From a virus: DNA of 64,000 nt. Numbering within the stretch: the stretch's first letter is position 1; each line of letters starts with the position of its first letter. The DNA lies in the IMG/VR virus record IMGVR_UViG_3300042516_005631, positions 31,455-95,454 of that record. One strand, written 5' to 3'. The translations under genes and the position numbers were made by a program. The notes under the pieces are model-generated. The model was not told the origin of the DNA. It was given only the letters and a program-made list of their open reading frames with translations, and ran no database searches. Shown here one piece after another: positions 1 through 64,000 of this stretch.

Positions 1-470
1 GCTGTAGTAGCAGCAGTAGTATTAATACCAATACCTGTAAATGTGGACATTAAACGAACATCTGAAATAGTAGCTGAGTAACCGCTAGTTTCATAGGTTT
101 GAGTATTACCTAAATAATTTAAAGTTTGAGGAGTAACTGCAAGTGAAGCTCCTTGAACTAATGTAATAGCAGAATAACCTAAATCAAGTACAGGTAATTT
201 AGCTGTTCCACGAGGTAAAGTAGCTAATTTATATTTCATAATTTGAGTTTCAAGAGGAAATGCCTCAAGTAAAGGCATATTATCAATTGCTTCTCCATAA
301 AATGATGAACCTGAGGGGTGATTTGGATTATATAATGTATAATCTATCTCGTCATCTGCTAATGCAAATTGTGTAATTCTAAAAGAACCATCATTTTTAG
401 CTAAAAGTTCTCTACCTTTTGTTGTTAAAATTGCGTCTACTGTGACAACTTGATTATTTAAATATCCCAT
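1..470 (-). CDS. virion structural protein, 3' part beyond window
   Basis: An open frame of 156 codons runs from the ATG at 470 to the window edge with no stop, so the C-terminus is missing. The N-terminus reads MGYLNNQVVTVDAILTTKGR, followed by a stretch ending FALADDEIDY, a start style I associate with tail-region structural proteins of large Bacteroidota phages. It follows the giant wedge protein with a 41-bp gap that holds an ATATTTAT late-type motif. A structural role is inferred from position and composition; the exact part is unknown. Confidence 0.6.
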   Translation of the reverse strand, partial: MGYLNNQVVTVDAILTTKGRELLAKNDGSFRITQFALADDEIDYTLYNPNHPSGSSFYGEAIDNMPLLEAFPLETQIMKYKLATLPRGTAKLPVLDLGYSAITLVQGASLAVTPQTLNYLGNTQTYETSGYSATISDVRLMSTFTGIGINTTAATT

Positions 471-500
471 TATTTTGTTTTATTGTAGATGTATTATACT

Positions 501-509
501 AATAAATAT
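501..509 (-). promoter_or_regulatory. late-type motif ATATTTATT
   Basis: Minus-strand motif about 30 bp upstream of the ATG at 470, in the gap after the giant wedge gene. Confidence 0.45.
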
Positions 510-511
510 TG

Positions 512-3500
512 TTAGAGCAAACCTTTCTGTGTAAGATCCGTAATAAATGTATCAACATTTTTATTTAATGATGGAGTTACATATTCTGGGGTTATGATAT
601 ATGGTCCTTCTGTTCCAGTAGGTCTAAATCCTTCAATTATAATTTGTGAAGCATCATCAACATATCTTCTGATTAAGAAATGATCTAAATCAATTGATGC
701 TGAAGGTAAATTGTTTCCAAATTGGACTTCAATTGATCCTGTTTGAGATACTCTTTCATTATCTGTTTCAACAGTATTATATACTTTTTTAACAACAAAT
801 GCGCTATTTTCGTTACCCTCAAATCTAAATTCATCTCCGTATTTTATAGACCATGGTAATGATATTGGGTTAAATCCAGAACCAGAAATGTCAACTTGGT
901 AGAATCCTTGATCATAAAATTCATTTAATATTGAATTAGATGATGTTATAGCATATAATTTTGTATTATCTGGGTAACCCCAAAGTGAATTAATGCCTGA
1001 AGATGTTACTTGAACATTTGTTGGGGATGGGATTTGGCTAACTTGAAAATAAGATGAGTTCTTTTTAAATCTAATTCCTGGGGAAATTGGTCCAAGAGTA
1101 GAGGTAAAATGTCCAGCTCTTACAAATATTTGATCATTTGGTTGAAGATCTTGTGGTTGAATAGAATAATTAAAATCAATACTACTAAATGAAATATCAT
1201 TTGGAGTTACATTATTTGGTTGGGGACCAACGTTTATAGATTGAGCAATTTCATCTAATATAGTTTCATCTGAACCCCTTCTTTTAATTAATCTAGCAAT
1301 AGCATAATGAGTTTGAGCAGCATACACACCAGCTCTTAATACAGGTTCAATATGAATTTTAATTTGTAAAGTTACATTTTCATCAATAACGCCTTGATCA
1401 ACTACATATGCATTACCTGACCATAAACCTGGGGAACCTATAGATACAACATTATTGAAATCTATTCCTGAATAGTTTCCATCTGTAAAAATAGGAAAAG
1501 AAGCTGATGGAGATGCTTTAGCAGTATAATTATCTACTGCTGAGGATCCAATAAAATCTGTGGTAAAAGACATAGTAACATTATTCCAAGATGCTGGGGA
1601 ATGTCCTATTTGGGTATATAAAATTGGTTCAATGCGGGTACCTCCTCTAATTACTGTTCTAAATTGAGAGGCTACTCCACTTCCTTGAGTTGGAGTTGTA
1701 ATTCTAATTCTATCTCCAGTTTGAAAATTTTGTTGAATTATTGGAAGTGAATTTTGGGATGTATTTGGAATACTTACATCTCCATTTTCATCAATTAAAT
1801 ATTTAACAAATATAGCAGATGCATTCATACGTTCAGGTGGCCATCCTCCAATTGAAGGAGCATAAGCTACATATGATTTTACACTTTCGATAGTTGGAAG
1901 TTTACCATATGTTCCTTGATCTGAATATCCAGGAATGGTATTTGGTGGGGAATATTGGTTTAGTTGTTGAGATGTTGATTTTGAACCTAAATATCTTGGT
2001 GTAATTACACGTTGTGAGGTATAATTTGAATCTTGTACTTTTGCTCTAGTTGCATTACCATTTATAAGAGCATTAAAATTAACTGGTTCTGTTAAACCTC
2101 TTGAATAATCAACATCCATATAGTATGAACTATTTCTTAATTCAAAAGCGTTATTTAATAATGCATTTTGATCACTATTATAGAAATTTGGGATACTTAT
2201 GTCTGGTTCAATTATAAATTGTCCACTAGAAGCACTTACTGCTCTACTTTGGGTAATAAGTAAATTTACCCCAGTAAGATTAACATCCTTTCCTCCTTTT
2301 CTTGTAAGGGTAATTATATCTTGTGAAAGTCCATAATATGAAGCTGATATAGTTCTAGTTCCTGTAAATGAAGAGGGGAAAGTGGTAGTTGATAAATTAG
2401 TTATATTACCTCCTCTATTAAGTGAAATAGAACAGGTTCCTGAACTTCCTGCACCTGATTGGGATATATTAAAAGATGATGTAATAGAAAGTAATGTATT
2501 TGGAGTATTTTCTAAAGTATATTCTCCTGATGAAGTATTAAAATACCCAATAATATTTCCTAATTCAATATTATAATTATTAATAGGTTGTTCTACAGGA
2601 TTAAATGAAATTAATGTTGTTCTAGAAGAGGAAACATAATAATTTAATACTTGGTTTTCAGTATCTGTTGGATTATATGTGTTATAAAGAGAATTAATAT
2701 TATTTGAAATTAAAGTTACAGTATAAATAAAATATTGAGATGTTTCATTTAATTTAATAACATCATATACTAAATTTACATTTTCTCCAAGTGAAAAAAT
2801 AGGGGTAGGAATTATTATTTTATCAAATTGATCTAAAGAAATACTATAATCATTCCCATTAAGGTCAATTTTAGCAATTTTTAAATATTTAGGAGTATAA
2901 TTTCCTGGGGAAATAAGTTTTTCAAAAAACAATATTTCTCCATTTTCTGGGGAAGTAAGAGGGTTTAAATAATTATTTTCAAATATTAAATCTTCTACAG
3001 ATGAAGTACCATAGTAATATACAGGTTTGTAAATCATAAGTGCATTATCATTAGGATATGCTTCACCTAATACACCATTTGATATTAATATTGTAGATCC
3101 GCTAAATTCACCGTTATAAAACTCATCTTGTGAATTGTGTAATACAAGTACTGAACCTGAAGGAGTAGTTAAATTTTCGTACCAACTTTGAGATACATTT
3201 GAAATTGAATTAAATGAGTCAAATACGCCTCCTGTTTGACCTTCAAAATGCTCTACAGTTCCTTCTTGATATCCATTCCAAGTTGGTTTTAAAGTACCCG
3301 AAATATCTAAATTTTGCCACTCCATTTGTGGTTGTGGGTATTTATTTCTTTCAAGTAAGTGTTGTTTAATTACAATTCCAGCTGCTAAACTCGTACGTGC
3401 AGGTACAAAGTCTCGAATCATTTTAAATAATGAATTGTCAAAGAATTTAATTAAACGAATAAAATCAACTAGATCATAATTTTTAGTATACTTTTGAAAG

Positions 3501-6500
3501 TATTCATTTCGTAATTGATCTAAAGCAGGGTATGTAACAGCTGAAGATGATCTTAATCTTGGGTCTCCAATAAATTCACCTATATTAAAATATCCTAATT
3601 GATCAACTATATCTTCATTTATTTCATTTTGGGGAGAAAAAGCTACCTCTAAATAATTAATACTTGGAGTATAACTTTGAGATATATTAGCCATTTGAGA
3701 TAATGACATGTAAGGAGATAAAGTATCTCCCTCAGGTATTACGTTATTTTCTACTCTAATTTTATCTGAAACTGTATTTCTAATGCCTGCTATTGGTTGG
3801 TCAGCAAATGTATATTCTATATTCGGGACAAAATTAGGTGAAGCATCATAATAAAAATTACTATCAGAGGCAAATGAATGAGTTATTTGCCAAGATCCAG
3901 TTATTTTAGGATGAATTGAAATCGATGCTGTATATAATTCTCCACCAATAGAGGCTCTAAAAGCTAATTCATTTGGTGAACTATTTAATGTATTTCCCTC
4001 AATTGAATGTGGATTCATTGTATAATCCGTAAATACACTTTCACTTATTGGAACTGTATAATATCTAATTTCTTGATATGAACCTGTAAATGGTATAAAT
4101 GATCCTGCTAGAGTTCCTGCTTCATCATATACTCCAACATCATATGCTGATATGTCATATCCTACAGTACCTGAAATGGAGAAACTAACAGGAAAATAAC
4201 TTGTAGAAGTATTAGTCCAAGCGTTAGTAGCATATGTTATGGAACTAGATGCTTTAAATCCTAAAATAGTTCCATTATCTCCCCCCTCATATATCTTATT
4301 TTGGGAATGTAATGTATAAGTATCTGATTCTTTTGTAATCATTACAGACCACCATCCACCATCATAAAATGGTAAATAAACACTTGCGGTTTGACTTGAA
4401 TTATTTATATCTGGGTAAAATACTACATTAGCGTATTGATAATAAGGGTCAATTATTGATCCTGAATATGATCCACTTGAATATGCTGATCCTGTGTATG
4501 TTAAGGTTAATGCACTCCCACCATCTCCATACCATAAACTTTGAGAGTATAATATGTTGGATGTAGGTAAACCATCTGTTTTAAATCGAAATGCTAATGT
4601 TGCGGGAACATCATTTGGAGCATTCCAATCTGGGTTTAATTTCCAAGATGAAGAAATAAAATTGCTTCCTGAGGTATTAAATGCATAGTTAAATTCATTT
4701 TGCCAATAATCCCAATCATTGTAATCTATTTTATCTTTTCCACCATATTCATTAATTCTTAATATAGTATCAGGAATACCATATGAAGTTATTAAAGCAC
4801 GTAAACCAGGTAATGTTCCTTTTGCTTTAAGTAGGTATGGTAAGTTATGGTAAATACGTTTATATAGCGATTTATTTACATCATCTAACGGCATATAATC
4901 ATTAGATGCAGATATAAAATATTCAATATATTCAAATCCAGAAGGAGCAGGTAAAGAACCTGTCATATTTGGGAAAGGAAATAAACCACCTTGAGGAGTT
5001 AAACCTAAAAATGCTGTATATAAATCCTCGTTTGAAAAATTATTTTGATATAATTTAATCCCAAAATCACGAATAACATCAGCTACTATATCTTTTGAAA
5101 CACCGTATTCTAATCGGTTATCAGCATTATATTTTTGAGTTACTTCATTATAATATATCCAAATATTATCGTAATGTTGAGCAACCATTTGAACAAACAA
5201 TTCATACTGTTGGTTAGCTGGATCGTCTCTTAAATATTCTGGAATAGAGTATAAAAGATTATCTTTATTGGTATTGTCATATAATGATGCTGAGTAAAGA
5301 AGTCCTCCAAAATATGGGCTATATTCATTTTCACTTCCAATCCAAGTTAAAACTACTACACTATCAGATTTAGCTAATTCATATGGTTTTTGTGTGTTTG
5401 TTTTAGGCCAAGCGTATGGGTTATTTTCATAATATAAAAAATATTCATAACCATCAAAATTAGTTATAATATTATTTATTTTACTTTCATATACTGCCGC
5501 ACTACTACTAATTGAAGTAGGTGAATTAATTGTATTATTTAATACAGCAATAGATGAAGAATACTGTTCTATTAATTGGATTTTAGAATAAAAATTTTCT
5601 AAACGAGTTTGGGCTGAACTAAAATGGATATAGTTTTCGAATGAAGTATAATCTACATTTATATCAATTTCTTTTTCTTCTAATAAACTGTTTAATTGTT
5701 GAATTGAACTTGTTAAAGAAGTAGATATTAAATCACTATATGATAAATTTTGAGTTGAATTATTTACTCTATCTTTTAAATCTATATTAAAGTTAGGTCC
5801 ACTTATGTTTTCAAAATCAACAAAAACAATAGGTTCATCCTCAAATGTGACTTGATATGCTGATGGTTCTTCAAAGGTGGTTACAATCCATAATGTAGAA
5901 TTTATATCAAATTCCTCTGGTAAAGGTTCATATAATTTAACAAGTACTGTTGGGTTAGTTGGATCAAGATTATCTAACTGGATGTTATTAGCTATAGGTA
6001 ATTGGTTGTCTCCAAAATTTAAATAGAAATCTAGGAAATAAGTACTAGTTTCTCTTTCTTGAATAAATTGAGTAGTTTGTTCAACTATATCTAAATTTAA
6101 AAGTGTAGTACTATCTAAACGTAGTTCAGTTCTGTCTGAGGATATTTCAGTTATGTATAGTTGTTGGAGATCAGAGCCTATTTTTTTATTAAGAAAATTA
6201 AAATACGTTATATATTCACCTTGATCAAATCCATTATCTATAAGTAATTGTTCAGGATCTATTGTAATTTGAGATACGTTTCCATCATTTCCAGCAGATT
6301 GACCATCATTTTGTATAGTATAGTCAATAAAATTATAATCAAAAGTAATTATATTACGATTATTATCATATACAAAATATTCTATGTAACTTGAAGGTCC
6401 AAAAGAAGTACTTAAATCAAATGTTGAAATTAAATTTGTATCTTGTCCTTCATATATTTGAGAAGTAAAATCTTGTGTATCTATTTGAATAATTTCTGCT

Positions 6501-6505
6501 GCCAT
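512..6505 (-). CDS. giant baseplate wedge protein, gp7 / P2 gpI-like with lectin-like insert
   Basis: A 1997-residue protein, the largest gene here. Around residues 560-590 it carries KAKGTLPGLRALITSYGIP, resembling the KGT-x-x-G-L-R segment of the P2 gpI / T4 gp7 wedge family, preceded by a helical region typical of that fold. Residues about 600-800 (WYGDGGSALTLTYTG, GGWWSVMITKESDTYTLHS) look like a concanavalin/LamG-type beta sandwich. The C-terminal half is rich in Ser, Thr, Asn and beta strands and could reach the baseplate rim or fibres. It touches the 120-aa gene upstream by one base and lies downstream of gp6 in the T4-like order. The family call is by motif only. Confidence 0.65.
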   Translation of the reverse strand: MAAEIIQIDTQDFTSQIYEGQDTNLISTFDLSTSFGPSSYIEYFVYDNNRNIITFDYNFIDYTIQNDGQSAGNDGNVSQITIDPEQLLIDNGFDQGEYITYFNFLNKKIGSDLQQLYITEISSDRTELRLDSTTLLNLDIVEQTTQFIQERETSTYFLDFYLNFGDNQLPIANNIQLDNLDPTNPTVLVKLYEPLPEEFDINSTLWIVTTFEEPSAYQVTFEDEPIVFVDFENISGPNFNIDLKDRVNNSTQNLSYSDLISTSLTSSIQQLNSLLEEKEIDINVDYTSFENYIHFSSAQTRLENFYSKIQLIEQYSSSIAVLNNTINSPTSISSSAAVYESKINNIITNFDGYEYFLYYENNPYAWPKTNTQKPYELAKSDSVVVLTWIGSENEYSPYFGGLLYSASLYDNTNKDNLLYSIPEYLRDDPANQQYELFVQMVAQHYDNIWIYYNEVTQKYNADNRLEYGVSKDIVADVIRDFGIKLYQNNFSNEDLYTAFLGLTPQGGLFPFPNMTGSLPAPSGFEYIEYFISASNDYMPLDDVNKSLYKRIYHNLPYLLKAKGTLPGLRALITSYGIPDTILRINEYGGKDKIDYNDWDYWQNEFNYAFNTSGSNFISSSWKLNPDWNAPNDVPATLAFRFKTDGLPTSNILYSQSLWYGDGGSALTLTYTGSAYSSGSYSGSIIDPYYQYANVVFYPDINNSSQTASVYLPFYDGGWWSVMITKESDTYTLHSQNKIYEGGDNGTILGFKASSSITYATNAWTNTSTSYFPVSFSISGTVGYDISAYDVGVYDEAGTLAGSFIPFTGSYQEIRYYTVPISESVFTDYTMNPHSIEGNTLNSSPNELAFRASIGGELYTASISIHPKITGSWQITHSFASDSNFYYDASPNFVPNIEYTFADQPIAGIRNTVSDKIRVENNVIPEGDTLSPYMSLSQMANISQSYTPSINYLEVAFSPQNEINEDIVDQLGYFNIGEFIGDPRLRSSSAVTYPALDQLRNEYFQKYTKNYDLVDFIRLIKFFDNSLFKMIRDFVPARTSLAAGIVIKQHLLERNKYPQPQMEWQNLDISGTLKPTWNGYQEGTVEHFEGQTGGVFDSFNSISNVSQSWYENLTTPSGSVLVLHNSQDEFYNGEFSGSTILISNGVLGEAYPNDNALMIYKPVYYYGTSSVEDLIFENNYLNPLTSPENGEILFFEKLISPGNYTPKYLKIAKIDLNGNDYSISLDQFDKIIIPTPIFSLGENVNLVYDVIKLNETSQYFIYTVTLISNNINSLYNTYNPTDTENQVLNYYVSSSRTTLISFNPVEQPINNYNIELGNIIGYFNTSSGEYTLENTPNTLLSITSSFNISQSGAGSSGTCSISLNRGGNITNLSTTTFPSSFTGTRTISASYYGLSQDIITLTRKGGKDVNLTGVNLLITQSRAVSASSGQFIIEPDISIPNFYNSDQNALLNNAFELRNSSYYMDVDYSRGLTEPVNFNALINGNATRAKVQDSNYTSQRVITPRYLGSKSTSQQLNQYSPPNTIPGYSDQGTYGKLPTIESVKSYVAYAPSIGGWPPERMNASAIFVKYLIDENGDVSIPNTSQNSLPIIQQNFQTGDRIRITTPTQGSGVASQFRTVIRGGTRIEPILYTQIGHSPASWNNVTMSFTTDFIGSSAVDNYTAKASPSASFPIFTDGNYSGIDFNNVVSIGSPGLWSGNAYVVDQGVIDENVTLQIKIHIEPVLRAGVYAAQTHYAIARLIKRRGSDETILDEIAQSINVGPQPNNVTPNDISFSSIDFNYSIQPQDLQPNDQIFVRAGHFTSTLGPISPGIRFKKNSSYFQVSQIPSPTNVQVTSSGINSLWGYPDNTKLYAITSSNSILNEFYDQGFYQVDISGSGFNPISLPWSIKYGDEFRFEGNENSAFVVKKVYNTVETDNERVSQTGSIEVQFGNNLPSASIDLDHFLIRRYVDDASQIIIEGFRPTGTEGPYIITPEYVTPSLNKNVDTFITDLTQKGLL

Positions 6506-6867
6506 TATTGTGGGTTAGCTAATGTTGTTCCTGTTTGTAACTCTACTATTTGTTTTTGAGCATCAAGTAATTCTGTTCTTAATTGAGCTATTTCGTTTTG
6601 TAATGCAGTTATTTCTTCTTGATTTGCTTCAAAATTAATATATTCACTACTTTTTTTAATTAAAAATTCATGTGAATTAATTTCCCCAGTTTCAGGTATA
6701 TCGTAAAATAACTCATTATACATTTCAAAAAAATCATTTACAGTAGGTTGTTCATCAATCTGTTGTTGGATTGTTTGAACACCTAACTGTTTGAAAGAAG
6801 TATCTATAACTTTAGTATAATCTCCTTTATTATATACTTGTTTATTAAATGTAATATTTTCAGCCAT
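6505..6867 (-). CDS. small coiled-coil tail-region protein
   Basis: A 120-aa protein with no recognised family. The last 45 residues form a clear heptad-rich coiled coil (EITALQNEIAQLRTELLDAQ). Its start and stop codons each share a base with the neighbours, so it is translationally coupled to the 391-aa and 1997-aa structural genes. A connector or trimerising role in the baseplate is inferred from this position. Confidence 0.6.
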   Translation of the reverse strand: MAENITFNKQVYNKGDYTKVIDTSFKQLGVQTIQQQIDEQPTVNDFFEMYNELFYDIPETGEINSHEFLIKKSSEYINFEANQEEITALQNEIAQLRTELLDAQKQIVELQTGTTLANPQ

Positions 6868-8042
6868 TAATTAATAACTTTAAAGTAATAATCATCATCA
6901 AATATTAATGTAGAACCATTAATTATAGTTTTAATTAAAATTTTATAATATCTTTCCGGTTCTAAACCACTCATATAAACATCAAAATAATTACCTTTAT
7001 TGTCAGAACTAATTTGAGTATATTGTTCATCGAAGTTAATAACAAATTCATTGGTAGCCAAGTCTTTTATAGCATAGTATGAACTAGTTGGTAAATAATT
7101 TAAATTAGTAAATAAAGAGGATGTTTGATATACTCTAGTAGGGTATAAAGGACTTACATTAATATAAAATCTATTTACACTCTCTGGGTTAAATATTCCT
7201 GGGTTTTCAGCTAAAGACATTTTAAGGTCTGTTGTATTAACAACAGGTGAATTTTCTGTTATGACTGAAGTATAATCTCTCCATCTAAATTCTAATTGGG
7301 GAGGGTAAATAGTATTAGTATCAACACTATAATATTTTAATACAGGTTGAACATATTGACTAGTATTAAATTCTTGTGAACCCGTTAATTTAACAATAAA
7401 TCCATAATTTGGAATAGTATCAGTATACCAAGTTTGAACTATTGGTTTTACATTTACTGTTATATCTTTATTATCTCGTAATCCAAAAGATTGAGTTTGG
7501 GGTAATCCCATACTACTACCTTGGATAAATGAAGGGTCAGCATATGTGTATGCTACATAAAATAAATCTTCGTTATCATAAAACCAATTTCCTCCTCCAG
7601 GTTCAGAATAAGTAGAATTATATGATCCAGTATATCCATACCCGTTATATGATCCACTTAGACTCCATAATCCTGAATTAGAGTAATTGGAATAGTTCCA
7701 GGAGGCTCCATCTTGAACTTGGGGGCTATCTAAGTAATGACCTGTTCCATTATTCCATTGTTGAGCTATAGGTCTAATTTCCAAAGAAGCATCTAAATTT
7801 ATACCTTGTGCTGTAGCTATGAAATTTCTTAAAAATACATCGTATTCTTTTTCTCCAATTTTATTAACAATATCTTTTATTTCATTATTGTCAAATTGAA
7901 TTAAATATCTAGAAACTGAAGGGTTTCCATCTATACCGAGGATATTGAATGCTTCACATATTGCATCTAATCCAGTATTCATTGAAGGGTAAGAGGAATA
8001 TAGAGTTGTATCCTGTTGAGGGAAAATTTTATAAATAGCCAT
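6867..8042 (-). CDS. beta-rich virion protein, DNRLRE-like N-terminal domain
   Basis: A 391-aa protein. The N-terminal half (PQQDTTLYSSYPSMNTG, later SRYLIQFDNNEI) has the pattern of DNRLRE-type beta sandwiches: 'D-T-L-Y' start, then a repeated 'R-x-L-I-x-F-D' strand. The middle is very rich in Tyr, Ser, Asn and Gly. It sits between gp6 and the giant wedge protein, where T4-like phages carry wedge or fibre-attachment proteins. An ATATTTAT late-type motif lies 15 bp upstream of the ATG. Confidence 0.55.
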   Translation of the reverse strand: MAIYKIFPQQDTTLYSSYPSMNTGLDAICEAFNILGIDGNPSVSRYLIQFDNNEIKDIVNKIGEKEYDVFLRNFIATAQGINLDASLEIRPIAQQWNNGTGHYLDSPQVQDGASWNYSNYSNSGLWSLSGSYNGYGYTGSYNSTYSEPGGGNWFYDNEDLFYVAYTYADPSFIQGSSMGLPQTQSFGLRDNKDITVNVKPIVQTWYTDTIPNYGFIVKLTGSQEFNTSQYVQPVLKYYSVDTNTIYPPQLEFRWRDYTSVITENSPVVNTTDLKMSLAENPGIFNPESVNRFYINVSPLYPTRVYQTSSLFTNLNYLPTSSYYAIKDLATNEFVINFDEQYTQISSDNKGNYFDVYMSGLEPERYYKILIKTIINGSTLIFDDDYYFKVIN

Positions 8043-8056
8043 TTATAATGTTTTAT

Positions 8057-8065
8057 TATAAATAT
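8057..8065 (-). promoter_or_regulatory. late-type motif ATATTTATA
   Basis: Minus-strand motif 14 bp upstream of the ATG at 8042, in the 27-bp gap after gp6. Confidence 0.45.
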
Positions 8066-8069
8066 GCAA

Positions 8070-9914
8070 TTATAAAGGAACTACTTTACCTTTTATATCA
8101 GAATTTGGATATCTTACCTCAAAAATACTAGGATCTAATGATGGATAAATAACTAAATTTTGAGTAGCTGCTGTTATATCATAAGCATATTGGGAATATC
8201 CTGAAGAGGTTCCTGCTTTATTTGATATAGAAATATTTTTTACTGTTTGGACTCCTGAAATTTTATCAAGTAAGATATATAGATCTCTTAATATAATAGG
8301 TTGGTTGAGTTGCCATTTAGAAATAATAAAATAATCTTGTAAAGCTTTAATGCAACTTAATAGTACTTCATTATTATTATATTCTGGGAGAACTATGATT
8401 TCAAAATCAACTCCTATATTAATTATAAATGCATCTCTAATTTCAATATTATCACCAATCATTCTATATTGGGATAAATAGGTTCTTAAATTATTTTTTA
8501 AAGCACTTCCAGCATAATCTAATTGGCCACTTGAATTTTGAGATAAAACATATAGATTTAAAGTTTCAATAGTTGATACTTGATTATCTGTTAATTTAGG
8601 TTGTTCAATATATGCTTTAGATATAGCTCCATAATTTGAAGGCATACTTAAAGCTCTAATTAAATAGTCATCTGCTGTAACTGAACGTTTTTGGGATGCT
8701 ATAGAAACTAAAGTATTTTGACGGATTTCTTCAATTGTATCTCCTGCTTTACCACCTGAAGCTGCTAATGGGTTATTTGCTGCTAATGAATTAAATATAT
8801 AATTTGATATAACAGCATTTAAATTTATTTGATTAAATTTAGCACTGGTTGGGGATACAGTTGTTAATGTATTTGCTGGGATATTAGATTCAACTCCTCC
8901 ACCACTTAAATATCTTACTGTTAATGTAGTGTTTGATGGAGCAATACCGTATGTTCCTGTGTATAAAAAGTTAACAGGTGAATATGCTGTGGTTAGTTTA
9001 TCTTTAATAAAAGGTAAGCCTATACCTACATTATTTGCATTTGGAGATATTTCCTCATCTATATTATTTGGGGATCCTACACCAAATTGTAATTGAATCG
9101 TATCTGGTGATATAATTCTAGTAGCAAAACGTCTTTGGATTTTTTTTAATCGAAGTAAATAAGCAGCATCTGTTCCAGCATTTGGGTCATTTATGTTAGT
9201 ATTTTTAATACTATCTAAAACCATTTCTTGACCTAAATGATCTACTTCATACCACTTATTTCCATCTGAATCTGTAACATCTAGAATTTGAAGAAAATTA
9301 TTTGATGTTAAATTTATTGTTGCAAATTGTTCGGGGGTAGTAAAATTAAATGTTTGGGTTGAAATGTTTGAGGAAATAGCATTTCTACTTTTCTTTAAAA
9401 GAAAATATTGAGGTACATTTCCTGCTATTTGGTATACAGAAACTTCAGTTGGGTCTTGTGAACTTGAAATAGAAAAATCAACTTTATCTTGTATTAAGAA
9501 TGTTGTTCCGTTTTGGGATGATATTGTTGAATTTTCTGAAATAGTTAGAGCATAATCATAATCAGGGACAATTTCACCTCCTACATTTTTAGCAGGTAAC
9601 TGTTGGTAAAGATCTACAGTTACTTGAGCTGCTGTTGAAACTTTTGGTTTATATCCAAACATATATGCTAATTCATATACATTATTATTTTGTTGAGCAT
9701 ATTGGATAAATGTTTCTTGCAATTGGTTATCTAAATAGAAACTTAAAACATCCCCAACATATGCTGCTTGTTCCATAAACATCATACCAGGTGATGCAGG
9801 GGAAAAATCATTATATGTGTTTGGGAAATATGTTTGAGCATATTCGATTAATCGTTGTCTAAAATCTGAAAAATCGCGATTAATGTATTTTATATCTCTA
9901 TTTGTATTAGCCAT
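8070..9914 (-). CDS. gp6: baseplate wedge subunit gp6
   Basis: A 614-aa homologue of T4 gp6 / baseplate J, which forms the wedge ring around the hub. Recognisable features are the N-terminal INRDFSDFRQRLIEYAQTYF, then EQAAYVGDVLSFYLDNQLQE around residues 48-68, and the late-part segment TIEEIRQNTLVSIASQKRSVTADDY written here in pieces (QNTLVSIASQKR, VTADDYLIRA). The length matches T4 gp6. It lies directly after gp25 with a 2-bp gap, the usual gp25-gp6 pairing. Confidence 0.9.
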   Translation of the reverse strand: MANTNRDIKYINRDFSDFRQRLIEYAQTYFPNTYNDFSPASPGMMFMEQAAYVGDVLSFYLDNQLQETFIQYAQQNNNVYELAYMFGYKPKVSTAAQVTVDLYQQLPAKNVGGEIVPDYDYALTISENSTISSQNGTTFLIQDKVDFSISSSQDPTEVSVYQIAGNVPQYFLLKKSRNAISSNISTQTFNFTTPEQFATINLTSNNFLQILDVTDSDGNKWYEVDHLGQEMVLDSIKNTNINDPNAGTDAAYLLRLKKIQRRFATRIISPDTIQLQFGVGSPNNIDEEISPNANNVGIGLPFIKDKLTTAYSPVNFLYTGTYGIAPSNTTLTVRYLSGGGVESNIPANTLTTVSPTSAKFNQINLNAVISNYIFNSLAANNPLAASGGKAGDTIEEIRQNTLVSIASQKRSVTADDYLIRALSMPSNYGAISKAYIEQPKLTDNQVSTIETLNLYVLSQNSSGQLDYAGSALKNNLRTYLSQYRMIGDNIEIRDAFIINIGVDFEIIVLPEYNNNEVLLSCIKALQDYFIISKWQLNQPIILRDLYILLDKISGVQTVKNISISNKAGTSSGYSQYAYDITAATQNLVIYPSLDPSIFEVRYPNSDIKGKVVPL

Positions 9915-9916
9915 TT

Positions 9917-10321
9917 TTAAAGTTGTATTTCTAAAGTATCAGTTATATTAGTATTAATTACTGAATATTTAAGGGTTACAGTAATTTGGTTTAAATCTTC
10001 TTGTCCAGCTACAATTAAATCTGCTACATTTATATTTGGGAAATATAATGAAAGTTTAGCATTTATATCTTCTCTAAGAAAATTTAAATTATCTGCTGTA
10101 ATTTGTTCAAATATAAAAGCACGTAATCCACCTCCAAAAGTCGGATTTAATGGACGTTCTCCAGGATTAGTTAAAAAGAAATTAATTAAGTTGTTTTTAA
10201 TGGCATCCTTAGTTTGATAATTTGAAATAAAAACAGCAGGTCCATTTAATGGAAGATTTACCCCAACAGCAGCATTTGCATTTAAATCAATTGGATATAT
10301 CTGTTGAGGGCTAAATGCCAT
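9917..10321 (-). CDS. gp25: baseplate wedge protein gp25 (gpW/gp25 family)
   Basis: A 134-aa protein of the gp25/GPW family that joins wedge to sheath. It shows the family core NPGERPLNPTFGGGLRAFIF followed by a conserved helix (LNFLREDINAKLSLYFP) and a C-terminal beta hairpin. Length is typical. It overlaps the next gene by one base and precedes gp6. Confidence 0.9.
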   Translation of the reverse strand: MAFSPQQIYPIDLNANAAVGVNLPLNGPAVFISNYQTKDAIKNNLINFFLTNPGERPLNPTFGGGLRAFIFEQITADNLNFLREDINAKLSLYFPNINVADLIVAGQEDLNQITVTLKYSVINTNITDTLEIQL

Positions 10322-10656
10322 TATTTAGTATTTAAAAGTCCCATAATTTGGTCCATTCCTAATTCACCAGTACCTAAATTACCATTTACAGGATCACTTG
10401 ATTGAGGTCTAAATGTTGATTGAACGTCATTTGAGGTAAAACTTAAAGCTGTTTCTCCCAATACATCTTTATATTTTTGTCTCAAATCCATAGTTGGTTG
10501 AGTAAATGTAGGTTTTGGAGTTTCTACGGGTTGGATAGATTCTCTAATAACTGTTTTAGGTGAGCGAACTGCTTCTAAAAGAATATCTTTTAATTCTTCT
10601 TGGATTGCCTCTCGTACTGCTTCTTTAATTAATTTTTTTAATCCGTCGGTTTTCAT
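10321..10656 (-). CDS. small virion-associated protein with N-terminal amphipathic helix
   Basis: A 111-aa protein, unrecognised. It starts with a strongly amphipathic helix (LKKLIKEAVREAIQEELKDI) followed by Pro/Thr-rich linker and a short conserved-looking tail. Similar N-terminal helices occur on other proteins in this window (see findings). It lies between the gp5-region genes and gp25 and is one-base coupled to gp25. A late-type motif overlaps its start region (10662-10670). Confidence 0.55.
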   Translation of the reverse strand: MKTDGLKKLIKEAVREAIQEELKDILLEAVRSPKTVIRESIQPVETPKPTFTQPTMDLRQKYKDVLGETALSFTSNDVQSTFRPQSSDPVNGNLGTGELGMDQIMGLLNTK

Positions 10657-10661
10657 ATGAT

Positions 10662-10670
10662 TATAAATAT
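10662..10670 (-). promoter_or_regulatory. late-type motif ATATTTATA
   Basis: Minus-strand motif 5 bp upstream of the ATG at 10656, in an 18-bp gap. Confidence 0.4.
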
Positions 10671-10674
10671 AGGG

Positions 10675-12438
10675 TTAATCTGCTTTTAAATCATTTTGTT
10701 GTATATAAAATATAAGTTCATCAATTAATATCTGATCAATTGATGAAAAAGACCATTCTCCTTTCAACATTACTACACCACTTTTATTTCTAGCTATAGC
10801 TCTTCTACGTTTTAAAGAATTAGTTGTAGTTTCAGTTTCAACTCCCATTTCAAATCCATTTACATTTATTACTATAGGGGAATTATTTGATTGTTGTTGA
10901 GTTAAAGCTATTAATTCAGCTGAAAGTTGTTCTTGGGTTAATTCATTATTAGGTGAACATTGTTGAATTAAGGTATCGAGTAAACTTAAATATTGTAATA
11001 ATTGGGTTAAAACTTGTCTAACTATAACTAATATAGTTAATAAACCAACATTAGTTGATTTTAATCTATCAATAGTTTTACTCAATATTTTATTAATTCC
11101 TGGGGGAAATGGATTAAGGAATGATGGAGTATTATCTGCTGTAAAAAGGGTAGCATCTAATAATATTAAAGCTCCTTCTGTTATACCTAAAATTTTAGTA
11201 GCATTATCTATAATTTTTAATGAATTATTTATTTGTTTTACTAATTTATTTTTACGGGAAATTAATTTACTTAATTCCTCTGGGGTAGGGCAAGAAATTT
11301 TATCTTTTAAATCTGATGTTTTGGTTTTACCTTGATCTATTAATTGGGCGGCTTTTGTAATTCCAAATTGGGATATTAAAGTTATAGCTAATGGTAAAGC
11401 AGTTTGTTTGAGATTTATAACCAAATCTGTAAGTTTCTTTTGAGCAAAATATTCAGGGGTTTTCTTTGAATCAGATAATTTATTTATTTGATCTGGTTTT
11501 AACTGGGAGGCCTCTATTTTATCTGTTTCAGTAGCAGTTTGAATAGGGGTCATTTGAATAACACCTAAATCTTCTTTTACAGTACCATCTCCTTTATATG
11601 GATTTTTTTCTATAATTTCATAACCAGGAGCAGAAATAGTTACTGTAGGAGGTAATGGAGATTCAGGTAATTCAAGACTAACTTCTCCTTTACTATTTGA
11701 AGTTGTTGGTTGGGAAATTATTGATGTAGTGGAAGATGTTGGTTGAGTAATTTTAAATGGGGGGTATTTATTTAATGTTATTTCATCAGTATACCCATTA
11801 TCATTAATTTCTCTTAAAATACTAGCTTCATATTCTTCATATGTTTTATAAACTATATTATCAGCAACCTCTGAAAATTCAGGGTAATCACTACCATAAT
11901 ATATAGTTTGGATAAATTGACCATTATGATAAATCTTAGCTCCCCATTTAAAAAAATCTGGGTTATTTGGGTTATTAATAGGGATTTTGGTTATATTATA
12001 TGAATATGGGCCTACTTCAGTAGAATTAGGGATGGTGGTAGATTTATTAGTTGGTGGTGGTGGAGGTGGTTCGTTAATTGTTATTTTAGCTCCTTTAACT
12101 GGTTGATTTGAATTATTATCTATAATTTTACCTTCAGTTTTAGTTGTTGAGGTAGTTTTGGATGTTAAAGGAAGAATCTCAACAGGGGTATTAGGTGGGG
12201 GTGGAAATAAAGGTCTAGTAGTAACTAAATCTTGTAACATTCCATTAAGTATTTGAAACTCTACATCTTTTTCAACTTCAATTAATGTATAATTATTTTC
12301 ATATATTGGAATATTAGTACTAACTTCTTTGCCTTGATAGTATATTTTAATATCATAAAATATACCTTTTAAATTTTTTATTTCATATATTTCATATATA
12401 TAATCCCCAATCTTTTTCTTTAGTACTTTTGTTCCCAT
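10675..12438 (-). CDS. hub-region protein with split carboxypeptidase-regulatory-like domain
   Basis: A 587-aa protein. Residues about 100-122 (GKIIDNNSNQPVKGAKITI) and about 245-295 (NSKGEVSLELPESPLPPTVT, SAPGYEII) read as two halves of one CarboxypepD_reg-like beta sandwich, separated by a Pro-rich linker and an inserted 80-residue domain. That insert resembles the protein's own N-terminus (both have 'Y-x-x-x-x-I... I-Y-x-x-G-x' repeats). The C-terminal third is helical and hydrophobic. It lies just after the gp5-like spike gene (1-bp gap), so a hub or spike accessory role is likely. Confidence 0.5.
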   Translation of the reverse strand: MGTKVLKKKIGDYIYEIYEIKNLKGIFYDIKIYYQGKEVSTNIPIYENNYTLIEVEKDVEFQILNGMLQDLVTTRPLFPPPPNTPVEILPLTSKTTSTTKTEGKIIDNNSNQPVKGAKITINEPPPPPPTNKSTTIPNSTEVGPYSYNITKIPINNPNNPDFFKWGAKIYHNGQFIQTIYYGSDYPEFSEVADNIVYKTYEEYEASILREINDNGYTDEITLNKYPPFKITQPTSSTTSIISQPTTSNSKGEVSLELPESPLPPTVTISAPGYEIIEKNPYKGDGTVKEDLGVIQMTPIQTATETDKIEASQLKPDQINKLSDSKKTPEYFAQKKLTDLVINLKQTALPLAITLISQFGITKAAQLIDQGKTKTSDLKDKISCPTPEELSKLISRKNKLVKQINNSLKIIDNATKILGITEGALILLDATLFTADNTPSFLNPFPPGINKILSKTIDRLKSTNVGLLTILVIVRQVLTQLLQYLSLLDTLIQQCSPNNELTQEQLSAELIALTQQQSNNSPIVINVNGFEMGVETETTTNSLKRRRAIARNKSGVVMLKGEWSFSSIDQILIDELIFYIQQNDLKAD

Positions 12439-12439
12439 A

Positions 12440-13675
12440 TTAACTAGTCTTTACAAAATTAGATTTAATAGTATCTATTTGTTGTAAGATTCTATTTAAA
12501 TTATTTGAAGCAACAGTAGCTGTTGTATTCATTATAGCATCTGGGGTAGGTACTCCTCCTGGGTAAATTTGGGAGGATTGGAGTGCTGTTGAAATATTAA
12601 GTAATTCATTTATTACTATTTTTAATAATTGTACTGTATCATCTCCTTTTAGAACTGGTTGGGTAGCATTTTTATTACCTAATCTAATATCTCTTCCGTC
12701 TATATAGACTTGTTTAGCTTCTAAATTTATACTATCATTTGAGGATAAACCAATTGATTTTTGTCCACTGATTAAAACACTATCAGATTTTGCATTTAAA
12801 ATTACTCTATCTGAGTGTAAAATAATTTGAGGTAAATTAAATGTAGCTGGGGTAATTGGTGGTGTAGTATAGGAAATAAAATTTTCGTTAGCTAAACTTA
12901 AAGTAGATAATTTTTGGGTTGAAGTTAAATAAATTGAAGATAAATCTTTTTTTATATTTTCTATAATAGGCTCAGCCCCAAAATCACTTGAATTTGGGTC
13001 TTGTCCATTTCTTAATATTGTAATTGGATCACCATTATTTCCCGCTGAAGACCAAGTATTGGAATATTGTCCTGTAATTTTTGAAGTATTACCTAAACGT
13101 AAACTATTTCCCCATCTTCCTTCATATATTACGTCTCCTGAAAATGGGAGTAAAGGGTGAATATTACTTTTTTCATTGAAAGTATCTTGTGGTGAAGTTG
13201 AAGTGCTTACGGTAGGAAGATTATTATCTACCACGTTAACAGCTCCTACCCCTACTTGAGAATAATCAACTTTTTGAGAAGATGGTTTAGTATTATTATA
13301 TGGTGATGGTTGTATATTAGCGTTTGGAGCTGCCGCTCCATATAAAGAAACAGGTCCTTCCCAAACGTATTGACCACCAAAAGAATTAGGTGCTAATGTT
13401 TTCCAAACCCAAACATATTCATTTATTATAGGATATTTTCTTATAGATGTATTGGATGGATAAACGTTAGTAAGGATTTTTCCAGTATCAACTCCTGTTG
13501 GGCTAATTTTATTACCTGAAAGGACTCCTATCTGATCGAATCCTTGAGAAGGATCTAAATTTATTGAGGTAACTCTAATTAAAAATCTTGTTACTTCAGG
13601 TGTTGGATTTGGATTGGGTGATTTATTACCCAAAGCCCTATTGGTCATTGCAGGAAATCCAAACTTATGTGACAT
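12440..13675 (-). CDS. gp5: baseplate hub / spike protein, gp5-like, no lysozyme domain
   Basis: A 411-aa gp5/VgrG-like spike. Residues about 28-115 form the OB-fold region (RFLIRVTSINLDPSQGF, YPIINEYVWVWKTL). EGRWGNSLRLGNTSKI near residue 190 is the segment shared with gp5 of marine T4-like phages. Residues about 280-340 are short repeats of the triple beta-helix needle (ILHSDRVILNAKSDSVLISG, INLEAKQVYIDGRDIRLGN). The lysozyme domain found in T4 gp5 is not visible. It would sit at the tip of the tail tube. Confidence 0.8.
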   Translation of the reverse strand: MSHKFGFPAMTNRALGNKSPNPNPTPEVTRFLIRVTSINLDPSQGFDQIGVLSGNKISPTGVDTGKILTNVYPSNTSIRKYPIINEYVWVWKTLAPNSFGGQYVWEGPVSLYGAAAPNANIQPSPYNNTKPSSQKVDYSQVGVGAVNVVDNNLPTVSTSTSPQDTFNEKSNIHPLLPFSGDVIYEGRWGNSLRLGNTSKITGQYSNTWSSAGNNGDPITILRNGQDPNSSDFGAEPIIENIKKDLSSIYLTSTQKLSTLSLANENFISYTTPPITPATFNLPQIILHSDRVILNAKSDSVLISGQKSIGLSSNDSINLEAKQVYIDGRDIRLGNKNATQPVLKGDDTVQLLKIVINELLNISTALQSSQIYPGGVPTPDAIMNTTATVASNNLNRILQQIDTIKSNFVKTS

Positions 13676-14013
13676 TAATTTTTTGGGTTAAATTTTTTAA
13701 CTTCGTTTAATAACTGTTGTTTTTCCTCTTCAGTCATACCAAACCCTTCTTCACTTGATTTACCACTAGCAATAGCACGTTGTGCTATAGTAGCCATTTT
13801 AATCAATTGTTCATCGTTTTTAATACCTAATTCCATATATTCTTTAATTAATGGAACTATTAGGGTAGCATCACCAATATCGTTTATGAGAGGTTTTAAT
13901 TCACCTATTAAAGCATTGATTTGGGCTTCTTTTTTCTTTGAGTTATCGTAAATTTCCTTTAATAAATCCGAAAATTTTTTCTTGCCCCAAATATTTTCTT
14001 CTAAGTTACTCAT
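13675..14013 (-). CDS. small helical protein between sigma factor and spike genes
   Basis: A 112-aa helical, charged protein (KKKFSDLLKEIYDNSKKKEA). No family recognised. It is one-base coupled to the gp5-like gene and has an ATATTTAT motif (14025-14033) 12 bp upstream of its ATG. It is probably the first gene of the late baseplate transcript; a chaperone-like or assembly role is possible but unproven. Confidence 0.5.
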   Translation of the reverse strand: MSNLEENIWGKKKFSDLLKEIYDNSKKKEAQINALIGELKPLINDIGDATLIVPLIKEYMELGIKNDEQLIKMATIAQRAIASGKSSEEGFGMTEEEKQQLLNEVKKFNPKN

Positions 14014-14024
14014 ATTATTTTGGG

Positions 14025-14033
14025 TATAAATAT
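14025..14033 (-). promoter_or_regulatory. late-type motif ATATTTATA
   Basis: Minus-strand motif 11 bp upstream of the ATG at 14013, directly downstream of the gp55-like gene. Confidence 0.5.
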
Positions 14034-14039
14034 GAAAAA

Positions 14040-14741
14040 TTAAAATTCTATATATCCTTCATCTAGATAAAATAGATAATTCTTTTTAAATATATCGTAT
14101 AAAATATTCGCTATTTTTGTAATTTTGGGAGTCTTTACATCTGGGATCATTTCATGTATGTAAATGTAAAGTGCTTTTTTATTGAATATGTCTATTTGGT
14201 CTCGTTTTCTAAATAACTCTAAAATAGCATCTGCAATTTTTGCATCATATTCTTTTGGGAAAAAATCATATATGTTTTCTGTTACATAATCAACATATTG
14301 ATCTATAAAATAAGATAATTTATCTTTTTGAGGAGAAACAGAATCTAAAGTATATGAATATGAATCATCTTGTTCAAGTTCAGCGATGGCTACTTTTTTA
14401 ATTTTACTTTTATAATTTTTATCGTTATATAAAATACACCAACGTTTAACTATAGTTCCAAAATATGAATATGCTTTAGCTCCATTATTTGGATTAAATA
14501 AATGGATTTTGGAAAGTAAAAATACTATGATTTCATGTTGTAAATGCTCTAAATCCTCTACTTCAGTATGGTAAAATTTAAAAGTATGAATTATATTTTG
14601 AGTTAATTTAAAAAATGCATAATGTATTTTTTCCTCGTATATTTTACTTTTTAAAGCCGGGTTTTCAGTGTTATTATATAATACAATAGCATCTTCGGTT
14701 TCTTGGGTAAAGTAGTTTTTATTTTTAGCTTTCCTAGCCAT
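14040..14741 (-). CDS. gp55: late-transcription sigma factor, gp55-like
   Basis: A 233-aa sigma-70-like factor of the T4 gp55 type, which redirects host RNA polymerase to late promoters. The diagnostic core is FNPNNGAKAYSYFGTIVKRW followed by NDKNYKSKIKK, typical of gp55 region 2. I chose the ATG at 14741 (MARKAKNK) because the upstream frame stops at 14743, giving TAA-A-ATG. A longer frame from 14771 would overlap that gene by 29 bp. It sits directly before the baseplate genes it probably helps express. Confidence 0.8.
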   Translation of the reverse strand: MARKAKNKNYFTQETEDAIVLYNNTENPALKSKIYEEKIHYAFFKLTQNIIHTFKFYHTEVEDLEHLQHEIIVFLLSKIHLFNPNNGAKAYSYFGTIVKRWCILYNDKNYKSKIKKVAIAELEQDDSYSYTLDSVSPQKDKLSYFIDQYVDYVTENIYDFFPKEYDAKIADAILELFRKRDQIDIFNKKALYIYIHEMIPDVKTPKITKIANILYDIFKKNYLFYLDEGYIEF

Positions 14742-14742
14742 T

Positions 14743-15030
14743 TTAGTTGAACTTTCTAAGATTGAATTCATTTAGTATTTCTTGCAGGTTTACAATTGAT
14801 TGGAATATTACACCAACATCATCATCTTTTTCAAACATACCTCCACGGTCTATTTCTTTAAGTTTTTTGTCTGAAATTTCAATTACACGAGATAATCTGT
14901 CTAAATATTCCAGATAACCAGCTAAAATATCTTCTGATTTTTCTTGTTTTTTCATCAAGTTGAAAGTCGTGAATCCTAGAATCACGACTAACACTGATAA
15001 GACGCAAATGGCAACTATTAACCCTATCAT
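14743..15030 (-). CDS. membrane-anchored coiled-coil protein
   Basis: A 95-aa protein with one N-terminal membrane helix (residues 2-24, IGLIVAICVLSVLVVILGF) followed by a charged coiled-coil tail on the cytoplasmic or periplasmic side. Function unknown. Its start overlaps the HD-protein stop by 4 bp and its stop abuts the gp55-like start. Confidence 0.65.
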   Translation of the reverse strand: MIGLIVAICVLSVLVVILGFTTFNLMKKQEKSEDILAGYLEYLDRLSRVIEISDKKLKEIDRGGMFEKDDDVGVIFQSIVNLQEILNEFNLRKFN

Positions 15031-15821
15031 ATATTATCTAATAAATTTTTTAAACCATTACTTTTAAATGAACCTAATGCCTTTTCCTTTGTTGAGGTCT
15101 TTTTAGACATGTTTGGTTTATTCCCCAATGTATAATTATCCTTTTTAATATCCACGGACTTTTTACCTTCTTTTAATTTAGGTAACCATTCACGTTCAAA
15201 TTCAATACGTGCTGCCATTAAGTCCGCCTGATGTAAAATAAAAGGAAGTGATGTTCTTGGTTTTTGTTCTGGCATGAAATTTAAGAGATATTTTTTATTT
15301 GCCTCATCGTATAAACCATCATGAGTTTGAATAGCAACCATTTCATTAAATGTATACTGGATACCATGGGATTGAAGTAAAAATAACCCTCTATCAGGTA
15401 CTGAAGCGAATGGAACTTTAGTATTAAACATATAATCTTCTCCAAGTTTATCTTTACGCCATTGATCAGTTTGAGGGATATATGAATCTTCTTCTTCACT
15501 ACCCATTTTACCTAAATCATGATTTAATGCTGAGAATATTAATTCTTCAACTGTGAAAGTAGACATATCAGCTTCTTCACTTGCCCATAAATCATATTGT
15601 TTTAAAGCACATCGAATAACGCGTAAAACATGTTCTACATATCCTCCAGGAAAAGCATTATGGTATTCTTTTTTATGCGCAGCAGGCATTAACATTAAAC
15701 GTTCAGAATATTGATTATAAAATTCTAAAACTTTTTCTTTACGTGGGGAAGAAATATAACCATCAATATAAGACATTAATTCTTCCCAATTATCTTGGAT
15801 TTGTTCGGCTGTTAGATTCAT
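15027..15821 (-). CDS. HD-domain phosphohydrolase
   Basis: A 264-aa protein with the HD metal-binding signature: GGYVEHVLRVI (first His), LIFSALNHDLGKMG (HD pair near residue 106) and HQADLMAARIEFE (final Asp near residue 200). HD enzymes hydrolyse phosphomonoesters or phosphodiesters of nucleotides; the substrate cannot be read from sequence. The C-terminal 50 residues are Lys-rich and probably disordered. Confidence 0.8.
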   Translation of the reverse strand: MNLTAEQIQDNWEELMSYIDGYISSPRKEKVLEFYNQYSERLMLMPAAHKKEYHNAFPGGYVEHVLRVIRCALKQYDLWASEEADMSTFTVEELIFSALNHDLGKMGSEEEDSYIPQTDQWRKDKLGEDYMFNTKVPFASVPDRGLFLLQSHGIQYTFNEMVAIQTHDGLYDEANKKYLLNFMPEQKPRTSLPFILHQADLMAARIEFEREWLPKLKEGKKSVDIKKDNYTLGNKPNMSKKTSTKEKALGSFKSNGLKNLLDNI

Positions 15822-15837
15822 AACTTTTATTTATTAA

Positions 15838-16005
15838 TTAATTTTCACGTTCTACAATTGATTGAGTATCGTCTCTCAATTCAAGTACTTCTTGTAATAT
15901 TTGACGAGCTGCTTCAACATTTCTTTCATTTAAAGCGTTTCTCATACGTTTTAATTTACTTTCTAGAGACTCCAAGCGTCTCAATACTAATTCTTTATTT
16001 TTCAT
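15838..16005 (-). CDS. 55-aa coiled-coil protein
   Basis: A short frame starting MKNKELVLRRLESLESKLKR and ending VEREN at a TAA. It is entirely helical and charged, with heptad leucines. It lies 16 bp upstream of the HD-domain gene and is probably co-transcribed. The 5' flank is an AT-only TATTTATT tract. Confidence 0.5.
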   Translation of the reverse strand: MKNKELVLRRLESLESKLKRMRNALNERNVEAARQILQEVLELRDDTQSIVEREN

Positions 16006-16100
16006 TTTTATTTATTTACTTATTTATTTATTTATTTTATAACCTTTATTTATTTCAATAATGTAATATTAAAATATAAATTAAAGATAATAACCTTCTT

Positions 16101-16553
16101 TTAGGGAGTCACGTTTTCTTTTTTAATTAGAGACCTTTTTACAAAATCTTGTATTTTTTTAAGGAAAGCACATTTTTCATATTCCTCCAAACCTTCAAAA
16201 TATCGTAATACCACTTCAAGATATTCTATAAAATCTTCTGAAGCATTATCCTGTAGAGCTAATTTCCAATCTTTTTTCCTTAAATTACATTCAGAAATCC
16301 AAAACCAAGCTCGATTATACATCATAAAATCCCCAGCTTCACCTAAATCGGCAGTATCCATTTTAGGTTGCATATTTGAGAAAAATTTTAGAAGTTGATT
16401 TTTAAACCCAATACCTTGAGATACCATTTTAATAAACATCTTAACTTTAAAATGGGGAGTTTCTTTAAAGGCCTCTAAATCTTTTTTGAGTTTCTTATCT
16501 TCCTTATCTCCTTCATTGAACCCAAATAATGCAAATATTCCTCCTATATTCAT
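16101..16553 (-). CDS. hypothetical protein
   Basis: A 150-aa helical protein (MNIGGIFALFGFNEGD, later LGEAGDFMMYNRAWFWISEC). Aromatic-rich central part, basic C-terminus. No family recognised. Neighbours are a coiled-coil protein and the HD-domain gene. Confidence 0.6.
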   Translation of the reverse strand: MNIGGIFALFGFNEGDKEDKKLKKDLEAFKETPHFKVKMFIKMVSQGIGFKNQLLKFFSNMQPKMDTADLGEAGDFMMYNRAWFWISECNLRKKDWKLALQDNASEDFIEYLEVVLRYFEGLEEYEKCAFLKKIQDFVKRSLIKKENVTP

Positions 16554-16594
16554 ACTCTTATATGTATATATAATTTCCTAATTGAATCCACGTA

Positions 16595-16855
16595 TTAATT
16601 CGTTGATTTTAAATGGTTAATTTTTGATTCTAAATTCTCAAGTTTAAGCTCTAATTGTGAAATTGATTTTTTCAAATCATCATAAGCTTTAATTGGATTG
16701 ATAAAATCGGGATTTGCAGGGTGATATTGCCAAAACTCATCCAACATCCCATAATCCTCCACCAATTGATTTTGAATGGATGCAACCTTCATTTCTAGTT
16801 CTTGCAGTTCCATATCTATAATTTGTTGATACATATTTAAATTTTTACTAGACAT
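16595..16855 (-). CDS. coiled-coil protein
   Basis: An 86-aa protein made of two heptad-rich helices (MYQQIIDMELQELEMKVASI; LKKSISQLELKLENLESKIN) around a short Pro-containing turn. Its start overlaps the stop of the T5orf172-like gene by 8 bp, so the two are translationally coupled. Function unknown. Confidence 0.55.
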   Translation of the reverse strand: MSSKNLNMYQQIIDMELQELEMKVASIQNQLVEDYGMLDEFWQYHPANPDFINPIKAYDDLKKSISQLELKLENLESKINHLKSTN

Positions 16856-17300
16856 ATTTTTCTCCTATTTGTTCTATAACTTGTTTAGCCTCTTCCAACG
16901 ATACTCTAAAAAATTCTTTTTGAGTATTAACTCTTTGTTTTTTAAAATATTTATGAACTTCACCCTCTATACGCTCACCTTTAAAACACTTATAAGCCCA
17001 TTCAACCTCAAACCCTAAAGGTATTCCTGTTCCACGAGAAATTTGATTTGCTCTTATGAATGGATCTTTTGCAGTATAACCTATTTTAACCATTTCGGGC
17101 ATCGCGGGATTTGATAATATATAAACCCATTCATCACCCTCGCGGCCAACGAATAGACCTCGTTTTTTACCCGTGTAATACGTTATTTCATCCCAACCGT
17201 CTTGCTGCTCTTGAACCGTAAAATATGTTGGTGGATTATTTGAGTAATCTTCAGAACAAGGAATATATTTTTTAGCTTCTTCATGTGTAATTCGTTGCAT
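16848..17300 (-). CDS. T5orf172 / GIY-YIG-like domain protein
   Basis: A 150-aa protein whose residues about 58-140 match the T5orf172 (MUG113) family, a GIY-YIG nuclease-like fold: WVYILSNPAMPEMVKIGYT, then RANQISRGTGIP, EGEVHKYF and a C-terminal EFFRVSLEEAKQVI. Family members are frequent in phages and thought to be DNA-acting nucleases. It could be a homing-type or host-DNA-degrading enzyme; substrate unknown. Confidence 0.75.
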   Translation of the reverse strand: MQRITHEEAKKYIPCSEDYSNNPPTYFTVQEQQDGWDEITYYTGKKRGLFVGREGDEWVYILSNPAMPEMVKIGYTAKDPFIRANQISRGTGIPLGFEVEWAYKCFKGERIEGEVHKYFKKQRVNTQKEFFRVSLEEAKQVIEQIGEKYV

Positions 17301-17318
17301 AACCTTTATTTTTTACTT

Positions 17319-17561
17319 CTAAAACCTAGCTTGCGCTCCAGACCCTTTATACCAAGGTAATCCTTCTCTTGTGCGTAAACGCTCCTTCCACTGTTCCTCC
17401 GTATATTTAATCCCATTTAAATAATACTCGCGTAAACGCATGTTACCTTGTGGAATTACCGCGGGACCCTCCCAATTATGTAACTTACCATCAAACATAA
17501 ACATTTGAGTTCCATCAGCGGTTGTAATTTTTCTAGACGGTTGATACTTTTGATTTTCCAT
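17319..17561 (-). CDS. small protein with one GPA/YYLNG repeat
   Basis: An 80-aa protein with the pattern DGKLHNWEGPAV...REYYLNGIKYTEEQW. This resembles a single copy of the tandem 'HxxxGPA...YYLNG' repeats found in many phage hypothetical proteins. Function unknown. It lies between the T5orf172-like gene and a membrane protein. Confidence 0.6.
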   Translation of the reverse strand: MENQKYQPSRKITTADGTQMFMFDGKLHNWEGPAVIPQGNMRLREYYLNGIKYTEEQWKERLRTREGLPWYKGSGAQARF

Positions 17562-17564
17562 AAT

Positions 17565-17813
17565 TTAAAATTGTTTATATTTATTAATTAAACTATTATT
17601 TTTCTTGATCATCAATGAACTAATAACACTAATAGTTCCAATTCCTAGAGCTATTAAAGCAAGACCAACAATTGTGAAAATATTGTTTTGAAATTTTTCC
17701 AACAACAACATGGAAGTTTGTGACAATGAAAACAACCCAAGTATAACAGCTTTTACTTTAAGTGATTTGTTTTCTTCTTTTAGCTCTTCAATTCTTTTTT
17801 CTATTTCAAACAT
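17565..17813 (-). CDS. two-helix membrane protein
   Basis: An 82-aa protein with an N-terminal coiled coil (IEKRIEELKEENKSLKVKAV) and two hydrophobic segments (about residues 23-42 and 47-68). It probably inserts in the host inner membrane. A TTTG-type promoter with TTTGTATATT lies 26 bp upstream. Confidence 0.6.
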   Translation of the reverse strand: MFEIEKRIEELKEENKSLKVKAVILGLFSLSQTSMLLLEKFQNNIFTIVGLALIALGIGTISVISSLMIKKNNSLINKYKQF

Positions 17814-17838
17814 AACCTTTATTTTTATTTATACTACA

Positions 17839-17868
17839 AATATACAAACCAAAAATCAAGTAACCAAG
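17839..17868 (-). promoter_or_regulatory. promoter, CTTGG / TTTGTATATT class
   Basis: On the minus strand CTTGG is followed by TTTGTATATT at the same spacing as in the other TTGG-class copies (32859, 38782, 44329). It lies upstream of the gene starting at 17813. Confidence 0.5.
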
Positions 17869-17902
17869 GATCTTTTAAAGAATCTAATCACTAAGTTAAA
17901 CT

Positions 17903-18250
17903 TTAATAAGATAAAGCAAGAGTTATCCCACCAGTTCCTCTTAACCTTAAAGTAGTTCCATCAACATTAGTTGCTGGGGTAAAAATAAAGGAATTTGTTG
18001 ATGTTGGTAAAACAAACCCTGCAACATAATCTGTTATGTTTGAGCCGGCTATATTTGTAAGTGAGGAAAACGAGCCTGAAGTATTTTTTGGGGTTGAACC
18101 ATCAAACTGGTAGTTAAATGGTGTTTTCATAAAAAAGTAACTTGAACCTGAATTATTTGTTATAGAAAAGGTGTAAGCTGTTCCTGCTGTTAAATTAATT
18201 GAGGAAGTACCTTCATATAAAGAGGCAAAGGGATAATTTATAGTTGGCAT
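17903..18250 (-). CDS. small beta-sandwich protein, probable virion component
   Basis: A 115-aa protein, almost all beta strand and rich in Ser, Thr, Asn and Gly (LTAGTAYTFSITNNSGSSYF). There is no signal peptide. An ATATTTAT late-type motif (18264-18272) lies 14 bp upstream. A decoration or fibre-type structural role is inferred from composition and the late-type motif. Confidence 0.55.
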   Translation of the reverse strand: MPTINYPFASLYEGTSSINLTAGTAYTFSITNNSGSSYFFMKTPFNYQFDGSTPKNTSGSFSSLTNIAGSNITDYVAGFVLPTSTNSFIFTPATNVDGTTLRLRGTGGITLALSY

Positions 18251-18263
18251 TTATCGTTTTGAC

Positions 18264-18272
18264 GATAAATAT
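18264..18272 (-). promoter_or_regulatory. late-type motif ATATTTATC
   Basis: Minus-strand ATATTTATC, 14 bp upstream of the ATG at 18250. Same motif as upstream of the other putative late genes. Confidence 0.45.
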
Positions 18273-18283
18273 TTGAAAAAATA

Positions 18284-18520
18284 TTATTTTTTAACTGTCC
18301 AACTTAAAAAACCGTTAAGCCATTTTTTACGTTTAGTACAACTACATTCTTGTAGGCCAAAAAATTCTTTGTAACGTTCTTGGGTAATACCAAGTTTAGT
18401 TAAAGCAGATTCAACAACATCACCTAAACCAACTACTGTTGTTGGGTTTGTGTCTTGGGTAATTCCATTAGCTTCTAATTCTTGGATTAATTTGTCTAGT
18501 TCTGGTCTTACGTCGCTCAT
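18284..18520 (-). CDS. small protein with C-x-C-x-x-RKxWLN tail
   Basis: A 78-aa acidic-to-basic protein. The end ECSCTKRKKWLNGFLSW resembles a 'CxCxxRKxxLN' tail that recurs in small phage proteins near structural genes. It overlaps the downstream 39-aa membrane peptide's stop by 4 bp. An ATATTTATT motif (18536-18544) lies 16 bp upstream. Function unknown. Confidence 0.6.
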   Translation of the reverse strand: MSDVRPELDKLIQELEANGITQDTNPTTVVGLGDVVESALTKLGITQERYKEFFGLQECSCTKRKKWLNGFLSWTVKK

Positions 18521-18636
18521 ATTTTTTTGTTTTGGAATAAATATTTGGAAAATTCATAATGTGCACAAATTATTATTGATATATAACCAAATAATAAAAG
18601 GAAAGGCATTTTAATTAAGTTTTTTATTGTTTTCAT
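18517..18636 (-). CDS. 39-aa membrane peptide
   Basis: A frame starting MKTIKNLIKMPFLLLFGYIS with one membrane helix. The ATG overlaps the stop of the upstream 37-aa frame as TAATG, so I chose this start over a 65-codon extension that would run through that gene. Function unknown. Confidence 0.5.
   Translation of the reverse strand: MKTIKNLIKMPFLLLFGYISIIICAHYEFSKYLFQNKKI
18536..18544 (-). promoter_or_regulatory. late-type motif ATATTTATT
   Basis: Minus-strand ATATTTATT 16 bp upstream of the ATG at 18520. Confidence 0.4.
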
Positions 18637-18749
18637 TATGTGTGTGTTAAATAGGCAATAGCTATACCCGCAAATATACCTATTAGGGTTCCATGAAGAA
18701 AACCCATCCACCAAATTTGTTGTTTTTTTTCGTCGTTATCTAAAAGCAT
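18636..18749 (-). CDS. 37-aa membrane peptide
   Basis: A frame MLLDNDEKKQQIWWMGFLHG followed by a Gly/Ile-rich membrane helix, ending at the TAA of the TAATG overlap. It starts 1 bp after the stop of the 71-aa gene. Coupled start/stop signals on both sides support translation. Function unknown. Confidence 0.5.
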   Translation of the reverse strand: MLLDNDEKKQQIWWMGFLHGTLIGIFAGIAIAYLTHT

Positions 18750-18750
18750 T

Positions 18751-18966
18751 TTATTCTGATTTAAATGTTTTGTTGTAGTATTGTTCTGCTACGTTTGGAG
18801 TCATTTCTGCCCATTCATACCACGCATATTCAAAAGCATCAATTATCTGCTCCTTTTCTATTTGTAAAGCGTATTCAAAAGTTATTTTCCATTCATCATA
18901 ATCAAATGGTTTATCTTTTTGACCCTCTAATATTTTTAAAAGCCATTGTATTGCTGTTGGTTTCAT
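18751..18966 (-). CDS. small conserved-type phage protein ending EQYYNKTFK
   Basis: A 71-aa acidic helical protein. Its C-terminus EQYYNKTFKSE matches a tail I have seen on several small Bacteroidota phage proteins. It is the first gene of a tightly packed set of tiny frames. The upstream flank has an unusual ACGTATATTTC box and GC-richer DNA. Confidence 0.6.
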   Translation of the reverse strand: MKPTAIQWLLKILEGQKDKPFDYDEWKITFEYALQIEKEQIIDAFEYAWYEWAEMTPNVAEQYYNKTFKSE

Positions 18967-19243
18967 ATGTTTGAAATATACGTATATCCTATGTCGATGC
19001 CAAGGATTTTTATAAAAGAAAAGATTTGATTTTTGTGAATTTTTATCCCCTTTTACATTTTGGAATTTTGGGTTTCATTTGGGGGTATATAAAGATATAC
19101 AATGTCGATGTGTAAAGATCGTTTACGAGCTGTGAAGTGGTCTAAGCACCGTCCCTCACCACCCCGCCATATATTGACAACGGCGCGCGTGGGGCGATAT
19201 GGCTATACCCATACCATATATATACGGCGGTACGGCCACAGGA
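18967..19243. other. GC-richer non-coding segment with direct and inverted repeats
   Basis: A 277-bp stretch with no credible frame. ATGTCGATG occurs twice (18991-18999 and 19102-19110). GCCATAT (19166-19172) is repeated inverted as ATATGGC (19197-19203) around a GC-rich centre. Composition is clearly higher in G+C than its surroundings. It may be a regulatory region or a recent insert. Confidence 0.4.
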
Positions 19244-19411
19244 TTACCACCCTTGTACTTTGATCTTAGATCCTACCACCACACCATTTTCAAACCAGTA
19301 AAACACCAGCTTACCCTCAGGCGTTAAGACCGTGATTGTGGCTTGATCTAAGTTACCGTCTATGTTCTGGATTCTGGGTCTATTAATCTTGATGAATGTG
19401 TCTACGCTCAT
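19244..19411 (-). CDS. 55-aa hypothetical protein, GC-richer
   Basis: A frame starting MSVDTFIKINRPRIQNIDGN. I chose the ATG at 19411 over a TTG seven codons earlier because that TTG lies inside a perfect hairpin. Codon composition is richer in G+C than neighbours, which suggests a different origin. Function unknown; beta-rich. Confidence 0.45.
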   Translation of the reverse strand: MSVDTFIKINRPRIQNIDGNLDQATITVLTPEGKLVFYWFENGVVVGSKIKVQGW

Positions 19412-19487
19412 GGCCCCAAAAGCCCGGATCAACCGGGCTCACAGGGCGTATAATTAAAAAGATAAGTGCTGTCTCTCCAGCTGTCAT
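19383..19487 (-). CDS. 34-aa frame overlapping the 55-aa gene
   Basis: MTAGETALIFLIIRPVSPVD and on to a TAA, with a short hydrophobic segment. It starts directly after the stop of a 22-aa peptide (TAA-ATG with no gap). It overlaps the next gene by 29 bp in another frame, and its middle is encoded by the 19421-19439 hairpin. It may be a leader peptide. Confidence 0.3.
   Translation of the reverse strand: MTAGETALIFLIIRPVSPVDPGFWGHERRHIHQD
19421..19439 (-). other. perfect GC hairpin before the 55-aa gene
   Basis: AGCCCGG (19421-19427) pairs with CCGGGCT (19433-19439) around a 5-nt loop. On the minus strand it is followed by TTTTGGGGCC and then the ATG at 19411. It could be a weak terminator or a translation-control hairpin. 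Confidence 0.5.
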
Positions 19488-19556
19488 TTATTTCTCAAAT
19501 ACCATTATCATTACCGATCCAACAACCACTAAACCAAATATTACTGCTACCACCAT
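19488..19556 (-). CDS. 22-aa hydrophobic peptide
   Basis: MVVAVIFGLVVVGSVMIMVF then Glu-Lys and stop: one membrane helix and almost nothing else. It is placed 1 bp after the stop of a similar 22-aa peptide, in a tandem of three. Too short for family assignment. Confidence 0.4.
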   Translation of the reverse strand: MVVAVIFGLVVVGSVMIMVFEK

Positions 19557-19557
19557 T

Positions 19558-19626
19558 TTATCCTAGATTTACTAATATCAAATATTTAACTCCAATTACC
19601 AAACAACTTAATCCTAATACTACCAT
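19558..19626 (-). CDS. 22-aa hydrophobic peptide
   Basis: MVVLGLSCLVIGVKYLILVN then Leu-Gly and stop, a single membrane helix. It is the first frame after a perfect AGGA/TTCGTATATT promoter (20 bp upstream), which argues that it is expressed. Confidence 0.45.
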   Translation of the reverse strand: MVVLGLSCLVIGVKYLILVNLG

Positions 19627-19646
19627 TTGCTCTTTATTTATACTTT

Positions 19647-19680
19647 AATATACGAACTTTATTTTAAATGAGGTAGTCCT
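19647..19680 (-). promoter_or_regulatory. composite promoter (AGGACTA / TTCGTATATT)
   Basis: AGGA start to TTCG start is 24 nt. It serves the tiny-peptide cluster starting at 19626. Confidence 0.65.
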
Positions 19681-19999
19681 AAGCTGCTACCTCATTACCA
19701 TCGCTCTTAACTTGAGCTGGTCGTCCTCGTTTCAAAGTACCATTTGCTCTTTTACTCTCTAATTCAGCTAATCTCATTTGTCTTACTGAATTTGGATTTA
19801 CAGGTCGTCCTTGGCCAATACCGTTTGCTTTATTCTCTGCTTGTTTAGCTAATCGAATTTGTCTTTCTGAATCAGCTACTACAGGTCGTCCTCGTTTCAA
19901 CTCTCCACTATTTCTTTTTAATTCTAATTCTTTTAATCTTAATTGTCTTACACTGTTTTCATTTACAGGACGTCCTAATTTTTTTACTTCATTTTTCAT
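19679..19999 (-). CDS. multi-AT-hook protein with three tandem repeats
   Basis: A 106-aa basic protein with about three repeats of 27-28 residues. Each has a GRP core (LGRPVNENS, KRGRPVVADS, GQGRPVNPNS, KRGRPAQ) and a following 'SxRQxRLxELExKR' helix. GRP flanked by Arg/Lys is the AT-hook that binds the minor groove of AT-rich DNA. It probably binds the phage's own AT-rich DNA or promoters; silencing, transcription control or DNA packing are possible. Confidence 0.65.
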   Translation of the reverse strand: MKNEVKKLGRPVNENSVRQLRLKELELKRNSGELKRGRPVVADSERQIRLAKQAENKANGIGQGRPVNPNSVRQMRLAELESKRANGTLKRGRPAQVKSDGNEVAA

Positions 20000-20049
20000 A
20001 ACTTTTTTCTTTTTAAATTTAACTTATTTTCTTAACTTATTTATACTGT

Positions 20050-20083
20050 AATATACGAATTACATTTTAATTAACTTAGTCCT
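20050..20083 (-). promoter_or_regulatory. composite promoter (AGGACTA / TTCGTATATT)
   Basis: 24-nt spacing. It serves the AT-hook gene starting at 19999; the AGGA lies in the last codons of the upstream gene. Confidence 0.65.
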
Positions 20084-20225
20084 GAATTAACATTTTACTA
20101 ATAAATTCTAAACACTCATCTTTATTATTAAAACTAAATCTATTTCCATTTTCATCATTAAAAAACCACCCTACTCTTTCATCAAATTTAACTAATATTC
20201 CTCTATAAACAAACATATTATTCAT
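20076..20225 (-). CDS. 49-aa hypothetical protein
   Basis: MNNMFVYRGILVKFDERVGW and on to a C-terminal ...MLIQD. The final Gln-Asp codons plus stop form the AGGACTA of the next promoter. It has its own promoter upstream. Function unknown. Confidence 0.5.
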   Translation of the reverse strand: MNNMFVYRGILVKFDERVGWFFNDENGNRFSFNNKDECLEFISKMLIQD

Positions 20226-20249
20226 CTTTTATTTTTTTAATTATACATC

Positions 20250-20283
20250 AATATACGAATTACTTATTAAATTAACTCTTCCT
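20250..20283 (-). promoter_or_regulatory. composite promoter (AGGAAGA / TTCGTATATT)
   Basis: 24-nt spacing. It serves the gene starting at 20225. Confidence 0.65.
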
Positions 20284-20593
20284 GTTTTAAAGCAAATTGT
20301 TTCAATTCTTCTAGTTTATTATTTAATAATTCAATCATTTCAAGTTCACTTCCTCCAAAATAAAATACTCTACTCTTCATTCCTGGTACTTTCATTTCAA
20401 AACAATTATACAATCCTTTAGCTAATCCTCTTCTAAGCATATCAGCATACTTCTTATTTGCTTCCCCTCCTTTACTCTTTCTATAATAACCAAATACTTC
20501 CTTTTGAATTTGTCCTTCAGTAGCTATAACTGTTAAATCTAAAAATTCTACTATTTGCTTTACACTGTTTTGTTTTCTTCCTTTAAACCCCAT
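20267..20593 (-). CDS. hypothetical protein, possible winged-helix
   Basis: A 108-aa protein (MGFKGRKQNSVKQIVEFLDL, ATEGQIQKEVFGYYRKSKGG) whose helix-helix-helix-hairpin order and basic residues resemble a small winged-helix DNA-binding domain, followed by an acidic helix. No family is certain. It sits next to the AT-hook gene. Confidence 0.5.
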   Translation of the reverse strand: MGFKGRKQNSVKQIVEFLDLTVIATEGQIQKEVFGYYRKSKGGEANKKYADMLRRGLAKGLYNCFEMKVPGMKSRVFYFGGSELEMIELLNNKLEELKQFALKQEELI

Positions 20594-20619
20594 TTTCTTA
20601 TCTTTTTTAATTATACTTC

Positions 20620-20653
20620 AATATACGAATTATTTATTAATTAATTTAGTCCT
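20620..20653 (-). promoter_or_regulatory. composite promoter (AGGACTA / TTCGTATATT)
   Basis: 24-nt spacing. It serves the gene starting at 20593. Confidence 0.65.
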
Positions 20654-20758
20654 TTAATTTCTAAATAAAATACTTACAATTTTCTCATCTTCAACATTCA
20701 ATTCTTTCACATCTAAAGTTTGATAAAAGAATGTATCTTCATCTAAGTCATTATCACT
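20654..20758 (-). pseudogene. 5'-truncated gene remnant behind an intact promoter
   Basis: An open frame of about 34 codons (SDNDLDEDTFFYQTLDVKEL...) ends normally at 20654 but has no in-frame ATG. The frame merges directly into the promoter box ATCGTATATT. The TATAAT-like and leader segment present at other copies is missing, as if a small deletion joined promoter to mid-gene. It could also use a non-standard start. Confidence 0.45.
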
Positions 20759-20760
20759 TA

Positions 20761-20794
20761 AATATACGATTCAATACTAAATTAATTTACTCCT
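20761..20794 (-). promoter_or_regulatory. composite promoter (AGGAGTA / ATCGTATATT)
   Basis: 24-nt spacing with T-to-A at the first base of the TTCG box. It faces the truncated gene remnant. Confidence 0.55.
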
Positions 20795-20796
20795 AA

Positions 20797-20952
20797 TTAA
20801 AACCCAATTAAATCAATTGCTATTTCTCCTGTACTTTTACCATTATAGGTAATCTCATAATTTGGGTCCATCCCGGAAATCATAATATGGGCGATAAGAT
20901 CCCCAATCGTTTTAAACTCTACCTCGTAATAATCACAATTTAAACTATACAT
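20797..20952 (-). CDS. 51-aa protein, paralogue of the gene at 22847
   Basis: It starts MYSLNCDYYEVEFKTIGDLI, contains GMDPNYEITYNGKSTGE and ends LIGF. It is clearly paralogous to the 51-aa protein at 22847-23002 (same length, same MYSLNC start, same MDPNYEIT core, same IGF end). Function unknown. Confidence 0.6.
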   Translation of the reverse strand: MYSLNCDYYEVEFKTIGDLIAHIMISGMDPNYEITYNGKSTGEIAIDLIGF

Positions 20953-20978
20953 AATTTATCATTTTTTAATTATACTTT

Positions 20979-21012
20979 AATATACGAATTATTTATTAAT
21001 TTTACTATTCCT
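20979..21012 (-). promoter_or_regulatory. composite promoter (AGGAATA / TTCGTATATT)
   Basis: 24-nt spacing. It serves the gene starting at 20952. Confidence 0.65.
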
Positions 21013-21015
21013 AAC

Positions 21016-21216
21016 TCAACAAAACTTATCTAATAAACCCTTATTCTCTAATTTAATTAAACAATTATTAACATTATAAGGATTCTTTCTTTTATAATTT
21101 TTCAACTCATCATTTACTAAATCCAAAAACTCCTTTTCATCATCCTCACTTACAAAATCAACTTCATCATATTCATTAATAAACAAATTTAACTCTTTAA
21201 TACTTTCAAATTTCAT
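21016..21216 (-). CDS. 66-aa acidic hypothetical protein
   Basis: MKFESIKELNLFINEYDEVD, mixed helical, acidic first half and basic second half. No family recognised. It has its own promoter. Confidence 0.5.
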   Translation of the reverse strand: MKFESIKELNLFINEYDEVDFVSEDDEKEFLDLVNDELKNYKRKNPYNVNNCLIKLENKGLLDKFC

Positions 21217-21240
21217 ATCTTATCTTTTTAATTATACTGA

Positions 21241-21274
21241 AATATACGAACTTAATTTTAACTCTGTTATTCCT
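21241..21274 (-). promoter_or_regulatory. composite promoter (AGGAATA / TTCGTATATT)
   Basis: 24-nt spacing. It serves the gene starting at 21216. Confidence 0.65.
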
Positions 21275-21467
21275 ATTTTAAATTAATAATTAAATCAAAT
21301 AATAAATCCTCTAAACTATCATCACCCTTCCAACCTCTCTTATACAAATAATACTCCTTTACATCTTCTAAAGTTTCTAATTTATCAATATCTTTTTTTA
21401 CCTCTAAAGCAAAATCCTCAAAACTCACTTCACATTCAAATTCAAATACTTTTTCTGTTAATGTCAT
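21273..21467 (-). CDS. 64-aa acidic hypothetical protein
   Basis: MTLTEKVFEFECEVSFEDFA, strongly acidic and helical (VKKDIDKLETLEDVKEYYLY). No family recognised. It has its own promoter. Confidence 0.5.
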   Translation of the reverse strand: MTLTEKVFEFECEVSFEDFALEVKKDIDKLETLEDVKEYYLYKRGWKGDDSLEDLLFDLIINLK

Positions 21468-21491
21468 CTTTTATTTTTTTAATTATACATC

Positions 21492-21525
21492 AATATACGA
21501 ATCTTAATTTAATTAACTTAGTCCT
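21492..21525 (-). promoter_or_regulatory. composite promoter (AGGACTA / TTCGTATATT)
   Basis: 24-nt spacing. It serves the gene starting at 21467. Confidence 0.65.
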
Positions 21526-21528
21526 GAA

Positions 21529-21732
21529 TTAACTAAATGATTCAATCAAATCAGTTGCAATGTAAACGTCTCTACAAATCAATTCTTCAAATGAAAATAC
21601 CCCTACTGTACCAAATGCTAATTTTACTTGTGCGTCCCATAATTTGTAATTTGTAGTACGCTTTAAACGCTGTTCAATACCTTTTAATTTAATCGTTAAT
21701 TCTAATTTTTCTTTGTTGCTTAATCTGCTCAT
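21529..21732 (-). CDS. 67-aa hypothetical protein
   Basis: MSRLSNKEKLELTIKLKGIE then a basic helix and a hydrophobic C-terminal half. No family recognised. It is preceded by its own promoter. Confidence 0.5.
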   Translation of the reverse strand: MSRLSNKEKLELTIKLKGIEQRLKRTTNYKLWDAQVKLAFGTVGVFSFEELICRDVYIATDLIESFS

Positions 21733-21754
21733 ATGTCTTTTTTAATTATACCTG

Positions 21755-21788
21755 AATATACGAATTATATTTTTACTCTACTATTCCT
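21755..21788 (-). promoter_or_regulatory. composite promoter (AGGAATA / TTCGTATATT)
   Basis: 24-nt spacing. It serves the gene starting at 21732; the AGGA lies inside the end of the 37-aa membrane-peptide gene. Confidence 0.65.
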
Positions 21789-21886
21789 AAAATTAAACTT
21801 AATATATATAAAACAATTAAAGGCATTGCAATTGGGAATACTACTTTACCAAATAAATCATTTAAACCCTTGTTTCTCTTTTTCAT
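21773..21886 (-). CDS. 37-aa membrane peptide
   Basis: MKKRNKGLNDLFGKVVFPIA then a C-terminal membrane helix ending GIVE. It starts 3 bp after the stop of the 41-aa gene and has no separate promoter, so the two form a small operon. Confidence 0.5.
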   Translation of the reverse strand: MKKRNKGLNDLFGKVVFPIAMPLIVLYILSLILGIVE

Positions 21887-21889
21887 ATC

Positions 21890-22015
21890 TTAATTCCATC
21901 TAATTACACAATCATCAAATTCTAGTATTTCTAATAGGTTTGAATTTAAAATAATTCCAACAGCCATCTCTTGTTTGATTAATAATCTCAATAATTTAAT
22001 TTCTGCTTTTGTCAT
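21890..22015 (-). CDS. 41-aa hypothetical protein
   Basis: MTKAEIKLLRLLIKQEMAVG and on to ...CVIRWN. Helical. It is the first gene of a two-gene unit with the 37-aa membrane peptide and lies behind its own promoter. Confidence 0.5.
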   Translation of the reverse strand: MTKAEIKLLRLLIKQEMAVGIILNSNLLEILEFDDCVIRWN

Positions 22016-22039
22016 AACGTTTCTTTTTAATTATACTTT

Positions 22040-22073
22040 AATATACGAATCAATTTTTAAAGACACTAGTCCT
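22040..22073 (-). promoter_or_regulatory. composite promoter (AGGACTA / TTCGTATATT)
   Basis: 24-nt spacing. It serves the gene starting at 22015; AGGACTAG contains the upstream gene's stop. Confidence 0.65.
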
Positions 22074-22206
22074 TAATTAAGCAGTAAGGTGGCCTGCAAT
22101 TTATTGCAAGCTTTTCTTTTATTTTAACAAACGTTCCATCACAGGTCATTCTGATGGGCTTATCCTGGGTATGTTTTGTTGTAGGAGAACATCCAAACTC
22201 ATTCAT
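22066..22206 (-). CDS. 46-aa cysteine-containing protein
   Basis: MNEFGCSPTTKHTQDKPIRM, later INCRPPYCLIKD. It has four cysteines in 46 residues and is more basic than its neighbours. The stop codon lies inside the next promoter's AGGACTAG, as in many genes here. It borders the large non-coding block and may be transcribed from within it. Confidence 0.45.
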   Translation of the reverse strand: MNEFGCSPTTKHTQDKPIRMTCDGTFVKIKEKLAINCRPPYCLIKD

Positions 22207-22540
22207 TTACCAACACGAATACGCTATTTTCCGCCATGTTTTGTAGGTCCTGGGGATATTTCTGTGTCCTAATGCTGTTGCTATCCGTTACCCGTTTCCA
22301 TTATGGAGAATACATTGTATTCAGTAATACATATGTGAAGGTAATGCCTTTTTATTGCTTTTCCAACTATTTTTTTAATTTCTTTTACCCCCCTCTCCCC
22401 CAAGGGGGACGGGGGAGTCGCATTTTTTGTATATATTTTTGGAAAGAACGTAAAGGGGACGTGGCGATGTGGGGAAGGGTTAGACCCTAACATTCCCTAA
22501 CACACCCTTAGTGACCTATATTTTCCACATACTATTTTAA
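22207..22540. other. non-coding block with palindromes
   Basis: No credible gene; frames on both strands are compositionally unlike genes here. It contains the perfect palindrome GAATACA-T-TGTATTC (22308-22322), a C5/G5 double hairpin (22388-22416) and GTTAG-ACC-CTAAC (22479-22491). Together with the repeat array that follows it forms the largest gene-free stretch in the window. Confidence 0.5.
22388..22416. repeat. REP-like C-rich/G-rich palindrome
   Basis: CCCCC-TCT-CCCCC-AA-GGGGG-AC-GGGGG: nested G:C stems in an AT-rich genome. Read as protein it gives PPSPLGERG, the type of false peptide produced by dispersed bacterial REP palindromes. Possibly host-derived. Confidence 0.45.
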
Positions 22541-22832
22541 TTAATTTTCATTTCATTTGATAATTGACGTTTTGTGGTGATTGACATCCTTTCGGTAATT
22601 TCTGTTATTTATTGACGTTTTTCGTTCCGTGACGATTTTCATTGGTAATTTTTATTTTATGATAATTTCCGTTTTGTGGTGATTTTCATTGACGATTTTC
22701 ATTCCCCATGTTGATTTTCATTCCACATAAACTAATCTAAACATTAGTTTAGCTTACATGTTAATTTCTATTCCTTGCGTTTATCTGTTGGTGATTTCTA
22801 TCTTTGACGATTTCCTTGATAATTGACGTTCC
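22541..22832. repeat. array of about 15 degenerate 12-17 bp repeats
   Basis: Units resemble GATTTTCATT or TAATTGACGTT, e.g. at 22541, 22559, 22575, 22594, 22629, 22659, 22677, 22692, 22710, 22760, 22790, 22806 and 22819, spaced mostly 15-20 bp, all in one orientation. A perfect inverted repeat AAACTAAT-N6-ATTAGTTT lies inside (22729-22750). There is no gene. Candidate origin-type iterons or operator array; too irregular for CRISPR. Confidence 0.6.
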
Positions 22833-22846
22833 TCGTTTTATACACG

Positions 22847-23002
22847 TTAAAATCCAATTAATTCAATTAACATTTCCCCTGTTAATTTTCCATTTCTAGT
22901 TATTTCATAATTAGGATCCATTCCTACTTGCATCGCATAATTAATCAATTCATCTATTGAACTAAACTCCTCTACAAAATAATTACAATTTAAACTATAC
23001 AT
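22847..23002 (-). CDS. 51-aa protein, paralogue of the gene at 20797
   Basis: MYSLNCNYFVEEFSSIDELI, GMDPNYEITRNGKLTGE, ending ELIGF. It shares start, core and end with the 51-aa protein at 20797-20952, so the pair arose by duplication around the repeat block. Function unknown. Confidence 0.6.
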   Translation of the reverse strand: MYSLNCNYFVEEFSSIDELINYAMQVGMDPNYEITRNGKLTGEMLIELIGF

Positions 23003-23028
23003 TTTTTTCTTTTTTTATTTATATCCTG

Positions 23029-23062
23029 AATATACGATCTCTATTTTATGTTTCTTAGTCCT
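23029..23062 (-). promoter_or_regulatory. composite promoter (AGGACTA / ATCGTATATT)
   Basis: 24-nt spacing. It serves the gene starting at 23002. Confidence 0.6.
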
Positions 23063-23255
23063 CTAAATCTTCTATAAATTTAGTTTTGGTAAGTATTTCT
23101 GTTCCCCATTCAATGTCATCATCCACTTCCTCACCTTCACCACGTTCTTCTCCTTCTATTATTTTCAATTCTGCTTCTTCTTGTGAATTAGCTTCAACAA
23201 TATATTGTATTGTTTTAGTTGATTTTACTTCTGTTGTAATTCTAAATACTTTCAT
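23055..23255 (-). CDS. DpnD/PcfM-like small protein
   Basis: A 66-aa acidic protein, MKVFRITTEVKSTKTIQYIV then EANSQEEAELKI and a DDIEWGTEIL end. The beta-'A-x-S-x-E-E-A'-helix order resembles the DpnD/PcfM family of small phage and plasmid proteins. It is paralogous to the 62-aa gene at 23493. Function unknown. Confidence 0.55.
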   Translation of the reverse strand: MKVFRITTEVKSTKTIQYIVEANSQEEAELKIIEGEERGEGEEVDDDIEWGTEILTKTKFIEDLED

Positions 23256-23264
23256 TTTTTTTTC

Positions 23265-23444
23265 TTAATTATATCGTTGCATAATAATATCAGCAAATGC
23301 ATAAAACTGATCAAAATCATCCTCTCTCATTAATGTTACTGCACTTTGAAATTCTAATATAAATGCTTCTCGTTTTGGTGAATTATCAACCAATTCAATA
23401 TCATCTGCTAAGTGTTCAATTTGTTCAAACATTTTTTCTTTCAT
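23265..23444 (-). CDS. 59-aa acidic helical protein
   Basis: MKEKMFEQIEHLADDIELVD and on to ...DIIMQRYN. Helical and acidic; no family recognised. It lies between the two DpnD-like paralogues, with its own promoter. Confidence 0.5.
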   Translation of the reverse strand: MKEKMFEQIEHLADDIELVDNSPKREAFILEFQSAVTLMREDDFDQFYAFADIIMQRYN

Positions 23445-23472
23445 AACTTTTTTCTCTCTTTATTTATACCGT

Positions 23473-23506
23473 AATATACGAAATTTATTTTACTAATCTA
23501 TTTCCT
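23473..23506 (-). promoter_or_regulatory. composite promoter (AGGAAAT / TTCGTATATT)
   Basis: 24-nt spacing. It serves the gene starting at 23444. Confidence 0.6.
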
Positions 23507-23681
23507 CTTCTACAGTAATTACTTCACTTCCCCAATCATATTGTTCATCAAATGTTATTCCATCACATCGGTGTTCTCCGTTTTGTAATTGTTCAAGTGC
23601 TTCCTCTAGTGAATCCGCTTCAATAAGATATTCTATTGTTGCTTTTACTTGTACCTCTGTTTCAAATCTGAATTGTCCCAT
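23493..23681 (-). CDS. DpnD/PcfM-like small protein, paralogue
   Basis: A 62-aa acidic protein, MGQFRFETEVQVKATIEYLI then EADSLEEALEQLQNGEH and YDWGSEVITVEEEID. It shares the beta-strand, 'EEA' helix and D/E-W-G-S/T-E end with the 66-aa gene at 23055. It starts 1 bp after the stop of the 98-aa gene, so they are co-transcribed. Confidence 0.55.
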   Translation of the reverse strand: MGQFRFETEVQVKATIEYLIEADSLEEALEQLQNGEHRCDGITFDEQYDWGSEVITVEEEID

Positions 23682-23682
23682 T

Positions 23683-23979
23683 TTATCTACTTGTTACTGA
23701 TTCGATTACTTCTGTTCCTGAATTGATCATTGCTATTACTCCACCCCACATATTTTCATCTGCTTCCCATTCTACTTCGTGTTTTGCATGTTTCATTTGC
23801 CAATTACTTATTGAAAATCCCATTCCATCTATTTTAAAATCACCTTCACTATTTTTCTTAAATCTTAAATAATGAACATTATCACACATACATGATACTG
23901 TTTTGAATATGACCTCTCTAGCTCCTTCTTTAATAGTTAATTTAGGTTGGTTTAATCTTAATTCTCTGTATTTACTCAT
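23683..23979 (-). CDS. 98-aa hypothetical protein
   Basis: MSKYRELRLNQPKLTIKEGA, later LRFKKNSEGDFKIDGMGFSI. Mixed alpha/beta with a CMCDN segment. No family recognised. First gene of a two-gene unit with the DpnD-like protein. Confidence 0.5.
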   Translation of the reverse strand: MSKYRELRLNQPKLTIKEGAREVIFKTVSCMCDNVHYLRFKKNSEGDFKIDGMGFSISNWQMKHAKHEVEWEADENMWGGVIAMINSGTEVIESVTSR

Positions 23980-24013
23980 AACTTTTTATTTTTTCTTTTT
24001 TTATTTATACTGT

Positions 24014-24047
24014 AATATACGAACTTTATTTTAAATCTCTATTTCCC
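24014..24047 (-). promoter_or_regulatory. composite promoter, GGGA variant
   Basis: GGGAAAT / TTCGTATATT with 24-nt spacing. It serves the gene starting at 23979. Confidence 0.55.
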
Positions 24048-24209
24048 TAAAATTTCATCTAAATTTTCTTTAATATATTCCTTTACATCACTATACTCAA
24101 ATCCATCATTTAACATTTGATCTGCTATTTCATTAATAGCTGTTGTTAATTGTACTGCTGATTCGAATGTTAATAGATTTTCAATTCGTTCTCTTTTTTC
24201 AAAATTCAT
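24039..24209 (-). CDS. 56-aa acidic helical protein
   Basis: MNFEKRERIENLLTFESAVQ and on to a C-terminal NLDEILGK. Helical; no family recognised. A hairpin-type promoter lies upstream. Confidence 0.5.
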   Translation of the reverse strand: MNFEKRERIENLLTFESAVQLTTAINEIADQMLNDGFEYSDVKEYIKENLDEILGK

Positions 24210-24231
24210 GTCTTTCTTTTTTATTTACTGA

Positions 24232-24265
24232 AATATACGAAAGCCCCTTTAATTTGGGGCTTCCT
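24232..24265 (-). promoter_or_regulatory. composite promoter with hairpin spacer
   Basis: AGGA and TTCGTATATT keep the 24-nt spacing. The spacer is a perfect 7-bp stem AAGCCCC/GGGGCTT (24241-24262), which may also terminate the upstream transcript. It serves the gene starting at 24209. Confidence 0.65.
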
Positions 24266-24285
24266 TTACTAAATTTTATTTTAAT

Positions 24286-24633
24286 TTATTCCTCTGTTGA
24301 ATTTTCATCTTCAATGTCATCTTCTTCCTCAACCATAAATTCATCAAGTACTGCATTTACATGTTCCATTATTTCATAAACATTAACATCTATATCAGTT
24401 ACTCGAATAGTATTATTGTAATCTAATTCCAATTCTACACTATCTAGATCAACTAAACCACGACTATTATTATCCATTACTAACTCAATTTTGTTAGATA
24501 TTTTATCTACTAGTTTTGGGGTAAGTCCTCCTGTCTCAATTTGTTTAATCAATTCAATTACTTTATCAATATCAACTGTTGATGATAATACTTTTGCTGT
24601 TTCTAGTTGTTCAATTAAATGTTCTTTTTTCAT
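24286..24633 (-). CDS. 115-aa acidic hypothetical protein
   Basis: MKKEHLIEQLETAKVLSSTV, middle ELELDYNNTIRVTDIDVNVY, and a very acidic tail EEEDDIEDENSTEE. The acidic tail may mimic DNA or contact basic proteins, but that is only a guess. No family recognised. Confidence 0.5.
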   Translation of the reverse strand: MKKEHLIEQLETAKVLSSTVDIDKVIELIKQIETGGLTPKLVDKISNKIELVMDNNSRGLVDLDSVELELDYNNTIRVTDIDVNVYEIMEHVNAVLDEFMVEEEDDIEDENSTEE

Positions 24634-24659
24634 ATCTTTTTCTTTTTTTATTTGAGTGA

Positions 24660-24693
24660 AATATACGAAAGCCCTTTTAAATAAGGGCTTCCT
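24660..24693 (-). promoter_or_regulatory. composite promoter with hairpin spacer
   Basis: The spacer is AAGCCCTT...AAGGGCTT, with the upstream gene's stop in the loop. AGGA-TTCG spacing is 24 nt. It serves the gene starting at 24633. Confidence 0.65.
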
Positions 24694-24919
24694 TTTTTGT
24701 TTTCTCTACTATAAAAGAAATTGCTCTTTGGTTTTCTGGTAATGTATTATCTGGTTTAATTCCCAAATCTTCCATTAACCCGTTTATTTTAGCCCAATCT
24801 GATACTGAACGTAGTGTAATGTTATTATCTTTTCCAAATAGACTTTCATCTACTTTAATTTGTAAAAATAATTCTGCTTCTTTTTGTTGAATTACTTCAA
24901 TCATTTGTTTTTTTGTCAT
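24677..24919 (-). CDS. 80-aa hypothetical protein
   Basis: MTKKQMIEVIQQKEAELFLQ, later LRSVSDWAKINGLMEDLGIK. Helical with a short linker. No family recognised. Its last codons and stop form one arm of the promoter hairpin. Confidence 0.5.
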   Translation of the reverse strand: MTKKQMIEVIQQKEAELFLQIKVDESLFGKDNNITLRSVSDWAKINGLMEDLGIKPDNTLPENQRAISFIVEKTKKEALI

Positions 24920-24935
24920 AACCTTTATTTTCTTT

Positions 24936-24969
24936 AATATACGAACTTAAATTGGATAACCTATGTCCC
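24936..24969 (-). promoter_or_regulatory. composite promoter, GGGA variant
   Basis: GGGACAT / TTCGTATATT with 24-nt spacing. It serves the gene starting at 24919. Confidence 0.55.
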
Positions 24970-25030
24970 TTGCTCCAAAATCTAGCTCTTCCATTTGAGC
25001 TAGTATTGCTAATGCTTCCTCGTCACTCAT
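24947..25030 (-). CDS. 27-aa acidic peptide
   Basis: MSDEEALAILAQMEELDFGA then RDIGYPI and stop. The ATG overlaps the upstream stop as ATGA (25027-25030), which supports coupled translation. Most of the downstream promoter lies in its 3' half. Confidence 0.4.
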   Translation of the reverse strand: MSDEEALAILAQMEELDFGARDIGYPI

Positions 25031-25206
25031 TTGTTTAGTTTCATTTTTAACTTTAAATCACTAATTGTCATTTCAACAAAACCAGCAGTCATTATTGGTG
25101 TTTTTCCACTTTGCTCTACTTTTTCAATTTCAGCGATCATATCTGCTTGTACTTTGTCTAATCCATCATTGATTAGAAACTTCTCAAAACCATTTAATTT
25201 GCTCAT
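25027..25206 (-). CDS. 59-aa hypothetical protein
   Basis: MSKLNGFEKFLINDGLDKVQ and on to a basic C-terminal ...KLKMKLNK. No family recognised. It is the first gene of a two-gene unit with the 27-aa peptide. Confidence 0.5.
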   Translation of the reverse strand: MSKLNGFEKFLINDGLDKVQADMIAEIEKVEQSGKTPIMTAGFVEMTISDLKLKMKLNK

Positions 25207-25236
25207 AACTTTTATTTCTTTTTTTATTTATACTGT

Positions 25237-25270
25237 AATATACGAAATTTCTATTAAATCTCCTATGCCC
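25237..25270 (-). promoter_or_regulatory. composite promoter, degenerate upstream box
   Basis: GGGCATA / TTCGTATATT at the usual spacing. It serves the gene starting at 25206. Confidence 0.5.
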
Positions 25271-25493
25271 TCATTACTAAATTTAAGGGCACATTAAAAC
25301 CGTCCGGATCAATTACAGGTACAAATTCACCTTCATCTTCATCCATCACGTATTCAATATCTAACCAATCTGTAACATCACAATCTTCATTATTTATTAC
25401 TAGTTTTGCTGCTTCACCACAATCTGAGAGTATAACACCATAACCACAACAATTTGAATATGTGTAATAACCATGGATTTTTTCTTTTAACAT
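25263..25493 (-). CDS. 76-aa acidic, cysteine-containing protein
   Basis: MLKEKIHGYYTYSNCCGYGV, then an acidic beta-rich part (VMDEDEGEFVPVIDPDGFN). A CC-G-Y-G motif is visible but no family is recognised. Confidence 0.5.
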   Translation of the reverse strand: MLKEKIHGYYTYSNCCGYGVILSDCGEAAKLVINNEDCDVTDWLDIEYVMDEDEGEFVPVIDPDGFNVPLNLVMRA

Positions 25494-25517
25494 AACCTTT
25501 ATTTCTTTTTATACTTT

Positions 25518-25551
25518 AATATACGAAATCTATTTTAATCTTCTTCGTCCT
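25518..25551 (-). promoter_or_regulatory. composite promoter (AGGACGA / TTCGTATATT)
   Basis: 24-nt spacing. It serves the gene starting at 25493; the AGGACGA encodes part of the upstream protein's EDEED tail. Confidence 0.65.
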
Positions 25552-25912
25552 CTATTTCAAACGTTTTATTTTTTAATTCTACTTTAAGTGCGTCCAATTC
25601 TTCTTTTAATCGTTCAATAAACGATTCTTCTCCATCATCACCTGCCAATAACCAATCTATACGTTGAGCATATATTTCTGCTTTGCGGAGCATTTCATAG
25701 CCTTTTTTAAATTCCTCTATAATTTCATCTGAGTATTTGTAGTGGTTTAGGTCCTCTGGGTATTTTTCGTACCATTCTCTATCTCTGTAATAGCCTTCTT
25801 CTTTTAATTCACGTGGTGTTTTTGGTCTACCACTTCTAGCTATTTCTTGTTCAATATCATCAGCTATGTATCTGATTTTGTATTGGTTGTAATCAAATGT
25901 TCCTCCACTCAT
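25535..25912 (-). CDS. conserved phage protein, MSGGTFDYNQYKI family
   Basis: A 125-aa protein starting MSGGTFDYNQYKIRYIADDI and containing AEIYAQRIDWLLAGDDGEES. This start and the 'RIDWLLxGDDGEExF' segment recur in many unrelated phages as a conserved hypothetical family. SGRPKT near residue 27 looks like a partial AT-hook. Function unknown. Confidence 0.65.
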   Translation of the reverse strand: MSGGTFDYNQYKIRYIADDIEQEIARSGRPKTPRELKEEGYYRDREWYEKYPEDLNHYKYSDEIIEEFKKGYEMLRKAEIYAQRIDWLLAGDDGEESFIERLKEELDALKVELKNKTFEIEDEED

Positions 25913-25931
25913 AATTTTCTTAATTTATTTT

Positions 25932-25965
25932 AATATACGAAATTTATTTTAATAACCTTCGTCCT
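25932..25965 (-). promoter_or_regulatory. composite promoter (AGGACGA / TTCGTATATT)
   Basis: 24-nt spacing. It serves the gene starting at 25912. Confidence 0.65.
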
Positions 25966-26356
25966 TTACTATCCAACCTTTATCAATCAAATGACCAATA
26001 AACCCTCTAAATTCAGCTATGCCTTGTTCATCTAACATTTCCTCTGCTTCCGGCATACTTTCAGGATTTCCTTCATAAACACCTATAAACCATCTAGGAT
26101 TATCTGAATTATCTTTTTTCCAATCATCTCTATTTGCAGGGCGTTTATCTGTTATTTCAACCCAGGAATCAGCATAAATATCTGTTAAATCTTTTGCTTC
26201 GTCTTTCAATATAACTGTTGCTTCAAAACACCATTCATCTGATTCCCAAGTACAACTTAAACTATTTGTAACATCTCTTGGTTTGATTTCCACTATTGGT
26301 AATGTAGATGTTTCTCTAACATACCATACTCCGTCTACTTGTATTCTATCTTTCAT
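25949..26356 (-). CDS. hypothetical protein, paralogue of the gene at 30000
   Basis: A 135-aa protein, MKDRIQVDGVWYVRE, then WESDEWCFEATVI, EITDKRPANRDDW and a C-terminal GWIVKDEGY. It is aligned end to end with the 129-aa protein at 30000-30389 (IQVxGVWYVRET, ITDKRPAxRxDW, ENPxSM). Acidic, globular; function unknown. Confidence 0.6.
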   Translation of the reverse strand: MKDRIQVDGVWYVRETSTLPIVEIKPRDVTNSLSCTWESDEWCFEATVILKDEAKDLTDIYADSWVEITDKRPANRDDWKKDNSDNPRWFIGVYEGNPESMPEAEEMLDEQGIAEFRGFIGHLIDKGWIVKDEGY

Positions 26357-26375
26357 TTTCTTTTTAATTTATTGG

Positions 26376-26409
26376 AATATACGAAAAGGGTATTAAATAC
26401 CCTCTTCCT
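26376..26409 (-). promoter_or_regulatory. composite promoter with hairpin spacer
   Basis: AGGAAGA, then GGGTATTTAATACCC as a stem, then TTCGTATATT; 24-nt spacing kept. It serves the gene starting at 26356. Confidence 0.65.
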
Positions 26410-26776
26410 CTAATTCTTCTACTAAAATATCTACTGTTGAACGTCCTAATTTATTTACTAACCAAATACCACCTATAGTTAAACAATAAATATATTCTAT
26501 TCCACTTTCAAACCCATAATCAAACAAATCTGGTACATTTGGAAATGTTTTGAAATGTAAATCTTCTCCTCTATCACGATGATATGCTATTGTCCATAAG
26601 ATTGATTCCCCTAACGCTGAGATATCCCCTAGTTCCATTAGTTTTTCGGTTTTTTCTCTATCGTAGTGGTTAAATAATTTTTTACCTACTCCATCTAAAT
26701 AACCATCAAAATGACAATAAATTGATGTTACTGTTCCGTCTTGATTTTCAATTGCTATTCTACTTCTTGTTGCCAT
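26393..26776 (-). CDS. conserved phage protein, MATRSxIAIE family
   Basis: A 127-aa protein: MATRSRIAIENQDGTVTSIY CHFDGYLDG, then LMELGDISALGE. This N-terminus (MATRS-I-A-x-E-x-x-D-G-T-V...Y-C-H-x-D-G-Y) is widespread in phages and some bacteria. No biochemical function is known to me. Confidence 0.7.
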   Translation of the reverse strand: MATRSRIAIENQDGTVTSIYCHFDGYLDGVGKKLFNHYDREKTEKLMELGDISALGESILWTIAYHRDRGEDLHFKTFPNVPDLFDYGFESGIEYIYCLTIGGIWLVNKLGRSTVDILVEELEEEGI

Positions 26777-26800
26777 AATTTTTCTCTTTATTTATACTGT

Positions 26801-26834
26801 AATATACGAAATTTCTTTAATATCTTCTATTCCT
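26801..26834 (-). promoter_or_regulatory. composite promoter (AGGAATA / TTCGTATATT)
   Basis: 24-nt spacing. It serves the gene starting at 26776. Confidence 0.65.
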
Positions 26835-27215
26835 CTATTTTTTATCAATTATCACTTCAACTTTAATTTCTCCATCTACAAAACGACTAACCTGAAAGTA
26901 TTCTACTTCATCCATTGCTTTAATGTCTTTCTTTAATTTGTTTAAAGTTGTTTTATTTTTAATTGAGCCACAACTAAATGCAGGTGAATCAAAATACTTG
27001 ATTCGATATGCTCCATACGGGTTTGTGTTTTTAACTATTTTCCAATCATCATCAGTCAATAAGTCTAGTCTTTTATTTCTATCTTTAATTGTTGCTGAGT
27101 AGTGGTAGCCACAATTTTGGCAATTTACATATTGTTCTCCTGTTTTGTAATAGAAATCACTAAACGCTTCGTGTTCACAGTTTGGACACTCTATTTCATC
27201 TATAAAACTTCCCAT
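26835..27215 (-). CDS. zinc-ribbon protein
   Basis: A 126-aa protein with an N-terminal zinc ribbon: ECPNCEHEAF...QYVNCQNCGYHY (two CxxC pairs about 22 residues apart). The rest is alpha/beta without recognised fold. It probably binds nucleic acid or protein. It is 1 bp from the fusion-like gene upstream. Confidence 0.6.
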   Translation of the reverse strand: MGSFIDEIECPNCEHEAFSDFYYKTGEQYVNCQNCGYHYSATIKDRNKRLDLLTDDDWKIVKNTNPYGAYRIKYFDSPAFSCGSIKNKTTLNKLKKDIKAMDEVEYFQVSRFVDGEIKVEVIIDKK

Positions 27216-27216
27216 T

Positions 27217-27789
27217 TTAATCTTCTCTTGTAATACTTTCTAAACCAAACAAATAAGCTAATACTGTTTCTTCCATTCCTTCATAACATGTAAGTTCCAT
27301 TGATGTTAATATCTCAGCTACAGTTGATGAATTTTGTACCTTTTCAATAGCTTTCATACAATGGTTAGTGTTAGTTTTGATTGTTTTAATAATATCTTCA
27401 ATTTGATCTACTGTATCGTCGTCAATATCTTGTATTGACATTTTAACATCTTGTAGCATATCAAATTCAAAATCTTCAATATGTCCTTCTAACATATTTA
27501 TAACTCGTTGCTTACCTTCTTTAAAATTAAATTTCATAACTTTCTTATTTTCTTCAAATATACGACCTTCTTTTTGCTGAGAAACTTCCTCTACTTTTGT
27601 AAATTGATGTTCAAAATAACCACCATCTGCTTGTTCACCTGATAATTCATCTCGAATCCATTTTACAAAAACATATTCTTCATCATTCCATCCAATGTAA
27701 TACTCTTCAACTATAGCTGTTGCTCCTTTTTTAGCTGCGTATGTACCTTCTCCTTCAAATTCTACTATGTCTCCTTTTTTAAATTTCAT
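27217..27789 (-). CDS. apparent in-frame fusion of two small genes with an internal promoter
   Basis: A 190-aa frame. Residues 1-70 (KGDIVEFEGEGTYAAKKGAT...) look like an SH3-like small domain. From the Met at residue 85 (position 27537, MKFNFKEGKQRVINMLEGHI) a second complete small protein of 106 aa begins. Between them a full composite promoter (27557-27590) is translated as EEVSQQKEGRIFEE. Elsewhere this element always separates genes, so loss of a stop codon probably joined two genes; the internal start can still give the shorter protein. Confidence 0.6.
   Translation of the reverse strand: MKFKKGDIVEFEGEGTYAAKKGATAIVEEYYIGWNDEEYVFVKWIRDELSGEQADGGYFEHQFTKVEEVSQQKEGRIFEENKKVMKFNFKEGKQRVINMLEGHIEDFEFDMLQDVKMSIQDIDDDTVDQIEDIIKTIKTNTNHCMKAIEKVQNSSTVAEILTSMELTCYEGMEETVLAYLFGLESITRED
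27557..27590 (-). promoter_or_regulatory. composite promoter inside an open frame
   Basis: AGGAAGT / GTCGTATATT with the standard 24-nt spacing, but located within the 190-aa frame and 20 bp before an internal ATG at 27537. Confidence 0.55.
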
Positions 27790-27946
27790 CTTCTAATTTC
27801 TTTTTTATTCCATCCAATATCATATTTACCCCATCATATACTTCATCAATTAGATAAAGGTTAGGATGGTATTCATCTATAAGTTCATTTAATTGAAATA
27901 CAAATGCTTTTAATCGTTCTGGGTTGTTTTCTGCAAATTTATTCAT
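27779..27946 (-). CDS. 55-aa acidic helical protein
   Basis: MNKFAENNPERLKAFVFQLN and on to ...KKKLEDEI. Helical; no family recognised. It overlaps the start of the fusion-like gene by 11 bp. Confidence 0.5.
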   Translation of the reverse strand: MNKFAENNPERLKAFVFQLNELIDEYHPNLYLIDEVYDGVNMILDGIKKKLEDEI

Positions 27947-27970
27947 AACTTTTATTTTTTTCTTACTTGA

Positions 27971-28004
27971 AATATACGAAAGGCTCTTTAATTAGAGCCT
28001 TCCT
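27971..28004 (-). promoter_or_regulatory. composite promoter with hairpin spacer
   Basis: AAGGCTCT/AGAGCCTT stem between AGGA and TTCGTATATT, 24-nt spacing. It serves the gene starting at 27946. Confidence 0.65.
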
Positions 28005-28749
28005 TTTTTACTTGTTTTGAAAATTTATCTAACAATTCCTCTGAATTCATTTTCTCAAATTCAGCATCATATTTTTTATGAAGAATTTCTTTATTTTGAT
28101 ATGTGTTTAATGTAAGCTGAATGTAACTACCTGATTCAAATTTAACTTCAATAACATCAAATGTACCACTATATCTTGAATAGTCACTTTTAACCGTTAT
28201 TGTAGCATTTGGGTACAATTTTGTATACTTTTCAACTGTACTTAGTTTTAAACCGTTTTTCTTTTTATATTCCTCCAACAATTGTTCTTGACGGGAATTG
28301 TATGTTTTTAATTTTTCAAGTAATGTTGCAGGTTTAATGTAGCGATAATTATCTTGAATAGTACTACAATTAACTTTATCTCTTTCAAATTCAATATTGA
28401 ATGTAGAATCAACCAATTCATTTGGTTTTGAATATGTATCAAATTGTTTTCCTTTCAAAAAAATACCCCCACCAATTGCTTTATATGTTATTTCAGCTCT
28501 AAAATCAGTTTTGTTATAGGAATAACCTATTGTTGTTTCATTAGTAACAGTTTCTACTTTAAATGTATTAACAAAATCAACATCTTTAACAAAACCATTG
28601 TTGATAAGCAATTGCTCGCGTTGTTTGTTTATACTCTCATTTGTATTAGCAATATCTTCTCTAATTTTGATAAATTCTGCTATTTTTTGTTCTTGTTCAG
28701 GTGTAAATAATATACCATCAAATAAACTTAATTGAATTCCTTCTTTCAT
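27988..28749 (-). CDS. hypothetical protein
   Basis: A 253-aa protein, MKEGIQLSLFDGILFTPEQE, with an N-terminal coiled-coil segment (REDIANTNESINKQREQ), a beta-rich middle and a Lys-rich helical end. QLSLFDG resembles the QxSLF-type clamp-binding peptide, so sliding-clamp contact is possible but unproven. Confidence 0.5.
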   Translation of the reverse strand: MKEGIQLSLFDGILFTPEQEQKIAEFIKIREDIANTNESINKQREQLLINNGFVKDVDFVNTFKVETVTNETTIGYSYNKTDFRAEITYKAIGGGIFLKGKQFDTYSKPNELVDSTFNIEFERDKVNCSTIQDNYRYIKPATLLEKLKTYNSRQEQLLEEYKKKNGLKLSTVEKYTKLYPNATITVKSDYSRYSGTFDVIEVKFESGSYIQLTLNTYQNKEILHKKYDAEFEKMNSEELLDKFSKQVKKEGSN

Positions 28750-28774
28750 AACTTTCTTTTTTTATTTATACTTT

Positions 28775-28808
28775 AATATACGAAATCTATTTTACTTTTC
28801 TTTGTCCT
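28775..28808 (-). promoter_or_regulatory. composite promoter (AGGACAA / TTCGTATATT)
   Basis: 24-nt spacing. It serves the gene starting at 28749. Confidence 0.65.
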
Positions 28809-28962
28809 TCATTAATTCTTCTCCAAAATCAGAATTTTTACACCACAATTCCCACATTGCATTAAACCATGCTGGGCCATCTTCTTCATATGTTAGTCCT
28901 TCAACAGTTGCATGTGTGTTTCTAACCAAAAACGCTGTCCAATTTAATAACCAAGGTTCCAT
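28792..28962 (-). CDS. 56-aa Trp-rich protein
   Basis: MEPWLLNWTAFLVRNTHATV, then AWFNAMWELWCKN and a charged tail MKDKEK. Five tryptophans in 56 residues. No family recognised; own promoter. Confidence 0.5.
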   Translation of the reverse strand: MEPWLLNWTAFLVRNTHATVEGLTYEEDGPAWFNAMWELWCKNSDFGEELMKDKEK

Positions 28963-28982
28963 TTTCTTTTAATTTATACTTT

Positions 28983-29016
28983 AATATACGAAATCTCTTT
29001 TAAATTAACTATTCCT
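28983..29016 (-). promoter_or_regulatory. composite promoter (AGGAATA / TTCGTATATT)
   Basis: 24-nt spacing. It serves the gene starting at 28962. Confidence 0.65.
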
Positions 29017-29391
29017 TTTTGCTAATATCTTTTGATATTCTTCTTCACATAAAGTTGTATACCAACCTATATCTGTTCTCAATTGTCCTGGTTTGCCTGT
29101 TACCTCGCATGTTTGGTAGCTTAAATCTTCTGCTTTGCTTATACGCGCATGCATTTCATCTGATGCTTCATTGATATAGAAGCGTAGACCACCAAATTTT
29201 TCCTTTATTTGGCATACTTCTTTGTTCCAACCCAATTCAATCAAATCAGTGATAAGGTCTTTTATTAGTTGATACCAACCTGAATCGCATTCAAAGAATC
29301 CTGCATTCGTTATTGGTTCTCTATTTGAGTACATGCCATTTTCCAACCCACCTATGGATTGTAGAAAATCGTTCATTTCTTGTTCTGTCAT
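29005..29391 (-). CDS. conserved phage protein with QIKEKFGGLRFY motif
   Basis: A 128-aa protein with FECDSGWYQLIKDLITDLIE, CQIKEKFGGLRFYI, then TCEVTGKPGQLR. This set of motifs occurs in a widespread phage family with a C-x-x-x-G-x-P-G knuckle. Function unknown. It overlaps the 83-aa gene's stop by 4 bp. Confidence 0.65.
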   Translation of the reverse strand: MTEQEMNDFLQSIGGLENGMYSNREPITNAGFFECDSGWYQLIKDLITDLIELGWNKEVCQIKEKFGGLRFYINEASDEMHARISKAEDLSYQTCEVTGKPGQLRTDIGWYTTLCEEEYQKILAKRNS

Positions 29392-29639
29392 AGTTGTTCT
29401 ATTTCTTGTTTAACTTGTTGCCAACTCGTTAAAGAGCCTGCGATAAGGCCTTTAGCATGTGGGTGTAAATCTTCTGCTACTTCAAGTGATTCTTTTAAGT
29501 CTTTTAATATCTCATCTACTGCAATTAAAGCACATTGTTTAGCTGTTGGATGATAAATTATAGAATAGTCTGCTAACTTCTGTTTTCTTATGTTCATAAA
29601 AGCTTCAACTAGCTCTTCTGCTTTTTCTTTTGGTGTCAT
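29388..29639 (-). CDS. 83-aa helical protein, MTPKEKAEELV family
   Basis: I chose the internal ATG at 29639 (MTPKEKAEELVEAFMNIRKQ) because the upstream gene stops at 29641. This start and the later QCALIAVDEILKDL segment recur in small proteins of Bacteroidota phages. Helical; function unknown. Confidence 0.6.
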   Translation of the reverse strand: MTPKEKAEELVEAFMNIRKQKLADYSIIYHPTAKQCALIAVDEILKDLKESLEVAEDLHPHAKGLIAGSLTSWQQVKQEIEQL

Positions 29640-29640
29640 T

Positions 29641-29949
29641 TTATTCTGGTTCTTGGTATAATCCTGCTGATTCATCATCTTTCATCATTTGAATCAATTT
29701 TGATTCCCTAACATATTTTCGAATTAAAGCAATAATTACTTTAGGTTCCTCAGCAAATTTTATTTTATCATCATTTTTAATTCCAAACCAAGCAATGTTG
29801 AAACCATGATTTGCTGTAAAATCTTCTGATTTAATTCGAATACCATTTACTTTATCTAAGTAGATCCATGGATAATTTCCAACCAATTCTATTTCGATAC
29901 CACAACGTCTTAATCGTTTAACTAAAATTGAAATTACGTCTTCTCCCAT
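29641..29949 (-). CDS. hypothetical protein
   Basis: A 102-aa protein, MGEDVISILVKRLRRCGIEI, alpha/beta with a middle GFNIAWFGIKNDDKIKF. No family recognised. First gene of a three-gene unit with the two downstream conserved phage proteins. Confidence 0.5.
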   Translation of the reverse strand: MGEDVISILVKRLRRCGIEIELVGNYPWIYLDKVNGIRIKSEDFTANHGFNIAWFGIKNDDKIKFAEEPKVIIALIRKYVRESKLIQMMKDDESAGLYQEPE

Positions 29950-29965
29950 TTTTTTAATTTAATTT

Positions 29966-29999
29966 AATATACGAAAGCTCTCTTACGAGAACTAGTCCT
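29966..29999 (-). promoter_or_regulatory. composite promoter with imperfect hairpin spacer
   Basis: AGGACTA, imperfect GTTCTCGTAAGAGAGC stem, TTCGTATATT; 24-nt spacing. It serves the gene starting at 29949. Confidence 0.65.
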
Positions 30000-30389
30000 T
30001 TATTTTGTTAACCAACCAATACTATTCAAATATAAAAGAAATGCTTTAAATTCCTCTAAACCTTGTTTATCAAACATTTCTCTTGCATCAATCATTGAAT
30101 CAGGATTATCTTCTAACACACCAAACATAAAGTTCGGATTATCAACATCATCTTCAACCCAATCTTTTCTATCTGCAGGACGTTTATCTGTTATTTTAAT
30201 GTATGGGTCCGGGTAATGATCATCTAATGTTTCTGCTCCATCTAACATAATCACAGTTGCAACAAAACACCAGTCGTTTGATTCCCAAATACGTTCCATA
30301 CTGAATGTAATATCTTTTTCTTTTATTTCAGGTGTTGGGTTAGTTTCTCTAACATACCATACACCGTTTACTTGAATTCTTTCTTCCAT
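30000..30389 (-). CDS. hypothetical protein, paralogue of the gene at 25949
   Basis: A 129-aa protein, MEERIQVNGVWYVRETNPTP, KITDKRPADRKDW, LEDNPDSM. It matches the 135-aa protein at 25949 along its full length. The pair is separated by 4 kb, so duplication was not strictly tandem or was followed by insertions. Function unknown. Confidence 0.6.
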   Translation of the reverse strand: MEERIQVNGVWYVRETNPTPEIKEKDITFSMERIWESNDWCFVATVIMLDGAETLDDHYPDPYIKITDKRPADRKDWVEDDVDNPNFMFGVLEDNPDSMIDAREMFDKQGLEEFKAFLLYLNSIGWLTK

Positions 30390-30390
30390 A

Positions 30391-30747
30391 TCATTTATTT
30401 TCAGTTATTTCAATTAACTTTTTAAGACAAGCAAATTCTGCTTCTTCATAGGTGGTAAAATTTTCAAATCCATGTTCATTATTTCCTAAATCTTCCCATC
30501 CACTACAAAAACCATCACCACTAAAGTTAATAAAATTACATAATTGATACTTCTCTCTAAACCATCTAAATGCTTGTTGGTATAGTGGTGCTGATGTAAA
30601 TCCTCTTCTTGAGTAGTTAGGGGATGTATTTTTCATGTTGTCTAAAACAAATTCATTTTCAACCCCATAGTATCCAAAACAAGGTTCATCAAATCCAAGT
30701 TGCTTCATCTTTAAAGCTAACTCATAAGGTACAAATTCTTTTTCCAT
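30391..30747 (-). CDS. conserved-type phage protein
   Basis: A 118-aa aromatic-rich protein (MKQLGFDEPCFGYYG, PLYQQAFRWFREKYQL). The 'A-x-x-M-K-x-L-G-F-D-E-P-C...F-R-W-F-R-E' pattern is common among Bacteroidota phage and prophage hypothetical proteins. 1-bp gap to the downstream paralogue gene. Confidence 0.6.
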   Translation of the reverse strand: MEKEFVPYELALKMKQLGFDEPCFGYYGVENEFVLDNMKNTSPNYSRRGFTSAPLYQQAFRWFREKYQLCNFINFSGDGFCSGWEDLGNNEHGFENFTTYEEAEFACLKKLIEITENK

Positions 30748-30763
30748 TCTCTTAATTTTCTCA

Positions 30764-30797
30764 AATATACGAAATTTTTACTTTAAAACCTATTCCT
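30764..30797 (-). promoter_or_regulatory. composite promoter (AGGAATA / TTCGTATATT)
   Basis: 24-nt spacing. It serves the gene starting at 30747. Confidence 0.65.
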
Positions 30798-31052
30798 TTA
30801 CTTTAATATAAAATACATTGACAACAAAGCACCTATTGTATAACCTAAAGAACTAGCCAATGCTAAAAAAAACCTACCTTTCCATGTTTTTTCATCTGCA
30901 ACAAAACCAGCAAATGGTAAAGCAATAAACGGACCTACAAATGCCCAAAACATTGTGCTTGTAATGCTTTTATCTGCTACTGAGCTGATGTACATTGTAC
31001 TTCCAACTTCTAAAATTAGAGCTGATATAGAAATGATTAAATACCTATTCAT
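30798..31052 (-). CDS. three-helix membrane protein
   Basis: 84 aa from the ATG at 31052 (MNRYLIISISALILEVGSTM). A longer frame would run through the upstream gene, so I reject it. Three hydrophobic segments. Function unknown; part of a small membrane-gene cluster at 30.8-31.8 kb. Confidence 0.55.
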   Translation of the reverse strand: MNRYLIISISALILEVGSTMYISSVADKSITSTMFWAFVGPFIALPFAGFVADEKTWKGRFFLALASSLGYTIGALLSMYFILK

Positions 31053-31278
31053 GGTAATTAAAGCAAACAGCCATATATGTTGGTACATAAAACATTTGTC
31101 CTGCACATTCATTATATTTTGTATGTTCTTCGTGTGGCAGGACTTCAAAGTATGACTTTTCCTCGTCATACGAAATTAGACGTGCTTTCATAGTTGGAGA
31201 GATGTTGGTAAATGTTACTCTACCAACTGCCTCTCTAATATGGTTAAGAGTTTTAACACGTTGTGTTACTTGTCTCAT
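31045..31278 (-). CDS. 77-aa hypothetical protein
   Basis: MRQVTQRVKTLNHIREAVGR then beta-rich (RVTFTNISPTMKARLISYDE). Possibly a small SH3-like or OB-like fold, not certain. It overlaps its downstream neighbour by 8 bp and its upstream neighbour by 4 bp. Confidence 0.5.
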   Translation of the reverse strand: MRQVTQRVKTLNHIREAVGRVTFTNISPTMKARLISYDEEKSYFEVLPHEEHTKYNECAGQMFYVPTYMAVCFNYHE

Positions 31279-31478
31279 TTTTTCATTCTATAAACTATAA
31301 ATGCAATCAAAAGAGCTGTTCCTGCAATCAGTATAGCTGCTGAAATTGGTATCCAAAGCGGGGCTGTAACCCACCACCAACTCCAAGTAATATGACCTGT
31401 TAATTTTAAAGTCATAAATATAAGGAATAGTATCATACCAATTCCAATTCCGTTTGTGTTTGTTTTTTTATCGCTCAT
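31275..31478 (-). CDS. two-helix membrane protein
   Basis: A 67-aa protein with two membrane helices (IGIGMILFLIFMTLKLTG; WVTAPLWIPISAAILIAGTA). No family recognised. Coupled to its neighbours by short overlaps. Confidence 0.55.
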   Translation of the reverse strand: MSDKKTNTNGIGIGMILFLIFMTLKLTGHITWSWWWVTAPLWIPISAAILIAGTALLIAFIVYRMKK

Positions 31479-31614
31479 TTATATATTTTTCTGTTATTTT
31501 AATTTGACGCTCTAATATGTCTATATACTTGTCACGTGATTCAATGTCTTTCTTTAAAATTTCAATTATTTCCTGTTGAATCTCAATTATTTTCTCTAGT
31601 TGTTTTCTCTTCAT
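31468..31614 (-). CDS. 48-aa coiled-coil peptide
   Basis: MKRKQLEKIIEIQQEIIEIL and on to ...KYINER, a continuous heptad helix. It overlaps genes on both sides (11 and 32 bp), as do other members of this compact cluster. Resembles a small spanin-like or scaffolding coiled coil but lacks a lipobox. Confidence 0.45.
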   Translation of the reverse strand: MKRKQLEKIIEIQQEIIEILKKDIESRDKYIDILERQIKITEKYINER

Positions 31615-31771
31615 TTTTATTTTCTTTAGATTCTTTTATTTCAGCATAAATTATAGCATAAACAATTGTTAGAATAAATAGAAATAGTGTTTCTACTGTG
31701 AAAAAATAAAGCCCTGCTACTATAGCGGCTAATACTAAAAGTGTTGTTGTTGTTTGTAAATGTGTATTCAT
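31583..31771 (-). CDS. two-helix membrane protein
   Basis: A 62-aa protein with hydrophobic segments at residues 8-25 and 28-44 and a Lys/Glu-rich tail. It is the first gene of the membrane-protein cluster behind a composite promoter. Confidence 0.55.
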   Translation of the reverse strand: MNTHLQTTTTLLVLAAIVAGLYFFTVETLFLFILTIVYAIIYAEIKESKENKNEEKTTRENN

Positions 31772-31793
31772 TTTCTTTTTTTTAATTTATGTT

Positions 31794-31827
31794 AATATAC
31801 GAAATTTCTTTTGCTCATAAACGTCCT
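31794..31827 (-). promoter_or_regulatory. composite promoter (AGGACGT / TTCGTATATT)
   Basis: 24-nt spacing. It follows the terminator of the tRNA-Leu-like RNA and serves the gene starting at 31771. Confidence 0.65.
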
Positions 31828-31831
31828 TTTT

Positions 31832-31868
31832 TAAAAAACCTGCCGTATGTTCGTATCCACACGGCAGG
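31832..31868 (-). terminator. rho-independent terminator
   Basis: CCTGCCGT (31839-31846) pairs with ACGGCAGG (31861-31868); on the minus strand it ends in TTTTTT. It closes the transcript of the tRNA-Leu-like element. Confidence 0.75.
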
Positions 31869-31894
31869 AAAAGAAACGGTTATGAAGCGTTTTG

Positions 31895-32000
31895 TAGTCA
31901 GAACAGGATTCGAACCTGTAAGTGGGTTTATTCATTTCATTCTTATATCACCCTTTCATATAATCTTCTAGATAGCGTCTAACCAATTCCGCCACCTGAC
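31895..32000 (-). tRNA. tRNA-Leu-like RNA with non-canonical anticodon arm
   Basis: A 106-nt element with a 7-bp acceptor stem (AGTCAGG/TCTGACT), a class-II D-arm (GCG-GAATTGGTTAGA-CGC), and a perfect T-arm ACAGG-TTCGAAT-CCTGT. Between D- and T-arms are 55 nt of AT-rich sequence with a GGGT/ACCC stem but no 5-bp stem with 7-nt loop. It has its own terminator, so it is probably transcribed. Either a degraded tRNA-Leu or an altered tRNA-like RNA. Confidence 0.5.
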
Positions 32001-32010
32001 TATTTTTTGC

Positions 32011-32814
32011 TTAGGCAGCTATAAATTCAGCTGCCATTGCAAATAATTTTTGATTGATTTCTAGGTCTTGTTTGAAATTTTTCACTTTACGTGCTTTTCT
32101 TATTTTAGCACCTGACATATATGTGAATCCTCCATCCAATATTTTCTCTTGGATCACATTAAATACTGACCATAAATCACTGCCTTTATCTTCAGGGCGA
32201 GTTGGTTCAAGTAACAAATCTAAATCAATGTTCATTGCCTCAACTTGTTCTTCCTCGAATCGAGTTGTCAATGCTTTTTTAGCTAATTCTTTTGCTTGCT
32301 CCTCATTCAATTGGATAGCTTTCATTTTATTCATTGATTCAACTGTTAATGGTAATTGTTCAACCATAGCACGGATTTGTGTTTGCAATTCCTCAAATGT
32401 GTAACCCATGTGACGCATTTTTACATCATTGAATTGCTCAGTGGAAATAACTAAACCATTTTCACATACCAAACGAAACAAACCAGCTGTAAATGTAAAT
32501 GCATTTTTTCCGTCATTTGAATTTGTTAATAGGATTTGTGGAAATACTGTATCACCATCTGCTCCATTAATTACTACATCTGGGTTACGGAATACAACTA
32601 AGTGTTTTTGGAAACCAACACCTTTTCTCGCTTTAACTTCTTTAGCATCAATTACACTCCATCCTAATTGAGCCATATCCTCAATTACTTTGTAAGTTGG
32701 AATATGTGTGAATTTAGATGAAACTGTTGGGGAAGCTGTTTCGGTGAATACTGATTTTGCTCTTTCTTTGATTTCGTTGGTTGTTAAAAAACCATCACTT
32801 TTCAAATTTAACAT
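32011..32814 (-). CDS. DUF932 protein
   Basis: A 267-aa member of DUF932 (phage/plasmid-like, TIGR03299-type). Visible family parts are FTHIPTYKVIEDMAQLGWSV, HLVVFRNPDV, FRLVCENGLVIS and DLWSVFNVIQEKI. Related to the 253-aa gene at 33521. The family is common on mobile elements; biochemical role unknown, often near recombination genes, as here with a RecA-fold ATPase 1.5 kb away. Confidence 0.75.
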   Translation of the reverse strand: MLNLKSDGFLTTNEIKERAKSVFTETASPTVSSKFTHIPTYKVIEDMAQLGWSVIDAKEVKARKGVGFQKHLVVFRNPDVVINGADGDTVFPQILLTNSNDGKNAFTFTAGLFRLVCENGLVISTEQFNDVKMRHMGYTFEELQTQIRAMVEQLPLTVESMNKMKAIQLNEEQAKELAKKALTTRFEEEQVEAMNIDLDLLLEPTRPEDKGSDLWSVFNVIQEKILDGGFTYMSGAKIRKARKVKNFKQDLEINQKLFAMAAEFIAA

Positions 32815-32858
32815 AACTTTTCTTTTTTTAATTTAACTTTCTTTTCTTAATTTACTTT

Positions 32859-32888
32859 AATATACGAAAACTTTTTTAAATATCCAAA
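32859..32888 (-). promoter_or_regulatory. promoter, TTTGG / TTCGTATATT class
   Basis: TTTGGATA followed 19 nt later by TTTCGTATATT; no AGGA at the usual place. It serves the DUF932 gene starting at 32814. Confidence 0.55.
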
Positions 32889-32890
32889 TT

Positions 32891-33226
32891 TTATTTGTAA
32901 AATTTATTATCATCTATTTCAAAATCGAAATCATCTTCTACCTTGTAATAGTCATCTTCTATTTCCAAATCATCAAATTCATCTTCTGGGTCTCTATATT
33001 CAGGTAACAATCCAGCTTTCTCTACTATCCACCAAACTCTATCTTTGAATAGATCAATTGAAGTGCCATTTATTTCTGTAATACCATTTTCGGTAAGTAA
33101 TGCTAGTTCCATAATTAACTCGCATGTTAAATCATCAATTTGCTCTGTTGTCAATTCACCTGCTTTGAATTTTGTCTTTAAATCCAAAAATTTTGTCTCG
33201 ATAATGTGTTTTTCTTTCTTTGCCAT
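32891..33226 (-). CDS. very acidic hypothetical protein
   Basis: A 111-aa protein; the C-terminal 35 residues are almost all Asp/Glu with aromatics (DPEDEFDDLEIEDDYYKVED). No family recognised. Such tails can mimic DNA, but nothing specific supports that here. Confidence 0.5.
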   Translation of the reverse strand: MAKKEKHIIETKFLDLKTKFKAGELTTEQIDDLTCELIMELALLTENGITEINGTSIDLFKDRVWWIVEKAGLLPEYRDPEDEFDDLEIEDDYYKVEDDFDFEIDDNKFYK

Positions 33227-33231
33227 AACTT

Positions 33232-33459
33232 TTATTTGTTTAATTCGTCTCTAATAACTACTGCCAGTTCATATTCTTCATTTTCAATAGCGTATTGTAA
33301 CATATCTTCAATTAATGCTCTAAAATCACCATCAAACGCATCATCAAGAATACGTTGTAATCTTATTTTATCATCAATGTCTAATTTACTATCTCTGATA
33401 ATTGGGTAAAAATCATTGTTGCTTCTTGCTATTTGCTCTAAAATTCTTCTTTCGTTCAT
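33232..33459 (-). CDS. 75-aa hypothetical protein
   Basis: MNERRILEQIARSNNDFYPI, later QYAIENEEYELAVVIRDELN, which resembles a UvrB/UVR-type helical hairpin (E-x-E-x-x-x-A-x-x-x-R-D). The UVR resemblance is weak and partial. Confidence 0.5.
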   Translation of the reverse strand: MNERRILEQIARSNNDFYPIIRDSKLDIDDKIRLQRILDDAFDGDFRALIEDMLQYAIENEEYELAVVIRDELNK

Positions 33460-33483
33460 AACCTTTATTTTTTTCTTACTTGA

Positions 33484-33517
33484 AATATACGAAAGCCCTC
33501 TTACGAGGGCTATTCCT
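33484..33517 (-). promoter_or_regulatory. composite promoter with hairpin spacer
   Basis: AGGAATA, GCCCTC-GTAA-GAGGGC stem, TTCGTATATT; 24-nt spacing. It serves the gene starting at 33459. Confidence 0.65.
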
Positions 33518-33520
33518 CTT

Positions 33521-34282
33521 TTAAAGAGCTAATGCGTATTGATCAGCTAAGCTAAATAATTGCTGATTTAAAATAATATCAGTGTTGAAATTAGATACAT
33601 CAGCAGTTAGATTTTCTTGTACTCTGTTGAATACTGTCCATAAATCATTGCTTTCATCTTCAATTCGATTAACTGAAAGTAAATCATTTATAGTAATGTC
33701 AGATATTTGATCTTCGCTATATCTTAATTGAGCGGCTTTATGAGCAAATTCTCTTGCTTCCTCTACAGTCATATTTTTGTTTTGTAATATACCAAAACTC
33801 TCTAATACTTTATCTGTTTTGTTATTTACTGATTGAATAAATCGCTGTAAATCTCTAGCATTAATTTCGGTATGTTTGATTTGCGTGCTTTCTCCGTGTT
33901 GATCAAAAGCAATTGCTCCATTGGAACATACCTGTCTATATATTCCTAAATCCATTGTTAATGGTTTATTTCCGTTACAACTATTTGATATAGTAAGAGA
34001 TGATACAGCTTCTGTTTTACCTAGTTTATTTTTTAAACTGAAATCAGGATGATGTAATTGAACATAATTTGATGTTATTTTACGATTTTTTCCTCTTTGT
34101 TCAGCTACTCCTTTTAATAGCCAACCATCGTTCTGTAACATTTCAAGTACTTCTAATGTTGGAATATAGAATGGTTTTTGTTTGATTCGTTGAACATTTT
34201 TAATGTTGTTTGAATCTAATGTGTTAGCAAATGCTACTGCTTTGTTGATGTTGTTATCAACAGGGATAAATTTGTACTTCAT
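33521..34282 (-). CDS. DUF932 protein, paralogue
   Basis: A 253-aa DUF932 protein: FYIPTLEVLEMLQNDGWLLK, VQLHHPDF, YRQVCSNGAIAF and DLWTVFNRVQENL align with the 267-aa protein at 32011. Two diverged copies within 2 kb indicate an old duplication. It is followed upstream by the RecA-fold gene, a pairing that suggests a recombination or replication-linked role. Confidence 0.75.
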   Translation of the reverse strand: MKYKFIPVDNNINKAVAFANTLDSNNIKNVQRIKQKPFYIPTLEVLEMLQNDGWLLKGVAEQRGKNRKITSNYVQLHHPDFSLKNKLGKTEAVSSLTISNSCNGNKPLTMDLGIYRQVCSNGAIAFDQHGESTQIKHTEINARDLQRFIQSVNNKTDKVLESFGILQNKNMTVEEAREFAHKAAQLRYSEDQISDITINDLLSVNRIEDESNDLWTVFNRVQENLTADVSNFNTDIILNQQLFSLADQYALAL

Positions 34283-34307
34283 AGTTTTTCTTTTTTAATT
34301 ATACTTT

Positions 34308-34341
34308 AATATACGAAAGGGAGATTACTCTCCCTATTCCT
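34308..34341 (-). promoter_or_regulatory. composite promoter with hairpin spacer
   Basis: AGGAATA, GGGAGA-GTAA-TCTCCC stem, TTCGTATATT; 24-nt spacing. It serves the DUF932 gene starting at 34282. Confidence 0.65.
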
Positions 34342-35145
34342 TTAATCAGCTTTTTCCATCTCGTATGCGTAATGTACTCCTTCGTTATAGATTGAAAAGA
34401 ATACTTTAAAGTCCTTATCGCAATCTCTATTTTTTTCAAAAAACAACGAACGCTCTAATCCATCTTTACTTCTTTCTACTTTACAAAATGCTTCCATCAT
34501 ATGTTTCAATCTGTTTGATCCTGCAAAATCATCTGATTTTGTTACTTGTTGAATATTGATGAATGATGTATAGTAACCGTTTTTATTTTTACCTTTTTTA
34601 GTATCGTCTTGTAACTTCAAAAACCATGATTCAGCTTGTTTTGATGTACCTCCGTTTTGATCTTTATACATATCTAATACTTCTGCAATTGAATCTATTC
34701 CTATTACATCATATCCTAAGTTAAATACATATTCAATCGTTTCCTTTACATTGCTCATATGATCTTTCAAAAACAATGTTTGAACACAACTAAATGAAGG
34801 CATTCTTCTACAGTATTTGTAATGTCCTATTTGATCCATTTCTCCTTGTATCAACAAACATTTCAATCCTTGCATAGTAAATTTAGATAACATATCCATT
34901 ACTATAGTTGATTTACCTGAACCTGGTCCGCCTGCAATCATCATTGACGTACCTGGCATTAAACCGCCTTCAGTAGATAAAATAACATCTATTTCTGTAT
35001 TTGTTTTTAATGGTCTAAATAACGATTCATTGAATTGTAAATCACTACCTCTAAATAGTTTTACTTCATTTGGATTAAACTCTACAATTGGAGCTTGTTT
35101 TGCTGGTCTTCCTCTTCGCTTCATTTCTCTTTTTTCAATTTTCAT
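34342..35145 (-). CDS. RecA/RadA-fold ATPase with N-terminal AT-hook
   Basis: A 267-aa P-loop ATPase. Walker A is GGPGSGKST near residue 73, Walker B is DVIGIDS near residue 145, and QQVTKSDD looks like the RecA-fold strand-end Gln region. The fold is RecA/RadA/UvsX-like. The N-terminus EMKRRGRPAKQAP is a classic AT-hook (RRGRP flanked by Lys), expected to bind AT-rich DNA. It may serve as the phage recombinase or a RadA-like branch-migration factor. Confidence 0.75.
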   Translation of the reverse strand: MKIEKREMKRRGRPAKQAPIVEFNPNEVKLFRGSDLQFNESLFRPLKTNTEIDVILSTEGGLMPGTSMMIAGGPGSGKSTIVMDMLSKFTMQGLKCLLIQGEMDQIGHYKYCRRMPSFSCVQTLFLKDHMSNVKETIEYVFNLGYDVIGIDSIAEVLDMYKDQNGGTSKQAESWFLKLQDDTKKGKNKNGYYTSFINIQQVTKSDDFAGSNRLKHMMEAFCKVERSKDGLERSLFFEKNRDCDKDFKVFFSIYNEGVHYAYEMEKAD

Positions 35146-35172
35146 AACTTTTCTTTTTTTAATTTATACTTT

Positions 35173-35206
35173 AATATACGAATTTACTTTAATATCTTCT
35201 ATTCCT
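35173..35206 (-). promoter_or_regulatory. composite promoter (AGGAATA / TTCGTATATT)
   Basis: 24-nt spacing. It serves the RecA-fold gene starting at 35145. Confidence 0.65.
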
Positions 35207-35209
35207 CTG

Positions 35210-35431
35210 TTAATGATTTTTAACATTACGTTCCCAATATACATAACCAGGAGTAGTATCTTCAATTGGGGGATTTGCTTTTGCGTTGAAATATATTCCT
35301 ATTGATAGTATTGTATTCAACCAAAACCATATAGCATATTTACCTGTATGTCCTTTAATATACCATCTAACAAACCAAATTGCTAATCCAATTACAAATA
35401 AAGATGATATTAATTTAAATATTGCTTTCAT
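35210..35431 (-). CDS. two-helix membrane protein
   Basis: A 73-aa protein with membrane segments at residues 4-22 and 32-50 and a polar tail. Function unknown; own promoter. Confidence 0.55.
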   Translation of the reverse strand: MKAIFKLISSLFVIGLAIWFVRWYIKGHTGKYAIWFWLNTILSIGIYFNAKANPPIEDTTPGYVYWERNVKNH

Positions 35432-35449
35432 TTTCTCAATTTATACTTT

Positions 35450-35483
35450 AATATACGAACTTTCTTTTAAATATCTTTGTCCT
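35450..35483 (-). promoter_or_regulatory. composite promoter (AGGACAA / TTCGTATATT)
   Basis: 24-nt spacing. It serves the gene starting at 35431. Confidence 0.65.
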
Positions 35484-35690
35484 TTACAAAAAATATTTTT
35501 CTAATTTAAATGAAGTCCCTCTTTGAATTGTTTTAACTTGAGAGTCGTTTGTTAATGGTTTAGCTTCATCTAAATCATCACTAAATGCTGGGTAACCGCC
35601 TTTCAATCCACAGAATACTTGAGCGTATTCGTTTAGAACTATGAATTGAATTTCTTTTTGTTTGAGTTTTTTATCTAATACTATTTTCAT
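35484..35690 (-). CDS. 68-aa hypothetical protein
   Basis: MKIVLDKKLKQKEIQFIVLN, beta-rich, with YAQVFCGLKGGYPAFSDDLD, which resembles phage proteins describing 'VFxG...xxWSxDxxEA' segments. No function known. Confidence 0.5.
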   Translation of the reverse strand: MKIVLDKKLKQKEIQFIVLNEYAQVFCGLKGGYPAFSDDLDEAKPLTNDSQVKTIQRGTSFKLEKYFL

Positions 35691-35708
35691 TCCCTTTTAT
35701 TTGACGGG

Positions 35709-35742
35709 AATATACGAAAGAGATTTTAAATAACCTCTTCCT
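35709..35742 (-). promoter_or_regulatory. composite promoter (AGGAAGA / TTCGTATATT)
   Basis: 24-nt spacing. It serves the gene starting at 35690. Confidence 0.65.
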
Positions 35743-35944
35743 CTATAATTTCTGCTTCTTGAACAGTTTCAACAAACATAAAATGTATTTCATTTCTCAA
35801 TACGTGATCAACTTTGTATAGAGTTTCCATACATTCTTTAACCATATCTAACTCAATTTTACCACTTGCATGAGTAAATGATGCTAAAGGTATTTTTTTA
35901 TGTATAATATAATATTTGTCGTTATGTTTGTATAGTTGTTTCAT
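35726..35944 (-). CDS. 72-aa hypothetical protein
   Basis: MKQLYKHNDKYYIIHKKIPL, small alpha/beta with an acidic tail. Its ATG overlaps the upstream stop by 4 bp. No family recognised. Confidence 0.5.
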   Translation of the reverse strand: MKQLYKHNDKYYIIHKKIPLASFTHASGKIELDMVKECMETLYKVDHVLRNEIHFMFVETVQEAEIIEEEVI

Positions 35945-36177
35945 TTAATGTTATATTGTTTTTTAAATGATGCTATAAATGACTTTCCAATCCCAATATC
36001 AACCACATCACACCCATCTGGTATGAGTGGCTTTCGTTTTGAAGGGTTCAATATTGTGTCAACTTCAGATTCAGTAACCAACATATAGTATTTTTTTCCA
36101 GTTGGTTTTTTATATACTACCACTATTGGTATTTTTTCCTCTGATGGTCTGCCTTTACCCTCGTGTGTTATTTTCAT
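35941..36177 (-). CDS. 78-aa hypothetical protein
   Basis: MKITHEGKGRPSEEKIPIVV, with a GRP near the start (weak AT-hook resemblance) and a beta-rich body. Coupled by 4-bp overlaps on both sides. Confidence 0.5.
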   Translation of the reverse strand: MKITHEGKGRPSEEKIPIVVVYKKPTGKKYYMLVTESEVDTILNPSKRKPLIPDGCDVVDIGIGKSFIASFKKQYNIK

Positions 36178-36767
36178 TTTAAGTATTTTTTACGTAAAAT
36201 TAAATCGTAGTAATTGATTGTTTCCTCTCCTTCTTTTGAATGTCTAGTCCAAATGTTTGGAAATTCTGTTTTACATTGCTCAATACGCTCTGCTTTTGAT
36301 TTTATTTTGTCAGTGTAATATTCATAGTATATCCATGACTCCCAATAATGATCTTGTTCAGGTGCATTCCATGTAATTGCTATTTGATATCCAAAAAACA
36401 CAAATGACCAAACTGGAGCCCATTCAAAACGAATATCTTTATCTGTCCATTTTGTTTTCCATCCCAATTCAACAAAGTCAATACCAATACGTTTGTTTTT
36501 TGGGTAGGTATATCTCATTGCGCGAGCATATGCAGTGTCATAATCGGGTACTGTTTGGGGTGATCCATATTTTGCATTGCGTTCATTAAAATCTTCTACA
36601 CGTTTTATCTGGCGTAATGCATCTTCGTGAGCTAATGCCGGAGTTGCTTTAACCCATTTACGTGGGTAGAAGTATGGTGTACCAACAGCTGTTTTCCCAA
36701 TATAAAACCTTGGTTTAAGTGGTTTGAATGGAGAGAAATATGCTTTTAAATATCTTAAATTTTTCAT
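36174..36767 (-). CDS. conserved phage hypothetical protein
   Basis: A 197-aa Trp/Tyr-rich protein (KNKRIGIDFVELGWKTKWTD, WAPVWSFVFFGYQIAITWNA). The W-x-P-x-W-S-F-V-F-F-x-x-Q segment is known to me from uncharacterised phage families. It precedes three small coupled genes in one unit (promoter at 36778). Confidence 0.6.
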   Translation of the reverse strand: MKNLRYLKAYFSPFKPLKPRFYIGKTAVGTPYFYPRKWVKATPALAHEDALRQIKRVEDFNERNAKYGSPQTVPDYDTAYARAMRYTYPKNKRIGIDFVELGWKTKWTDKDIRFEWAPVWSFVFFGYQIAITWNAPEQDHYWESWIYYEYYTDKIKSKAERIEQCKTEFPNIWTRHSKEGEETINYYDLILRKKYLK

Positions 36768-36777
36768 TTTTTCTTTT

Positions 36778-36811
36778 AATATACAAAACCTTTTTTAAAT
36801 AACCTAGTCCT
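36778..36811 (-). promoter_or_regulatory. composite promoter (AGGACTA / TTTGTATATT)
   Basis: 24-nt spacing with TTTG instead of TTCG. It serves the gene starting at 36767. Confidence 0.6.
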
Positions 36812-37396
36812 TTAATCCCACCAAGATTCAATATTCTCCTCTAGTATTTTAAATAATAGTTTACGAGAGCGTTCTTGATTTTCATGTGCTACAAACATTG
36901 CAATTCTACGTTTGTCATTTGAATCCATAATATCGTCTTTTTCTAGATATTTGGATAATGCATCTCCACCATTTAGTACTTTTTTGTATTGTCTAGGATA
37001 TTTGGCAAAGTATTCATCGTAACTTTCTGAATGTGTGGTGTCTTTTATTTCAAACCATTGTTTGGTCTCGTCTGTTGGAACAAATTCATATTCAACATCG
37101 TGGTAGTCTAGATGTTCAGTTCCATATAGATCTTCTATTTGGATTTGAATTAAACGAGCACATAAAAACATTTTTTCAGCATCACGTTCTGCTTCAGTAT
37201 GGAAACCATTTTTATGAATATGTTGTGCTTGAAATTCTAGTTTGGTTTTAAGTATTTTGTAAATATAGTGTTGATCCCAATCTCGATCTTCCCATATTAC
37301 AGGAAACCATTTCCATAGGTTTTTAACACCATTAGCAAAGTTTTTATGATAATATCTACCATCAAATTTCCACCACAATCTAATTCTTTCGATCAT
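36812..37396 (-). CDS. conserved phage hypothetical protein, NLWKWFPVIW family
   Basis: A 194-aa protein with GVKNLWKWFPVIWEDRDWDQ and YIYKILKTKLEFQAQHI. This N-terminal third is widespread in large phages and always uncharacterised. It overlaps the 107-aa gene's stop by 4 bp in the same transcript. Confidence 0.65.
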   Translation of the reverse strand: MIERIRLWWKFDGRYYHKNFANGVKNLWKWFPVIWEDRDWDQHYIYKILKTKLEFQAQHIHKNGFHTEAERDAEKMFLCARLIQIQIEDLYGTEHLDYHDVEYEFVPTDETKQWFEIKDTTHSESYDEYFAKYPRQYKKVLNGGDALSKYLEKDDIMDSNDKRRIAMFVAHENQERSRKLLFKILEENIESWWD

Positions 37397-37716
37397 ATTT
37401 TAAATAATTCGTAATTGCTATTTTGTGTTTTGAATTTAATATAGTCTTCTTTTTGCTCTACAATTTCAGTTACATCTGTGGTTTGCCAAACAAAGAACTG
37501 ATTGAATGGAGACATTAATAATGATCTACCTATTGCTGGTTCTGTATGTTTTTCTTTGAAACGTCCTTCTTCATTGAATTCCAACCACATTACATCTTCT
37601 GATTGTTTTGTTAAGCCATCACGTTCTCTTACGAGCCTATATTTTGGTTGAACAGTTATAACTTCAGCTAAATCTTCTAGATTAACTGGTATTTTAATTT
37701 GATTCAGTTTGCTCAT
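37393..37716 (-). CDS. conserved phage hypothetical protein
   Basis: A 107-aa beta-rich protein containing LLMSPFNQFFVWQTTDVTEI and a repeated F-x-T-x-N-S-x-Y end. The 'S-P-F-x-x-F-x-W-x-T-T-x-V-T-E' motif is shared with known uncharacterised phage proteins. Coupled on both sides. Confidence 0.6.
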   Translation of the reverse strand: MSKLNQIKIPVNLEDLAEVITVQPKYRLVRERDGLTKQSEDVMWLEFNEEGRFKEKHTEPAIGRSLLMSPFNQFFVWQTTDVTEIVEQKEDYIKFKTQNSNYELFKI

Positions 37717-38008
37717 TTGTTGTATATGTTAAATTGCTAAATTTCAATCCCCACATTAATCCAATCATTTGCATTTGACGCTCAGCCATTTTAGCATAGT
37801 ATCTGAGATTCTTCATAAGATATTTCTTGCCCCATTTTTGCCATTCATCATATTGAGTTTCAGTCATAGTCCATTCTTGATACCAAGCATCTTTACGATC
37901 CTTTACATCATCATATGTCACATTATGACCAGCAATTTCAAACATTTTGTTGATCATATCAACAACCATTTGTTTTTCTTTTTCGTCTCTACTTAATCTC
38001 TTTGCCAT
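37694..38008 (-). CDS. hypothetical protein
   Basis: 104 aa from the ATG at 38008 (MAKRLSRDEKEKQMVVDMIN). A longer frame would start inside the promoter region and is rejected. It has a Trp-rich middle (WYQEWTMTETQYDEWQKWGK). Its 3' end overlaps the next gene by 23 bp. Confidence 0.6.
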   Translation of the reverse strand: MAKRLSRDEKEKQMVVDMINKMFEIAGHNVTYDDVKDRKDAWYQEWTMTETQYDEWQKWGKKYLMKNLRYYAKMAERQMQMIGLMWGLKFSNLTYTTNEQTESN

Positions 38009-38023
38009 CTTATTTTTTCTTTT

Positions 38024-38057
38024 AATATACAAAACTTTTTTTAAATATCCTATTCCT
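38024..38057 (-). promoter_or_regulatory. composite promoter (AGGAATA / TTTGTATATT)
   Basis: 24-nt spacing with TTTG. It serves the gene starting at 38008. Confidence 0.6.
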
Positions 38058-38058
38058 T

Positions 38059-38775
38059 TTACAACCACTTAATCTCATTAGTGATATTGTCCCATTCAAT
38101 TGTTAATGGTAAATTTGTATACATGTAACGCTCATTTAACACTGCTGCATTTATAAAATGTGTATACCCATTAAAATAATATCCTGCGCTACCATGAATA
38201 TGACCAAATACATGTATTTTTGGTTTGATTTGATCTACTCGATAACGTAACATTTCACAACCAACTCGCAAACTTGAACCACCTGGTATATCTAAGTGCC
38301 CATAAGGTGGGCCATGTGTAATTAATATGTCTGTATTGTCAGGTATAGCATCCCAATGTGCTTTCATTTCATCCCCATTTCGAGGTAAATTGAATGCCCA
38401 ATTGTAAAATTCAGGTTGCCACGGTGAACCGTAAATGCGAATGTTGTCTTCTGTATGTTCTCCGTTTGGTCCATCATAATAATCAACCCAAGATTCATCT
38501 TGTAGATATTCTATTGTTTTATATTCATCTAAAATGAATTTAACCCATTCAGGATCATTTTCAAATAAACGATCGTGATTACCAGCAATGAATATTTTAT
38601 CTGTATAGTTATCTATTTTATCAAACCACTCTAGAAATTGAGTTGCTTCTGTTTGATGATAACCTGAGTTCATAAAATCACCGGCATGAATTAATATATC
38701 TCCACCTGGTAAATCTTTATTTAGTTGGTTATGTTTTCCGTGAGTATCTGATATAAATGTAATTTTCAATTTCAT
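38059..38775 (-). CDS. calcineurin-like metallophosphoesterase
   Basis: A 238-aa phosphoesterase with all core motifs: FISDTHGKHNQL (D-x-H), LIHAGDFMNSG (GD), FIAGNHDRLFEN (GNHD), ILITHGPPYGHLD and HVFGHIHGSAGY (GHxH). It binds two metal ions and hydrolyses phosphomono- or diesters; substrate unknown. I start at the ATG at 38775 (MKLKITFISDTHG), 6 bp downstream of the promoter box. Confidence 0.85.
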   Translation of the reverse strand: MKLKITFISDTHGKHNQLNKDLPGGDILIHAGDFMNSGYHQTEATQFLEWFDKIDNYTDKIFIAGNHDRLFENDPEWVKFILDEYKTIEYLQDESWVDYYDGPNGEHTEDNIRIYGSPWQPEFYNWAFNLPRNGDEMKAHWDAIPDNTDILITHGPPYGHLDIPGGSSLRVGCEMLRYRVDQIKPKIHVFGHIHGSAGYYFNGYTHFINAAVLNERYMYTNLPLTIEWDNITNEIKWL

Positions 38776-38781
38776 ATTTTT

Positions 38782-38811
38782 AATATACAAAAGAAAAATC
38801 AGATATCCAAA
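38782..38811 (-). promoter_or_regulatory. promoter, TTTGG / TTTTGTATATT class
   Basis: TTTGGATA followed 19 nt later by TTTTGTATATT. It serves the metallophosphoesterase gene and leaves almost no leader. Confidence 0.55.
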
Positions 38812-40887
38812 TTATCTTATAGTTTTCTTTGATGTACCATCGTTATATATTTCAAACACAACTCCTTTATATCCAGGCCCTACTTCTTGTCCAGCTAAAT
38901 TAATATATTTAACTACTTGTTTATTATTTGAGTTGTCTAGAGCAATTGGGCCATATATTTTAAATTGACCATCAATATCATATTGAACTAGTCTGTAATA
39001 GTGAATTGTAAATTGATTAATTACATCTAAATATGAATAATTAATTTGGGTAGTTGAGTTTACTGCTGATGCTTTTGTTCCAACTACTCTCCATTCAATT
39101 CCATCTGTTGAACGTTCTATATCAAAATAAGATGAATTATGTTCTGAGGCTGTTGCCCATTTTAACATATTGAATGTTGGGTATTTTATTCCATCAAAAT
39201 ATAGAAGTTCAACTGGAAGTGGTTGGGTGGTTGATACTGAAAGTTTAAATGTTCCTGTTGTTCCACCTCCATACTCCCAAACACGAATATAAATTGTTTC
39301 ATTAGCTACAAAATCTGATCGGGTAATATAAGACATTGCCCCATTTGGACTATCATCATCATCGCATTCAATTTCAGTTAACGAGCCAATTGTTCCTCTA
39401 TAAATTGACATTCCAGCATCTGTAATATCACCCGTTTGTGTATCGAATTCTAAAGTATTTACATTAAATGGTGGGACTGTTATTTTGAACCAAACATCCT
39501 CCCCAGCGTATGAAGCACATGATGGTGTAGATTCTGTTGTTGTATTTGTTGAATATAAGTTTGTATATGTTGAATATGTTACGGTACTATTTACAGTTAA
39601 TTGAATAGCATTACTTGGATTATCATTTGAAGGCGGTGATGGTGGGGCAGTACATGTTCTACTTATTGTGAAAGTACCAGTAGTAGTATTACCTGCTGAA
39701 TAGTGAGCAATCCAAACATAATATTGTTGTGAATTTGTTGTGGTAAATATATAACTTTCAGCAACATTTGATATATTATCATCTTTAGAGGCAATAATTG
39801 AAAATGAGCCACATGAATTACCTGTTAAAATAACCATTTCATGATCAAATACTGCTGTAGAAGAAATTGTTGTTTGCTGCCCATCTCCTGTAAATGAATA
39901 CCATACTCCAAAATTGGAAGTTAATGCACTTGCTGGGGGAGTTTCCGATATAGCATTTACTGTTGTACCAGCTAAATTAGATGTTGCACAAGGTAAAGAT
40001 GTTGCTCCTGAACATAAATCGTTTGATGGGGGTATTATTGTTGTAAACGACCAAGTAGAACATCCTGTTGCTAAACCAACCGAATTTCTAGGAACAATTT
40101 TCCAATAATAAGTTACACCAGTAGAAAGTGTAGGTGTATATGAAGTACCAGCTTGATTTGTTGATACTAATGGAGGTGTTGCAGAATTTCCAAAATAAAC
40201 ATCATATCCAGTAGCTCCACTTGCAGCTGCCCAAGATAAAACTTGATTTGTTGCTACATTTGTTGCACCATTTGTAGGTGCTGTTGGAGACGCCACACAT
40301 GAAGGGGCTGTACTTGCTGGAGTATATGTTACTGTAATATTGTCAATTAATGCTGGAGTTGATCCTGCCGAACTATCATTTCTCCAAGTAAATATTATTC
40401 TTCTTGTTGTTCCAGCTACCCCAGTCAATGTGTATGTAGTTGTTGAACATATAGCACTATTTGAAATGGTTCCTAATAGTACTCTATTAGCATTTGCTGT
40501 AATTAAAGTTCCCGCTGTTGGTGCAAAAGTATTTATACAAGACCAAGTTTGTAAATAGTCACAAGTAGAACAAGTAGTTTCTCCAACAATTTTCCTATTA
40601 AAACTTAGTTGTATACTTGTAGCCCCAGCAGGAATTACTACATCAAAATATGCATGAACAACAGAAGTAGATGTGTTTGTGTAAGTGTATGCTGATGAAT
40701 TATTACTTATGTAAAGAGCTGATAAACCATTGCATTGATTTGCTGAGCCACGAAACCATTTATTTGTTTGAGTTCCATTTGTTAAAGTTAATGAATTAGC
40801 TGATTCAAATGTTTCACTGAAAGCAGTGGTTTGGGCATTTAAGGAAATGCCTATCAATAAAAAAATAAATAAAATTAGGTTTCTCAT
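38812..40887 (-). CDS. secreted multidomain protein with type IX secretion signal
   Basis: 691 aa from the ATG at 40887. It has a signal peptide (MRNLILFIFLLIGISLNAQ), then a choice-of-anchor-like beta sandwich, an FnIII domain near residues 210-290 (GATGYDVYFGNSATPPL, YYWKIVPRNSVG) and two pre-peptidase C-terminal-like domains (PSNDLCSGATSLPC; PSNDNPSNAIQLTV). The 'LPVELLYFDGIKYPTFNMLK' module and the final AGQEVGPGYKGVVFEIYNDG are typical of type IX secretion (T9SS) C-terminal signals. It is probably exported by the host T9SS to the cell surface. Looks captured from a host. Confidence 0.75.
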   Translation of the reverse strand: MRNLILFIFLLIGISLNAQTTAFSETFESANSLTLTNGTQTNKWFRGSANQCNGLSALYISNNSSAYTYTNTSTSVVHAYFDVVIPAGATSIQLSFNRKIVGETTCSTCDYLQTWSCINTFAPTAGTLITANANRVLLGTISNSAICSTTTYTLTGVAGTTRRIIFTWRNDSSAGSTPALIDNITVTYTPASTAPSCVASPTAPTNGATNVATNQVLSWAAASGATGYDVYFGNSATPPLVSTNQAGTSYTPTLSTGVTYYWKIVPRNSVGLATGCSTWSFTTIIPPSNDLCSGATSLPCATSNLAGTTVNAISETPPASALTSNFGVWYSFTGDGQQTTISSTAVFDHEMVILTGNSCGSFSIIASKDDNISNVAESYIFTTTNSQQYYVWIAHYSAGNTTTGTFTISRTCTAPPSPPSNDNPSNAIQLTVNSTVTYSTYTNLYSTNTTTESTPSCASYAGEDVWFKITVPPFNVNTLEFDTQTGDITDAGMSIYRGTIGSLTEIECDDDDSPNGAMSYITRSDFVANETIYIRVWEYGGGTTGTFKLSVSTTQPLPVELLYFDGIKYPTFNMLKWATASEHNSSYFDIERSTDGIEWRVVGTKASAVNSTTQINYSYLDVINQFTIHYYRLVQYDIDGQFKIYGPIALDNSNNKQVVKYINLAGQEVGPGYKGVVFEIYNDGTSKKTIR

Positions 40888-40962
40888 ATCAAAAAAATTA
40901 ATACTCACTTGAAGAACCTTTGTAAGAAACCCCCATCTTCCATGGGCCGGTTGAGTTTTATT

Positions 40963-40971
40963 TATAAATAT
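40963..40971 (-). promoter_or_regulatory. late-type motif ATATTTATA
   Basis: Minus-strand ATATTTATA about 76 bp upstream of the ATG at 40887, giving a leader of some 65-70 nt for the secreted-protein gene. Confidence 0.4.
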
Positions 40972-41023
40972 TTTAAATTAATAAAAGCATATACATTTTA
41001 GCAGGGTTAATTACTATTTATCG

Positions 41024-41224
41024 TTATCCTTTGAGTATTTGTTTAGTAAATTCTTTAGCTTTTTCATGTTTATGTATGTTTTCCATTGTTTTGGAAACCA
41101 TGTTTAAGTCATGATTGATTGATTTTATTTCCTTCCCAAAATCAGTTAATTGTTTTTTTATATCCAATACCTTTTCTAGTAAAAGCAAACAAAACGCTAA
41201 AAGTATTCCAATAATAATTTCCAT
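41024..41224 (-). CDS. small membrane-anchored coiled-coil protein
   Basis: A 66-aa protein with an N-terminal membrane helix (residues 2-16) and a basic coiled-coil tail. Function unknown. Confidence 0.5.
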   Translation of the reverse strand: MEIIIGILLAFCLLLLEKVLDIKKQLTDFGKEIKSINHDLNMVSKTMENIHKHEKAKEFTKQILKG

Positions 41225-41274
41225 ATTTTTAAATTTTATTTCCTTAATATAATATTCCCTCTTTAAATAACCAA

Positions 41275-41305
41275 GAAAAAAGAAACCCTACTTTACAGTA
41301 GGGTT
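41275..41305 (-). terminator. rho-independent terminator after tRNA-Ala
   Basis: AACCCTAC (41284-41291) pairs with GTAGGGTT (41298-41305), followed on the minus strand by TTTCTTTTTT. It ends the tRNA-Ala transcript. Confidence 0.75.
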
Positions 41306-41309
41306 AAAG

Positions 41310-41767
<458 letters not shown>

Positions 41768-41784
<17 letters not shown>

Positions 41785-41962
41785 TGTTTTTTCTGTATTG
41801 AAGGTACCAAACTAAATTTGCTGTAAAACCTCCATACACTGCAATGAATGTAGCTATTTTCAAATACCAATCATCTAGGTAACCATTTGCTAACCAAAAT
41901 GGCCATAAAATACTTGCAACACCCAAAAATATAATTGATAATATGCTAGTTATGTTGTTCAT
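41768..41962 (-). CDS. two-helix membrane protein
   Basis: 64 aa from the ATG at 41962 (MNNITSILSIIFLGVASILW). The longer frame would run through tRNA-Ser and is rejected. The arrangement resembles phage SemiSWEET-like small transporters (W-P-F-W, Y-G-G-F), but this is uncertain. Confidence 0.5.
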
Positions 41963-41978
41963 GTTTATACATATTAAG

Positions 41979-42065
41979 CGGAAGTGGTAGGATTCGAACC
42001 TACGGAACCCTTTCGAATTCACTGGTTTTCAAGACCAGCCTTTTAAACCGCTCAAGCACACTTCC
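41979..42065 (-). tRNA. tRNA-Ser (TGA)
   Basis: 87 nt with long variable arm; acceptor GGAAGTG/CACTTCC, anticodon stem CTGGT-CTTGAAA-ACCAG giving TGA, T-loop TTCGAAT. Confidence 0.9.
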
Positions 42066-42080
42066 GTTTTGTTATACATA

Positions 42081-42527
42081 TTAAACTCTAGTTTTATTTC
42101 TAAAAGTATCTGTTTGACAATGGCAATTTGGACAAAGAAATCTTAAATTACTTTTTCTATGTTCTTTCCCATTTCCGTTAATATGGTCTAAATCTAATGT
42201 AATTGATTTTCCTCTCCATTCATCTAACCCACATTCAGAACATATGTAAGGAATTAAATTATATTTTTTTATATTTGTCAAAATAGCAGCCCTAGCTATG
42301 TTTATTACTTTATCTGAGTTCCAATCTTCTAGATTAAATACTTGGTTGGGATGACCTTTTGGGAATTTAATCGTATTTTTTCCTCCTACATTGGGTCTCC
42401 AACATCCTAACTGTTTAGCTTTTCCCTTTAACCATCTGATGCTTACTCCAAGTTTTAAACTTGCTTCCCCCATGTTTATACTCTCAGTACAAACTTTTAC
42501 TATAATATCATTTTCAATTTTGATCAT
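42081..42527 (-). CDS. HNH endonuclease
   Basis: A 148-aa protein. The N-terminal part (INMGEASLKLGVSIRWLKGK) is a helix-turn-helix. The C-terminal half is an HNH nuclease with CSEC...LDLDHINGNGKEHRKSNL (catalytic DH, Asn and His) and CPNC. It lies between tRNA genes, a usual site for homing-type nucleases. It may cut unoccupied alleles in related phages. Confidence 0.85.
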   Translation of the reverse strand: MIKIENDIIVKVCTESINMGEASLKLGVSIRWLKGKAKQLGCWRPNVGGKNTIKFPKGHPNQVFNLEDWNSDKVINIARAAILTNIKKYNLIPYICSECGLDEWRGKSITLDLDHINGNGKEHRKSNLRFLCPNCHCQTDTFRNKTRV

Positions 42528-42588
42528 AAAAAGGCTATTTTCATTCGGTTATACATATTACCGTATTCTGCCTTTTCACAAAATCCCA

Positions 42589-42744
42589 CTAAACATTTTT
42601 TAAACTACGAATTGTAGCTTGCAAATGTGTAATTGTATCACTTAAATTTTTTGAAGGAAATTGAGTATATTTTTCCTCTAATTTAGCTAGAACACTCTCT
42701 AGTGATCCAAGTTCCACTTTTATTTTCAATTGTTTTTCTTTCAT
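42589..42744 (-). CDS. 51-aa helical protein
   Basis: 51 aa from the ATG at 42744 (MKEKQLKIKVELGSLESVLA). The longer frame runs through tRNA-Asp and is rejected. Coiled-coil-like. Function unknown. Confidence 0.45.
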   Translation of the reverse strand: MKEKQLKIKVELGSLESVLAKLEEKYTQFPSKNLSDTITHLQATIRSLKNV

Positions 42745-42745
42745 G

Positions 42746-42819
42746 CGGTGCGTACGAGACTCGAACTCGTGACCTTCTATGTGACAGACAGATATTCTAA
42801 CCAACTGAACTAACGCACC
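42746..42819 (-). tRNA. tRNA-Asp (GTC)
   Basis: 74 nt; acceptor GGTGCGT/ACGCACC, anticodon stem TCTGT-CTGTCAC-ATAGA giving GTC, T-loop TTCGAGT. Confidence 0.9.
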
Positions 42820-42823
42820 ATTG

Positions 42824-42896
42824 AGCCGATGGAGGGACTCGAACCCACGACCTGCTGATTACAAATCAGCTGCTCTACCAGCTGAGCTACATCGGC
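42824..42896 (-). tRNA. tRNA-Thr (TGT)
   Basis: 73 nt; acceptor GCCGATG/CATCGGC, anticodon stem GCTGA-TTTGTAA-TCAGC giving TGT, T-loop TTCGAGT. Four bases from tRNA-Asp. Confidence 0.9.
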
Positions 42897-42944
42897 AAAA
42901 AAAAAACCCTAGAGGTATCTATTGATCAAGTAGACCATCTAGGG
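42897..42944 (-). terminator. terminator of the structured RNA
   Basis: CCCTAGA (42907-42913) pairs with TCTAGGG (42938-42944) with further partial pairing inside, followed on the minus strand by a run of T. It lies directly upstream of tRNA-Thr. Confidence 0.75.
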
Positions 42945-43157
42945 GGTGATATTGGTTATATGGTAGTTCGTAAAGGCAACGCGTTTGCACTTACAAAGCA
43001 TCCCAATTTCCCAATACCGATAAGTCCAGTGTAGTGAGCAGATCTTACGAGATGCTGTCTGGATCTGGGCCTATGGCTATCTCACCACAGGGGGGAACAA
43101 AAGACCTACCCTGGTACGCTCGATCGCGGTCACCACAGTCCAGAAGCGTGGTAGGTA
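42897..43157 (-). ncRNA. candidate structured ncRNA, about 260 nt
   Basis: GC-rich in an AT-rich genome and bounded by an ATATTTATA motif (43164-43172) and a strong terminator. In transcript order the stems are 43150-43156/43104-43110 enclosing 43145-43149/43116-43120; 43081-43087/43032-43038 enclosing 43062-43067/43039-43044; and 43011-43018/42948-42955 enclosing a hairpin at 42970-42994. No coding frame of credible composition. I could not match it to RNase P, tmRNA, SRP or 6S RNA. Confidence 0.6.
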
Positions 43158-43163
43158 CTTGTT

Positions 43164-43172
43164 TATAAATAT
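43164..43172 (-). promoter_or_regulatory. late-type motif ATATTTATA
   Basis: Ends 7-8 nt before the first stem of the structured RNA, the position expected for a -10 element. Confidence 0.55.
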
Positions 43173-43227
43173 TTGAACTTCTAAAACCCACCATAGGGCA
43201 AGGAAACTCCATTCAATGTTTTTTGCG

Positions 43228-43290
43228 TGGTCAAGGGGGGACTCGAACCCCCTGCTGAGTATAGTGCGTTTACCCTTACGCAACATGACC
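43228..43290 (-). tRNA. tRNA-like element lacking the anticodon arm
   Basis: 63 nt. Acceptor GGTCATG/CTTGACC with discriminator A, D-arm GCGT-AAGGGTAA-ACGC and a perfect T-arm GGGGG-TTCGAGT-CCCCC. Only 13 nt (ACTATACTCAGCA) separate D- and T-arms where about 23 are needed, so no anticodon stem forms. A deletion-derived pseudogene or a tRNA mimic. Confidence 0.6.
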
Positions 43291-43455
43291 ATTGTAGTGG
43301 AGATTTGTAACCAACGCATGATCACCCCTACGTTTCGTTTCTTTTGTCTTCGGCACTCCACTGTTGCAAGTACTCCTTATCTTGCGCCGCCGTTCGTGAA
43401 TCTTCCGAAATTCCAACGACTGTTACTGTTAACTATCGGAGTCAAGTAACTGCTG
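43291..43455 (-). other. GC-richer structured spacer in tRNA cassette
   Basis: Between tRNA-Gln and the tRNA-like element. AGTGGAG (43296-43302) pairs with CTCCACT (43356-43362), and GTTAC (43422-43426) with GTAAC (43446-43450). No credible gene. May be part of a processed multi-RNA transcript. Confidence 0.35.
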
Positions 43456-43528
43456 TTGTCCCACAAGGGCTCGAACCTCAACTCTTCTGAATCAAAATCA
43501 GACGTGTTGCCAGTTACACCATAGGACA
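43456..43528 (-). tRNA. tRNA-Gln (TTG)
   Basis: 73 nt; acceptor TGTCCTA/TGGGACA, anticodon stem TCTGA-TTTTGAT-TCAGA giving TTG, T-loop TTCGAGC. Confidence 0.9.
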
Positions 43529-43662
43529 ATTTGCAGGACATCGCTTAACCTGCGGTGCTGCCAGCATTACACACCTTTGATGTTTCCATCACGCGATTTT
43601 TTTAATCGCAGGACCCGCTCCCTGCTCTGAACGTGTACTTTGTTCTATTAAGCGTTTTTTTG
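43529..43662 (-). ncRNA. candidate compact structured RNA between tRNA-Glu and tRNA-Gln
   Basis: A 7-bp closing stem CGCTTAA/TTAAGCG (43542-43548 with 43648-43654) encloses CCTGCG/CGCAGG (43549-43554 with 43607-43612), a GATG-GAAA-CATC GNRA tetraloop hairpin (43579-43590) and an alternative GCGATT/AATCGC stem (43593-43609). The nesting and the tetraloop favour a real RNA rather than spacer. Confidence 0.5.
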
Positions 43663-43734
43663 TAGTCCCACGGGGAATCGAACCCCGCTTTCTAGGATGA
43701 AAACCTAACGTCCTAACCGATAGACGATGGGACC
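43663..43734 (-). tRNA. tRNA-Glu (TTC)
   Basis: 72 nt; acceptor GGTCCCA/TGGGACT, anticodon loop TTTTCAT giving TTC, T-arm CGGGG-TTCGATT-CCCCG. Confidence 0.9.
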
Positions 43735-43739
43735 AAATT

Positions 43740-43835
43740 TTATTTTCTTTTACCTTTTCTGATTGCCTCTGCTTTTACAAACGACAACCAACCTTGTAAT
43801 GTCTCCAATCTTTGTTTTGCGCTAATTTTACTCAT
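43740..43835 (-). CDS. 31-aa basic peptide
   Basis: MSKISAKQRLETLQGWLSFV then a Lys/Arg-rich end RKGKRK. It lies just upstream of tRNA-Glu. No family recognised; may bind RNA, by charge only. Confidence 0.4.
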   Translation of the reverse strand: MSKISAKQRLETLQGWLSFVKAEAIRKGKRK

Positions 43836-43859
43836 GTTTTTATTTTAAATATATAAATT

Positions 43860-44306
43860 TTACTTTACTAATCCAAGTTCTTTTTCTACTTCCCGAATAT
43901 GCTTACACTTTCTATCTTTTGCTCTCCAAAATCCCATACAATTGCAACTTAATTTACCCATATTCTCTCTTACTGTATATGAACCCTCTGAACTAGCTGA
44001 ATCAAATTTCCACGTATGTTTTTCTCTTGGTTTCTTTTCCTCTACTACTGTTGGGTTCAAATCAATTTCAACAATATCATCCAATGTTGTTTTTGGATGG
44101 CATGGTATGCCCGCTGGCATAATCATGGTTTTATCTGAGTATCTAACTATGGCTATGCATAAGTATGGATGTTTTTCTATTTGATATTTGAATGGTTGGC
44201 AGCTTGCGTGTTTGATGTTTTTAGTTTTGAGGGAAGTTTCACTGTTATGAACTACTTTCTCTACTTGCAACCCATCCTCGTATTCAATAAACATTTTACT
44301 TAACAT
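43860..44306 (-). CDS. SWIM-type zinc-finger protein
   Basis: A 148-aa protein ending in a SWIM finger: SYTVRENMGKLSCNCMGFWR followed by DRKCKHIREV (C-x-C-x(n)-C-x-H). The N-terminal half is beta-rich. SWIM fingers bind DNA or protein. Single gene with a TTTGG-class promoter. Confidence 0.7.
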   Translation of the reverse strand: MLSKMFIEYEDGLQVEKVVHNSETSLKTKNIKHASCQPFKYQIEKHPYLCIAIVRYSDKTMIMPAGIPCHPKTTLDDIVEIDLNPTVVEEKKPREKHTWKFDSASSEGSYTVRENMGKLSCNCMGFWRAKDRKCKHIREVEKELGLVK

Positions 44307-44328
44307 AACCTTTCTTTCTTTTAAATTT

Positions 44329-44358
44329 AATATACGAAAGAAAGATCAAGTAGCCAAA
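44329..44358 (-). promoter_or_regulatory. promoter, TTTGG / TTCGTATATT class
   Basis: TTTGGCTA followed 19 nt later by TTTCGTATATT. It serves the SWIM-finger gene starting at 44306. Confidence 0.55.
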
Positions 44359-44712
44359 TTATTTTTTAGATCTCTTTTTACTTTCTTTTACATCTTCAAG
44401 TATATCTTTTGTTTTCAAAAACTTAATTGCTTTTACAATCTCAGCACATCCTTCATACAATTCGTTTTCCTCGTATATAGGTAAATTACTTTCTAAAGTA
44501 GATACAAAATCTTGTCTATCTACTGTTACATCATATATTGTTTCTTCAGTTTCAACTAAAACTGAAAGTGCATGGATGTATCTTTTTCTTCCTGTTAGGT
44601 TTTTTAAGATGGTTTCAACCAATGCTTTTGAAATTCTTAGATCACGTTTAGCAATCATTTTTTCAAATTCCTCACTATCAAATACACTAATTTCTATTGC
44701 CATGTCTCTCAT
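44359..44712 (-). CDS. hypothetical protein
   Basis: A 117-aa protein, MRDMAIEISVFDSEEFEKMI, helical with a Lys-rich end. An alternative start is the Met three codons later. No family recognised. It follows the 51-aa basic gene by 2 bp. Confidence 0.5.
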   Translation of the reverse strand: MRDMAIEISVFDSEEFEKMIAKRDLRISKALVETILKNLTGRKRYIHALSVLVETEETIYDVTVDRQDFVSTLESNLPIYEENELYEGCAEIVKAIKFLKTKDILEDVKESKKRSKK

Positions 44713-44714
44713 AT

Positions 44715-44870
44715 TTAAAATAAATCTAAAAATCCAGGATTAATTTCCTTCCCCTTTAATTTACTAAACTTCTCATCAGTTTCTAGCATTTTATTAGCTA
44801 ATTTTTCTAGATGAAGTTGTTTTTGTTTATCAAAATCCTTCTCAATTTTTTTATGTTTTTTGCTCTTCAT
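44715..44870 (-). CDS. 51-aa basic coiled-coil peptide
   Basis: MKSKKHKKIEKDFDKQKQLH and on to ...NPGFLDLF. It has an ATATTTATC motif (44877-44885) 6 bp upstream of the ATG. Function unknown. Confidence 0.45.
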   Translation of the reverse strand: MKSKKHKKIEKDFDKQKQLHLEKLANKMLETDEKFSKLKGKEINPGFLDLF

Positions 44871-44876
44871 TTCACT

Positions 44877-44885
44877 GATAAATAT
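44877..44885 (-). promoter_or_regulatory. late-type motif ATATTTATC
   Basis: Minus-strand motif 6 bp upstream of the ATG at 44870. Confidence 0.4.
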
Positions 44886-45532
44886 TACTTTTTTCTTGAA
44901 ACTAGATCGTACGGGTCATCACTTACTTTAACATCAAAGTTACCAAGTTCCTCTAAACGTTTTCTAGTATACTCGTCTACTTGAAAATCAATTGCATCTG
45001 TTGTTTTGTAAACGGTATGTCCTTCAATTGCCTCTATATCTTTGTCTGTGAATACGCTTCCAATTTGCAAAAAATAGCAATTATAGCAACTTAATTGAGC
45101 ATTTCCGTTTGTAAAATCATATTTTTTACTATTTAAAAATGTTAAGAGTAACGGTGTTTTACCGTCAACTTGTCGTCTTTCACCAAACCCGCAATAATAA
45201 CATTGTTCCAACATATAACCCGCCTCAATTAATTTGAATTTAAGTTTTTCAGCATTAAAGGAAGAAGCATCTACTTTACCATTTACAATTTCCTCAATCG
45301 GGGCTATTTTATCTAAATGGTCACTGGTGATAAATTTTGGAATACCTTTTCCACTTTGGTTTTTATGTAAATCAAATAAAGATAAGCCGGTTTCCTCGTC
45401 TTTATATGCCTTCATAAAAGGTTTTAAGTGCTGGTAAGAACAATGTAAATAACGAGCAGCAGCTCTAACTGAGCGAGTGTGTTTCATTGCTGCTATGCAT
45501 TGTTCTTTTGATATAGGTTTTGGTTGAGCCAT
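44885..45532 (-). CDS. helix-turn-helix and CxxC zinc-binding protein, HNH-like
   Basis: A 215-aa protein. Residues about 10-40 (AAMKHTRSVRAAARYLHCSY) form a helix-turn-helix. CYYCGFGERR and, about 35 residues later, CYNCYF form a four-Cys zinc site as in HNH-type proteins, but the catalytic D-H pair is not clear. It may be a degenerate HNH nuclease or a DNA-binding regulator. Confidence 0.55.
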   Translation of the reverse strand: MAQPKPISKEQCIAAMKHTRSVRAAARYLHCSYQHLKPFMKAYKDEETGLSLFDLHKNQSGKGIPKFITSDHLDKIAPIEEIVNGKVDASSFNAEKLKFKLIEAGYMLEQCYYCGFGERRQVDGKTPLLLTFLNSKKYDFTNGNAQLSCYNCYFLQIGSVFTDKDIEAIEGHTVYKTTDAIDFQVDEYTRKRLEELGNFDVKVSDDPYDLVSRKK

Positions 45533-45533
45533 A

Positions 45534-45842
45534 TTACATATCCTCTAATCCATCCAACAATGTATTGTCCCATAATTTCATATCCTCGTCTGAATCATCA
45601 TTTAATTCTATTTTATCAAATGATGTAAATTTGGGTTGTTTGGTTCTTTCTATTCTATCGGCATCACTTGCCTCAACTATAATCATATCGTTCCATGTAT
45701 GGTCTTTTTCTCCAAATACCATTGACATTCCTTTTTTTGCTCCAACTGTAGAGCAATCAACACATGTTTTTGTATTTGGTAATGCTTTTACTCTTAGTGG
45801 GTTGATTTCTTGTTTGCAATATACACAGTTTCTACTTTCCAT
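45534..45842 (-). CDS. DksA/TraR-type zinc-finger protein
   Basis: A 102-aa protein with an N-terminal four-Cys finger CVYCKQEINPLRVKALPNTKTCVDC written here in parts (CVYCKQEI, RVKALPNTKTCVDC). R-x-x-A-L-P-x-x-x-x-C is the DksA/TraR signature, linked to RNA polymerase control. The helical coiled coil of DksA is absent; the acidic C-terminus is unique. Confidence 0.65.
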   Translation of the reverse strand: MESRNCVYCKQEINPLRVKALPNTKTCVDCSTVGAKKGMSMVFGEKDHTWNDMIIVEASDADRIERTKQPKFTSFDKIELNDDSDEDMKLWDNTLLDGLEDM

Positions 45843-46236
45843 CGTATCGTTTTAAAAATTTATATAATTGTTGAGGTGTTCTGATTATATGTCTTTGATT
45901 TTGCTCATCTAAAAGTGGATAAACTCCACCTTCAGGATCAATACTATCAAACACCCACCATAAAATAATTTCGGTTTTAATTTCACCAAAATGTTTTTCC
46001 ATCATCATTCTAATTGAGCGTACATAAGGGTTATCATATTTTGAAATGTAAACTCCAACTGTACCTAAAACAGCGCTTACGGCCTCAATTTGACACATGT
46101 TTTCTAAAAGTTCCATAAAAAACTTTTCCTCTTCTTTTTTGGTTGATTTTACACTTTTAGCCACACCAATTCCTTTACCTAAAATCTCTGATATGTTTTT
46201 AAATTTTGGCTCTTTCATTTTGGTTAGTTTTAACAT
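45832..46236 (-). CDS. hypothetical protein
   Basis: A 134-aa protein (or 128 aa from MKEPKF at 46218). Helical, with a middle KFFMELLENMCQIEAVSAVL. It overlaps the 59-aa gene upstream. No family recognised. Confidence 0.5.
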   Translation of the reverse strand: MLKLTKMKEPKFKNISEILGKGIGVAKSVKSTKKEEEKFFMELLENMCQIEAVSAVLGTVGVYISKYDNPYVRSIRMMMEKHFGEIKTEIILWWVFDSIDPEGGVYPLLDEQNQRHIIRTPQQLYKFLKRYDGK

Positions 46237-46378
46237 TAAATACTTGTAAAAAAGTATCTAGATCCATTTGTTTTACATTTGCTGCTTTTTTAATAGCATC
46301 TGTAATATTTGTTGCCTCTATTTTACCTTGTGCCTCTTGAGATGAATCACGTTTGTTGTAATAAATATATGTTTTCAT
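46199..46378 (-). CDS. 59-aa hypothetical protein
   Basis: MKTYIYYNKRDSSQEAQGKI, then EATNITDAIKKAANVKQMDL. Beta-strand then helix, similar in design to the DpnD-like small proteins. It overlaps genes on both sides (38 or 20 bp, and 32 bp), so its reality rests on the conserved-looking start. Confidence 0.4.
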   Translation of the reverse strand: MKTYIYYNKRDSSQEAQGKIEATNITDAIKKAANVKQMDLDTFLQVFNVKTNQNERAKI

Positions 46379-47558
46379 TTTTTATATTAATTAAATTATT
46401 TTGATATTCCTCTAAATGATTTATAGTTATTTTAAATATATCAAGTTCAAATTGGCCTATTTCACCACTTTCTTTAATAATAGGAGGTATTTGTTGAAGT
46501 AAATGGAAGTTTTGTTGAGTTAATTGAGTAGCATTAAATTCAATTACTATATCGTTTTCTCCAATTGGATCATTATGTCCTACATGAAACACTCGTTTAG
46601 TCAAATCAAATGAAGTATTTGATTGTTCTTGTTCAATATAAGAATCAATTATAACATGCATGTTATCTTCAATATAAATTCTATCACACCACGGTTCCAA
46701 TACTTTGACTAAGTCCATATTACAATTTTTGACTACATAAGCAATGTTATATTTTGGTGATATAATTGGATCCATTAAAGCAGTATGTTTAACGTTTGAG
46801 CCCCATTTACGGATAAATTCAAAAGTAGATTTATCCATATCTGCTTTCCATTTTGCATGTCTTTCTGGGTCCCCATCAAAGCTACCTGCTCCTCTACCTG
46901 TTAAATGGTATACAAGTGAGTTCCATGGTTGAATAAATTCAAACCCATCTAATTTCATTCGATTAAATATATCTGAGTCTTCTCTACAGGAGTGTAAAAT
47001 TGGGTCATGGCCTCCAAGTTCAAGATATTCGTTTTTATACATCATCCAAGGGGCAAAAATACCATTTGTAATTTTAGTGTCCTCAAGATGTTCATTTACA
47101 TATTGATTAAATTCCTCCTTTTTAAATTCTTCAGGCCATATTCCAAAATTAAGTAATATTTTTTCACCTCCGTTTGGGTGTAAAGGTGGTTCAACACGAG
47201 TTGAACAAACTACTGTTTTTGATTTTAAATGGTTAAATGCTTTCAAATCAGCATCTTTACCTAACATCATATCAGCATGAAATATCATAAAAATATCTGT
47301 TGTAGATTGTTCAATACAATAATCATATGCTTTACCAATACCAAACAATTTTTCACCTAAATTAGGATTAACAAAATATATTAAATTATATTCATCTTTA
47401 ACTTGTTCTAGCCATTCAATAGTTCCATCTTCATCTGAATCAACAAATACTAATATGTCATGGTCTTTTCTAAAGGCATTTTCCCTAATTGAGGGAATAC
47501 AAGTTTTAAGATATCGTAGATTGTTCTTGCTTGGAATACAGAATGTTATTTTATCCAT
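46347..47558 (-). CDS. family-2-like glycosyltransferase
   Basis: A 403-aa GT-A enzyme. It starts MDKITFCIPSKNNLRYLKTC, with VDSDEDGTIEW and the metal-binding FMIFHADMM, then REDSDIFNRM as the acceptor-side acidic motif. The last 100 residues are an extra domain. It transfers a sugar from a nucleotide donor. First of a nine-gene sugar island; overlaps the FkbM gene upstream by 13 bp. Confidence 0.8.
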   Translation of the reverse strand: MDKITFCIPSKNNLRYLKTCIPSIRENAFRKDHDILVFVDSDEDGTIEWLEQVKDEYNLIYFVNPNLGEKLFGIGKAYDYCIEQSTTDIFMIFHADMMLGKDADLKAFNHLKSKTVVCSTRVEPPLHPNGGEKILLNFGIWPEEFKKEEFNQYVNEHLEDTKITNGIFAPWMMYKNEYLELGGHDPILHSCREDSDIFNRMKLDGFEFIQPWNSLVYHLTGRGAGSFDGDPERHAKWKADMDKSTFEFIRKWGSNVKHTALMDPIISPKYNIAYVVKNCNMDLVKVLEPWCDRIYIEDNMHVIIDSYIEQEQSNTSFDLTKRVFHVGHNDPIGENDIVIEFNATQLTQQNFHLLQQIPPIIKESGEIGQFELDIFKITINHLEEYQNNLINIKNENIYLLQQT

Positions 47559-48292
47559 TTTATATAAGTTTGTGTTTCTATAAATTTTATTTCTTCTATA
47601 TGCTTATCCGGGTATAACAATATACAATCTTCTTGATTTTCAGTACATAAAAGTCTATATGTTACATACCCCCATTTTTCTAATAATTTAATAACTTGTT
47701 GATCTTTTTCTCCATCTAGGTAATTTTCTATAAACATTAATGGATGATTATGTTTTATAGTTTTTTCTCCCCCTTTAATAGTTTCTAATTCAAAACCTTG
47801 TACATCTAATTTAATTAGATCTAATTTAGGTAGGTTTAAAGAATCAATTGTGATAATTTCAACATCTTCTTCTCCCTCATCAAGATTAGTTAATCCTCGT
47901 CCTCCATAATTAATACAATCTTCTGAAAAAAATTGGTCTTTAAGTGGGGACATTTTTAATTGTTCTTTTTTATCTCCTAAACCTAATCTAAATTGTTTTA
48001 CTATATCTGAAGCTCCATTAATTAATATATTAGTGGATAATAAATTAAATATTAATGGTTGGGGTTCAAAGCAATATACTTTTCCTTGGTTAGCTAAAGC
48101 AGCGAAACAGATTGTATGAAACCCTAGATTAGCTCCTCCATCTAAAATTATGTAATCTTGTTTAATAAAATTACTATAGAAAAGATATAGATGAGGTTCC
48201 CAAGACCCATAATTAGATATACAATTACTAATTAAATCTTTTTCTAGTAAACAAAATGTTCCGTAATTAGTTTCTTTAAAATTTATATTCAT
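47546..48292 (-). CDS. FkbM-family methyltransferase
   Basis: A 248-aa SAM-dependent methyltransferase. Motif I is IILDGGANLGFHTI, then VYCFEPQP, and IKLDVQGFELETIKGG as the FkbM end motif. Such enzymes O-methylate sugars in surface glycans or glycosides. It overlaps neighbours by 4 and 13 bp within the island. Confidence 0.85.
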   Translation of the reverse strand: MNINFKETNYGTFCLLEKDLISNCISNYGSWEPHLYLFYSNFIKQDYIILDGGANLGFHTICFAALANQGKVYCFEPQPLIFNLLSTNILINGASDIVKQFRLGLGDKKEQLKMSPLKDQFFSEDCINYGGRGLTNLDEGEEDVEIITIDSLNLPKLDLIKLDVQGFELETIKGGEKTIKHNHPLMFIENYLDGEKDQQVIKLLEKWGYVTYRLLCTENQEDCILLYPDKHIEEIKFIETQTYIKWIK

Positions 48293-49164
48293 ATTTTATT
48301 TATAAAATTTTGTATTTCCTTACTTAAATTAGACTCAGCTATTTGTCTAAATTCAATTTGTTTATCTATTAAAGATAAATAATCTTTATAGGGATTCCAA
48401 CGATATTTAAAGTTTTCAATAACTACTGAATTTTCTAAAACATATTGTTGGATATTATATCCTTTTTGTTTAATTATTCCACAACAAATCATAACGTATG
48501 TATCATCCACCCCATAAGGACCAAATGAATCAGGCATATCAGTCAATTGTAAAAGTTTAGTAGATAATAAATTAAACCATCCACCCCCAAATTTAAATGT
48601 TTCTATTGGTTTAAGATTTAAATCTTCTTGTACATACGTTATAACCTTAAATGGGTCGTTAGCGTAATATGTTTCCATACTAGCTGGGGTAGGTAGGTAT
48701 TTTTGGTTAACTAGTGCATCCCAACTGCTATCCCACATTCTAACTGTTTGAGGGGAAATTATATAATATTCGTTTTCTATTAGTTTAGCAGCCATAATCA
48801 TATAATTCAATAACCTAGATTCAAATACTAAATCAGTATCTAAATATAAAATATTATCTGCTTGGGTAGATCGAATTGCCTCTCTACGTTTATCATCACA
48901 CCCTAAACACTTATTTTCTTGATCAACTATAAATTGTGTTTGACACCAATCACATAGTTTTTCTATTTGTTTAAATTTATCAATGAAAAATTGTTTGGGG
49001 AGTTGTGATTGACTCCAATCAATTAAATTTAAATTTAAAGTAACATCTATTATTATATTGTCTTCTTTTTCTAGATGATAACTACCTTGTTTTAATTGTT
49101 TAATTTGCCATTCAAACCAATCAATTTCATGGGGTAGTAAATGTATAACTATTTGAGTAATCAT
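48289..49164 (-). CDS. GT-A-type glycosyltransferase
   Basis: A 291-aa protein. RREAIRSTQADNILYLDTDL carries the DxD metal site (LDTDLVF), and FGPYGVDDTYVMIC a later acidic motif. An inserted CDWC...CLGCDDKRR element may bind zinc. Probably a sugar transferase; the donor is unknown. Confidence 0.65.
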   Translation of the reverse strand: MITQIVIHLLPHEIDWFEWQIKQLKQGSYHLEKEDNIIIDVTLNLNLIDWSQSQLPKQFFIDKFKQIEKLCDWCQTQFIVDQENKCLGCDDKRREAIRSTQADNILYLDTDLVFESRLLNYMIMAAKLIENEYYIISPQTVRMWDSSWDALVNQKYLPTPASMETYYANDPFKVITYVQEDLNLKPIETFKFGGGWFNLLSTKLLQLTDMPDSFGPYGVDDTYVMICCGIIKQKGYNIQQYVLENSVVIENFKYRWNPYKDYLSLIDKQIEFRQIAESNLSKEIQNFINKI

Positions 49165-49862
49165 ATAAAATTTAATTCAATATCAGAAATAGATACATTG
49201 TTAGGATAATCTAGACCCCATATTGGATATGAGTCTTGAGATTTTTCAAATTTATCAATACATTTTTTATTAATAAAAGATAATTCTAATACATTAGGTA
49301 AAGTATGAGATTCATAGCTCCATGTTGAACCATAATTATTAGCATGAATATGATTTAAAATAAAATATTCATTTAAATTATTCATTAGATTTACAAATCT
49401 AGGTAAAATATCAGGACTATCAATCCAATGAACCTCTAATAATAACCCTGTAGTAATTTGGCTTATTTGAGATAAATCTGTATTTTCAAAATAGGAATAT
49501 TCATTTCCCTCAATATCTATTTTAAGAAGAACATCTCCTTTAAGTTGGAATTCCTTATAATGTTCCAAAAAATCTTTACATTGATACTCAAATCCAAGAC
49601 CTTCAGGAATATATTTTAATAAACCTTTTTCCCAAGGTGATTGATTTATAGTATGGTCAAATAAATATGCTGGTTTGTTATAGTTGTTTGAAAATGATTC
49701 TTCATATCTTATGTCTTGGGCTACTCCATATGTAAAAAGAAAATCACATTCTTTTAAAGCAACTTCAGAAATAACATACCCTCCATCACAATTAGGACCA
49801 AGACGAAGTTTTGGAGAAGAAACATCATATGGTGTCAATAAAGAAATTAAATTTGAATTCAT
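49161..49862 (-). CDS. FkbM-like methyltransferase
   Basis: A 233-aa protein: RLGPNCDGGYVISE, FTYGVAQDIRYEESF, YLFDHTI, then LLKIDIEGNEYSYF. This matches the Methyltransf_21/FkbM-like class where the G-x-x-x-D-G-G-Y segment replaces a classic motif I. Sugar or small-molecule O-methylation is likely. Confidence 0.7.
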   Translation of the reverse strand: MNSNLISLLTPYDVSSPKLRLGPNCDGGYVISEVALKECDFLFTYGVAQDIRYEESFSNNYNKPAYLFDHTINQSPWEKGLLKYIPEGLGFEYQCKDFLEHYKEFQLKGDVLLKIDIEGNEYSYFENTDLSQISQITTGLLLEVHWIDSPDILPRFVNLMNNLNEYFILNHIHANNYGSTWSYESHTLPNVLELSFINKKCIDKFEKSQDSYPIWGLDYPNNVSISDIELNFI

Positions 49863-49872
49863 ATTTTTGGTT

Positions 49873-50637
49873 TTAAATAAATTTACGAGCTATTTTATTA
49901 TATGTTGTGTTATGTTCTTTTATATATTCTGGGGTTAAATTTTTCAAATATGGATCCCATGACATTGTTTCCCAAACATGATGACAATATGCTGAAGAAA
50001 AATCTAAATCGTTTTCAAATAAATCTTTAATTCCTATATTATGGTATAATGGATAATGGAAACTATTATACGGTTCAATATGGAGTAATTCTGGGTATTG
50101 AGTGGAAAGGTAATGGGGCATTCTTACTGCGTGTTCATCCCAATATTGATCTCTTCCTTTGGATTTGTGGGATTGGTAACTTAAAAGCCAGTGCTGGATA
50201 AATTCACTGTTTGATTCAGCTAATATAACGCCATCACATAAACCTTCTACAGTTCCATCAGGATGACCTTGAATTCCTAGAACACATTTATTATTTAATA
50301 ATGGGGTAAAAGGTTTTACAGATATTGTATCTACATCCATGTATATTCCTCCTTCTTCCAATAATACTTGAAGTCTTATGACTCCTGTTTGGTGTGCTAT
50401 ATGAAGTAAAGGTCTTCCAAATATTTCTGTGGGTGGGTCTATTTGAACTAATTCAAGCTTATCTTCAATTTTTTCAAACCATTCCCCTGTAGGTTTATAT
50501 TTGTAATACAAATATGCTTTTTCAGGATTATTCAATTCAATAGCTGATTTAACTGCTAAATAATGGCAAAGACTCCAAGGTTTTCCTCCAAAAGTTTCAG
50601 ATAAACCAAATACAAAATGTAATTTATTAGGTATCAT
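49873..50637 (-). CDS. GT32-type glycosyltransferase (DxD sugar-binding)
   Basis: A 254-aa protein of the Gly_transf_sug/GT32 type: MIPNKLHFVFGLSETFGGKP start, then RLQVLLEEGGIYMDVDTISV, whose D-V-D is the metal and nucleotide-sugar site. Typical members add mannose or galactose. It lies directly after gmd, which can feed a deoxysugar pathway. Confidence 0.8.
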   Translation of the reverse strand: MIPNKLHFVFGLSETFGGKPWSLCHYLAVKSAIELNNPEKAYLYYKYKPTGEWFEKIEDKLELVQIDPPTEIFGRPLLHIAHQTGVIRLQVLLEEGGIYMDVDTISVKPFTPLLNNKCVLGIQGHPDGTVEGLCDGVILAESNSEFIQHWLLSYQSHKSKGRDQYWDEHAVRMPHYLSTQYPELLHIEPYNSFHYPLYHNIGIKDLFENDLDFSSAYCHHVWETMSWDPYLKNLTPEYIKEHNTTYNKIARKFI

Positions 50638-50638
50638 T

Positions 50639-51649
50639 TTATTTTTTTAAAAGATTAATATCATTTATTACCATTTTAGTTACCATGTCACTAAAACTAG
50701 TTCTAGGTTCCCAGCCTAACATTTGTTTAGCTTTGGTATAATTTCCTCTCAATATATCAACTTCTGCAGGTCTCATAAATCTTGGATCTTGTTTAATATA
50801 TTGCTTCCAATTTTCAATTCCAATTACTTTAAATGCTTCATCTAAAAACTCTCTAATGGATCTAGTTTCTCCTGTAGCAATAACGTAATCATCTGGGGTG
50901 TCTTGTTGGAGCATTAACCACATGGCTTCAACATAGTCTGGGGCGTATCCCCAATCTCTTTTAGCATCTAAATTTCCAAGAGAAATATGGTCTGAAAGTC
51001 CTAGATGGATTCTAGCTACTCCATCAGATATTTTTCTAGTAACAAATTCAATTCCTCTTCTTTCAGATTCATGATTAAATAAAATACCTGAACAGGCAAA
51101 CATATCATATGATTCGCGATAGTTTTTAGTAATCCAATGCCCGTACAATTTTGCTACTCCGTATGGTGAGCGTGGATAAAATGGGGTATTTTCATTAGCT
51201 GGATTTTCAACCATGCGACCAAACATTTCTGAGCTTGATGCTTGGTAAAATTTAATATTAGGATTAAATTCTCTAATAGCTTCTAAAATCCTTAATACAC
51301 CTAATCCTGTAACTTCAGAAGTATGTTCTGGGGTTTGCCAGCTTTGTCCTACGAATGATTGGGCAGCTAAATTATAAATTTCATCGGGATTAGTTTCTTT
51401 TAAAACTCTAAATAAACTATTCTGGTCTGTTAAATCTCCATCAACGAAAGTTATTTTATTTTCCAAATGGGAAGTATTAGTTCGTTGTTTAGAAGAACTT
51501 CTCCTTTCCATTCCATACACATTGTAATCTTTTTCTAAAAGAAAATCAGCTAAATGACTTCCATCCATTCCATTTATTCCTGTAATTAGAGCTGTTTTCT
51601 TTGGAGTATAACTTGGCCTTTCCAAGTCAGTATAGATTTCATTTTTCAT
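50639..51649 (-). CDS. gmd: GDP-mannose 4,6-dehydratase
   Basis: A 336-aa extended short-chain dehydratase. It has ITGINGMDGSHLADFLLEKD (NAD(P) motif), MERRSSSKQRTN, YNLAAQSFVGQSW, YQASSSEMFG and the catalytic SPYGVAKLYGHW (Y-x-x-x-K). It converts GDP-mannose to GDP-4-keto-6-deoxymannose, precursor of fucose and rhamnose-type sugars. Length is normal and all key residues are present. It is transcribed with the glycosyltransferases. Confidence 0.92.
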   Translation of the reverse strand: MKNEIYTDLERPSYTPKKTALITGINGMDGSHLADFLLEKDYNVYGMERRSSSKQRTNTSHLENKITFVDGDLTDQNSLFRVLKETNPDEIYNLAAQSFVGQSWQTPEHTSEVTGLGVLRILEAIREFNPNIKFYQASSSEMFGRMVENPANENTPFYPRSPYGVAKLYGHWITKNYRESYDMFACSGILFNHESERRGIEFVTRKISDGVARIHLGLSDHISLGNLDAKRDWGYAPDYVEAMWLMLQQDTPDDYVIATGETRSIREFLDEAFKVIGIENWKQYIKQDPRFMRPAEVDILRGNYTKAKQMLGWEPRTSFSDMVTKMVINDINLLKK

Positions 51650-51652
51650 AAT

Positions 51653-52372
51653 TTATTTTAATTTAAAAATTTCATTAAAAGTGGTATATGACCTACCCCC
51701 CCCATCATTACCCCATCCACCATATGGACCAGGACCAAATTTTCCAGGAGAATATAAAGATGATACATCATCTATGTTAGAGTCATTAATATTTAATTCT
51801 TTTAATTTTTTTCTAGAAACAAAAAAAGCATTTACTCCTCTTGAATCTGTACCAACTAAAGAATAATCAAATAGATTACATAATTTAGTAAAACTTAATA
51901 ATGAAGCCCCATAATAGTTACTTCCATTCCATGATAATTGAGAATCATATACAACTACTTTATCTTCATCTGGGCCCAGAGCTACATTATATTCACACAC
52001 AATTATATCAGATTCGTAATGTTTTAATATTTCATGTAAAACATAAAAATCAGTAGAATCTATATCAATTGAAAGTAATTCTAATTTTTTAGGTACATTT
52101 AATGTTTGCAAAATGTCTATAATATTTTCTTTATTTACAAAGTATTTAAATAAATTAATTGATTCATTTTGATGACCTCCATCTATCATTACTCCATTCC
52201 ATTGAAAATTTTCCCTAAGATATCTAGTATTACATTCAACACCACTTTCTGTTCCTATTTCCAAATATGTTTTGTTATATACGTTTTGATATAAAAGACC
52301 AATTAGATATTCTATTATACCGTCTTCTCCATTTTGGGAGAATACTTTTTTTTCGTAAAGATGTAAATTCAT
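51653..52372 (-). CDS. SAM-dependent methyltransferase-like protein
   Basis: A 239-aa protein with VFSQNGEDGIIEYLIGLLYQ and YLEIGTESGVECNT (motif I-like), then LLSIDIDSTDFYVL. The 'SQNGEDG' start is frequent in uncharacterised FkbM-related enzymes of surface-sugar clusters. The C-terminal region is Gly-rich. Coupled by one base to the GT2 gene upstream. Confidence 0.7.
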   Translation of the reverse strand: MNLHLYEKKVFSQNGEDGIIEYLIGLLYQNVYNKTYLEIGTESGVECNTRYLRENFQWNGVMIDGGHQNESINLFKYFVNKENIIDILQTLNVPKKLELLSIDIDSTDFYVLHEILKHYESDIIVCEYNVALGPDEDKVVVYDSQLSWNGSNYYGASLLSFTKLCNLFDYSLVGTDSRGVNAFFVSRKKLKELNINDSNIDDVSSLYSPGKFGPGPYGGWGNDGGGRSYTTFNEIFKLK

Positions 52373-52998
52373 TATGTTAAATTATTGTATAAATTGTTTT
52401 GTTTTTCTTGTTTTTCTATTGTTTTTGGATGATATAGAGCAAATTCTTCAATTATTGGTAAATGAGTCCAAACTTTAAACCCCTCTAATCGCTCATGCAC
52501 TTTATTTACCCATTTAATTTCCGGTTTATTTTTATATATTCTCCATTGCTCATCAGGCCAGTTAACCCAACCCTTTTCATCTACTCGCCATCCCCATTTT
52601 TGAATATGTTCTTGAGTTAAACCCTTTACTGTATTAACTCTAGGTACCATAATCACATCACATTCTATATTTTCCTCTAGAATTTCTGGGAGTACTTCAA
52701 TGAGTTTTTCATGGGGTATTTCATCTGCATCAATTTGGAAAATATAATCTCCACTGCAAAATGAAGTTAATTTGTTTTTCCAGTTGGCGAAATGCCTGTC
52801 AAATTTTGCTTTATGCCAGGCAAATTCACCATTAACTGAATGGGAGCGGAGAAAACTCTCTATCTCGGGGTCACCATTTGCTTCATCATATAGGATTACA
52901 ATATTGTCTTGGGTACGTTTATGCCGAAGCAAAAAGTGCACTAAACGTTGAATTTCAATGAATTCGTTACAAACTGTAATTGCGTATGTAATTGTCAT
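52372..52998 (-). CDS. family-2-like glycosyltransferase
   Basis: A 208-aa GT-A protein: MTITYAITVCNEFIEIQRLV, then DYIFQIDADEIPHEKLIEVL (D-x-D site) and KWVNKVHERLEGF, a shape known from GT2 enzymes related to LPS and glycan synthesis. It closes the island's 5' side behind a TTTGTATACT-type box near 53019-53030. Confidence 0.8.
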   Translation of the reverse strand: MTITYAITVCNEFIEIQRLVHFLLRHKRTQDNIVILYDEANGDPEIESFLRSHSVNGEFAWHKAKFDRHFANWKNKLTSFCSGDYIFQIDADEIPHEKLIEVLPEILEENIECDVIMVPRVNTVKGLTQEHIQKWGWRVDEKGWVNWPDEQWRIYKNKPEIKWVNKVHERLEGFKVWTHLPIIEEFALYHPKTIEKQEKQNNLYNNLT

Positions 52999-53043
52999 AT
53001 AACTTTTATTTTCTTGGAGTATACAAAACTTTTTTCAAATGTC

Positions 53044-53511
53044 CTAGTTATTTTGGAAAATTCCAATATAATCTAGAGCTTCAATATAGTCACGCTCATC
53101 AAACATTCTCATGTTTTGCATGTCCATTTTGTATTCCATGAACTCTCCCGGTTTACCTGGGACTGGATGGTTTAATCTTTCGTTTTCTGGGATTTTGATT
53201 GATTTGACTGCTGCCCAACCCCAATCTTTTATATCGGTTCCGTTAGCAAATACCATTCCTAAACCTGGTTGGTTAATTGTGTTTGGGATCCAAGTTAATC
53301 CTGTTTTTTCATCTACCCAAGATAAATCTTTATACAATTCAGGTAAAGTTTCCATTTGTACTTCATAGAATTCTTCACCTTCTTTCATTAAACTGTTGGT
53401 CCAAAAACCACAGCTCAAACTCATGTAGTTTGAAATATCAGGGGTAACCTGTGTTTTGTAACATAAGTCACCTCCTGATTTGGGGCAATTAATTATTTCT
53501 TCGTGTTGCAT
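53044..53511 (-). CDS. conserved-type phage hypothetical protein
   Basis: A 155-aa protein, MQHEEIINCPKSGGDLCYKT, with GFWTNSLM, LTWIPNTINQPGLGMVFANG and WGWAAVKSI. Two early cysteines. The pattern resembles uncharacterised proteins of marine T4-like phages. Function unknown. Confidence 0.5.
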   Translation of the reverse strand: MQHEEIINCPKSGGDLCYKTQVTPDISNYMSLSCGFWTNSLMKEGEEFYEVQMETLPELYKDLSWVDEKTGLTWIPNTINQPGLGMVFANGTDIKDWGWAAVKSIKIPENERLNHPVPGKPGEFMEYKMDMQNMRMFDERDYIEALDYIGIFQNN

Positions 53512-53515
53512 ATTT

Positions 53516-54028
53516 TTATTTTTTTAAGATTTGCACCCCTCCACTTTCATTGGTTAATAAAGTATAGTTTAGAGGAATATCTATACCTTTTAAAGCATAT
53601 TTGTAGATCGCGTTCTTTTGTCCTTTTTTTCCTATATTTTCTTTTGTAAAACTATCTTCACCTTCTATATATAATCCTTTAGGAAAATATTCTTTTATGA
53701 ACTGCTCTATACATTTAAATACTGTTGATATTAAAGAAGTATATTCTTTAAGAGAATAATTTATATCTAAATTTTCATAACTACTTCCATTTACCGTAAA
53801 ATCTATTTCATAGAATTCACTATTTAATTTGTGAAATATAACTTGAATATTGTTTTCTTGGTTATCTTTAAAAGGTTCACATTTAATTTCATGCCCAGAA
53901 TCAAAAAATATAAATTCTGTTTTAAAAGGGGATGAGTCAAATATTTCTTGTAAAGATAATTGTTTTTGAATTTCCTCCTTAATAACTTGTTTTAAAGAAT
54001 TTTTATAGTTATAACTTCTGAGTTTCAT
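53516..54028 (-). CDS. hypothetical protein with N-terminal amphipathic helix
   Basis: A 170-aa protein starting MKLRSYNYKNSLKQVIKEEI. The helix LKQVIKEEIQKQL resembles tags on other proteins here. The body is alpha/beta. It overlaps the glycosyltransferase gene downstream by 20 bp. Confidence 0.5.
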   Translation of the reverse strand: MKLRSYNYKNSLKQVIKEEIQKQLSLQEIFDSSPFKTEFIFFDSGHEIKCEPFKDNQENNIQVIFHKLNSEFYEIDFTVNGSSYENLDINYSLKEYTSLISTVFKCIEQFIKEYFPKGLYIEGEDSFTKENIGKKGQKNAIYKYALKGIDIPLNYTLLTNESGGVQILKK

Positions 54029-55319
54029 TTGTTTCTACTTTTTTGAGTTTTGGAAGCTCTATTTTGGAAAGTTTTGGTAATTGCAGTTGCACATGTTTTG
54101 GAAACTCAGGTATACGTTGAGTGAATACAGTATCCAATTTTTCTTTCATTGCATCAAACGAAAATTTAGATCTTGATTGGAATCCTTGTCGTTTTGCATT
54201 GTCTGCATATCCTTTATAGTTTTCAAATACATCTTTTAAATAGTGTCCAACATGTCCAGTATCAACAGAAAACCATTGTGATTCAGCTAGTAACATATTA
54301 TTTGCCGCACTCGGGTGTACATTTGTTAATTGACCAGGTAATAACGTTGTAAATTCAGGATTTAAATAATCAATATGACCGCTCCAATTTGTTGTAATGA
54401 TTGGTTTGTTTACTAAAGAAAACTCAAGTAATGGACGACCAAACCCTTCTCCTTTAGTTAAATTAACCATTGCTTTAACTTTTGAATGATTATATATCTC
54501 ATTCATTTCCTCGTTTGTAAATTCACCATGTAGTAAATAAACATTAGGTAAGTTATTTGATTTGCAAGTATCCTTAATTGCTTTAATTTTCTTTAATAGT
54601 TCATCTCTATCCATATAAGAGGATCCTACTTGAGATGTTTTTAAAATTAACGCTGGTTTTTTGCTTTTGTTTTTAAATGTTTCAAAGAATGCTTTTACAA
54701 GTAATCCTACATTTTTTCTATCCTCACCTAATTGTCCTTGCATCCAATGACCTACAAATAAATAAGCAAATTCCTCTTTAATTGAAGATAAATCAAAAGT
54801 TGATTTGGTTGGTTTATATGTTTCAATGTCTGCTCCCTCAAATATAACCTCACTATTTCCATTCCACTCAACCATTCCTACCGTTTGGTTTGTTTGTTGA
54901 TCACGTTTTTCAAATTTGCTATTTTTAAGTACCTCAATTGTATGTTTTGAGGAACCTAAAATTAAATTCATACGTGAACATCCTTCAACCCATTCTGCTG
55001 GGGCAATTGTTGTTTCAATTCCTGCGGTACAACCAATGTTGTATTTTCCAATTGGTTGAAATTCATTTGGAACTGTAATTTGCATCCAAATTTCAGGTTG
55101 TGCATTTAATTGAGGTGAGGATAAAATATGTGGTGTTAAAAATGACCATTCGGGATTATCTTTAATAAATCCTTTAGGTGTTGCACCCCATCGTTGAGGT
55201 AAAACTTTAACATCATATTTGTCTAGTTCAATGATTGCTTTAACTATATCTCTAGAACGTGCTCCATATCCACTATAAGTGTCAATTGGGCAACTAATTA
55301 CAAAAACTGGTTTGCTCAT
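54009..55319 (-). CDS. GT4-like glycosyltransferase
   Basis: A 436-aa GT-B enzyme. It has CPIDTYSGYGARSRDIVKAI (donor-side G-G loop), then the C-terminal signature KGEGFGRPLLEFSLVNKPII (E-x7-E like) followed by NWSGHIDYL. It probably transfers a hexose to a surface or DNA-linked acceptor. Confidence 0.8.
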   Translation of the reverse strand: MSKPVFVISCPIDTYSGYGARSRDIVKAIIELDKYDVKVLPQRWGATPKGFIKDNPEWSFLTPHILSSPQLNAQPEIWMQITVPNEFQPIGKYNIGCTAGIETTIAPAEWVEGCSRMNLILGSSKHTIEVLKNSKFEKRDQQTNQTVGMVEWNGNSEVIFEGADIETYKPTKSTFDLSSIKEEFAYLFVGHWMQGQLGEDRKNVGLLVKAFFETFKNKSKKPALILKTSQVGSSYMDRDELLKKIKAIKDTCKSNNLPNVYLLHGEFTNEEMNEIYNHSKVKAMVNLTKGEGFGRPLLEFSLVNKPIITTNWSGHIDYLNPEFTTLLPGQLTNVHPSAANNMLLAESQWFSVDTGHVGHYLKDVFENYKGYADNAKRQGFQSRSKFSFDAMKEKLDTVFTQRIPEFPKHVQLQLPKLSKIELPKLKKVETNETQKL

Positions 55320-55323
55320 AATT

Positions 55324-56763
55324 TTAGTATAATAATTCGTGTTTAATTGTATCTTCTTTTATTTCATTACAGTTGATTAACTCATATTTTGAGCGTGGAG
55401 TCCACGTGTCAAATAATTGATCTATCGCGTTAATTGCTCTAACTCCCATATGCTCACCAGTTAAACCAGCTTCATTTAAAGCCCAATGTCTTCCTGTTTT
55501 ACCAAGTTCTTTTCTTGTTTTTCTATCTATTGCATATACTTCGGATATACGAGCGGCTGCATCCTCTGCTGTACATCTATCATCCCAAATATAAGGTGTT
55601 TTAGGTGAACCTTGAATTGAACGATTTGTTGGATAAACCGGAAATGCCCATGAACCATGATTTTTTAATCTACCTGTATTGTTTGAAGGTAATTTTGGTG
55701 TTGGTGTAAACCAATTTCCATACTCGTCTTCAAATCGCATTTGATCTTGCATTCCACCAGTTACATTAGCTATAATTATAGTTCCTGCTAAAATTGCTTC
55801 TGTTAATGATAAGCCCCAACCCTCGTTTGATGTTAATAAAATTTGAGCATCCGCAATGTTATACAACATGTTTAGTTGTCTATGGTCTAATTTATTTGTT
55901 GAAAAATAAATTGCGTTTGGATAATCTTGGAATAATATTTTTCTAACTGCCTCTAAATCAGTTCCATGCTCCGAAATTATTTCGGTATGTAAAACCATAG
56001 CACATTTTTCTGCTTTTTCTTTTGGCAATGTATCTAAAAAGAATCTAAACGCAAGCATCGTATCCGGAATCTGTTTACGTCTAATATTTCTTGAATTAAA
56101 AAATACTATAAAATCTTTTTCTTCTCCCAAAAACAAATTTTTCTTGAATATCTCTAATTCTGTTAATTCATCTGCTTTTTCAATCGGATAAAAATGCTCT
56201 TCGTTTAAACCATGAGGAACGTACTCAATTACTTTATTTTTTGCTTTTTCACCTAAAACAAGTTCATTAATTAATTTTGTTTGTTTTGAAATTGCAAGTA
56301 ATGCATCACACGACTCGTAAAATGCTTTGTTGTACAACGGTGCTGGATAATCATCCCAGATGTTCAAATAAATGATTGGTATGTGTTTTCTGATCTCGTT
56401 TTCAATCATAAACAACCACTCAAAATATCTTGGATCCGTTATAAGCATAATTGCATCTGGTTTTTCCAATTCAATCATATGTCTGATTAAATCGGCATCA
56501 CCGTAACCATTTACCGGATATAAGAAAACAGAAGCATCTGTTATACCCGAGTTGGTGTTTGTATCTGCTGATAAATCAAAGCGTTTTCCTTGTTCTGGAT
56601 GATTAATTGCTCCTGCAATATTAACCCAATTGAAATGTTGGGCTGTGTTTAAAACTAATTCACGCGCAACTGTTGCTACACCCGAGTGTACTCTAATGTC
56701 GTCGCAAATTAATAGAATTTTTTTCCTCTTGTTTTGAGGTAAATAACCAAATTTTTCTTTCAT
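55324..56763 (-). CDS. GT4-like glycosyltransferase
   Basis: A 479-aa GT-B enzyme: KILLICDDIRVHSGVATVAR at the N-terminus, VIEYVPHGLNEEHFYPIEK linker, and SNEGWGLSLTEAILAGTIII (E-x7-E) near residue 320, then NVTGGMQDQM. It lies head to tail with the other GT4-like gene (4-bp gap). Confidence 0.8.
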   Translation of the reverse strand: MKEKFGYLPQNKRKKILLICDDIRVHSGVATVARELVLNTAQHFNWVNIAGAINHPEQGKRFDLSADTNTNSGITDASVFLYPVNGYGDADLIRHMIELEKPDAIMLITDPRYFEWLFMIENEIRKHIPIIYLNIWDDYPAPLYNKAFYESCDALLAISKQTKLINELVLGEKAKNKVIEYVPHGLNEEHFYPIEKADELTELEIFKKNLFLGEEKDFIVFFNSRNIRRKQIPDTMLAFRFFLDTLPKEKAEKCAMVLHTEIISEHGTDLEAVRKILFQDYPNAIYFSTNKLDHRQLNMLYNIADAQILLTSNEGWGLSLTEAILAGTIIIANVTGGMQDQMRFEDEYGNWFTPTPKLPSNNTGRLKNHGSWAFPVYPTNRSIQGSPKTPYIWDDRCTAEDAAARISEVYAIDRKTRKELGKTGRHWALNEAGLTGEHMGVRAINAIDQLFDTWTPRSKYELINCNEIKEDTIKHELLY

Positions 56764-56814
56764 GTAACTTTTATTTTATTTTTAAATGTAAAAAATTAAT
56801 TTTTGTTTTCCAAG

Positions 56815-57351
56815 TTATTTATTTAAAATCAATATTTCTTTTCCAAATTGTTTAATTTCTAGATATGGATATTTCTCTTTACATACTTCTGCTGCTTTCC
56901 AAAATATGTTAAAGCGATATTCATCTATTGGGTGAATTTTAATCATTGAGAGTTTATTAGCTAAAAATCTAGGGACAATTTCATCTCTTAAAATTTTAAC
57001 CCAAGTATCGGATCTTCTATCATCTGAACCACCTTGGAATGAAGTTGGGTCAACTTGATCTTTTACTTTTTGGTAATCAAATACCCTGATTTCTTCTCCT
57101 TTTAAATTTTTAACTATGTAAAAAGTTTCAAAATATTTATTGATTGGATTAAATCTTACTCCAATAGTATTTCCATATTTATCTTGAAATATCCACTCAT
57201 TTTCACTAATCTCTTCAAAATCATAAGCCATTTCGGGATTAGCTAATTCTTGAATATATCTACTTTCTTCATACCAAGTAGCTTCATATTCATTTAAATT
57301 TCTTTCTTGGGACTCTTTTATGATATTTCCCAATAGTTTCATTAATCGCAT
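56815..57351 (-). CDS. hypothetical protein
   Basis: A 178-aa protein starting MRLMKLLGNIIKESQERNLN (or from the next Met). It has a repeated aromatic body (NEWIFQDKYGNTIGVRFNPI). The leader helix resembles tags seen on other virion-associated candidates. Follows the ribbon-helix-helix gene by 1 bp. Confidence 0.5.
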   Translation of the reverse strand: MRLMKLLGNIIKESQERNLNEYEATWYEESRYIQELANPEMAYDFEEISENEWIFQDKYGNTIGVRFNPINKYFETFYIVKNLKGEEIRVFDYQKVKDQVDPTSFQGGSDDRRSDTWVKILRDEIVPRFLANKLSMIKIHPIDEYRFNIFWKAAEVCKEKYPYLEIKQFGKEILILNK

Positions 57352-57352
57352 T

Positions 57353-57544
57353 CTATTCTCCTATACTTAAGTCGTTGTGGTTGTGAACTTTTTTTCTAAA
57401 TTCCTCGTCTGTTAAGTAAAGATGAATTGCTCGCTCACTTAGTTTTTGAAACGAGAATTTACGCTTGATGCACTCGATTTTAAATTTGTCGAATAGGTCC
57501 GTATCAATTTTTACGGATGTTAATTGTTGGTTTTTTTCACTCAT
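57353..57544 (-). CDS. ribbon-helix-helix (CopG/Arc-like) DNA-binding protein
   Basis: A 63-aa protein: SVKIDTDLFDKFKIECIKRK (beta strand and helix 1), FSFQKLSERAIHLYLTDEEF (helix 2). The 'V-K-I-D-x-D-L-F-x-K-F-K' ribbon and length fit CopG/Arc-type dimeric repressors. It may control nearby genes. Confidence 0.65.
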   Translation of the reverse strand: MSEKNQQLTSVKIDTDLFDKFKIECIKRKFSFQKLSERAIHLYLTDEEFRKKVHNHNDLSIGE

Positions 57545-57587
57545 ATGTTTTTAATTTTATGTTATCGTATATACATATGGCGGTATA

Positions 57588-58526
57588 TTAGTAGGTCGCA
57601 GAACATAAGTGAGTCTTGTAAAAAGGACAATACTTGCAATTACCATTTATTTTAGGTTGATGTTCTACTTGTTTAAAACCATTCCAATCAAATGCTTGTT
57701 CTACAAATTTTTCTATTGATTTTGCAACTCGATTTAATTTTACTTTACCTGCTGCTGGTTTGTGGATTTGTACACGTTTGATTACGAATTGCTCGCTTTC
57801 AAATATTTTACGTTTTACAATTAAAAATTCAACTTCAATATTTTCTAGTGGTATATTGTAAATTTCGGAAAAATATTTTTTATATGCTATAAGTTGGAAT
57901 TGTTTATTTTCGTCCGCTTTTTGTTTTTTGTTCCAACCGTTATATGATGTTTTAATATCTATAATTCTAATTTTGTTTGTTGGTTCGTGATATAAAACAA
58001 CGTCAATAAATCCTTGAAGCAATACGTTTTGGTATTTTGAGTGTGGGGTTAATACAATAGGTATTTCACACCCCACTAAATGCCATCCTCGTTTACCAAA
58101 ATATTTGTTTTTGTCTTTAGCTAACTCTCTTATAATTTCAACTCCATCCTCGTAAAATTCTCTAAGTTCATCTGGGGATACAAAGTGTTGGTTATTGTTT
58201 GATTTGTATTGTTCTTTATATATTTCTCTCATTCGCTCCTTTAGCATTTCAGATGTGTTGATTTTATCTGCTTCTGCTCCGCTTTTTTCGTAATATATAG
58301 TTAGGTAATGCTGGAGTGTTTCATGGAATGCAGTTCCAAAAACAGTATGGATGGAGGAGGTAAATTGTTTAAATCCTTCTTTGTATTGGAGTGACCATTT
58401 TTTAGGGCAATCATTGAACATTGATAATTGAGAGTATGAAATGGACTTTTGAGTTGCGTAGTCAATTTGGGGTAAAACCTTGGTTTTGATTTCCTTTAAT
58501 ATGGAAGGTAGTTTCTTTTTGGTCAT
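57588..58526 (-). CDS. RecB/Cas4-like PD-(D/E)XK nuclease
   Basis: A 312-aa nuclease starting at the ATG at 58526 (a TTG five codons upstream is less likely because it lies in the terminator tail). SYSQLSMFNDCPKKWSLQY supplies the first Fe-S Cys. GTAFHETLQHY, GFIDVVLYH and IIDIKTSYNGW form the PD-(D/E)XK core, with QFQLIAYKKYFSE and NGNCKYCPFYKTHLC the rest of the iron-sulfur cluster. Cas4/RecB-type 5'-3' ssDNA exonuclease activity is probable. No CRISPR array is seen. Confidence 0.8.
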   Translation of the reverse strand: MTKKKLPSILKEIKTKVLPQIDYATQKSISYSQLSMFNDCPKKWSLQYKEGFKQFTSSIHTVFGTAFHETLQHYLTIYYEKSGAEADKINTSEMLKERMREIYKEQYKSNNNQHFVSPDELREFYEDGVEIIRELAKDKNKYFGKRGWHLVGCEIPIVLTPHSKYQNVLLQGFIDVVLYHEPTNKIRIIDIKTSYNGWNKKQKADENKQFQLIAYKKYFSEIYNIPLENIEVEFLIVKRKIFESEQFVIKRVQIHKPAAGKVKLNRVAKSIEKFVEQAFDWNGFKQVEHQPKINGNCKYCPFYKTHLCSATY

Positions 58527-58538
58527 AATATAAAGATA

Positions 58539-58564
58539 CAAAAAAAGCCTGCCAAAGGCAAGCT
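58539..58564 (-). terminator. rho-independent terminator
   Basis: AGCCTGCC (58546-58553) pairs with GGCAAGCT (58557-58564) with a 3-nt loop, followed on the minus strand by TTTTTTT. It lies just before the nuclease gene. Confidence 0.75.
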
Positions 58565-58640
58565 TTCTTGAGAATATCTTGATAGCGATAAAAGTATTCT
58601 CTTGCTATAACTAGCAAACGGTCCTAAGCCGTATTTTGAA
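58565..58640 (-). ncRNA. three consecutive stem-loops before a terminator
   Basis: In transcript order: ACGG-N7-CCGT (58618-58632), TTGCTA-GTTA-TAGCAA (58602-58617) and GAGAATA/TATTCTC (58570-58576 with 58595-58601), then the terminator at 58539-58564. No coding frame. It looks like a 3'-UTR-derived small RNA or a processed structure. Confidence 0.5.
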
Positions 58641-58874
58641 TTATTTTATAATACCGGCTCTTAATTGCCAAAGTTTAATTTCTTCAATGTTTTCTTGAGG
58701 TCCAACTATGTTTTCGTAATCGATCATCCCTAAGGTTCCACCTAAACGAGACAAGTCAATTGCGTTTTCTGCTATGCGGTGCAGATCCATATCGTCTTTT
58801 GCATCCTCTCTAGCATATTCGAGTAAACGAATGAATAAAGGTATGTCTAATTTAACTGTGTCTCTTGGGTTCAT
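58641..58874 (-). CDS. conserved-type small phage protein ending LRAGIIK
   Basis: A 77-aa protein, MNPRDTVKLDIPLFIRLLEY AREDAKDD. 'LFIRLLEYAREDxKxDxDLH' is common in uncharacterised phage proteins. It ends QLRAGIIK, as does the 320-aa protein at 62027 (LRRAGIIK). Function unknown. Confidence 0.6.
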   Translation of the reverse strand: MNPRDTVKLDIPLFIRLLEYAREDAKDDMDLHRIAENAIDLSRLGGTLGMIDYENIVGPQENIEEIKLWQLRAGIIK

Positions 58875-58875
58875 G

Positions 58876-59439
58876 TTAGTAGTTATTTGGTTCTTCTACT
58901 TCTTTACCTTCGTCTAAATCCTCTTCTTCTTCATCCTCTTCTTTTTCTTCACCTTCATTTAACTCATATTTTGAGTTCAAAAAGTATTCAAAAGCATCTT
59001 CGTATACTTCTTTTTTACGTCCTTCAAATGGGTTATTAATTGCTCCAACTCCTACAATTCCTCCTGCAACGTAGTGTTCGTTTAATGAATTTTTTTCCTC
59101 AGTTGAGTTAAGTTCTTCTAATTTTACTTTGTATTCGCTTTCTGTGATTACACCTGAAAGAAATTGCATGCGTAGTTGTTCTTGTGTCATTTGTTTTTGG
59201 TTTTCTAATATAATATTAAATTTAGTTTCAAAATCATCTAATAAGGAATCTAAATAATCAAATGTATAATCTTCCTCTTCTAAATCTAGTTCCCCAGACA
59301 TTATATCTTGGTAAGGAATTTCAACATATTGTTTAAACCAATCTAGTAGATCAGTTTTACTATTTTGAATATAATCTAAGGCTTTGTCTATTCGTTTTCC
59401 TAAATAAACAAAATCACTACTTTCCTCATTTAATTCCAT
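58876..59439 (-). CDS. acidic-tail protein, possible virion-associated
   Basis: A 187-aa protein. Middle region QEQLRMQFLSGVITESEYKV and AGGIVGVGAINNPFEGRKKE; the last 30 residues are almost all Glu/Asp. It overlaps the 56-aa gene by 14 bp and is 1 bp from the LRAGIIK gene. Acidic-tail scaffold-like or virion proteins are one possibility. Confidence 0.5.
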   Translation of the reverse strand: MELNEESSDFVYLGKRIDKALDYIQNSKTDLLDWFKQYVEIPYQDIMSGELDLEEEDYTFDYLDSLLDDFETKFNIILENQKQMTQEQLRMQFLSGVITESEYKVKLEELNSTEEKNSLNEHYVAGGIVGVGAINNPFEGRKKEVYEDAFEYFLNSKYELNEGEEKEEDEEEEDLDEGKEVEEPNNY

Positions 59440-59596
59440 CTAAATCTTTTCTACTATTAATAGCTAATTGATCTATTTTTTCTTTAAATTCGGGGGATAA
59501 TGTTTTTTTATTCTCTTGAATACCTGCTAATTTTTTCATACGTTTTTTTTCGTTGAAATTAATAGCTGCCTTTTCGTATATTCCCTTATTTTTCAT
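59426..59596 (-). CDS. 56-aa basic helical peptide
   Basis: MKNKGIYEKAAINFNEKKRM and on to ...KDLDGIK. It follows an ATATTTATC motif (59601-59609) only 4 bp from the ATG. Function unknown. Confidence 0.45.
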   Translation of the reverse strand: MKNKGIYEKAAINFNEKKRMKKLAGIQENKKTLSPEFKEKIDQLAINSRKDLDGIK

Positions 59597-59600
59597 TTAT

Positions 59601-59609
59601 GATAAATAT
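59601..59609 (-). promoter_or_regulatory. late-type motif ATATTTATC
   Basis: Minus-strand motif 4 bp upstream of the ATG at 59596; it would give an almost leaderless mRNA. Confidence 0.4.
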
Positions 59610-59827
59610 TATGGAGTTTTTGATTCACGCAATGTTTTTAGAGCTTTCTGGATATATAGAATATCGTCCATTTTTTCTTGTAGGCTATGTTCGAGCCAAT
59701 CCTCTAAAGATAAGTCTTGTCTATCTAAATCTGTTCCATATTTTGCTTTCCCTACAGTAGCTCTTTCAACAAATTTGTCTATAATTGAATCTACAACTGA
59801 ATCTGTAATCTTAATTTCTCTATTCAT
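59609..59827 (-). CDS. small MazG-like or conserved phage protein
   Basis: A 72-aa protein: VDKFVERATVGKAKYGTDLD RQDLSLEDWLEHSLQEKMDD. 'KYGTxLxRxDLxxxDWLxHxxEExMD' is a widely shared phage pattern resembling MazG-like pyrophosphatase helices, but the full E-E-x-x-D active site is incomplete. Coupled to gp62 by 4 bp. Confidence 0.55.
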   Translation of the reverse strand: MNREIKITDSVVDSIIDKFVERATVGKAKYGTDLDRQDLSLEDWLEHSLQEKMDDILYIQKALKTLRESKTP

Positions 59828-60255
59828 TTTTTCAATAACTTGTCTATTTCTTTGTCCTCTACTCCCATATCGTATAGTACTCTTCTAGTTCCATTTTCAC
59901 GGAGTATGTCAATGTATTCTTCTGCTTCCCCTAAGCTACATTCAAAATGTTTTGCTACATACTCTACCAATGTAGCAGGCTGTTTCTTTGTTCTTGACTT
60001 GATATATTTCAAGAACGTTTTTTGTTTTGGAATCATCTCTCTATAAATTTGATATATTTGTTGTTTGTTATCGTAGGGTATAGTTTGAATATAATTTGCT
60101 ATTTCAATATAGTTTATATTCATAGATACATATCGATGTATCATATAAGAGTTCCATTTATCCCACGATTCCTCGGAGATATTTTCAATTGGGGTTTTAT
60201 AGAGGGTGATTTCATTCAACCACCCCCAAATATCTTTTATCTGTTTTTTAGACAT
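59824..60255 (-). CDS. gp62: clamp loader small subunit gp62-like
   Basis: A 143-aa protein resembling T4/cyanophage gp62: ISEESWDKWNSYMIHRYVSM near the N-terminus, then KQKTFLKYIKSRTKK and EYVAKHFECSLGEAEEYI. It pairs with gp44 two genes upstream, and the two load the sliding clamp for DNA replication and late transcription. Sequence similarity in gp62 is weak, so confidence rests partly on context. Confidence 0.7.
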   Translation of the reverse strand: MSKKQIKDIWGWLNEITLYKTPIENISEESWDKWNSYMIHRYVSMNINYIEIANYIQTIPYDNKQQIYQIYREMIPKQKTFLKYIKSRTKKQPATLVEYVAKHFECSLGEAEEYIDILRENGTRRVLYDMGVEDKEIDKLLKK

Positions 60256-60490
60256 CTAAAGTAATATCTTTATATTCGTCACGTAGTTCTTTTGGAAGTG
60301 AATCAGGTAATATTTTTTTACTTTCCAAATCATAAAATACTGGGATTGGGATAAGCATGTCCTCGTCTGCTCCAACTAAAAATTTAGATACTTTACGAAT
60401 AATTACTGCTTGTCCGAATAATTTGCCTCCATCAAATCCTTCAACTGAGGTGGTGTTTTGAAAATCAATGTTTAATTGTGGTTGTTCCAT
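60248..60490 (-). CDS. 80-aa hypothetical protein in replication cluster
   Basis: MEQPQLNIDFQNTTSVEGFD, then FGQAVIIRKVSKFLVGADED. Beta-rich; no family recognised. Overlaps gp62 by 8 bp. In related phages small genes of this place accompany the clamp loader. Confidence 0.5.
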   Translation of the reverse strand: MEQPQLNIDFQNTTSVEGFDGGKLFGQAVIIRKVSKFLVGADEDMLIPIPVFYDLESKKILPDSLPKELRDEYKDITLDV

Positions 60491-60491
60491 T

Positions 60492-60704
60492 TTATTTGTT
60501 TTTGTTGGTTACTTTTTCTTTTCTATATTCTATAAAATCATGTATGAATCCTGCTGCAACAATTAAATTCATACCAACAGATGCTATTATTTCGTATATG
60601 TCTTTATACACATTTGTGCTTAAGTGAATATGACCTACCATCCAAAAAGGTACGGCTAAATTTTGAGATACCCACGAAAGAGTGTATTTTATGAAATGTT
60701 TCAT
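60492..60704 (-). CDS. two-helix membrane protein
   Basis: A 70-aa protein with hydrophobic segments around residues 10-30 and 36-52 and a basic tail. 1-bp gap to the 80-aa gene and 4-bp overlap with gp44. The Y-E-I-I-A-S-V-G-M-N-L motif resembles small inner-membrane proteins; function unknown. Confidence 0.5.
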   Translation of the reverse strand: MKHFIKYTLSWVSQNLAVPFWMVGHIHLSTNVYKDIYEIIASVGMNLIVAAGFIHDFIEYRKEKVTNKNK

Positions 60705-61609
60705 ATTGCCTCTATAATCTTTGCAATTGCGGACATTACATTGATCTCTTTATCTATCCTAAAATTTGCTTGATATAAATGCTCATTTAATATAATTGCA
60801 ACCATGCCTTCTTTTCCAGGTGCATATTTTGAAGCATACTCAAATAGTGAACGATATAGTTCCTCGTAGTCCTTAACATTTGAATCTGCTATAATTTGTC
60901 TAATAGATATCCAACTTTTCTTACCTGCTAGTTCTTTCAATACCTCTTTAATATAGTTGTTTGAGGTTAAAACTGTTTCATCTAATTCAATAATACCATC
61001 TTTTACAGACATTTGTAAAACGTTTAACATTTTACGCATATCAGGATAGTATTTTACAATCAATGATTTTAAACCATCAGGGTAATAGTCAATAGATAAT
61101 TGTTCCTCTAGTATCCAAACTAAATGATTGTACACATCTTGTTTAGTTGGTGGAACAATTTTAAGTGTTTGGCATCTGGATTGTAAAGGATCAATTATTC
61201 GTTCTATAAAGTTACAAGTTAAAATGAAACGTGTTGAGCGAGAAAATGTTTCAATTACGTTACGTAATGCGGCTTGTCCCTGAATAGTGATGAAATCTGC
61301 TTCATCTAGGATTACTACTTTGATTCCTTTCCAAGATGCAGCACTAGCAAATCCCTTTACTTTCTCTCTAATAGTATCAATTCCATTTTCATCTGATGCA
61401 TTTATGTAAAGGTAATCGCAATCTAAATTTTTAACTATAATTTTAGCTAATGTAGTTTTACCTGTACCAGCAGGACCATAAAATATAAAGTTTTGAATAT
61501 CACCTTGGTCAAGGTATTTTTGGATTGTGTCTTTAACGTTTTCGTTTCCAACGTAGTATTTTAGTTCGGTAGGGCGAAAACGCTCTACATATAACGTATT
61601 TTCTTTCAT
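60701..61609 (-). CDS. gp44: clamp loader ATPase gp44-like
   Basis: A 302-aa AAA+ ATPase. Walker A is FYGPAGTGKTTLAKII, Walker B is VVILDEADFI, then the sensor-1 FILTCNFIERIIDPLQ and the SRC motif (SRCQTLKI). It is the large subunit that opens and loads the sliding clamp. I start at the ATG at 61609 (MKENTLYVERFRP); an ATG two codons earlier and a TTG at 61624 are less likely. The upstream promoter region overlaps the terminator at 61623. Confidence 0.9.
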   Translation of the reverse strand: MKENTLYVERFRPTELKYYVGNENVKDTIQKYLDQGDIQNFIFYGPAGTGKTTLAKIIVKNLDCDYLYINASDENGIDTIREKVKGFASAASWKGIKVVILDEADFITIQGQAALRNVIETFSRSTRFILTCNFIERIIDPLQSRCQTLKIVPPTKQDVYNHLVWILEEQLSIDYYPDGLKSLIVKYYPDMRKMLNVLQMSVKDGIIELDETVLTSNNYIKEVLKELAGKKSWISIRQIIADSNVKDYEELYRSLFEYASKYAPGKEGMVAIILNEHLYQANFRIDKEINVMSAIAKIIEAI

Positions 61610-61622
61610 AACCATAATATAC

Positions 61623-61647
61623 AAAAAAAGCTTGTCATAGACAAGCT
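61623..61647 (-). terminator. rho-independent terminator
   Basis: AGCTTGTC (61629-61636) pairs with GACAAGCT (61640-61647); minus-strand tail is TTTTTTT followed by GTATATT, which may serve as the next promoter's box. Confidence 0.75.
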
Positions 61648-61653
61648 CTTTAT

Positions 61654-62025
61654 TTAAATATTTTTTGATCTCATATAGGCTTTTTCTAATGTTTCACCTG
61701 GTCCTCTATCTCTATATTTTCCACCTACATCACCAACTGCAACTCTATACATTGGATCGTTTATTAATTCATCCATTGCTGCTTTTACTTTAGCTAGATA
61801 TGCTTTATACCCTTCTGAAATTCTAATTAGCTCTGCTTTTTCTTCTGGGGTGTCATAGAAGCGGTATAGGTTTCCACTTTCTTCTGCTTCTAGTTTATCT
61901 GCTTTTTCCTTAGTAAATAAACCAACTTGTGAAATCATTTCACCTGCTGTGTAGTATAAATCATTATCTTCAGCTTCATTTAGCTTACTTTCAGATAAAT
62001 ATTTTTTTAAATCGAAATTGTCCAT
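61654..62025 (-). CDS. hypothetical protein with FDLKKYL start
   Basis: A 123-aa protein starting MDNFDLKKYLSESKLNEAED. 'F-D-L-K-K-F/Y-L-x-E-x-K-L' is a recurrent start of virion-associated or processed proteins in large marine-type phages. The rest is helical, ending RGPGETLEKAYMRSKNI. Located between the clamp loader and a 320-aa gene. Confidence 0.55.
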   Translation of the reverse strand: MDNFDLKKYLSESKLNEAEDNDLYYTAGEMISQVGLFTKEKADKLEAEESGNLYRFYDTPEEKAELIRISEGYKAYLAKVKAAMDELINDPMYRVAVGDVGGKYRDRGPGETLEKAYMRSKNI

Positions 62026-62026
62026 T

Positions 62027-62989
62027 TTATTTAATTATTCCAGCTCGTCTAAGCATCTGGTATTGTTCAAAATCAAATTCTTGTTCTTCTTTTAAAGTTG
62101 TTTTTTTAACTAGAAGTTTTTGTCTTTGATCTTTTGAAATGCCAGTTACTACTAGTTTATATTGTCTTCCAGCTTCTGTTTCAACAGGTTGGATTTCGTA
62201 TTTTGCATTTGGAACTTCTCCAATTTCTTTTTGGAATGCTGCTCTTGCTTTTTCAACTTTGTCTCTTGAATCAGCAGTGTAAGATAGAGGTGGTACCTCT
62301 TCTGTTTTTGGTTTTTCAACTGTTTTAGGTGCCTCTACATCTTGTTCTACATCTATAAGTTTAAATCCAACTCCAGCATTGTCCATAATGGTTTTCAATA
62401 CTTTGGACAAGTATGGTTTTGTTTTGTATGGATTTTCTAGAGTATGGGGGAAAACAATTTTATCGCCTTTAACTACATAGTGAATATCTTGCTCTAATTT
62501 ACCACCATATTTTTTTAAGTTGTCTGGGGTTTTCATTGGGTAGTAATTGGCTCCGTATTTTCCAATAATATCTTTTGGTAATTCTTTACCTGTAAGGGAA
62601 AATAAATAGTCGTTTAGGCTTCCATCATTTCCTTCGGCTTGCCATCTTTCATACCCAGCTTGTGCTTCTGCTTCTGCTTTTGTCCACGCTTCTGGTACTC
62701 TATTTTTAATATCAATTAACTTGAATGCTTTTTCGTCATCCGAGCGAGAATCCCAATCTTTCCAAGCAGCTCCAGCTTTTTGTGCAGGAATTGAAGGACC
62801 AAATGCTTTTTTAATAGCTTCTGGGTCTCTCATGTTTTGTGCGTAAATACCGTAGTTTTTGGTATCGTTTAAAGCAGCTAACGCAGCATCTAAATTTTCG
62901 GGTTGAACGGCCAAGTCGTAACGAACCTTTAATTGGCCCATTCCATCTTCCTCTCCTTCAATCTCACGTAAAATATCTGTTAATTTCAT
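62027..62989 (-). CDS. probable virion-associated protein
   Basis: A 320-aa protein: an amphipathic start MKLTDILREIEGEEDGMGQL, an Ala-rich helical first half and a beta-rich second half (IHYVVKGDKIVFPHTLENPY). It ends FEQYQMLRRAGIIK. The N-terminal helix tag and LRRAGIIK tail occur on other proteins here. The combination fits a precursor cleaved on assembly, but this is inference. Confidence 0.5.
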   Translation of the reverse strand: MKLTDILREIEGEEDGMGQLKVRYDLAVQPENLDAALAALNDTKNYGIYAQNMRDPEAIKKAFGPSIPAQKAGAAWKDWDSRSDDEKAFKLIDIKNRVPEAWTKAEAEAQAGYERWQAEGNDGSLNDYLFSLTGKELPKDIIGKYGANYYPMKTPDNLKKYGGKLEQDIHYVVKGDKIVFPHTLENPYKTKPYLSKVLKTIMDNAGVGFKLIDVEQDVEAPKTVEKPKTEEVPPLSYTADSRDKVEKARAAFQKEIGEVPNAKYEIQPVETEAGRQYKLVVTGISKDQRQKLLVKKTTLKEEQEFDFEQYQMLRRAGIIK

Positions 62990-63003
62990 AATTATACATA
63001 TTT

Positions 63004-63032
63004 AAAAAAAGGGACCCGTTACATCGGATCCC
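63004..63032 (-). terminator. rho-independent terminator
   Basis: GGGACCCG (63011-63018) pairs with CGGATCCC (63025-63032), minus-strand tail TTTTTTT. It overlaps the end of the 87-aa gene. Confidence 0.75.
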
Positions 63033-63282
63033 CATAAATGTTATATCGTTTAGCTGGTTCAGGTTGAATCTCTTTTTCCTCGCTTCGTATAGCATAAAGT
63101 TTACTATCTAGAGGGGCTAAACGAAATTCTACTTTTTCTTGATTTACCTCAAACCATGCCTCTAAAGCATCTGTAAGTGATTTGTGGATTACTTTATTTT
63201 TGTCCTCCACGAGCACCCATTGATCACCTGGGGGTACTCGTGTTGCAATTAACTCGTTATATTCTTCTATTTCTATTTGCAT
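63019..63282 (-). CDS. 87-aa hypothetical protein after GroEL
   Basis: MQIEIEEYNELIATRVPPGD, acidic, alpha/beta (DALEAWFEVNQEKVEFRLAP). Its start overlaps the GroEL-type gene's stop by one base, so they are co-translated. A co-chaperone-like function would be attractive, but no GroES motif is seen. Confidence 0.5.
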   Translation of the reverse strand: MQIEIEEYNELIATRVPPGDQWVLVEDKNKVIHKSLTDALEAWFEVNQEKVEFRLAPLDSKLYAIRSEEKEIQPEPAKRYNIYGDPM

Positions 63283-64000
63283 TACATCATCATTGAAGGA
63301 TCATACATTGGTTGCTCTTGCTTTTTGTCCTCTGGAGTATCTATTACAACACATTCTGTTAATAGGATAGTTCCAGCAATTGAGGCGGCATTCAATAGTG
63401 CATTTTTAGTTACTTTTTGTGGATCAATAATGCCAGCCTCTTTCATATTAACGATAGTTTCTGTTTTAATATTGTAACCATTCCAAACCCCATCTTGTTT
63501 TCCAATTTCCATATTGATTGGATACATCTCACTTTCAGCGTATCCTGCATTTGATAGAATTTGCTCAAATGGTTTACCACATGCTCTATAAACTAAACGT
63601 TTTCCATAATTAAAGTCGTCCCCATCTGTTTTAGTTTGGGTAATACCTTCACGAGCATATAATAAAGCTGAACCACCACCTGGTACAATTCCATCTTCTA
63701 GAGCACATTGTGTAGCGTGTAGAGCATCATCTACTCTATCTTTTTTCTCTTTCATTTCAGTTTCAGTACTTCCACCTACGTGAACCAAAGCAACTCCACC
63801 TACAAATTTAGATAAACGTTCTTGTAGTTTTTCTACCTCAAATGGGGTTTGTGCTTTTTCAATTTGTGCTTGTAATTCTTCTGCTCTAGCTGTAATTGCT
63901 TCTGCTGTTCCGTTTCCATCAATTATAGTGGTTTTTTCTTTAGTTACAGTAACTGTTTTAGCTTCACCAAACCATTCCCAATTGAATTTGTCTAGTTTCA
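63282..64000 (-). CDS. groL: phage GroEL-type chaperonin, 5' part beyond window
   Basis: The frame is open to the window edge; 239 C-terminal codons are visible. LQERLSKFVGGVALVHVGGS, EKKDRVDDALHATQ, EDGIVPGGGSALLYA and AGIIDPQKVTKNALLNAASI are chaperonin equatorial-domain signatures. The end is PMYDPSMMM, a short Met tail in place of GGM repeats. It is diverged from bacterial GroEL. It probably folds phage virion proteins; some Pseudomonas phages (EL, OBP) are known to encode GroEL-like proteins. Confidence 0.9.
   Translation of the reverse strand, partial: KLDKFNWEWFGEAKTVTVTKEKTTIIDGNGTAEAITARAEELQAQIEKAQTPFEVEKLQERLSKFVGGVALVHVGGSTETEMKEKKDRVDDALHATQCALEDGIVPGGGSALLYAREGITQTKTDGDDFNYGKRLVYRACGKPFEQILSNAGYAESEMYPINMEIGKQDGVWNGYNIKTETIVNMKEAGIIDPQKVTKNALLNAASIAGTILLTECVVIDTPEDKKQEQPMYDPSMMM

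Follow-up and report, generated by a model that had tools for sequence, protein, structure and literature searches.

A T4-like phage encodes, among its tRNA genes, a structured RNA that is almost certainly homologous, in part, to the antitoxin RNA of the bacterial AbiF system. As judged from sequence, this RNA is probably a phage-borne, toxin-less tandem mimic of the AbiF antitoxin that disarms abortive infection, AbiF (Abi_2) being a HEPN RNase of type III toxin-antitoxin (TA)/abortive infection systems. The candidate RNA runs on the minus strand from ~43160 to 42897 of the window, i.e., the whole 64,000-nt stretch of viral DNA analyzed. It is real and structured, and it has been conserved and repeatedly rearranged across many phages. 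According to covariance models and alignments, its domain D1 and, across the family, its domain M3 are homologous to RNA located directly upstream of bacterial AbiF genes, whereas domains M2, M4, and M5 have no known relative.

Transcript layout, promoter, and terminator

The source record is a 95-kb IMG/VR virus whose clamp loader is 35 to 37% identical to those of Microcystis, Pelagibacter, and Synechococcus T4-like phages. An earlier note, made from the letters alone, had placed within a tRNA cluster, at 42897-43157, a GC-rich, noncoding structured RNA equipped with a separate promoter and terminator, and these coordinates were right, the strand being minus. ARAGORN assigns all nearby tRNAs to the same strand as the RNA, which lies between them with tRNA-Thr directly downstream. 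The GC content of the segment is 0.41 to 0.55 versus ~0.28 in its surroundings, and no plausible ORF runs across it. The note's view of a genuine structured transcript with promoter and terminator is supported by covariation, a conserved upstream box, the terminator, and 73 further phage loci. The features follow one another in 5′ to 3′ order, with a U10 run after M5 and tRNA-Thr at once behind it:

43164-43172, minus strand: promoter-type box ATATTTATA (from sequence and the recurrence of ATAT[GT]TAT before ORFs)
43099-43162, minus strand: D1, AbiF-antitoxin-type hairpin of subtype 2 (covariance model R2 and covariation in phages)
43111-43143, minus strand: possible pseudoknot within D1, CUGG (43143-43140) with CCAG (43114-43111), 97.5% of cells paired
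43070-43091, minus strand: M2, hairpin CCUGUGG/CCAUAGG (compensated variants by eye)
43025-43063, minus strand: M3, AbiF-antitoxin-type hairpin of subtype 1, diverged here (model R3, covariation helices 1 and 2)
42948-43018, minus strand: M4, long stem GGUAUUGG/CCAAUAUC (covariation helices 3 to 5; phages only)
42906-42945, minus strand: M5, terminator hairpin with a conserved internal loop and a palindromic UGAUCA loop (covariation helices 6 and 7)
42897-42905, minus strand: U-run of the terminator (from sequence)
42823-42896, minus strand: tRNA-Thr(TGT), directly downstream (ARAGORN, Rfam)

The RNA starts ~5 to 7 nt past the ATATTTATA box. Intergenic occurrences of ATAT[GT]TAT in the window number nine on the gene strand versus one on the other strand, mostly 12 to 34 nt ahead of ORFs or start codons, likely structural genes among them. 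ATAT[GT]TATA is likely a promoter element of the phage itself; it is found at window positions 42558, 57578, 63001, 8065, 10670, 14033, and 40971, 12 to 63 nt before coding-strand ORFs. In 12 of 17 homologs, a ATATNTAT box stands at most 24 nt upstream of D1. Copies devoid of D1 (L057, L060, and L061) have the box before H2, a hairpin of the longer versions, and in L054 and L073 the RNA directly follows a tRNA. At the other end, CCCUAGA...UCUAGGG plus U10 (42945-42897) forms the terminator.

The three long stems of 7 to 8 bp reported earlier are the closing stems of D1 (ACCUACC/GGUAGGU; 43156-43150 with 43109-43103), M4 (GGUAUUGG/CCAAUAUC), and M5 (the terminator stem). D1 further comprises an inner ACGCU/AGCGU stem, an apical hairpin, a UACCAG bulge, and a UCUUUU tail; the paired letters of its possible pseudoknot are almost invariant and thus lend it no covariation support. 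Inspection of homologs by eye revealed compensated variants of M2, namely, CCUGUAGAU/AUCUACAGG and CCUGCGU/ACGUAGG. The core of M3, GCAUCUCGUAAGAUCUGC, occupies 43055-43038, and M4 encloses a GGGAA/UAUAAC internal loop and a variable inner hairpin. M5 occurs in two classes, one keeping the UGAUCA loop and the other having a GACG loop.

Covariation and rearrangement among phage homologs

Homologs were found by three routes, i.e., the neighboring gene, the letters of M4 and D1, and the letters of M5 alone, the last of which added 26 phage loci by itself. Related copies were found in 73 further phage loci, and the M4-M5 model (R1) recovers 74 copies in phage loci, 62 of them distinct in sequence. 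Across M3-M5 in 19 phage sequences, 87.9% of the cells pair, and 30 of 46 pairs are changed on both sides, compared with 15.6 ± 2.1 in shuffles and at most 13 with slid partners. Doubly changed cells amount to 100 versus 26.5 ± 4.0 (shuffled) and 6 to 30 (slid partners). None of 500 shuffles reached this level of double change, and the test of covariation in homologs proposed in the earlier note thus came out in favor of the structure. D1 shows fewer variants in phages than M3-M5, with 99% of its cells paired and nine doubly changed cells versus 2.1, and the arms of H2 are complementary in all 14 copies, in four sequence versions. The apical-loop letters CC[AG]U[AU]AGA[UA]C are conserved, and the stems drift with compensation. 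Thermodynamic folding, another check proposed, gave a weak outcome: the z-scores of the RNA strand (−2.0) and its complement (−2.1) are nearly equal, so folding does not pick the strand, and the z-score was dropped as evidence for the RNA.

Members of the family range from ~110 nt (M3-M4-M5, e.g., L009) to ~390 to 400 nt, the longest form being D1-H2-H3-H4-M2-M3-M4-M5 (e.g., L020). Domains have been gained, lost, and swapped: L089 is D1-M5, L054 has one subtype 2 hairpin followed by M4-M5, and L077 has M2-M5 and carries M3 as its only AbiF-type hairpin. Module H4 (UUCUUUACC...GGUAAGGAA...AAAGGUUUU) lies within the RNA in L020, L003, L004, and L017 and stands alone past the terminator in L056; H4 appears to be a mobile module.

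The genomic setting is shared with GOLLD and ROOL, ornate phage RNAs that occur near tRNA islands and combine conserved 3′ with variable 5′ parts (PMC12286853). The window RNA could be a large tRNA-island RNA of this kind, assembling into a homo-multimer via loops such as UGAUCA of M5, with the AbiF-like hairpins as mere building blocks. It is likewise an ornate phage RNA with a conserved 3′ part and a variable 5′ part, 42 of its 74 copies are located within 500 nt of a tRNA, and one M5 class keeps the palindromic loop. However, this would leave the homology to AbiF RNAs without explanation, and we deem it very unlikely. GOLLD and ROOL gave no Rfam match, no match in sequence or structure to them was seen, and our RNA is smaller (110 to 400 nt versus 650 to 800). 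Moreover, the GACG loop of the other M5 class means that the palindrome is not general, which argues against multimers, and part of the phage RNA has a bacterial relative with a known partner.

Kinship of D1 and M3 to leader RNAs of bacterial AbiF genes

One genome per prokaryote species (257 Gb in all) was scanned for the M3 letters GCATNCCGTAAGAWCTGC, a 17-letter pattern. The scan retrieved at least 119 stretches, mostly from Bacteroidota, some chance matches being expected at such a scale. Among the matches listed, an AbiF ORF (MANKESRSIDEQIELLKQRGM..., Abi_2) follows the motif at no more than 400 nt in 57 of 121 copies, and the usual bacterial layout is AACAGTACC-stem-motif-stem-GGTCATTTTTT, ~25 nt ahead of the AbiF start codon. 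A protein motif (AYRKIC) as the meaning of GCATNCCGTAAGAWCTGC was rejected, the surrounding frames being closed in the AbiF-leader copies. As a safeguard against circularity, AbiF genes were collected anew by Pfam PF07751 alone, without the phage motif. PF07751 (Abi_2) was detected in 19 of 198 genomes from the phylum of Bacteroides luti, and the leaders of the AbiF genes found in this way carry the same RNA in two subtypes. Subtype 1 is M3. Subtype 2, exemplified by AACAGTACTTGCCACGCTTCCCTGCAAAGCAGCGTACCAGGGCAAGTCTTTT of L335, is nearly identical in its letters to phage D1 except in the apical loop.

The covariance model of subtype 2 (R2) was built from 12 bacterial RNAs, nine found by Pfam and three by the motif (non-Bacteroidota-type). 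It scored 44.8 bits on window D1 (E = 1e-10 in 390 kb; 8e-14 in 311 nt) and up to 70.9 bits in other phages (E = 4.5e-19; L054), its strong matches falling in this RNA family. R3, the model of subtype 1, derives mostly from motif-found copies of bacterial AbiF RNAs and is therefore less independent than R2. On window M3, it matched the core alone with 16.9 bits (E = 0.55 in 390 kb; 4e-4 within 311 nt), and it matched M3 in most other phage loci, the best full-length score being 43.5 bits (E = 8e-8). Of 41 phage loci, 40 were matched by R2 or R3 at E ≤ 0.01, among them all those found by M5 only. Window D1 is thus the solid case and window M3 the diverged one, whose identity rests on its aligned relatives. 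The apical loop of window D1 is replaced by a longer hairpin, and such an extended apex is present in only some bacterial AbiF RNAs, e.g., L331 (before AbiF) and L382 (before a DarT-like gene). Among bacterial genomes, R2 matched in 39 of 297; 13 of the best 20 loci have an Abi_2-like ORF, and several others lie on short or broken contigs.

The Rfam abiF model (RF03085) recovered neither the window RNA (no match anywhere in the window at E values up to 10) nor any site in 12 phage records, G000 among them, and it misses Bacteroidota copies that stand directly before AbiF. Only one of the copies scanned with it scored, the gammaproteobacterial L212, in which the match falls exactly on the motif (24.9 bits; cutoff, 37) with Abi_2 downstream. 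RF03085 is too narrow a model for this RNA type. The novelty claimed in the earlier note consequently needs division: it stands for M2, M4, and M5 and falls for D1 and M3. The known non-phage RNA family that the note had weighed against its own proposal emerged for these two domains only, and not through Rfam's own abiF model.

Known abiF RNAs (RF03085, AbiFr), such as RCd22 and the RNA of PDB 8vz6, have in common with the phage RNA a stem, an inner GC stem, a CCGUAAGA[AU]C loop, a bulge, and a U-rich tail, and RCd22 has abiF motifs in tandem, as the phage RNA does. In contrast to them, the phage RNA is not followed by a toxin gene, carries M2, M4, and M5 in addition, resides in tRNA islands of T4-like phages, and escapes the Rfam model.

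The bacterial AbiF-type RNAs also include copies without AbiF, beside a DarT-like gene (L382), an AAA ATPase gene (L383), or HsdR-like genes (L222 and L308), as well as in L287 and L318; a DUF3800-like ORF is among the neighbors of this set, all genes being named by eye. These AbiF-less copies are possibly antitoxin RNAs guarding other defense loci. In another arrangement, two AbiF-type RNAs ~580 nt apart lie upstream of a single AbiF gene (G176:C81, 846-896 and 1426-1476; L334 and L374).

Absence of the toxin gene and of other known RNAs

Abi_2 (PF07751) was detected in none of 12 phage records, and tblastn with five AbiF proteins returned no matches in 1.96 Mb of phage loci; this absence is general and not absolute for each phage, because some records are fragments. 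Since the phage DNA examined harbors no toxin gene, we do not count the RNA among AbiF TA systems and class it instead as a phage RNA that probably acts as their antitoxin does.

In the RNA region, Rfam reported tRNAs alone, both for the window and for L018 and L020. The earlier note had set aside tmRNA, RNase P, SRP, and 6S RNA by motif, in agreement with the Rfam search, which detected none of them in the window and nothing at the RNA itself up to E = 10; ARAGORN predicted no tmRNA. Phage and plasmid records yielded no blastn match to the RNA, 85k genomes no match to the M4 pattern, and 297 genomes from the phylum of Bacteroides luti no match to the M4-M5 model, a search without a positive control in cells. 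M4 and M5 are hence phage-only domains so far, as they are absent from the cellular genomes searched, and no relative of M2 turned up in the 297 genomes either; given the lack of such a control, this is a weak negative.

A toxin-less RNA might also be the relic or the seed of a TA locus in a phage that once had both the RNA and the AbiF gene and lost the toxin, with no antitoxin role at present. Such an origin would fit the homology to the RNA half of an AbiF system and the finding that prophages can hold complete AbiF systems (PMC12373285). Yet a toxin remnant occurs in none of the loci, and the two subtypes in one transcript, together with the rearranged copies (L089, D1-M5; L077, M3 only), argue for use. 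Compensatory changes and conserved loops indicate present selection, which also speaks against a relic, and we regard this origin as most improbable.

A proposed role in escape from abortive infection

The homology of D1 and M3 to AbiF RNA points to a function that the earlier note did not propose, i.e., mimicry of the AbiF antitoxin. In infection, transcription of the RNA would start at the phage promoter and stop at hairpin M5, and the single transcript would unite AbiF-type hairpins of both subtypes, D1 and M3. As host transcription stops in infection, host AbiF would lose its labile antitoxin. Abundant phage RNA would then occupy the site at which the AbiF dimer binds RNA and hold off the RNase, and, with AbiF kept neutral, the phage would escape abortive infection. 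With its two subtypes, the RNA would address two AbiF clades, which are 45% identical. M2, M4, and M5 would lend stability, shield the end of the RNA, or recruit additional partners. A DNA region of phage sk1 reportedly protects phage 712 from AbiF, as worded in a title cited by a review (reference 112 of PMC12737573), which is suggestive.

This scheme draws on what is established for AbiF, a HEPN RNase toxin that is neutralized by its RNA, also in trans (PMC12373285). RCd22 of Clostridioides difficile has two abiF motifs, binds AbiF directly, and neutralizes it in trans, and the integrity of the stem in AbiF RNA matters, whereas its sequence does not (PMC12373285). PDB 8vz6 is an AbiF-ncRNA complex according to a review (PMC12737573), and its AbiF protein matches Bacteroides AbiF with an E value of 1e-45. 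The phage promoter and the late-gene-like context count for antitoxin mimicry. Against it count the presence of AbiF genes in only ~10% of the sampled genomes of the Bacteroides luti phylum, the large share of the RNA (M2, M4, and M5) that an anti-AbiF role does not account for, and, in the window copy, the core-only match of M3 and the replaced apex of D1.

Alternatively, the AbiF-type hairpins might bind a phage protein or another HEPN or host protein, making the RNA a phage regulator or guard instead of an anti-AbiF decoy, as the bacterial AbiF-type RNAs beside genes other than AbiF (L382, L383, L222, and L308) could suggest. We consider this unlikely, given that no gene of an RNA-binding partner is seen fixed beside the RNA in phages and that the nearest experimentally known partner of the fold is AbiF (PMC12373285; PDB 8vz6).

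Antitoxin mimicry by the window RNA would have counterparts in other systems. In escape mutants of phage phiTE, the phage RNA pseudo-ToxI imitates the RNA antitoxin that counters a type III Abi toxin (PMC5086642; Blower et al. 2012). By analogy, both RNAs would imitate antitoxin RNAs of type III abortive infection systems; pseudo-ToxI acts on ToxIN and comes from laboratory escape mutants or recombination, whereas the RNA described here would address AbiF and has become fixed in many natural phages, where it has diversified. Racr RNA anti-CRISPRs are solitary copies of a host immune RNA encoded by viruses (PMC10651486); they mimic CRISPR repeats, and the phage RNA may be likened to them as a mimic of the AbiF antitoxin. 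TifA and Dmd are counter-defense proteins of T4-like phages against TA systems (PMC10853763; PMC5086642), with which the RNA would share the aim of anti-TA counter-defense in T4-like phages, despite being RNA and not protein. In the literature covered, to which subscription journals mostly did not belong, we found no paper describing phage mimics of the AbiF antitoxin.

Other RNAs of the inter-tRNA regions

The inter-tRNA regions of these phages hold at least six further conserved RNAs (B to G). RNA B (window 43291-43455, minus strand; 165 nt) is GC-rich and noncoding, has a GUGGAG/CUCCAC stem, is 83 to 99% identical in L002, L003, L006, L018, and L020, and has no Rfam match. RNA C (window 43529-43661, minus strand) contains a likely pseudoknot of AUCGC/GCGAU and GCAGG/CCUGC; in L020, a tRNA-Leu gene interrupts it, and L011 and L014 have its 3′ half alone. 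RNA D (~95 nt) is closed by AACACA/UGUGUU (L003, 12125-12220; L004, 11920-12010; L020, 2160-2260). RNA E (~100 nt; GGGUGG...CCACCC) is highly conserved and occurs in L018 (13350-13460), L011 (11933-12037), L014 (11800-11893), and L061. The cores of RNAs C and E are absent from 396 sampled genomes. RNA F (ACCUUAAUACCGAU...AGGUGGCAUCGGUGACCU) lies upstream of the main RNA in L055, L056, L059, and L064, and its last hairpin has a loop able to form a pseudoknot with an upstream ACCGAU. RNA G (window 43160-43228, minus strand) is a short spacer, GAGUUUCCUUACC...GGGUUUUACAAG, often right after a tRNA, with a compensated closing stem (UUGAA/UUCAA and GUGAC/GUCAC). Genes resembling tRNAs, with acceptor, D, and T arms and without a normal anticodon arm, are located at window 43228-43290 (minus strand), L003 12226-12348, and L011 11817-11934. 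The window gene (63 nt; Rfam tRNA, 36.4 bits) is missed by ARAGORN and is 95 to 97% conserved in L018 and L020.

The whole inter-tRNA island might conceivably be an RNA counter-defense island, in which RNAs B to G and the tRNA-like genes serve as decoys for other RNA-dependent defenses and modules are exchanged between phages; we offer this tentatively. A blastn search for RNAs B to G as mimics of other antitoxins gave no convincing match in 297 genomes, its positive control being weak.

Implications

To our knowledge, ToxIN escape mutants have so far been the main source of examples of antitoxin mimicry by RNA. A natural and widespread phage RNA family now seems to carry such mimics in fixed form, here of the antitoxin RNA that partners AbiF, the presumed ancestor of Cas13, and the Rfam abiF model misses types that are common in Bacteroidota. 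If the proposed role is true, part of the puzzling RNA in phage tRNA islands would have a function, and AbiF would be a real selective pressure on these phages.
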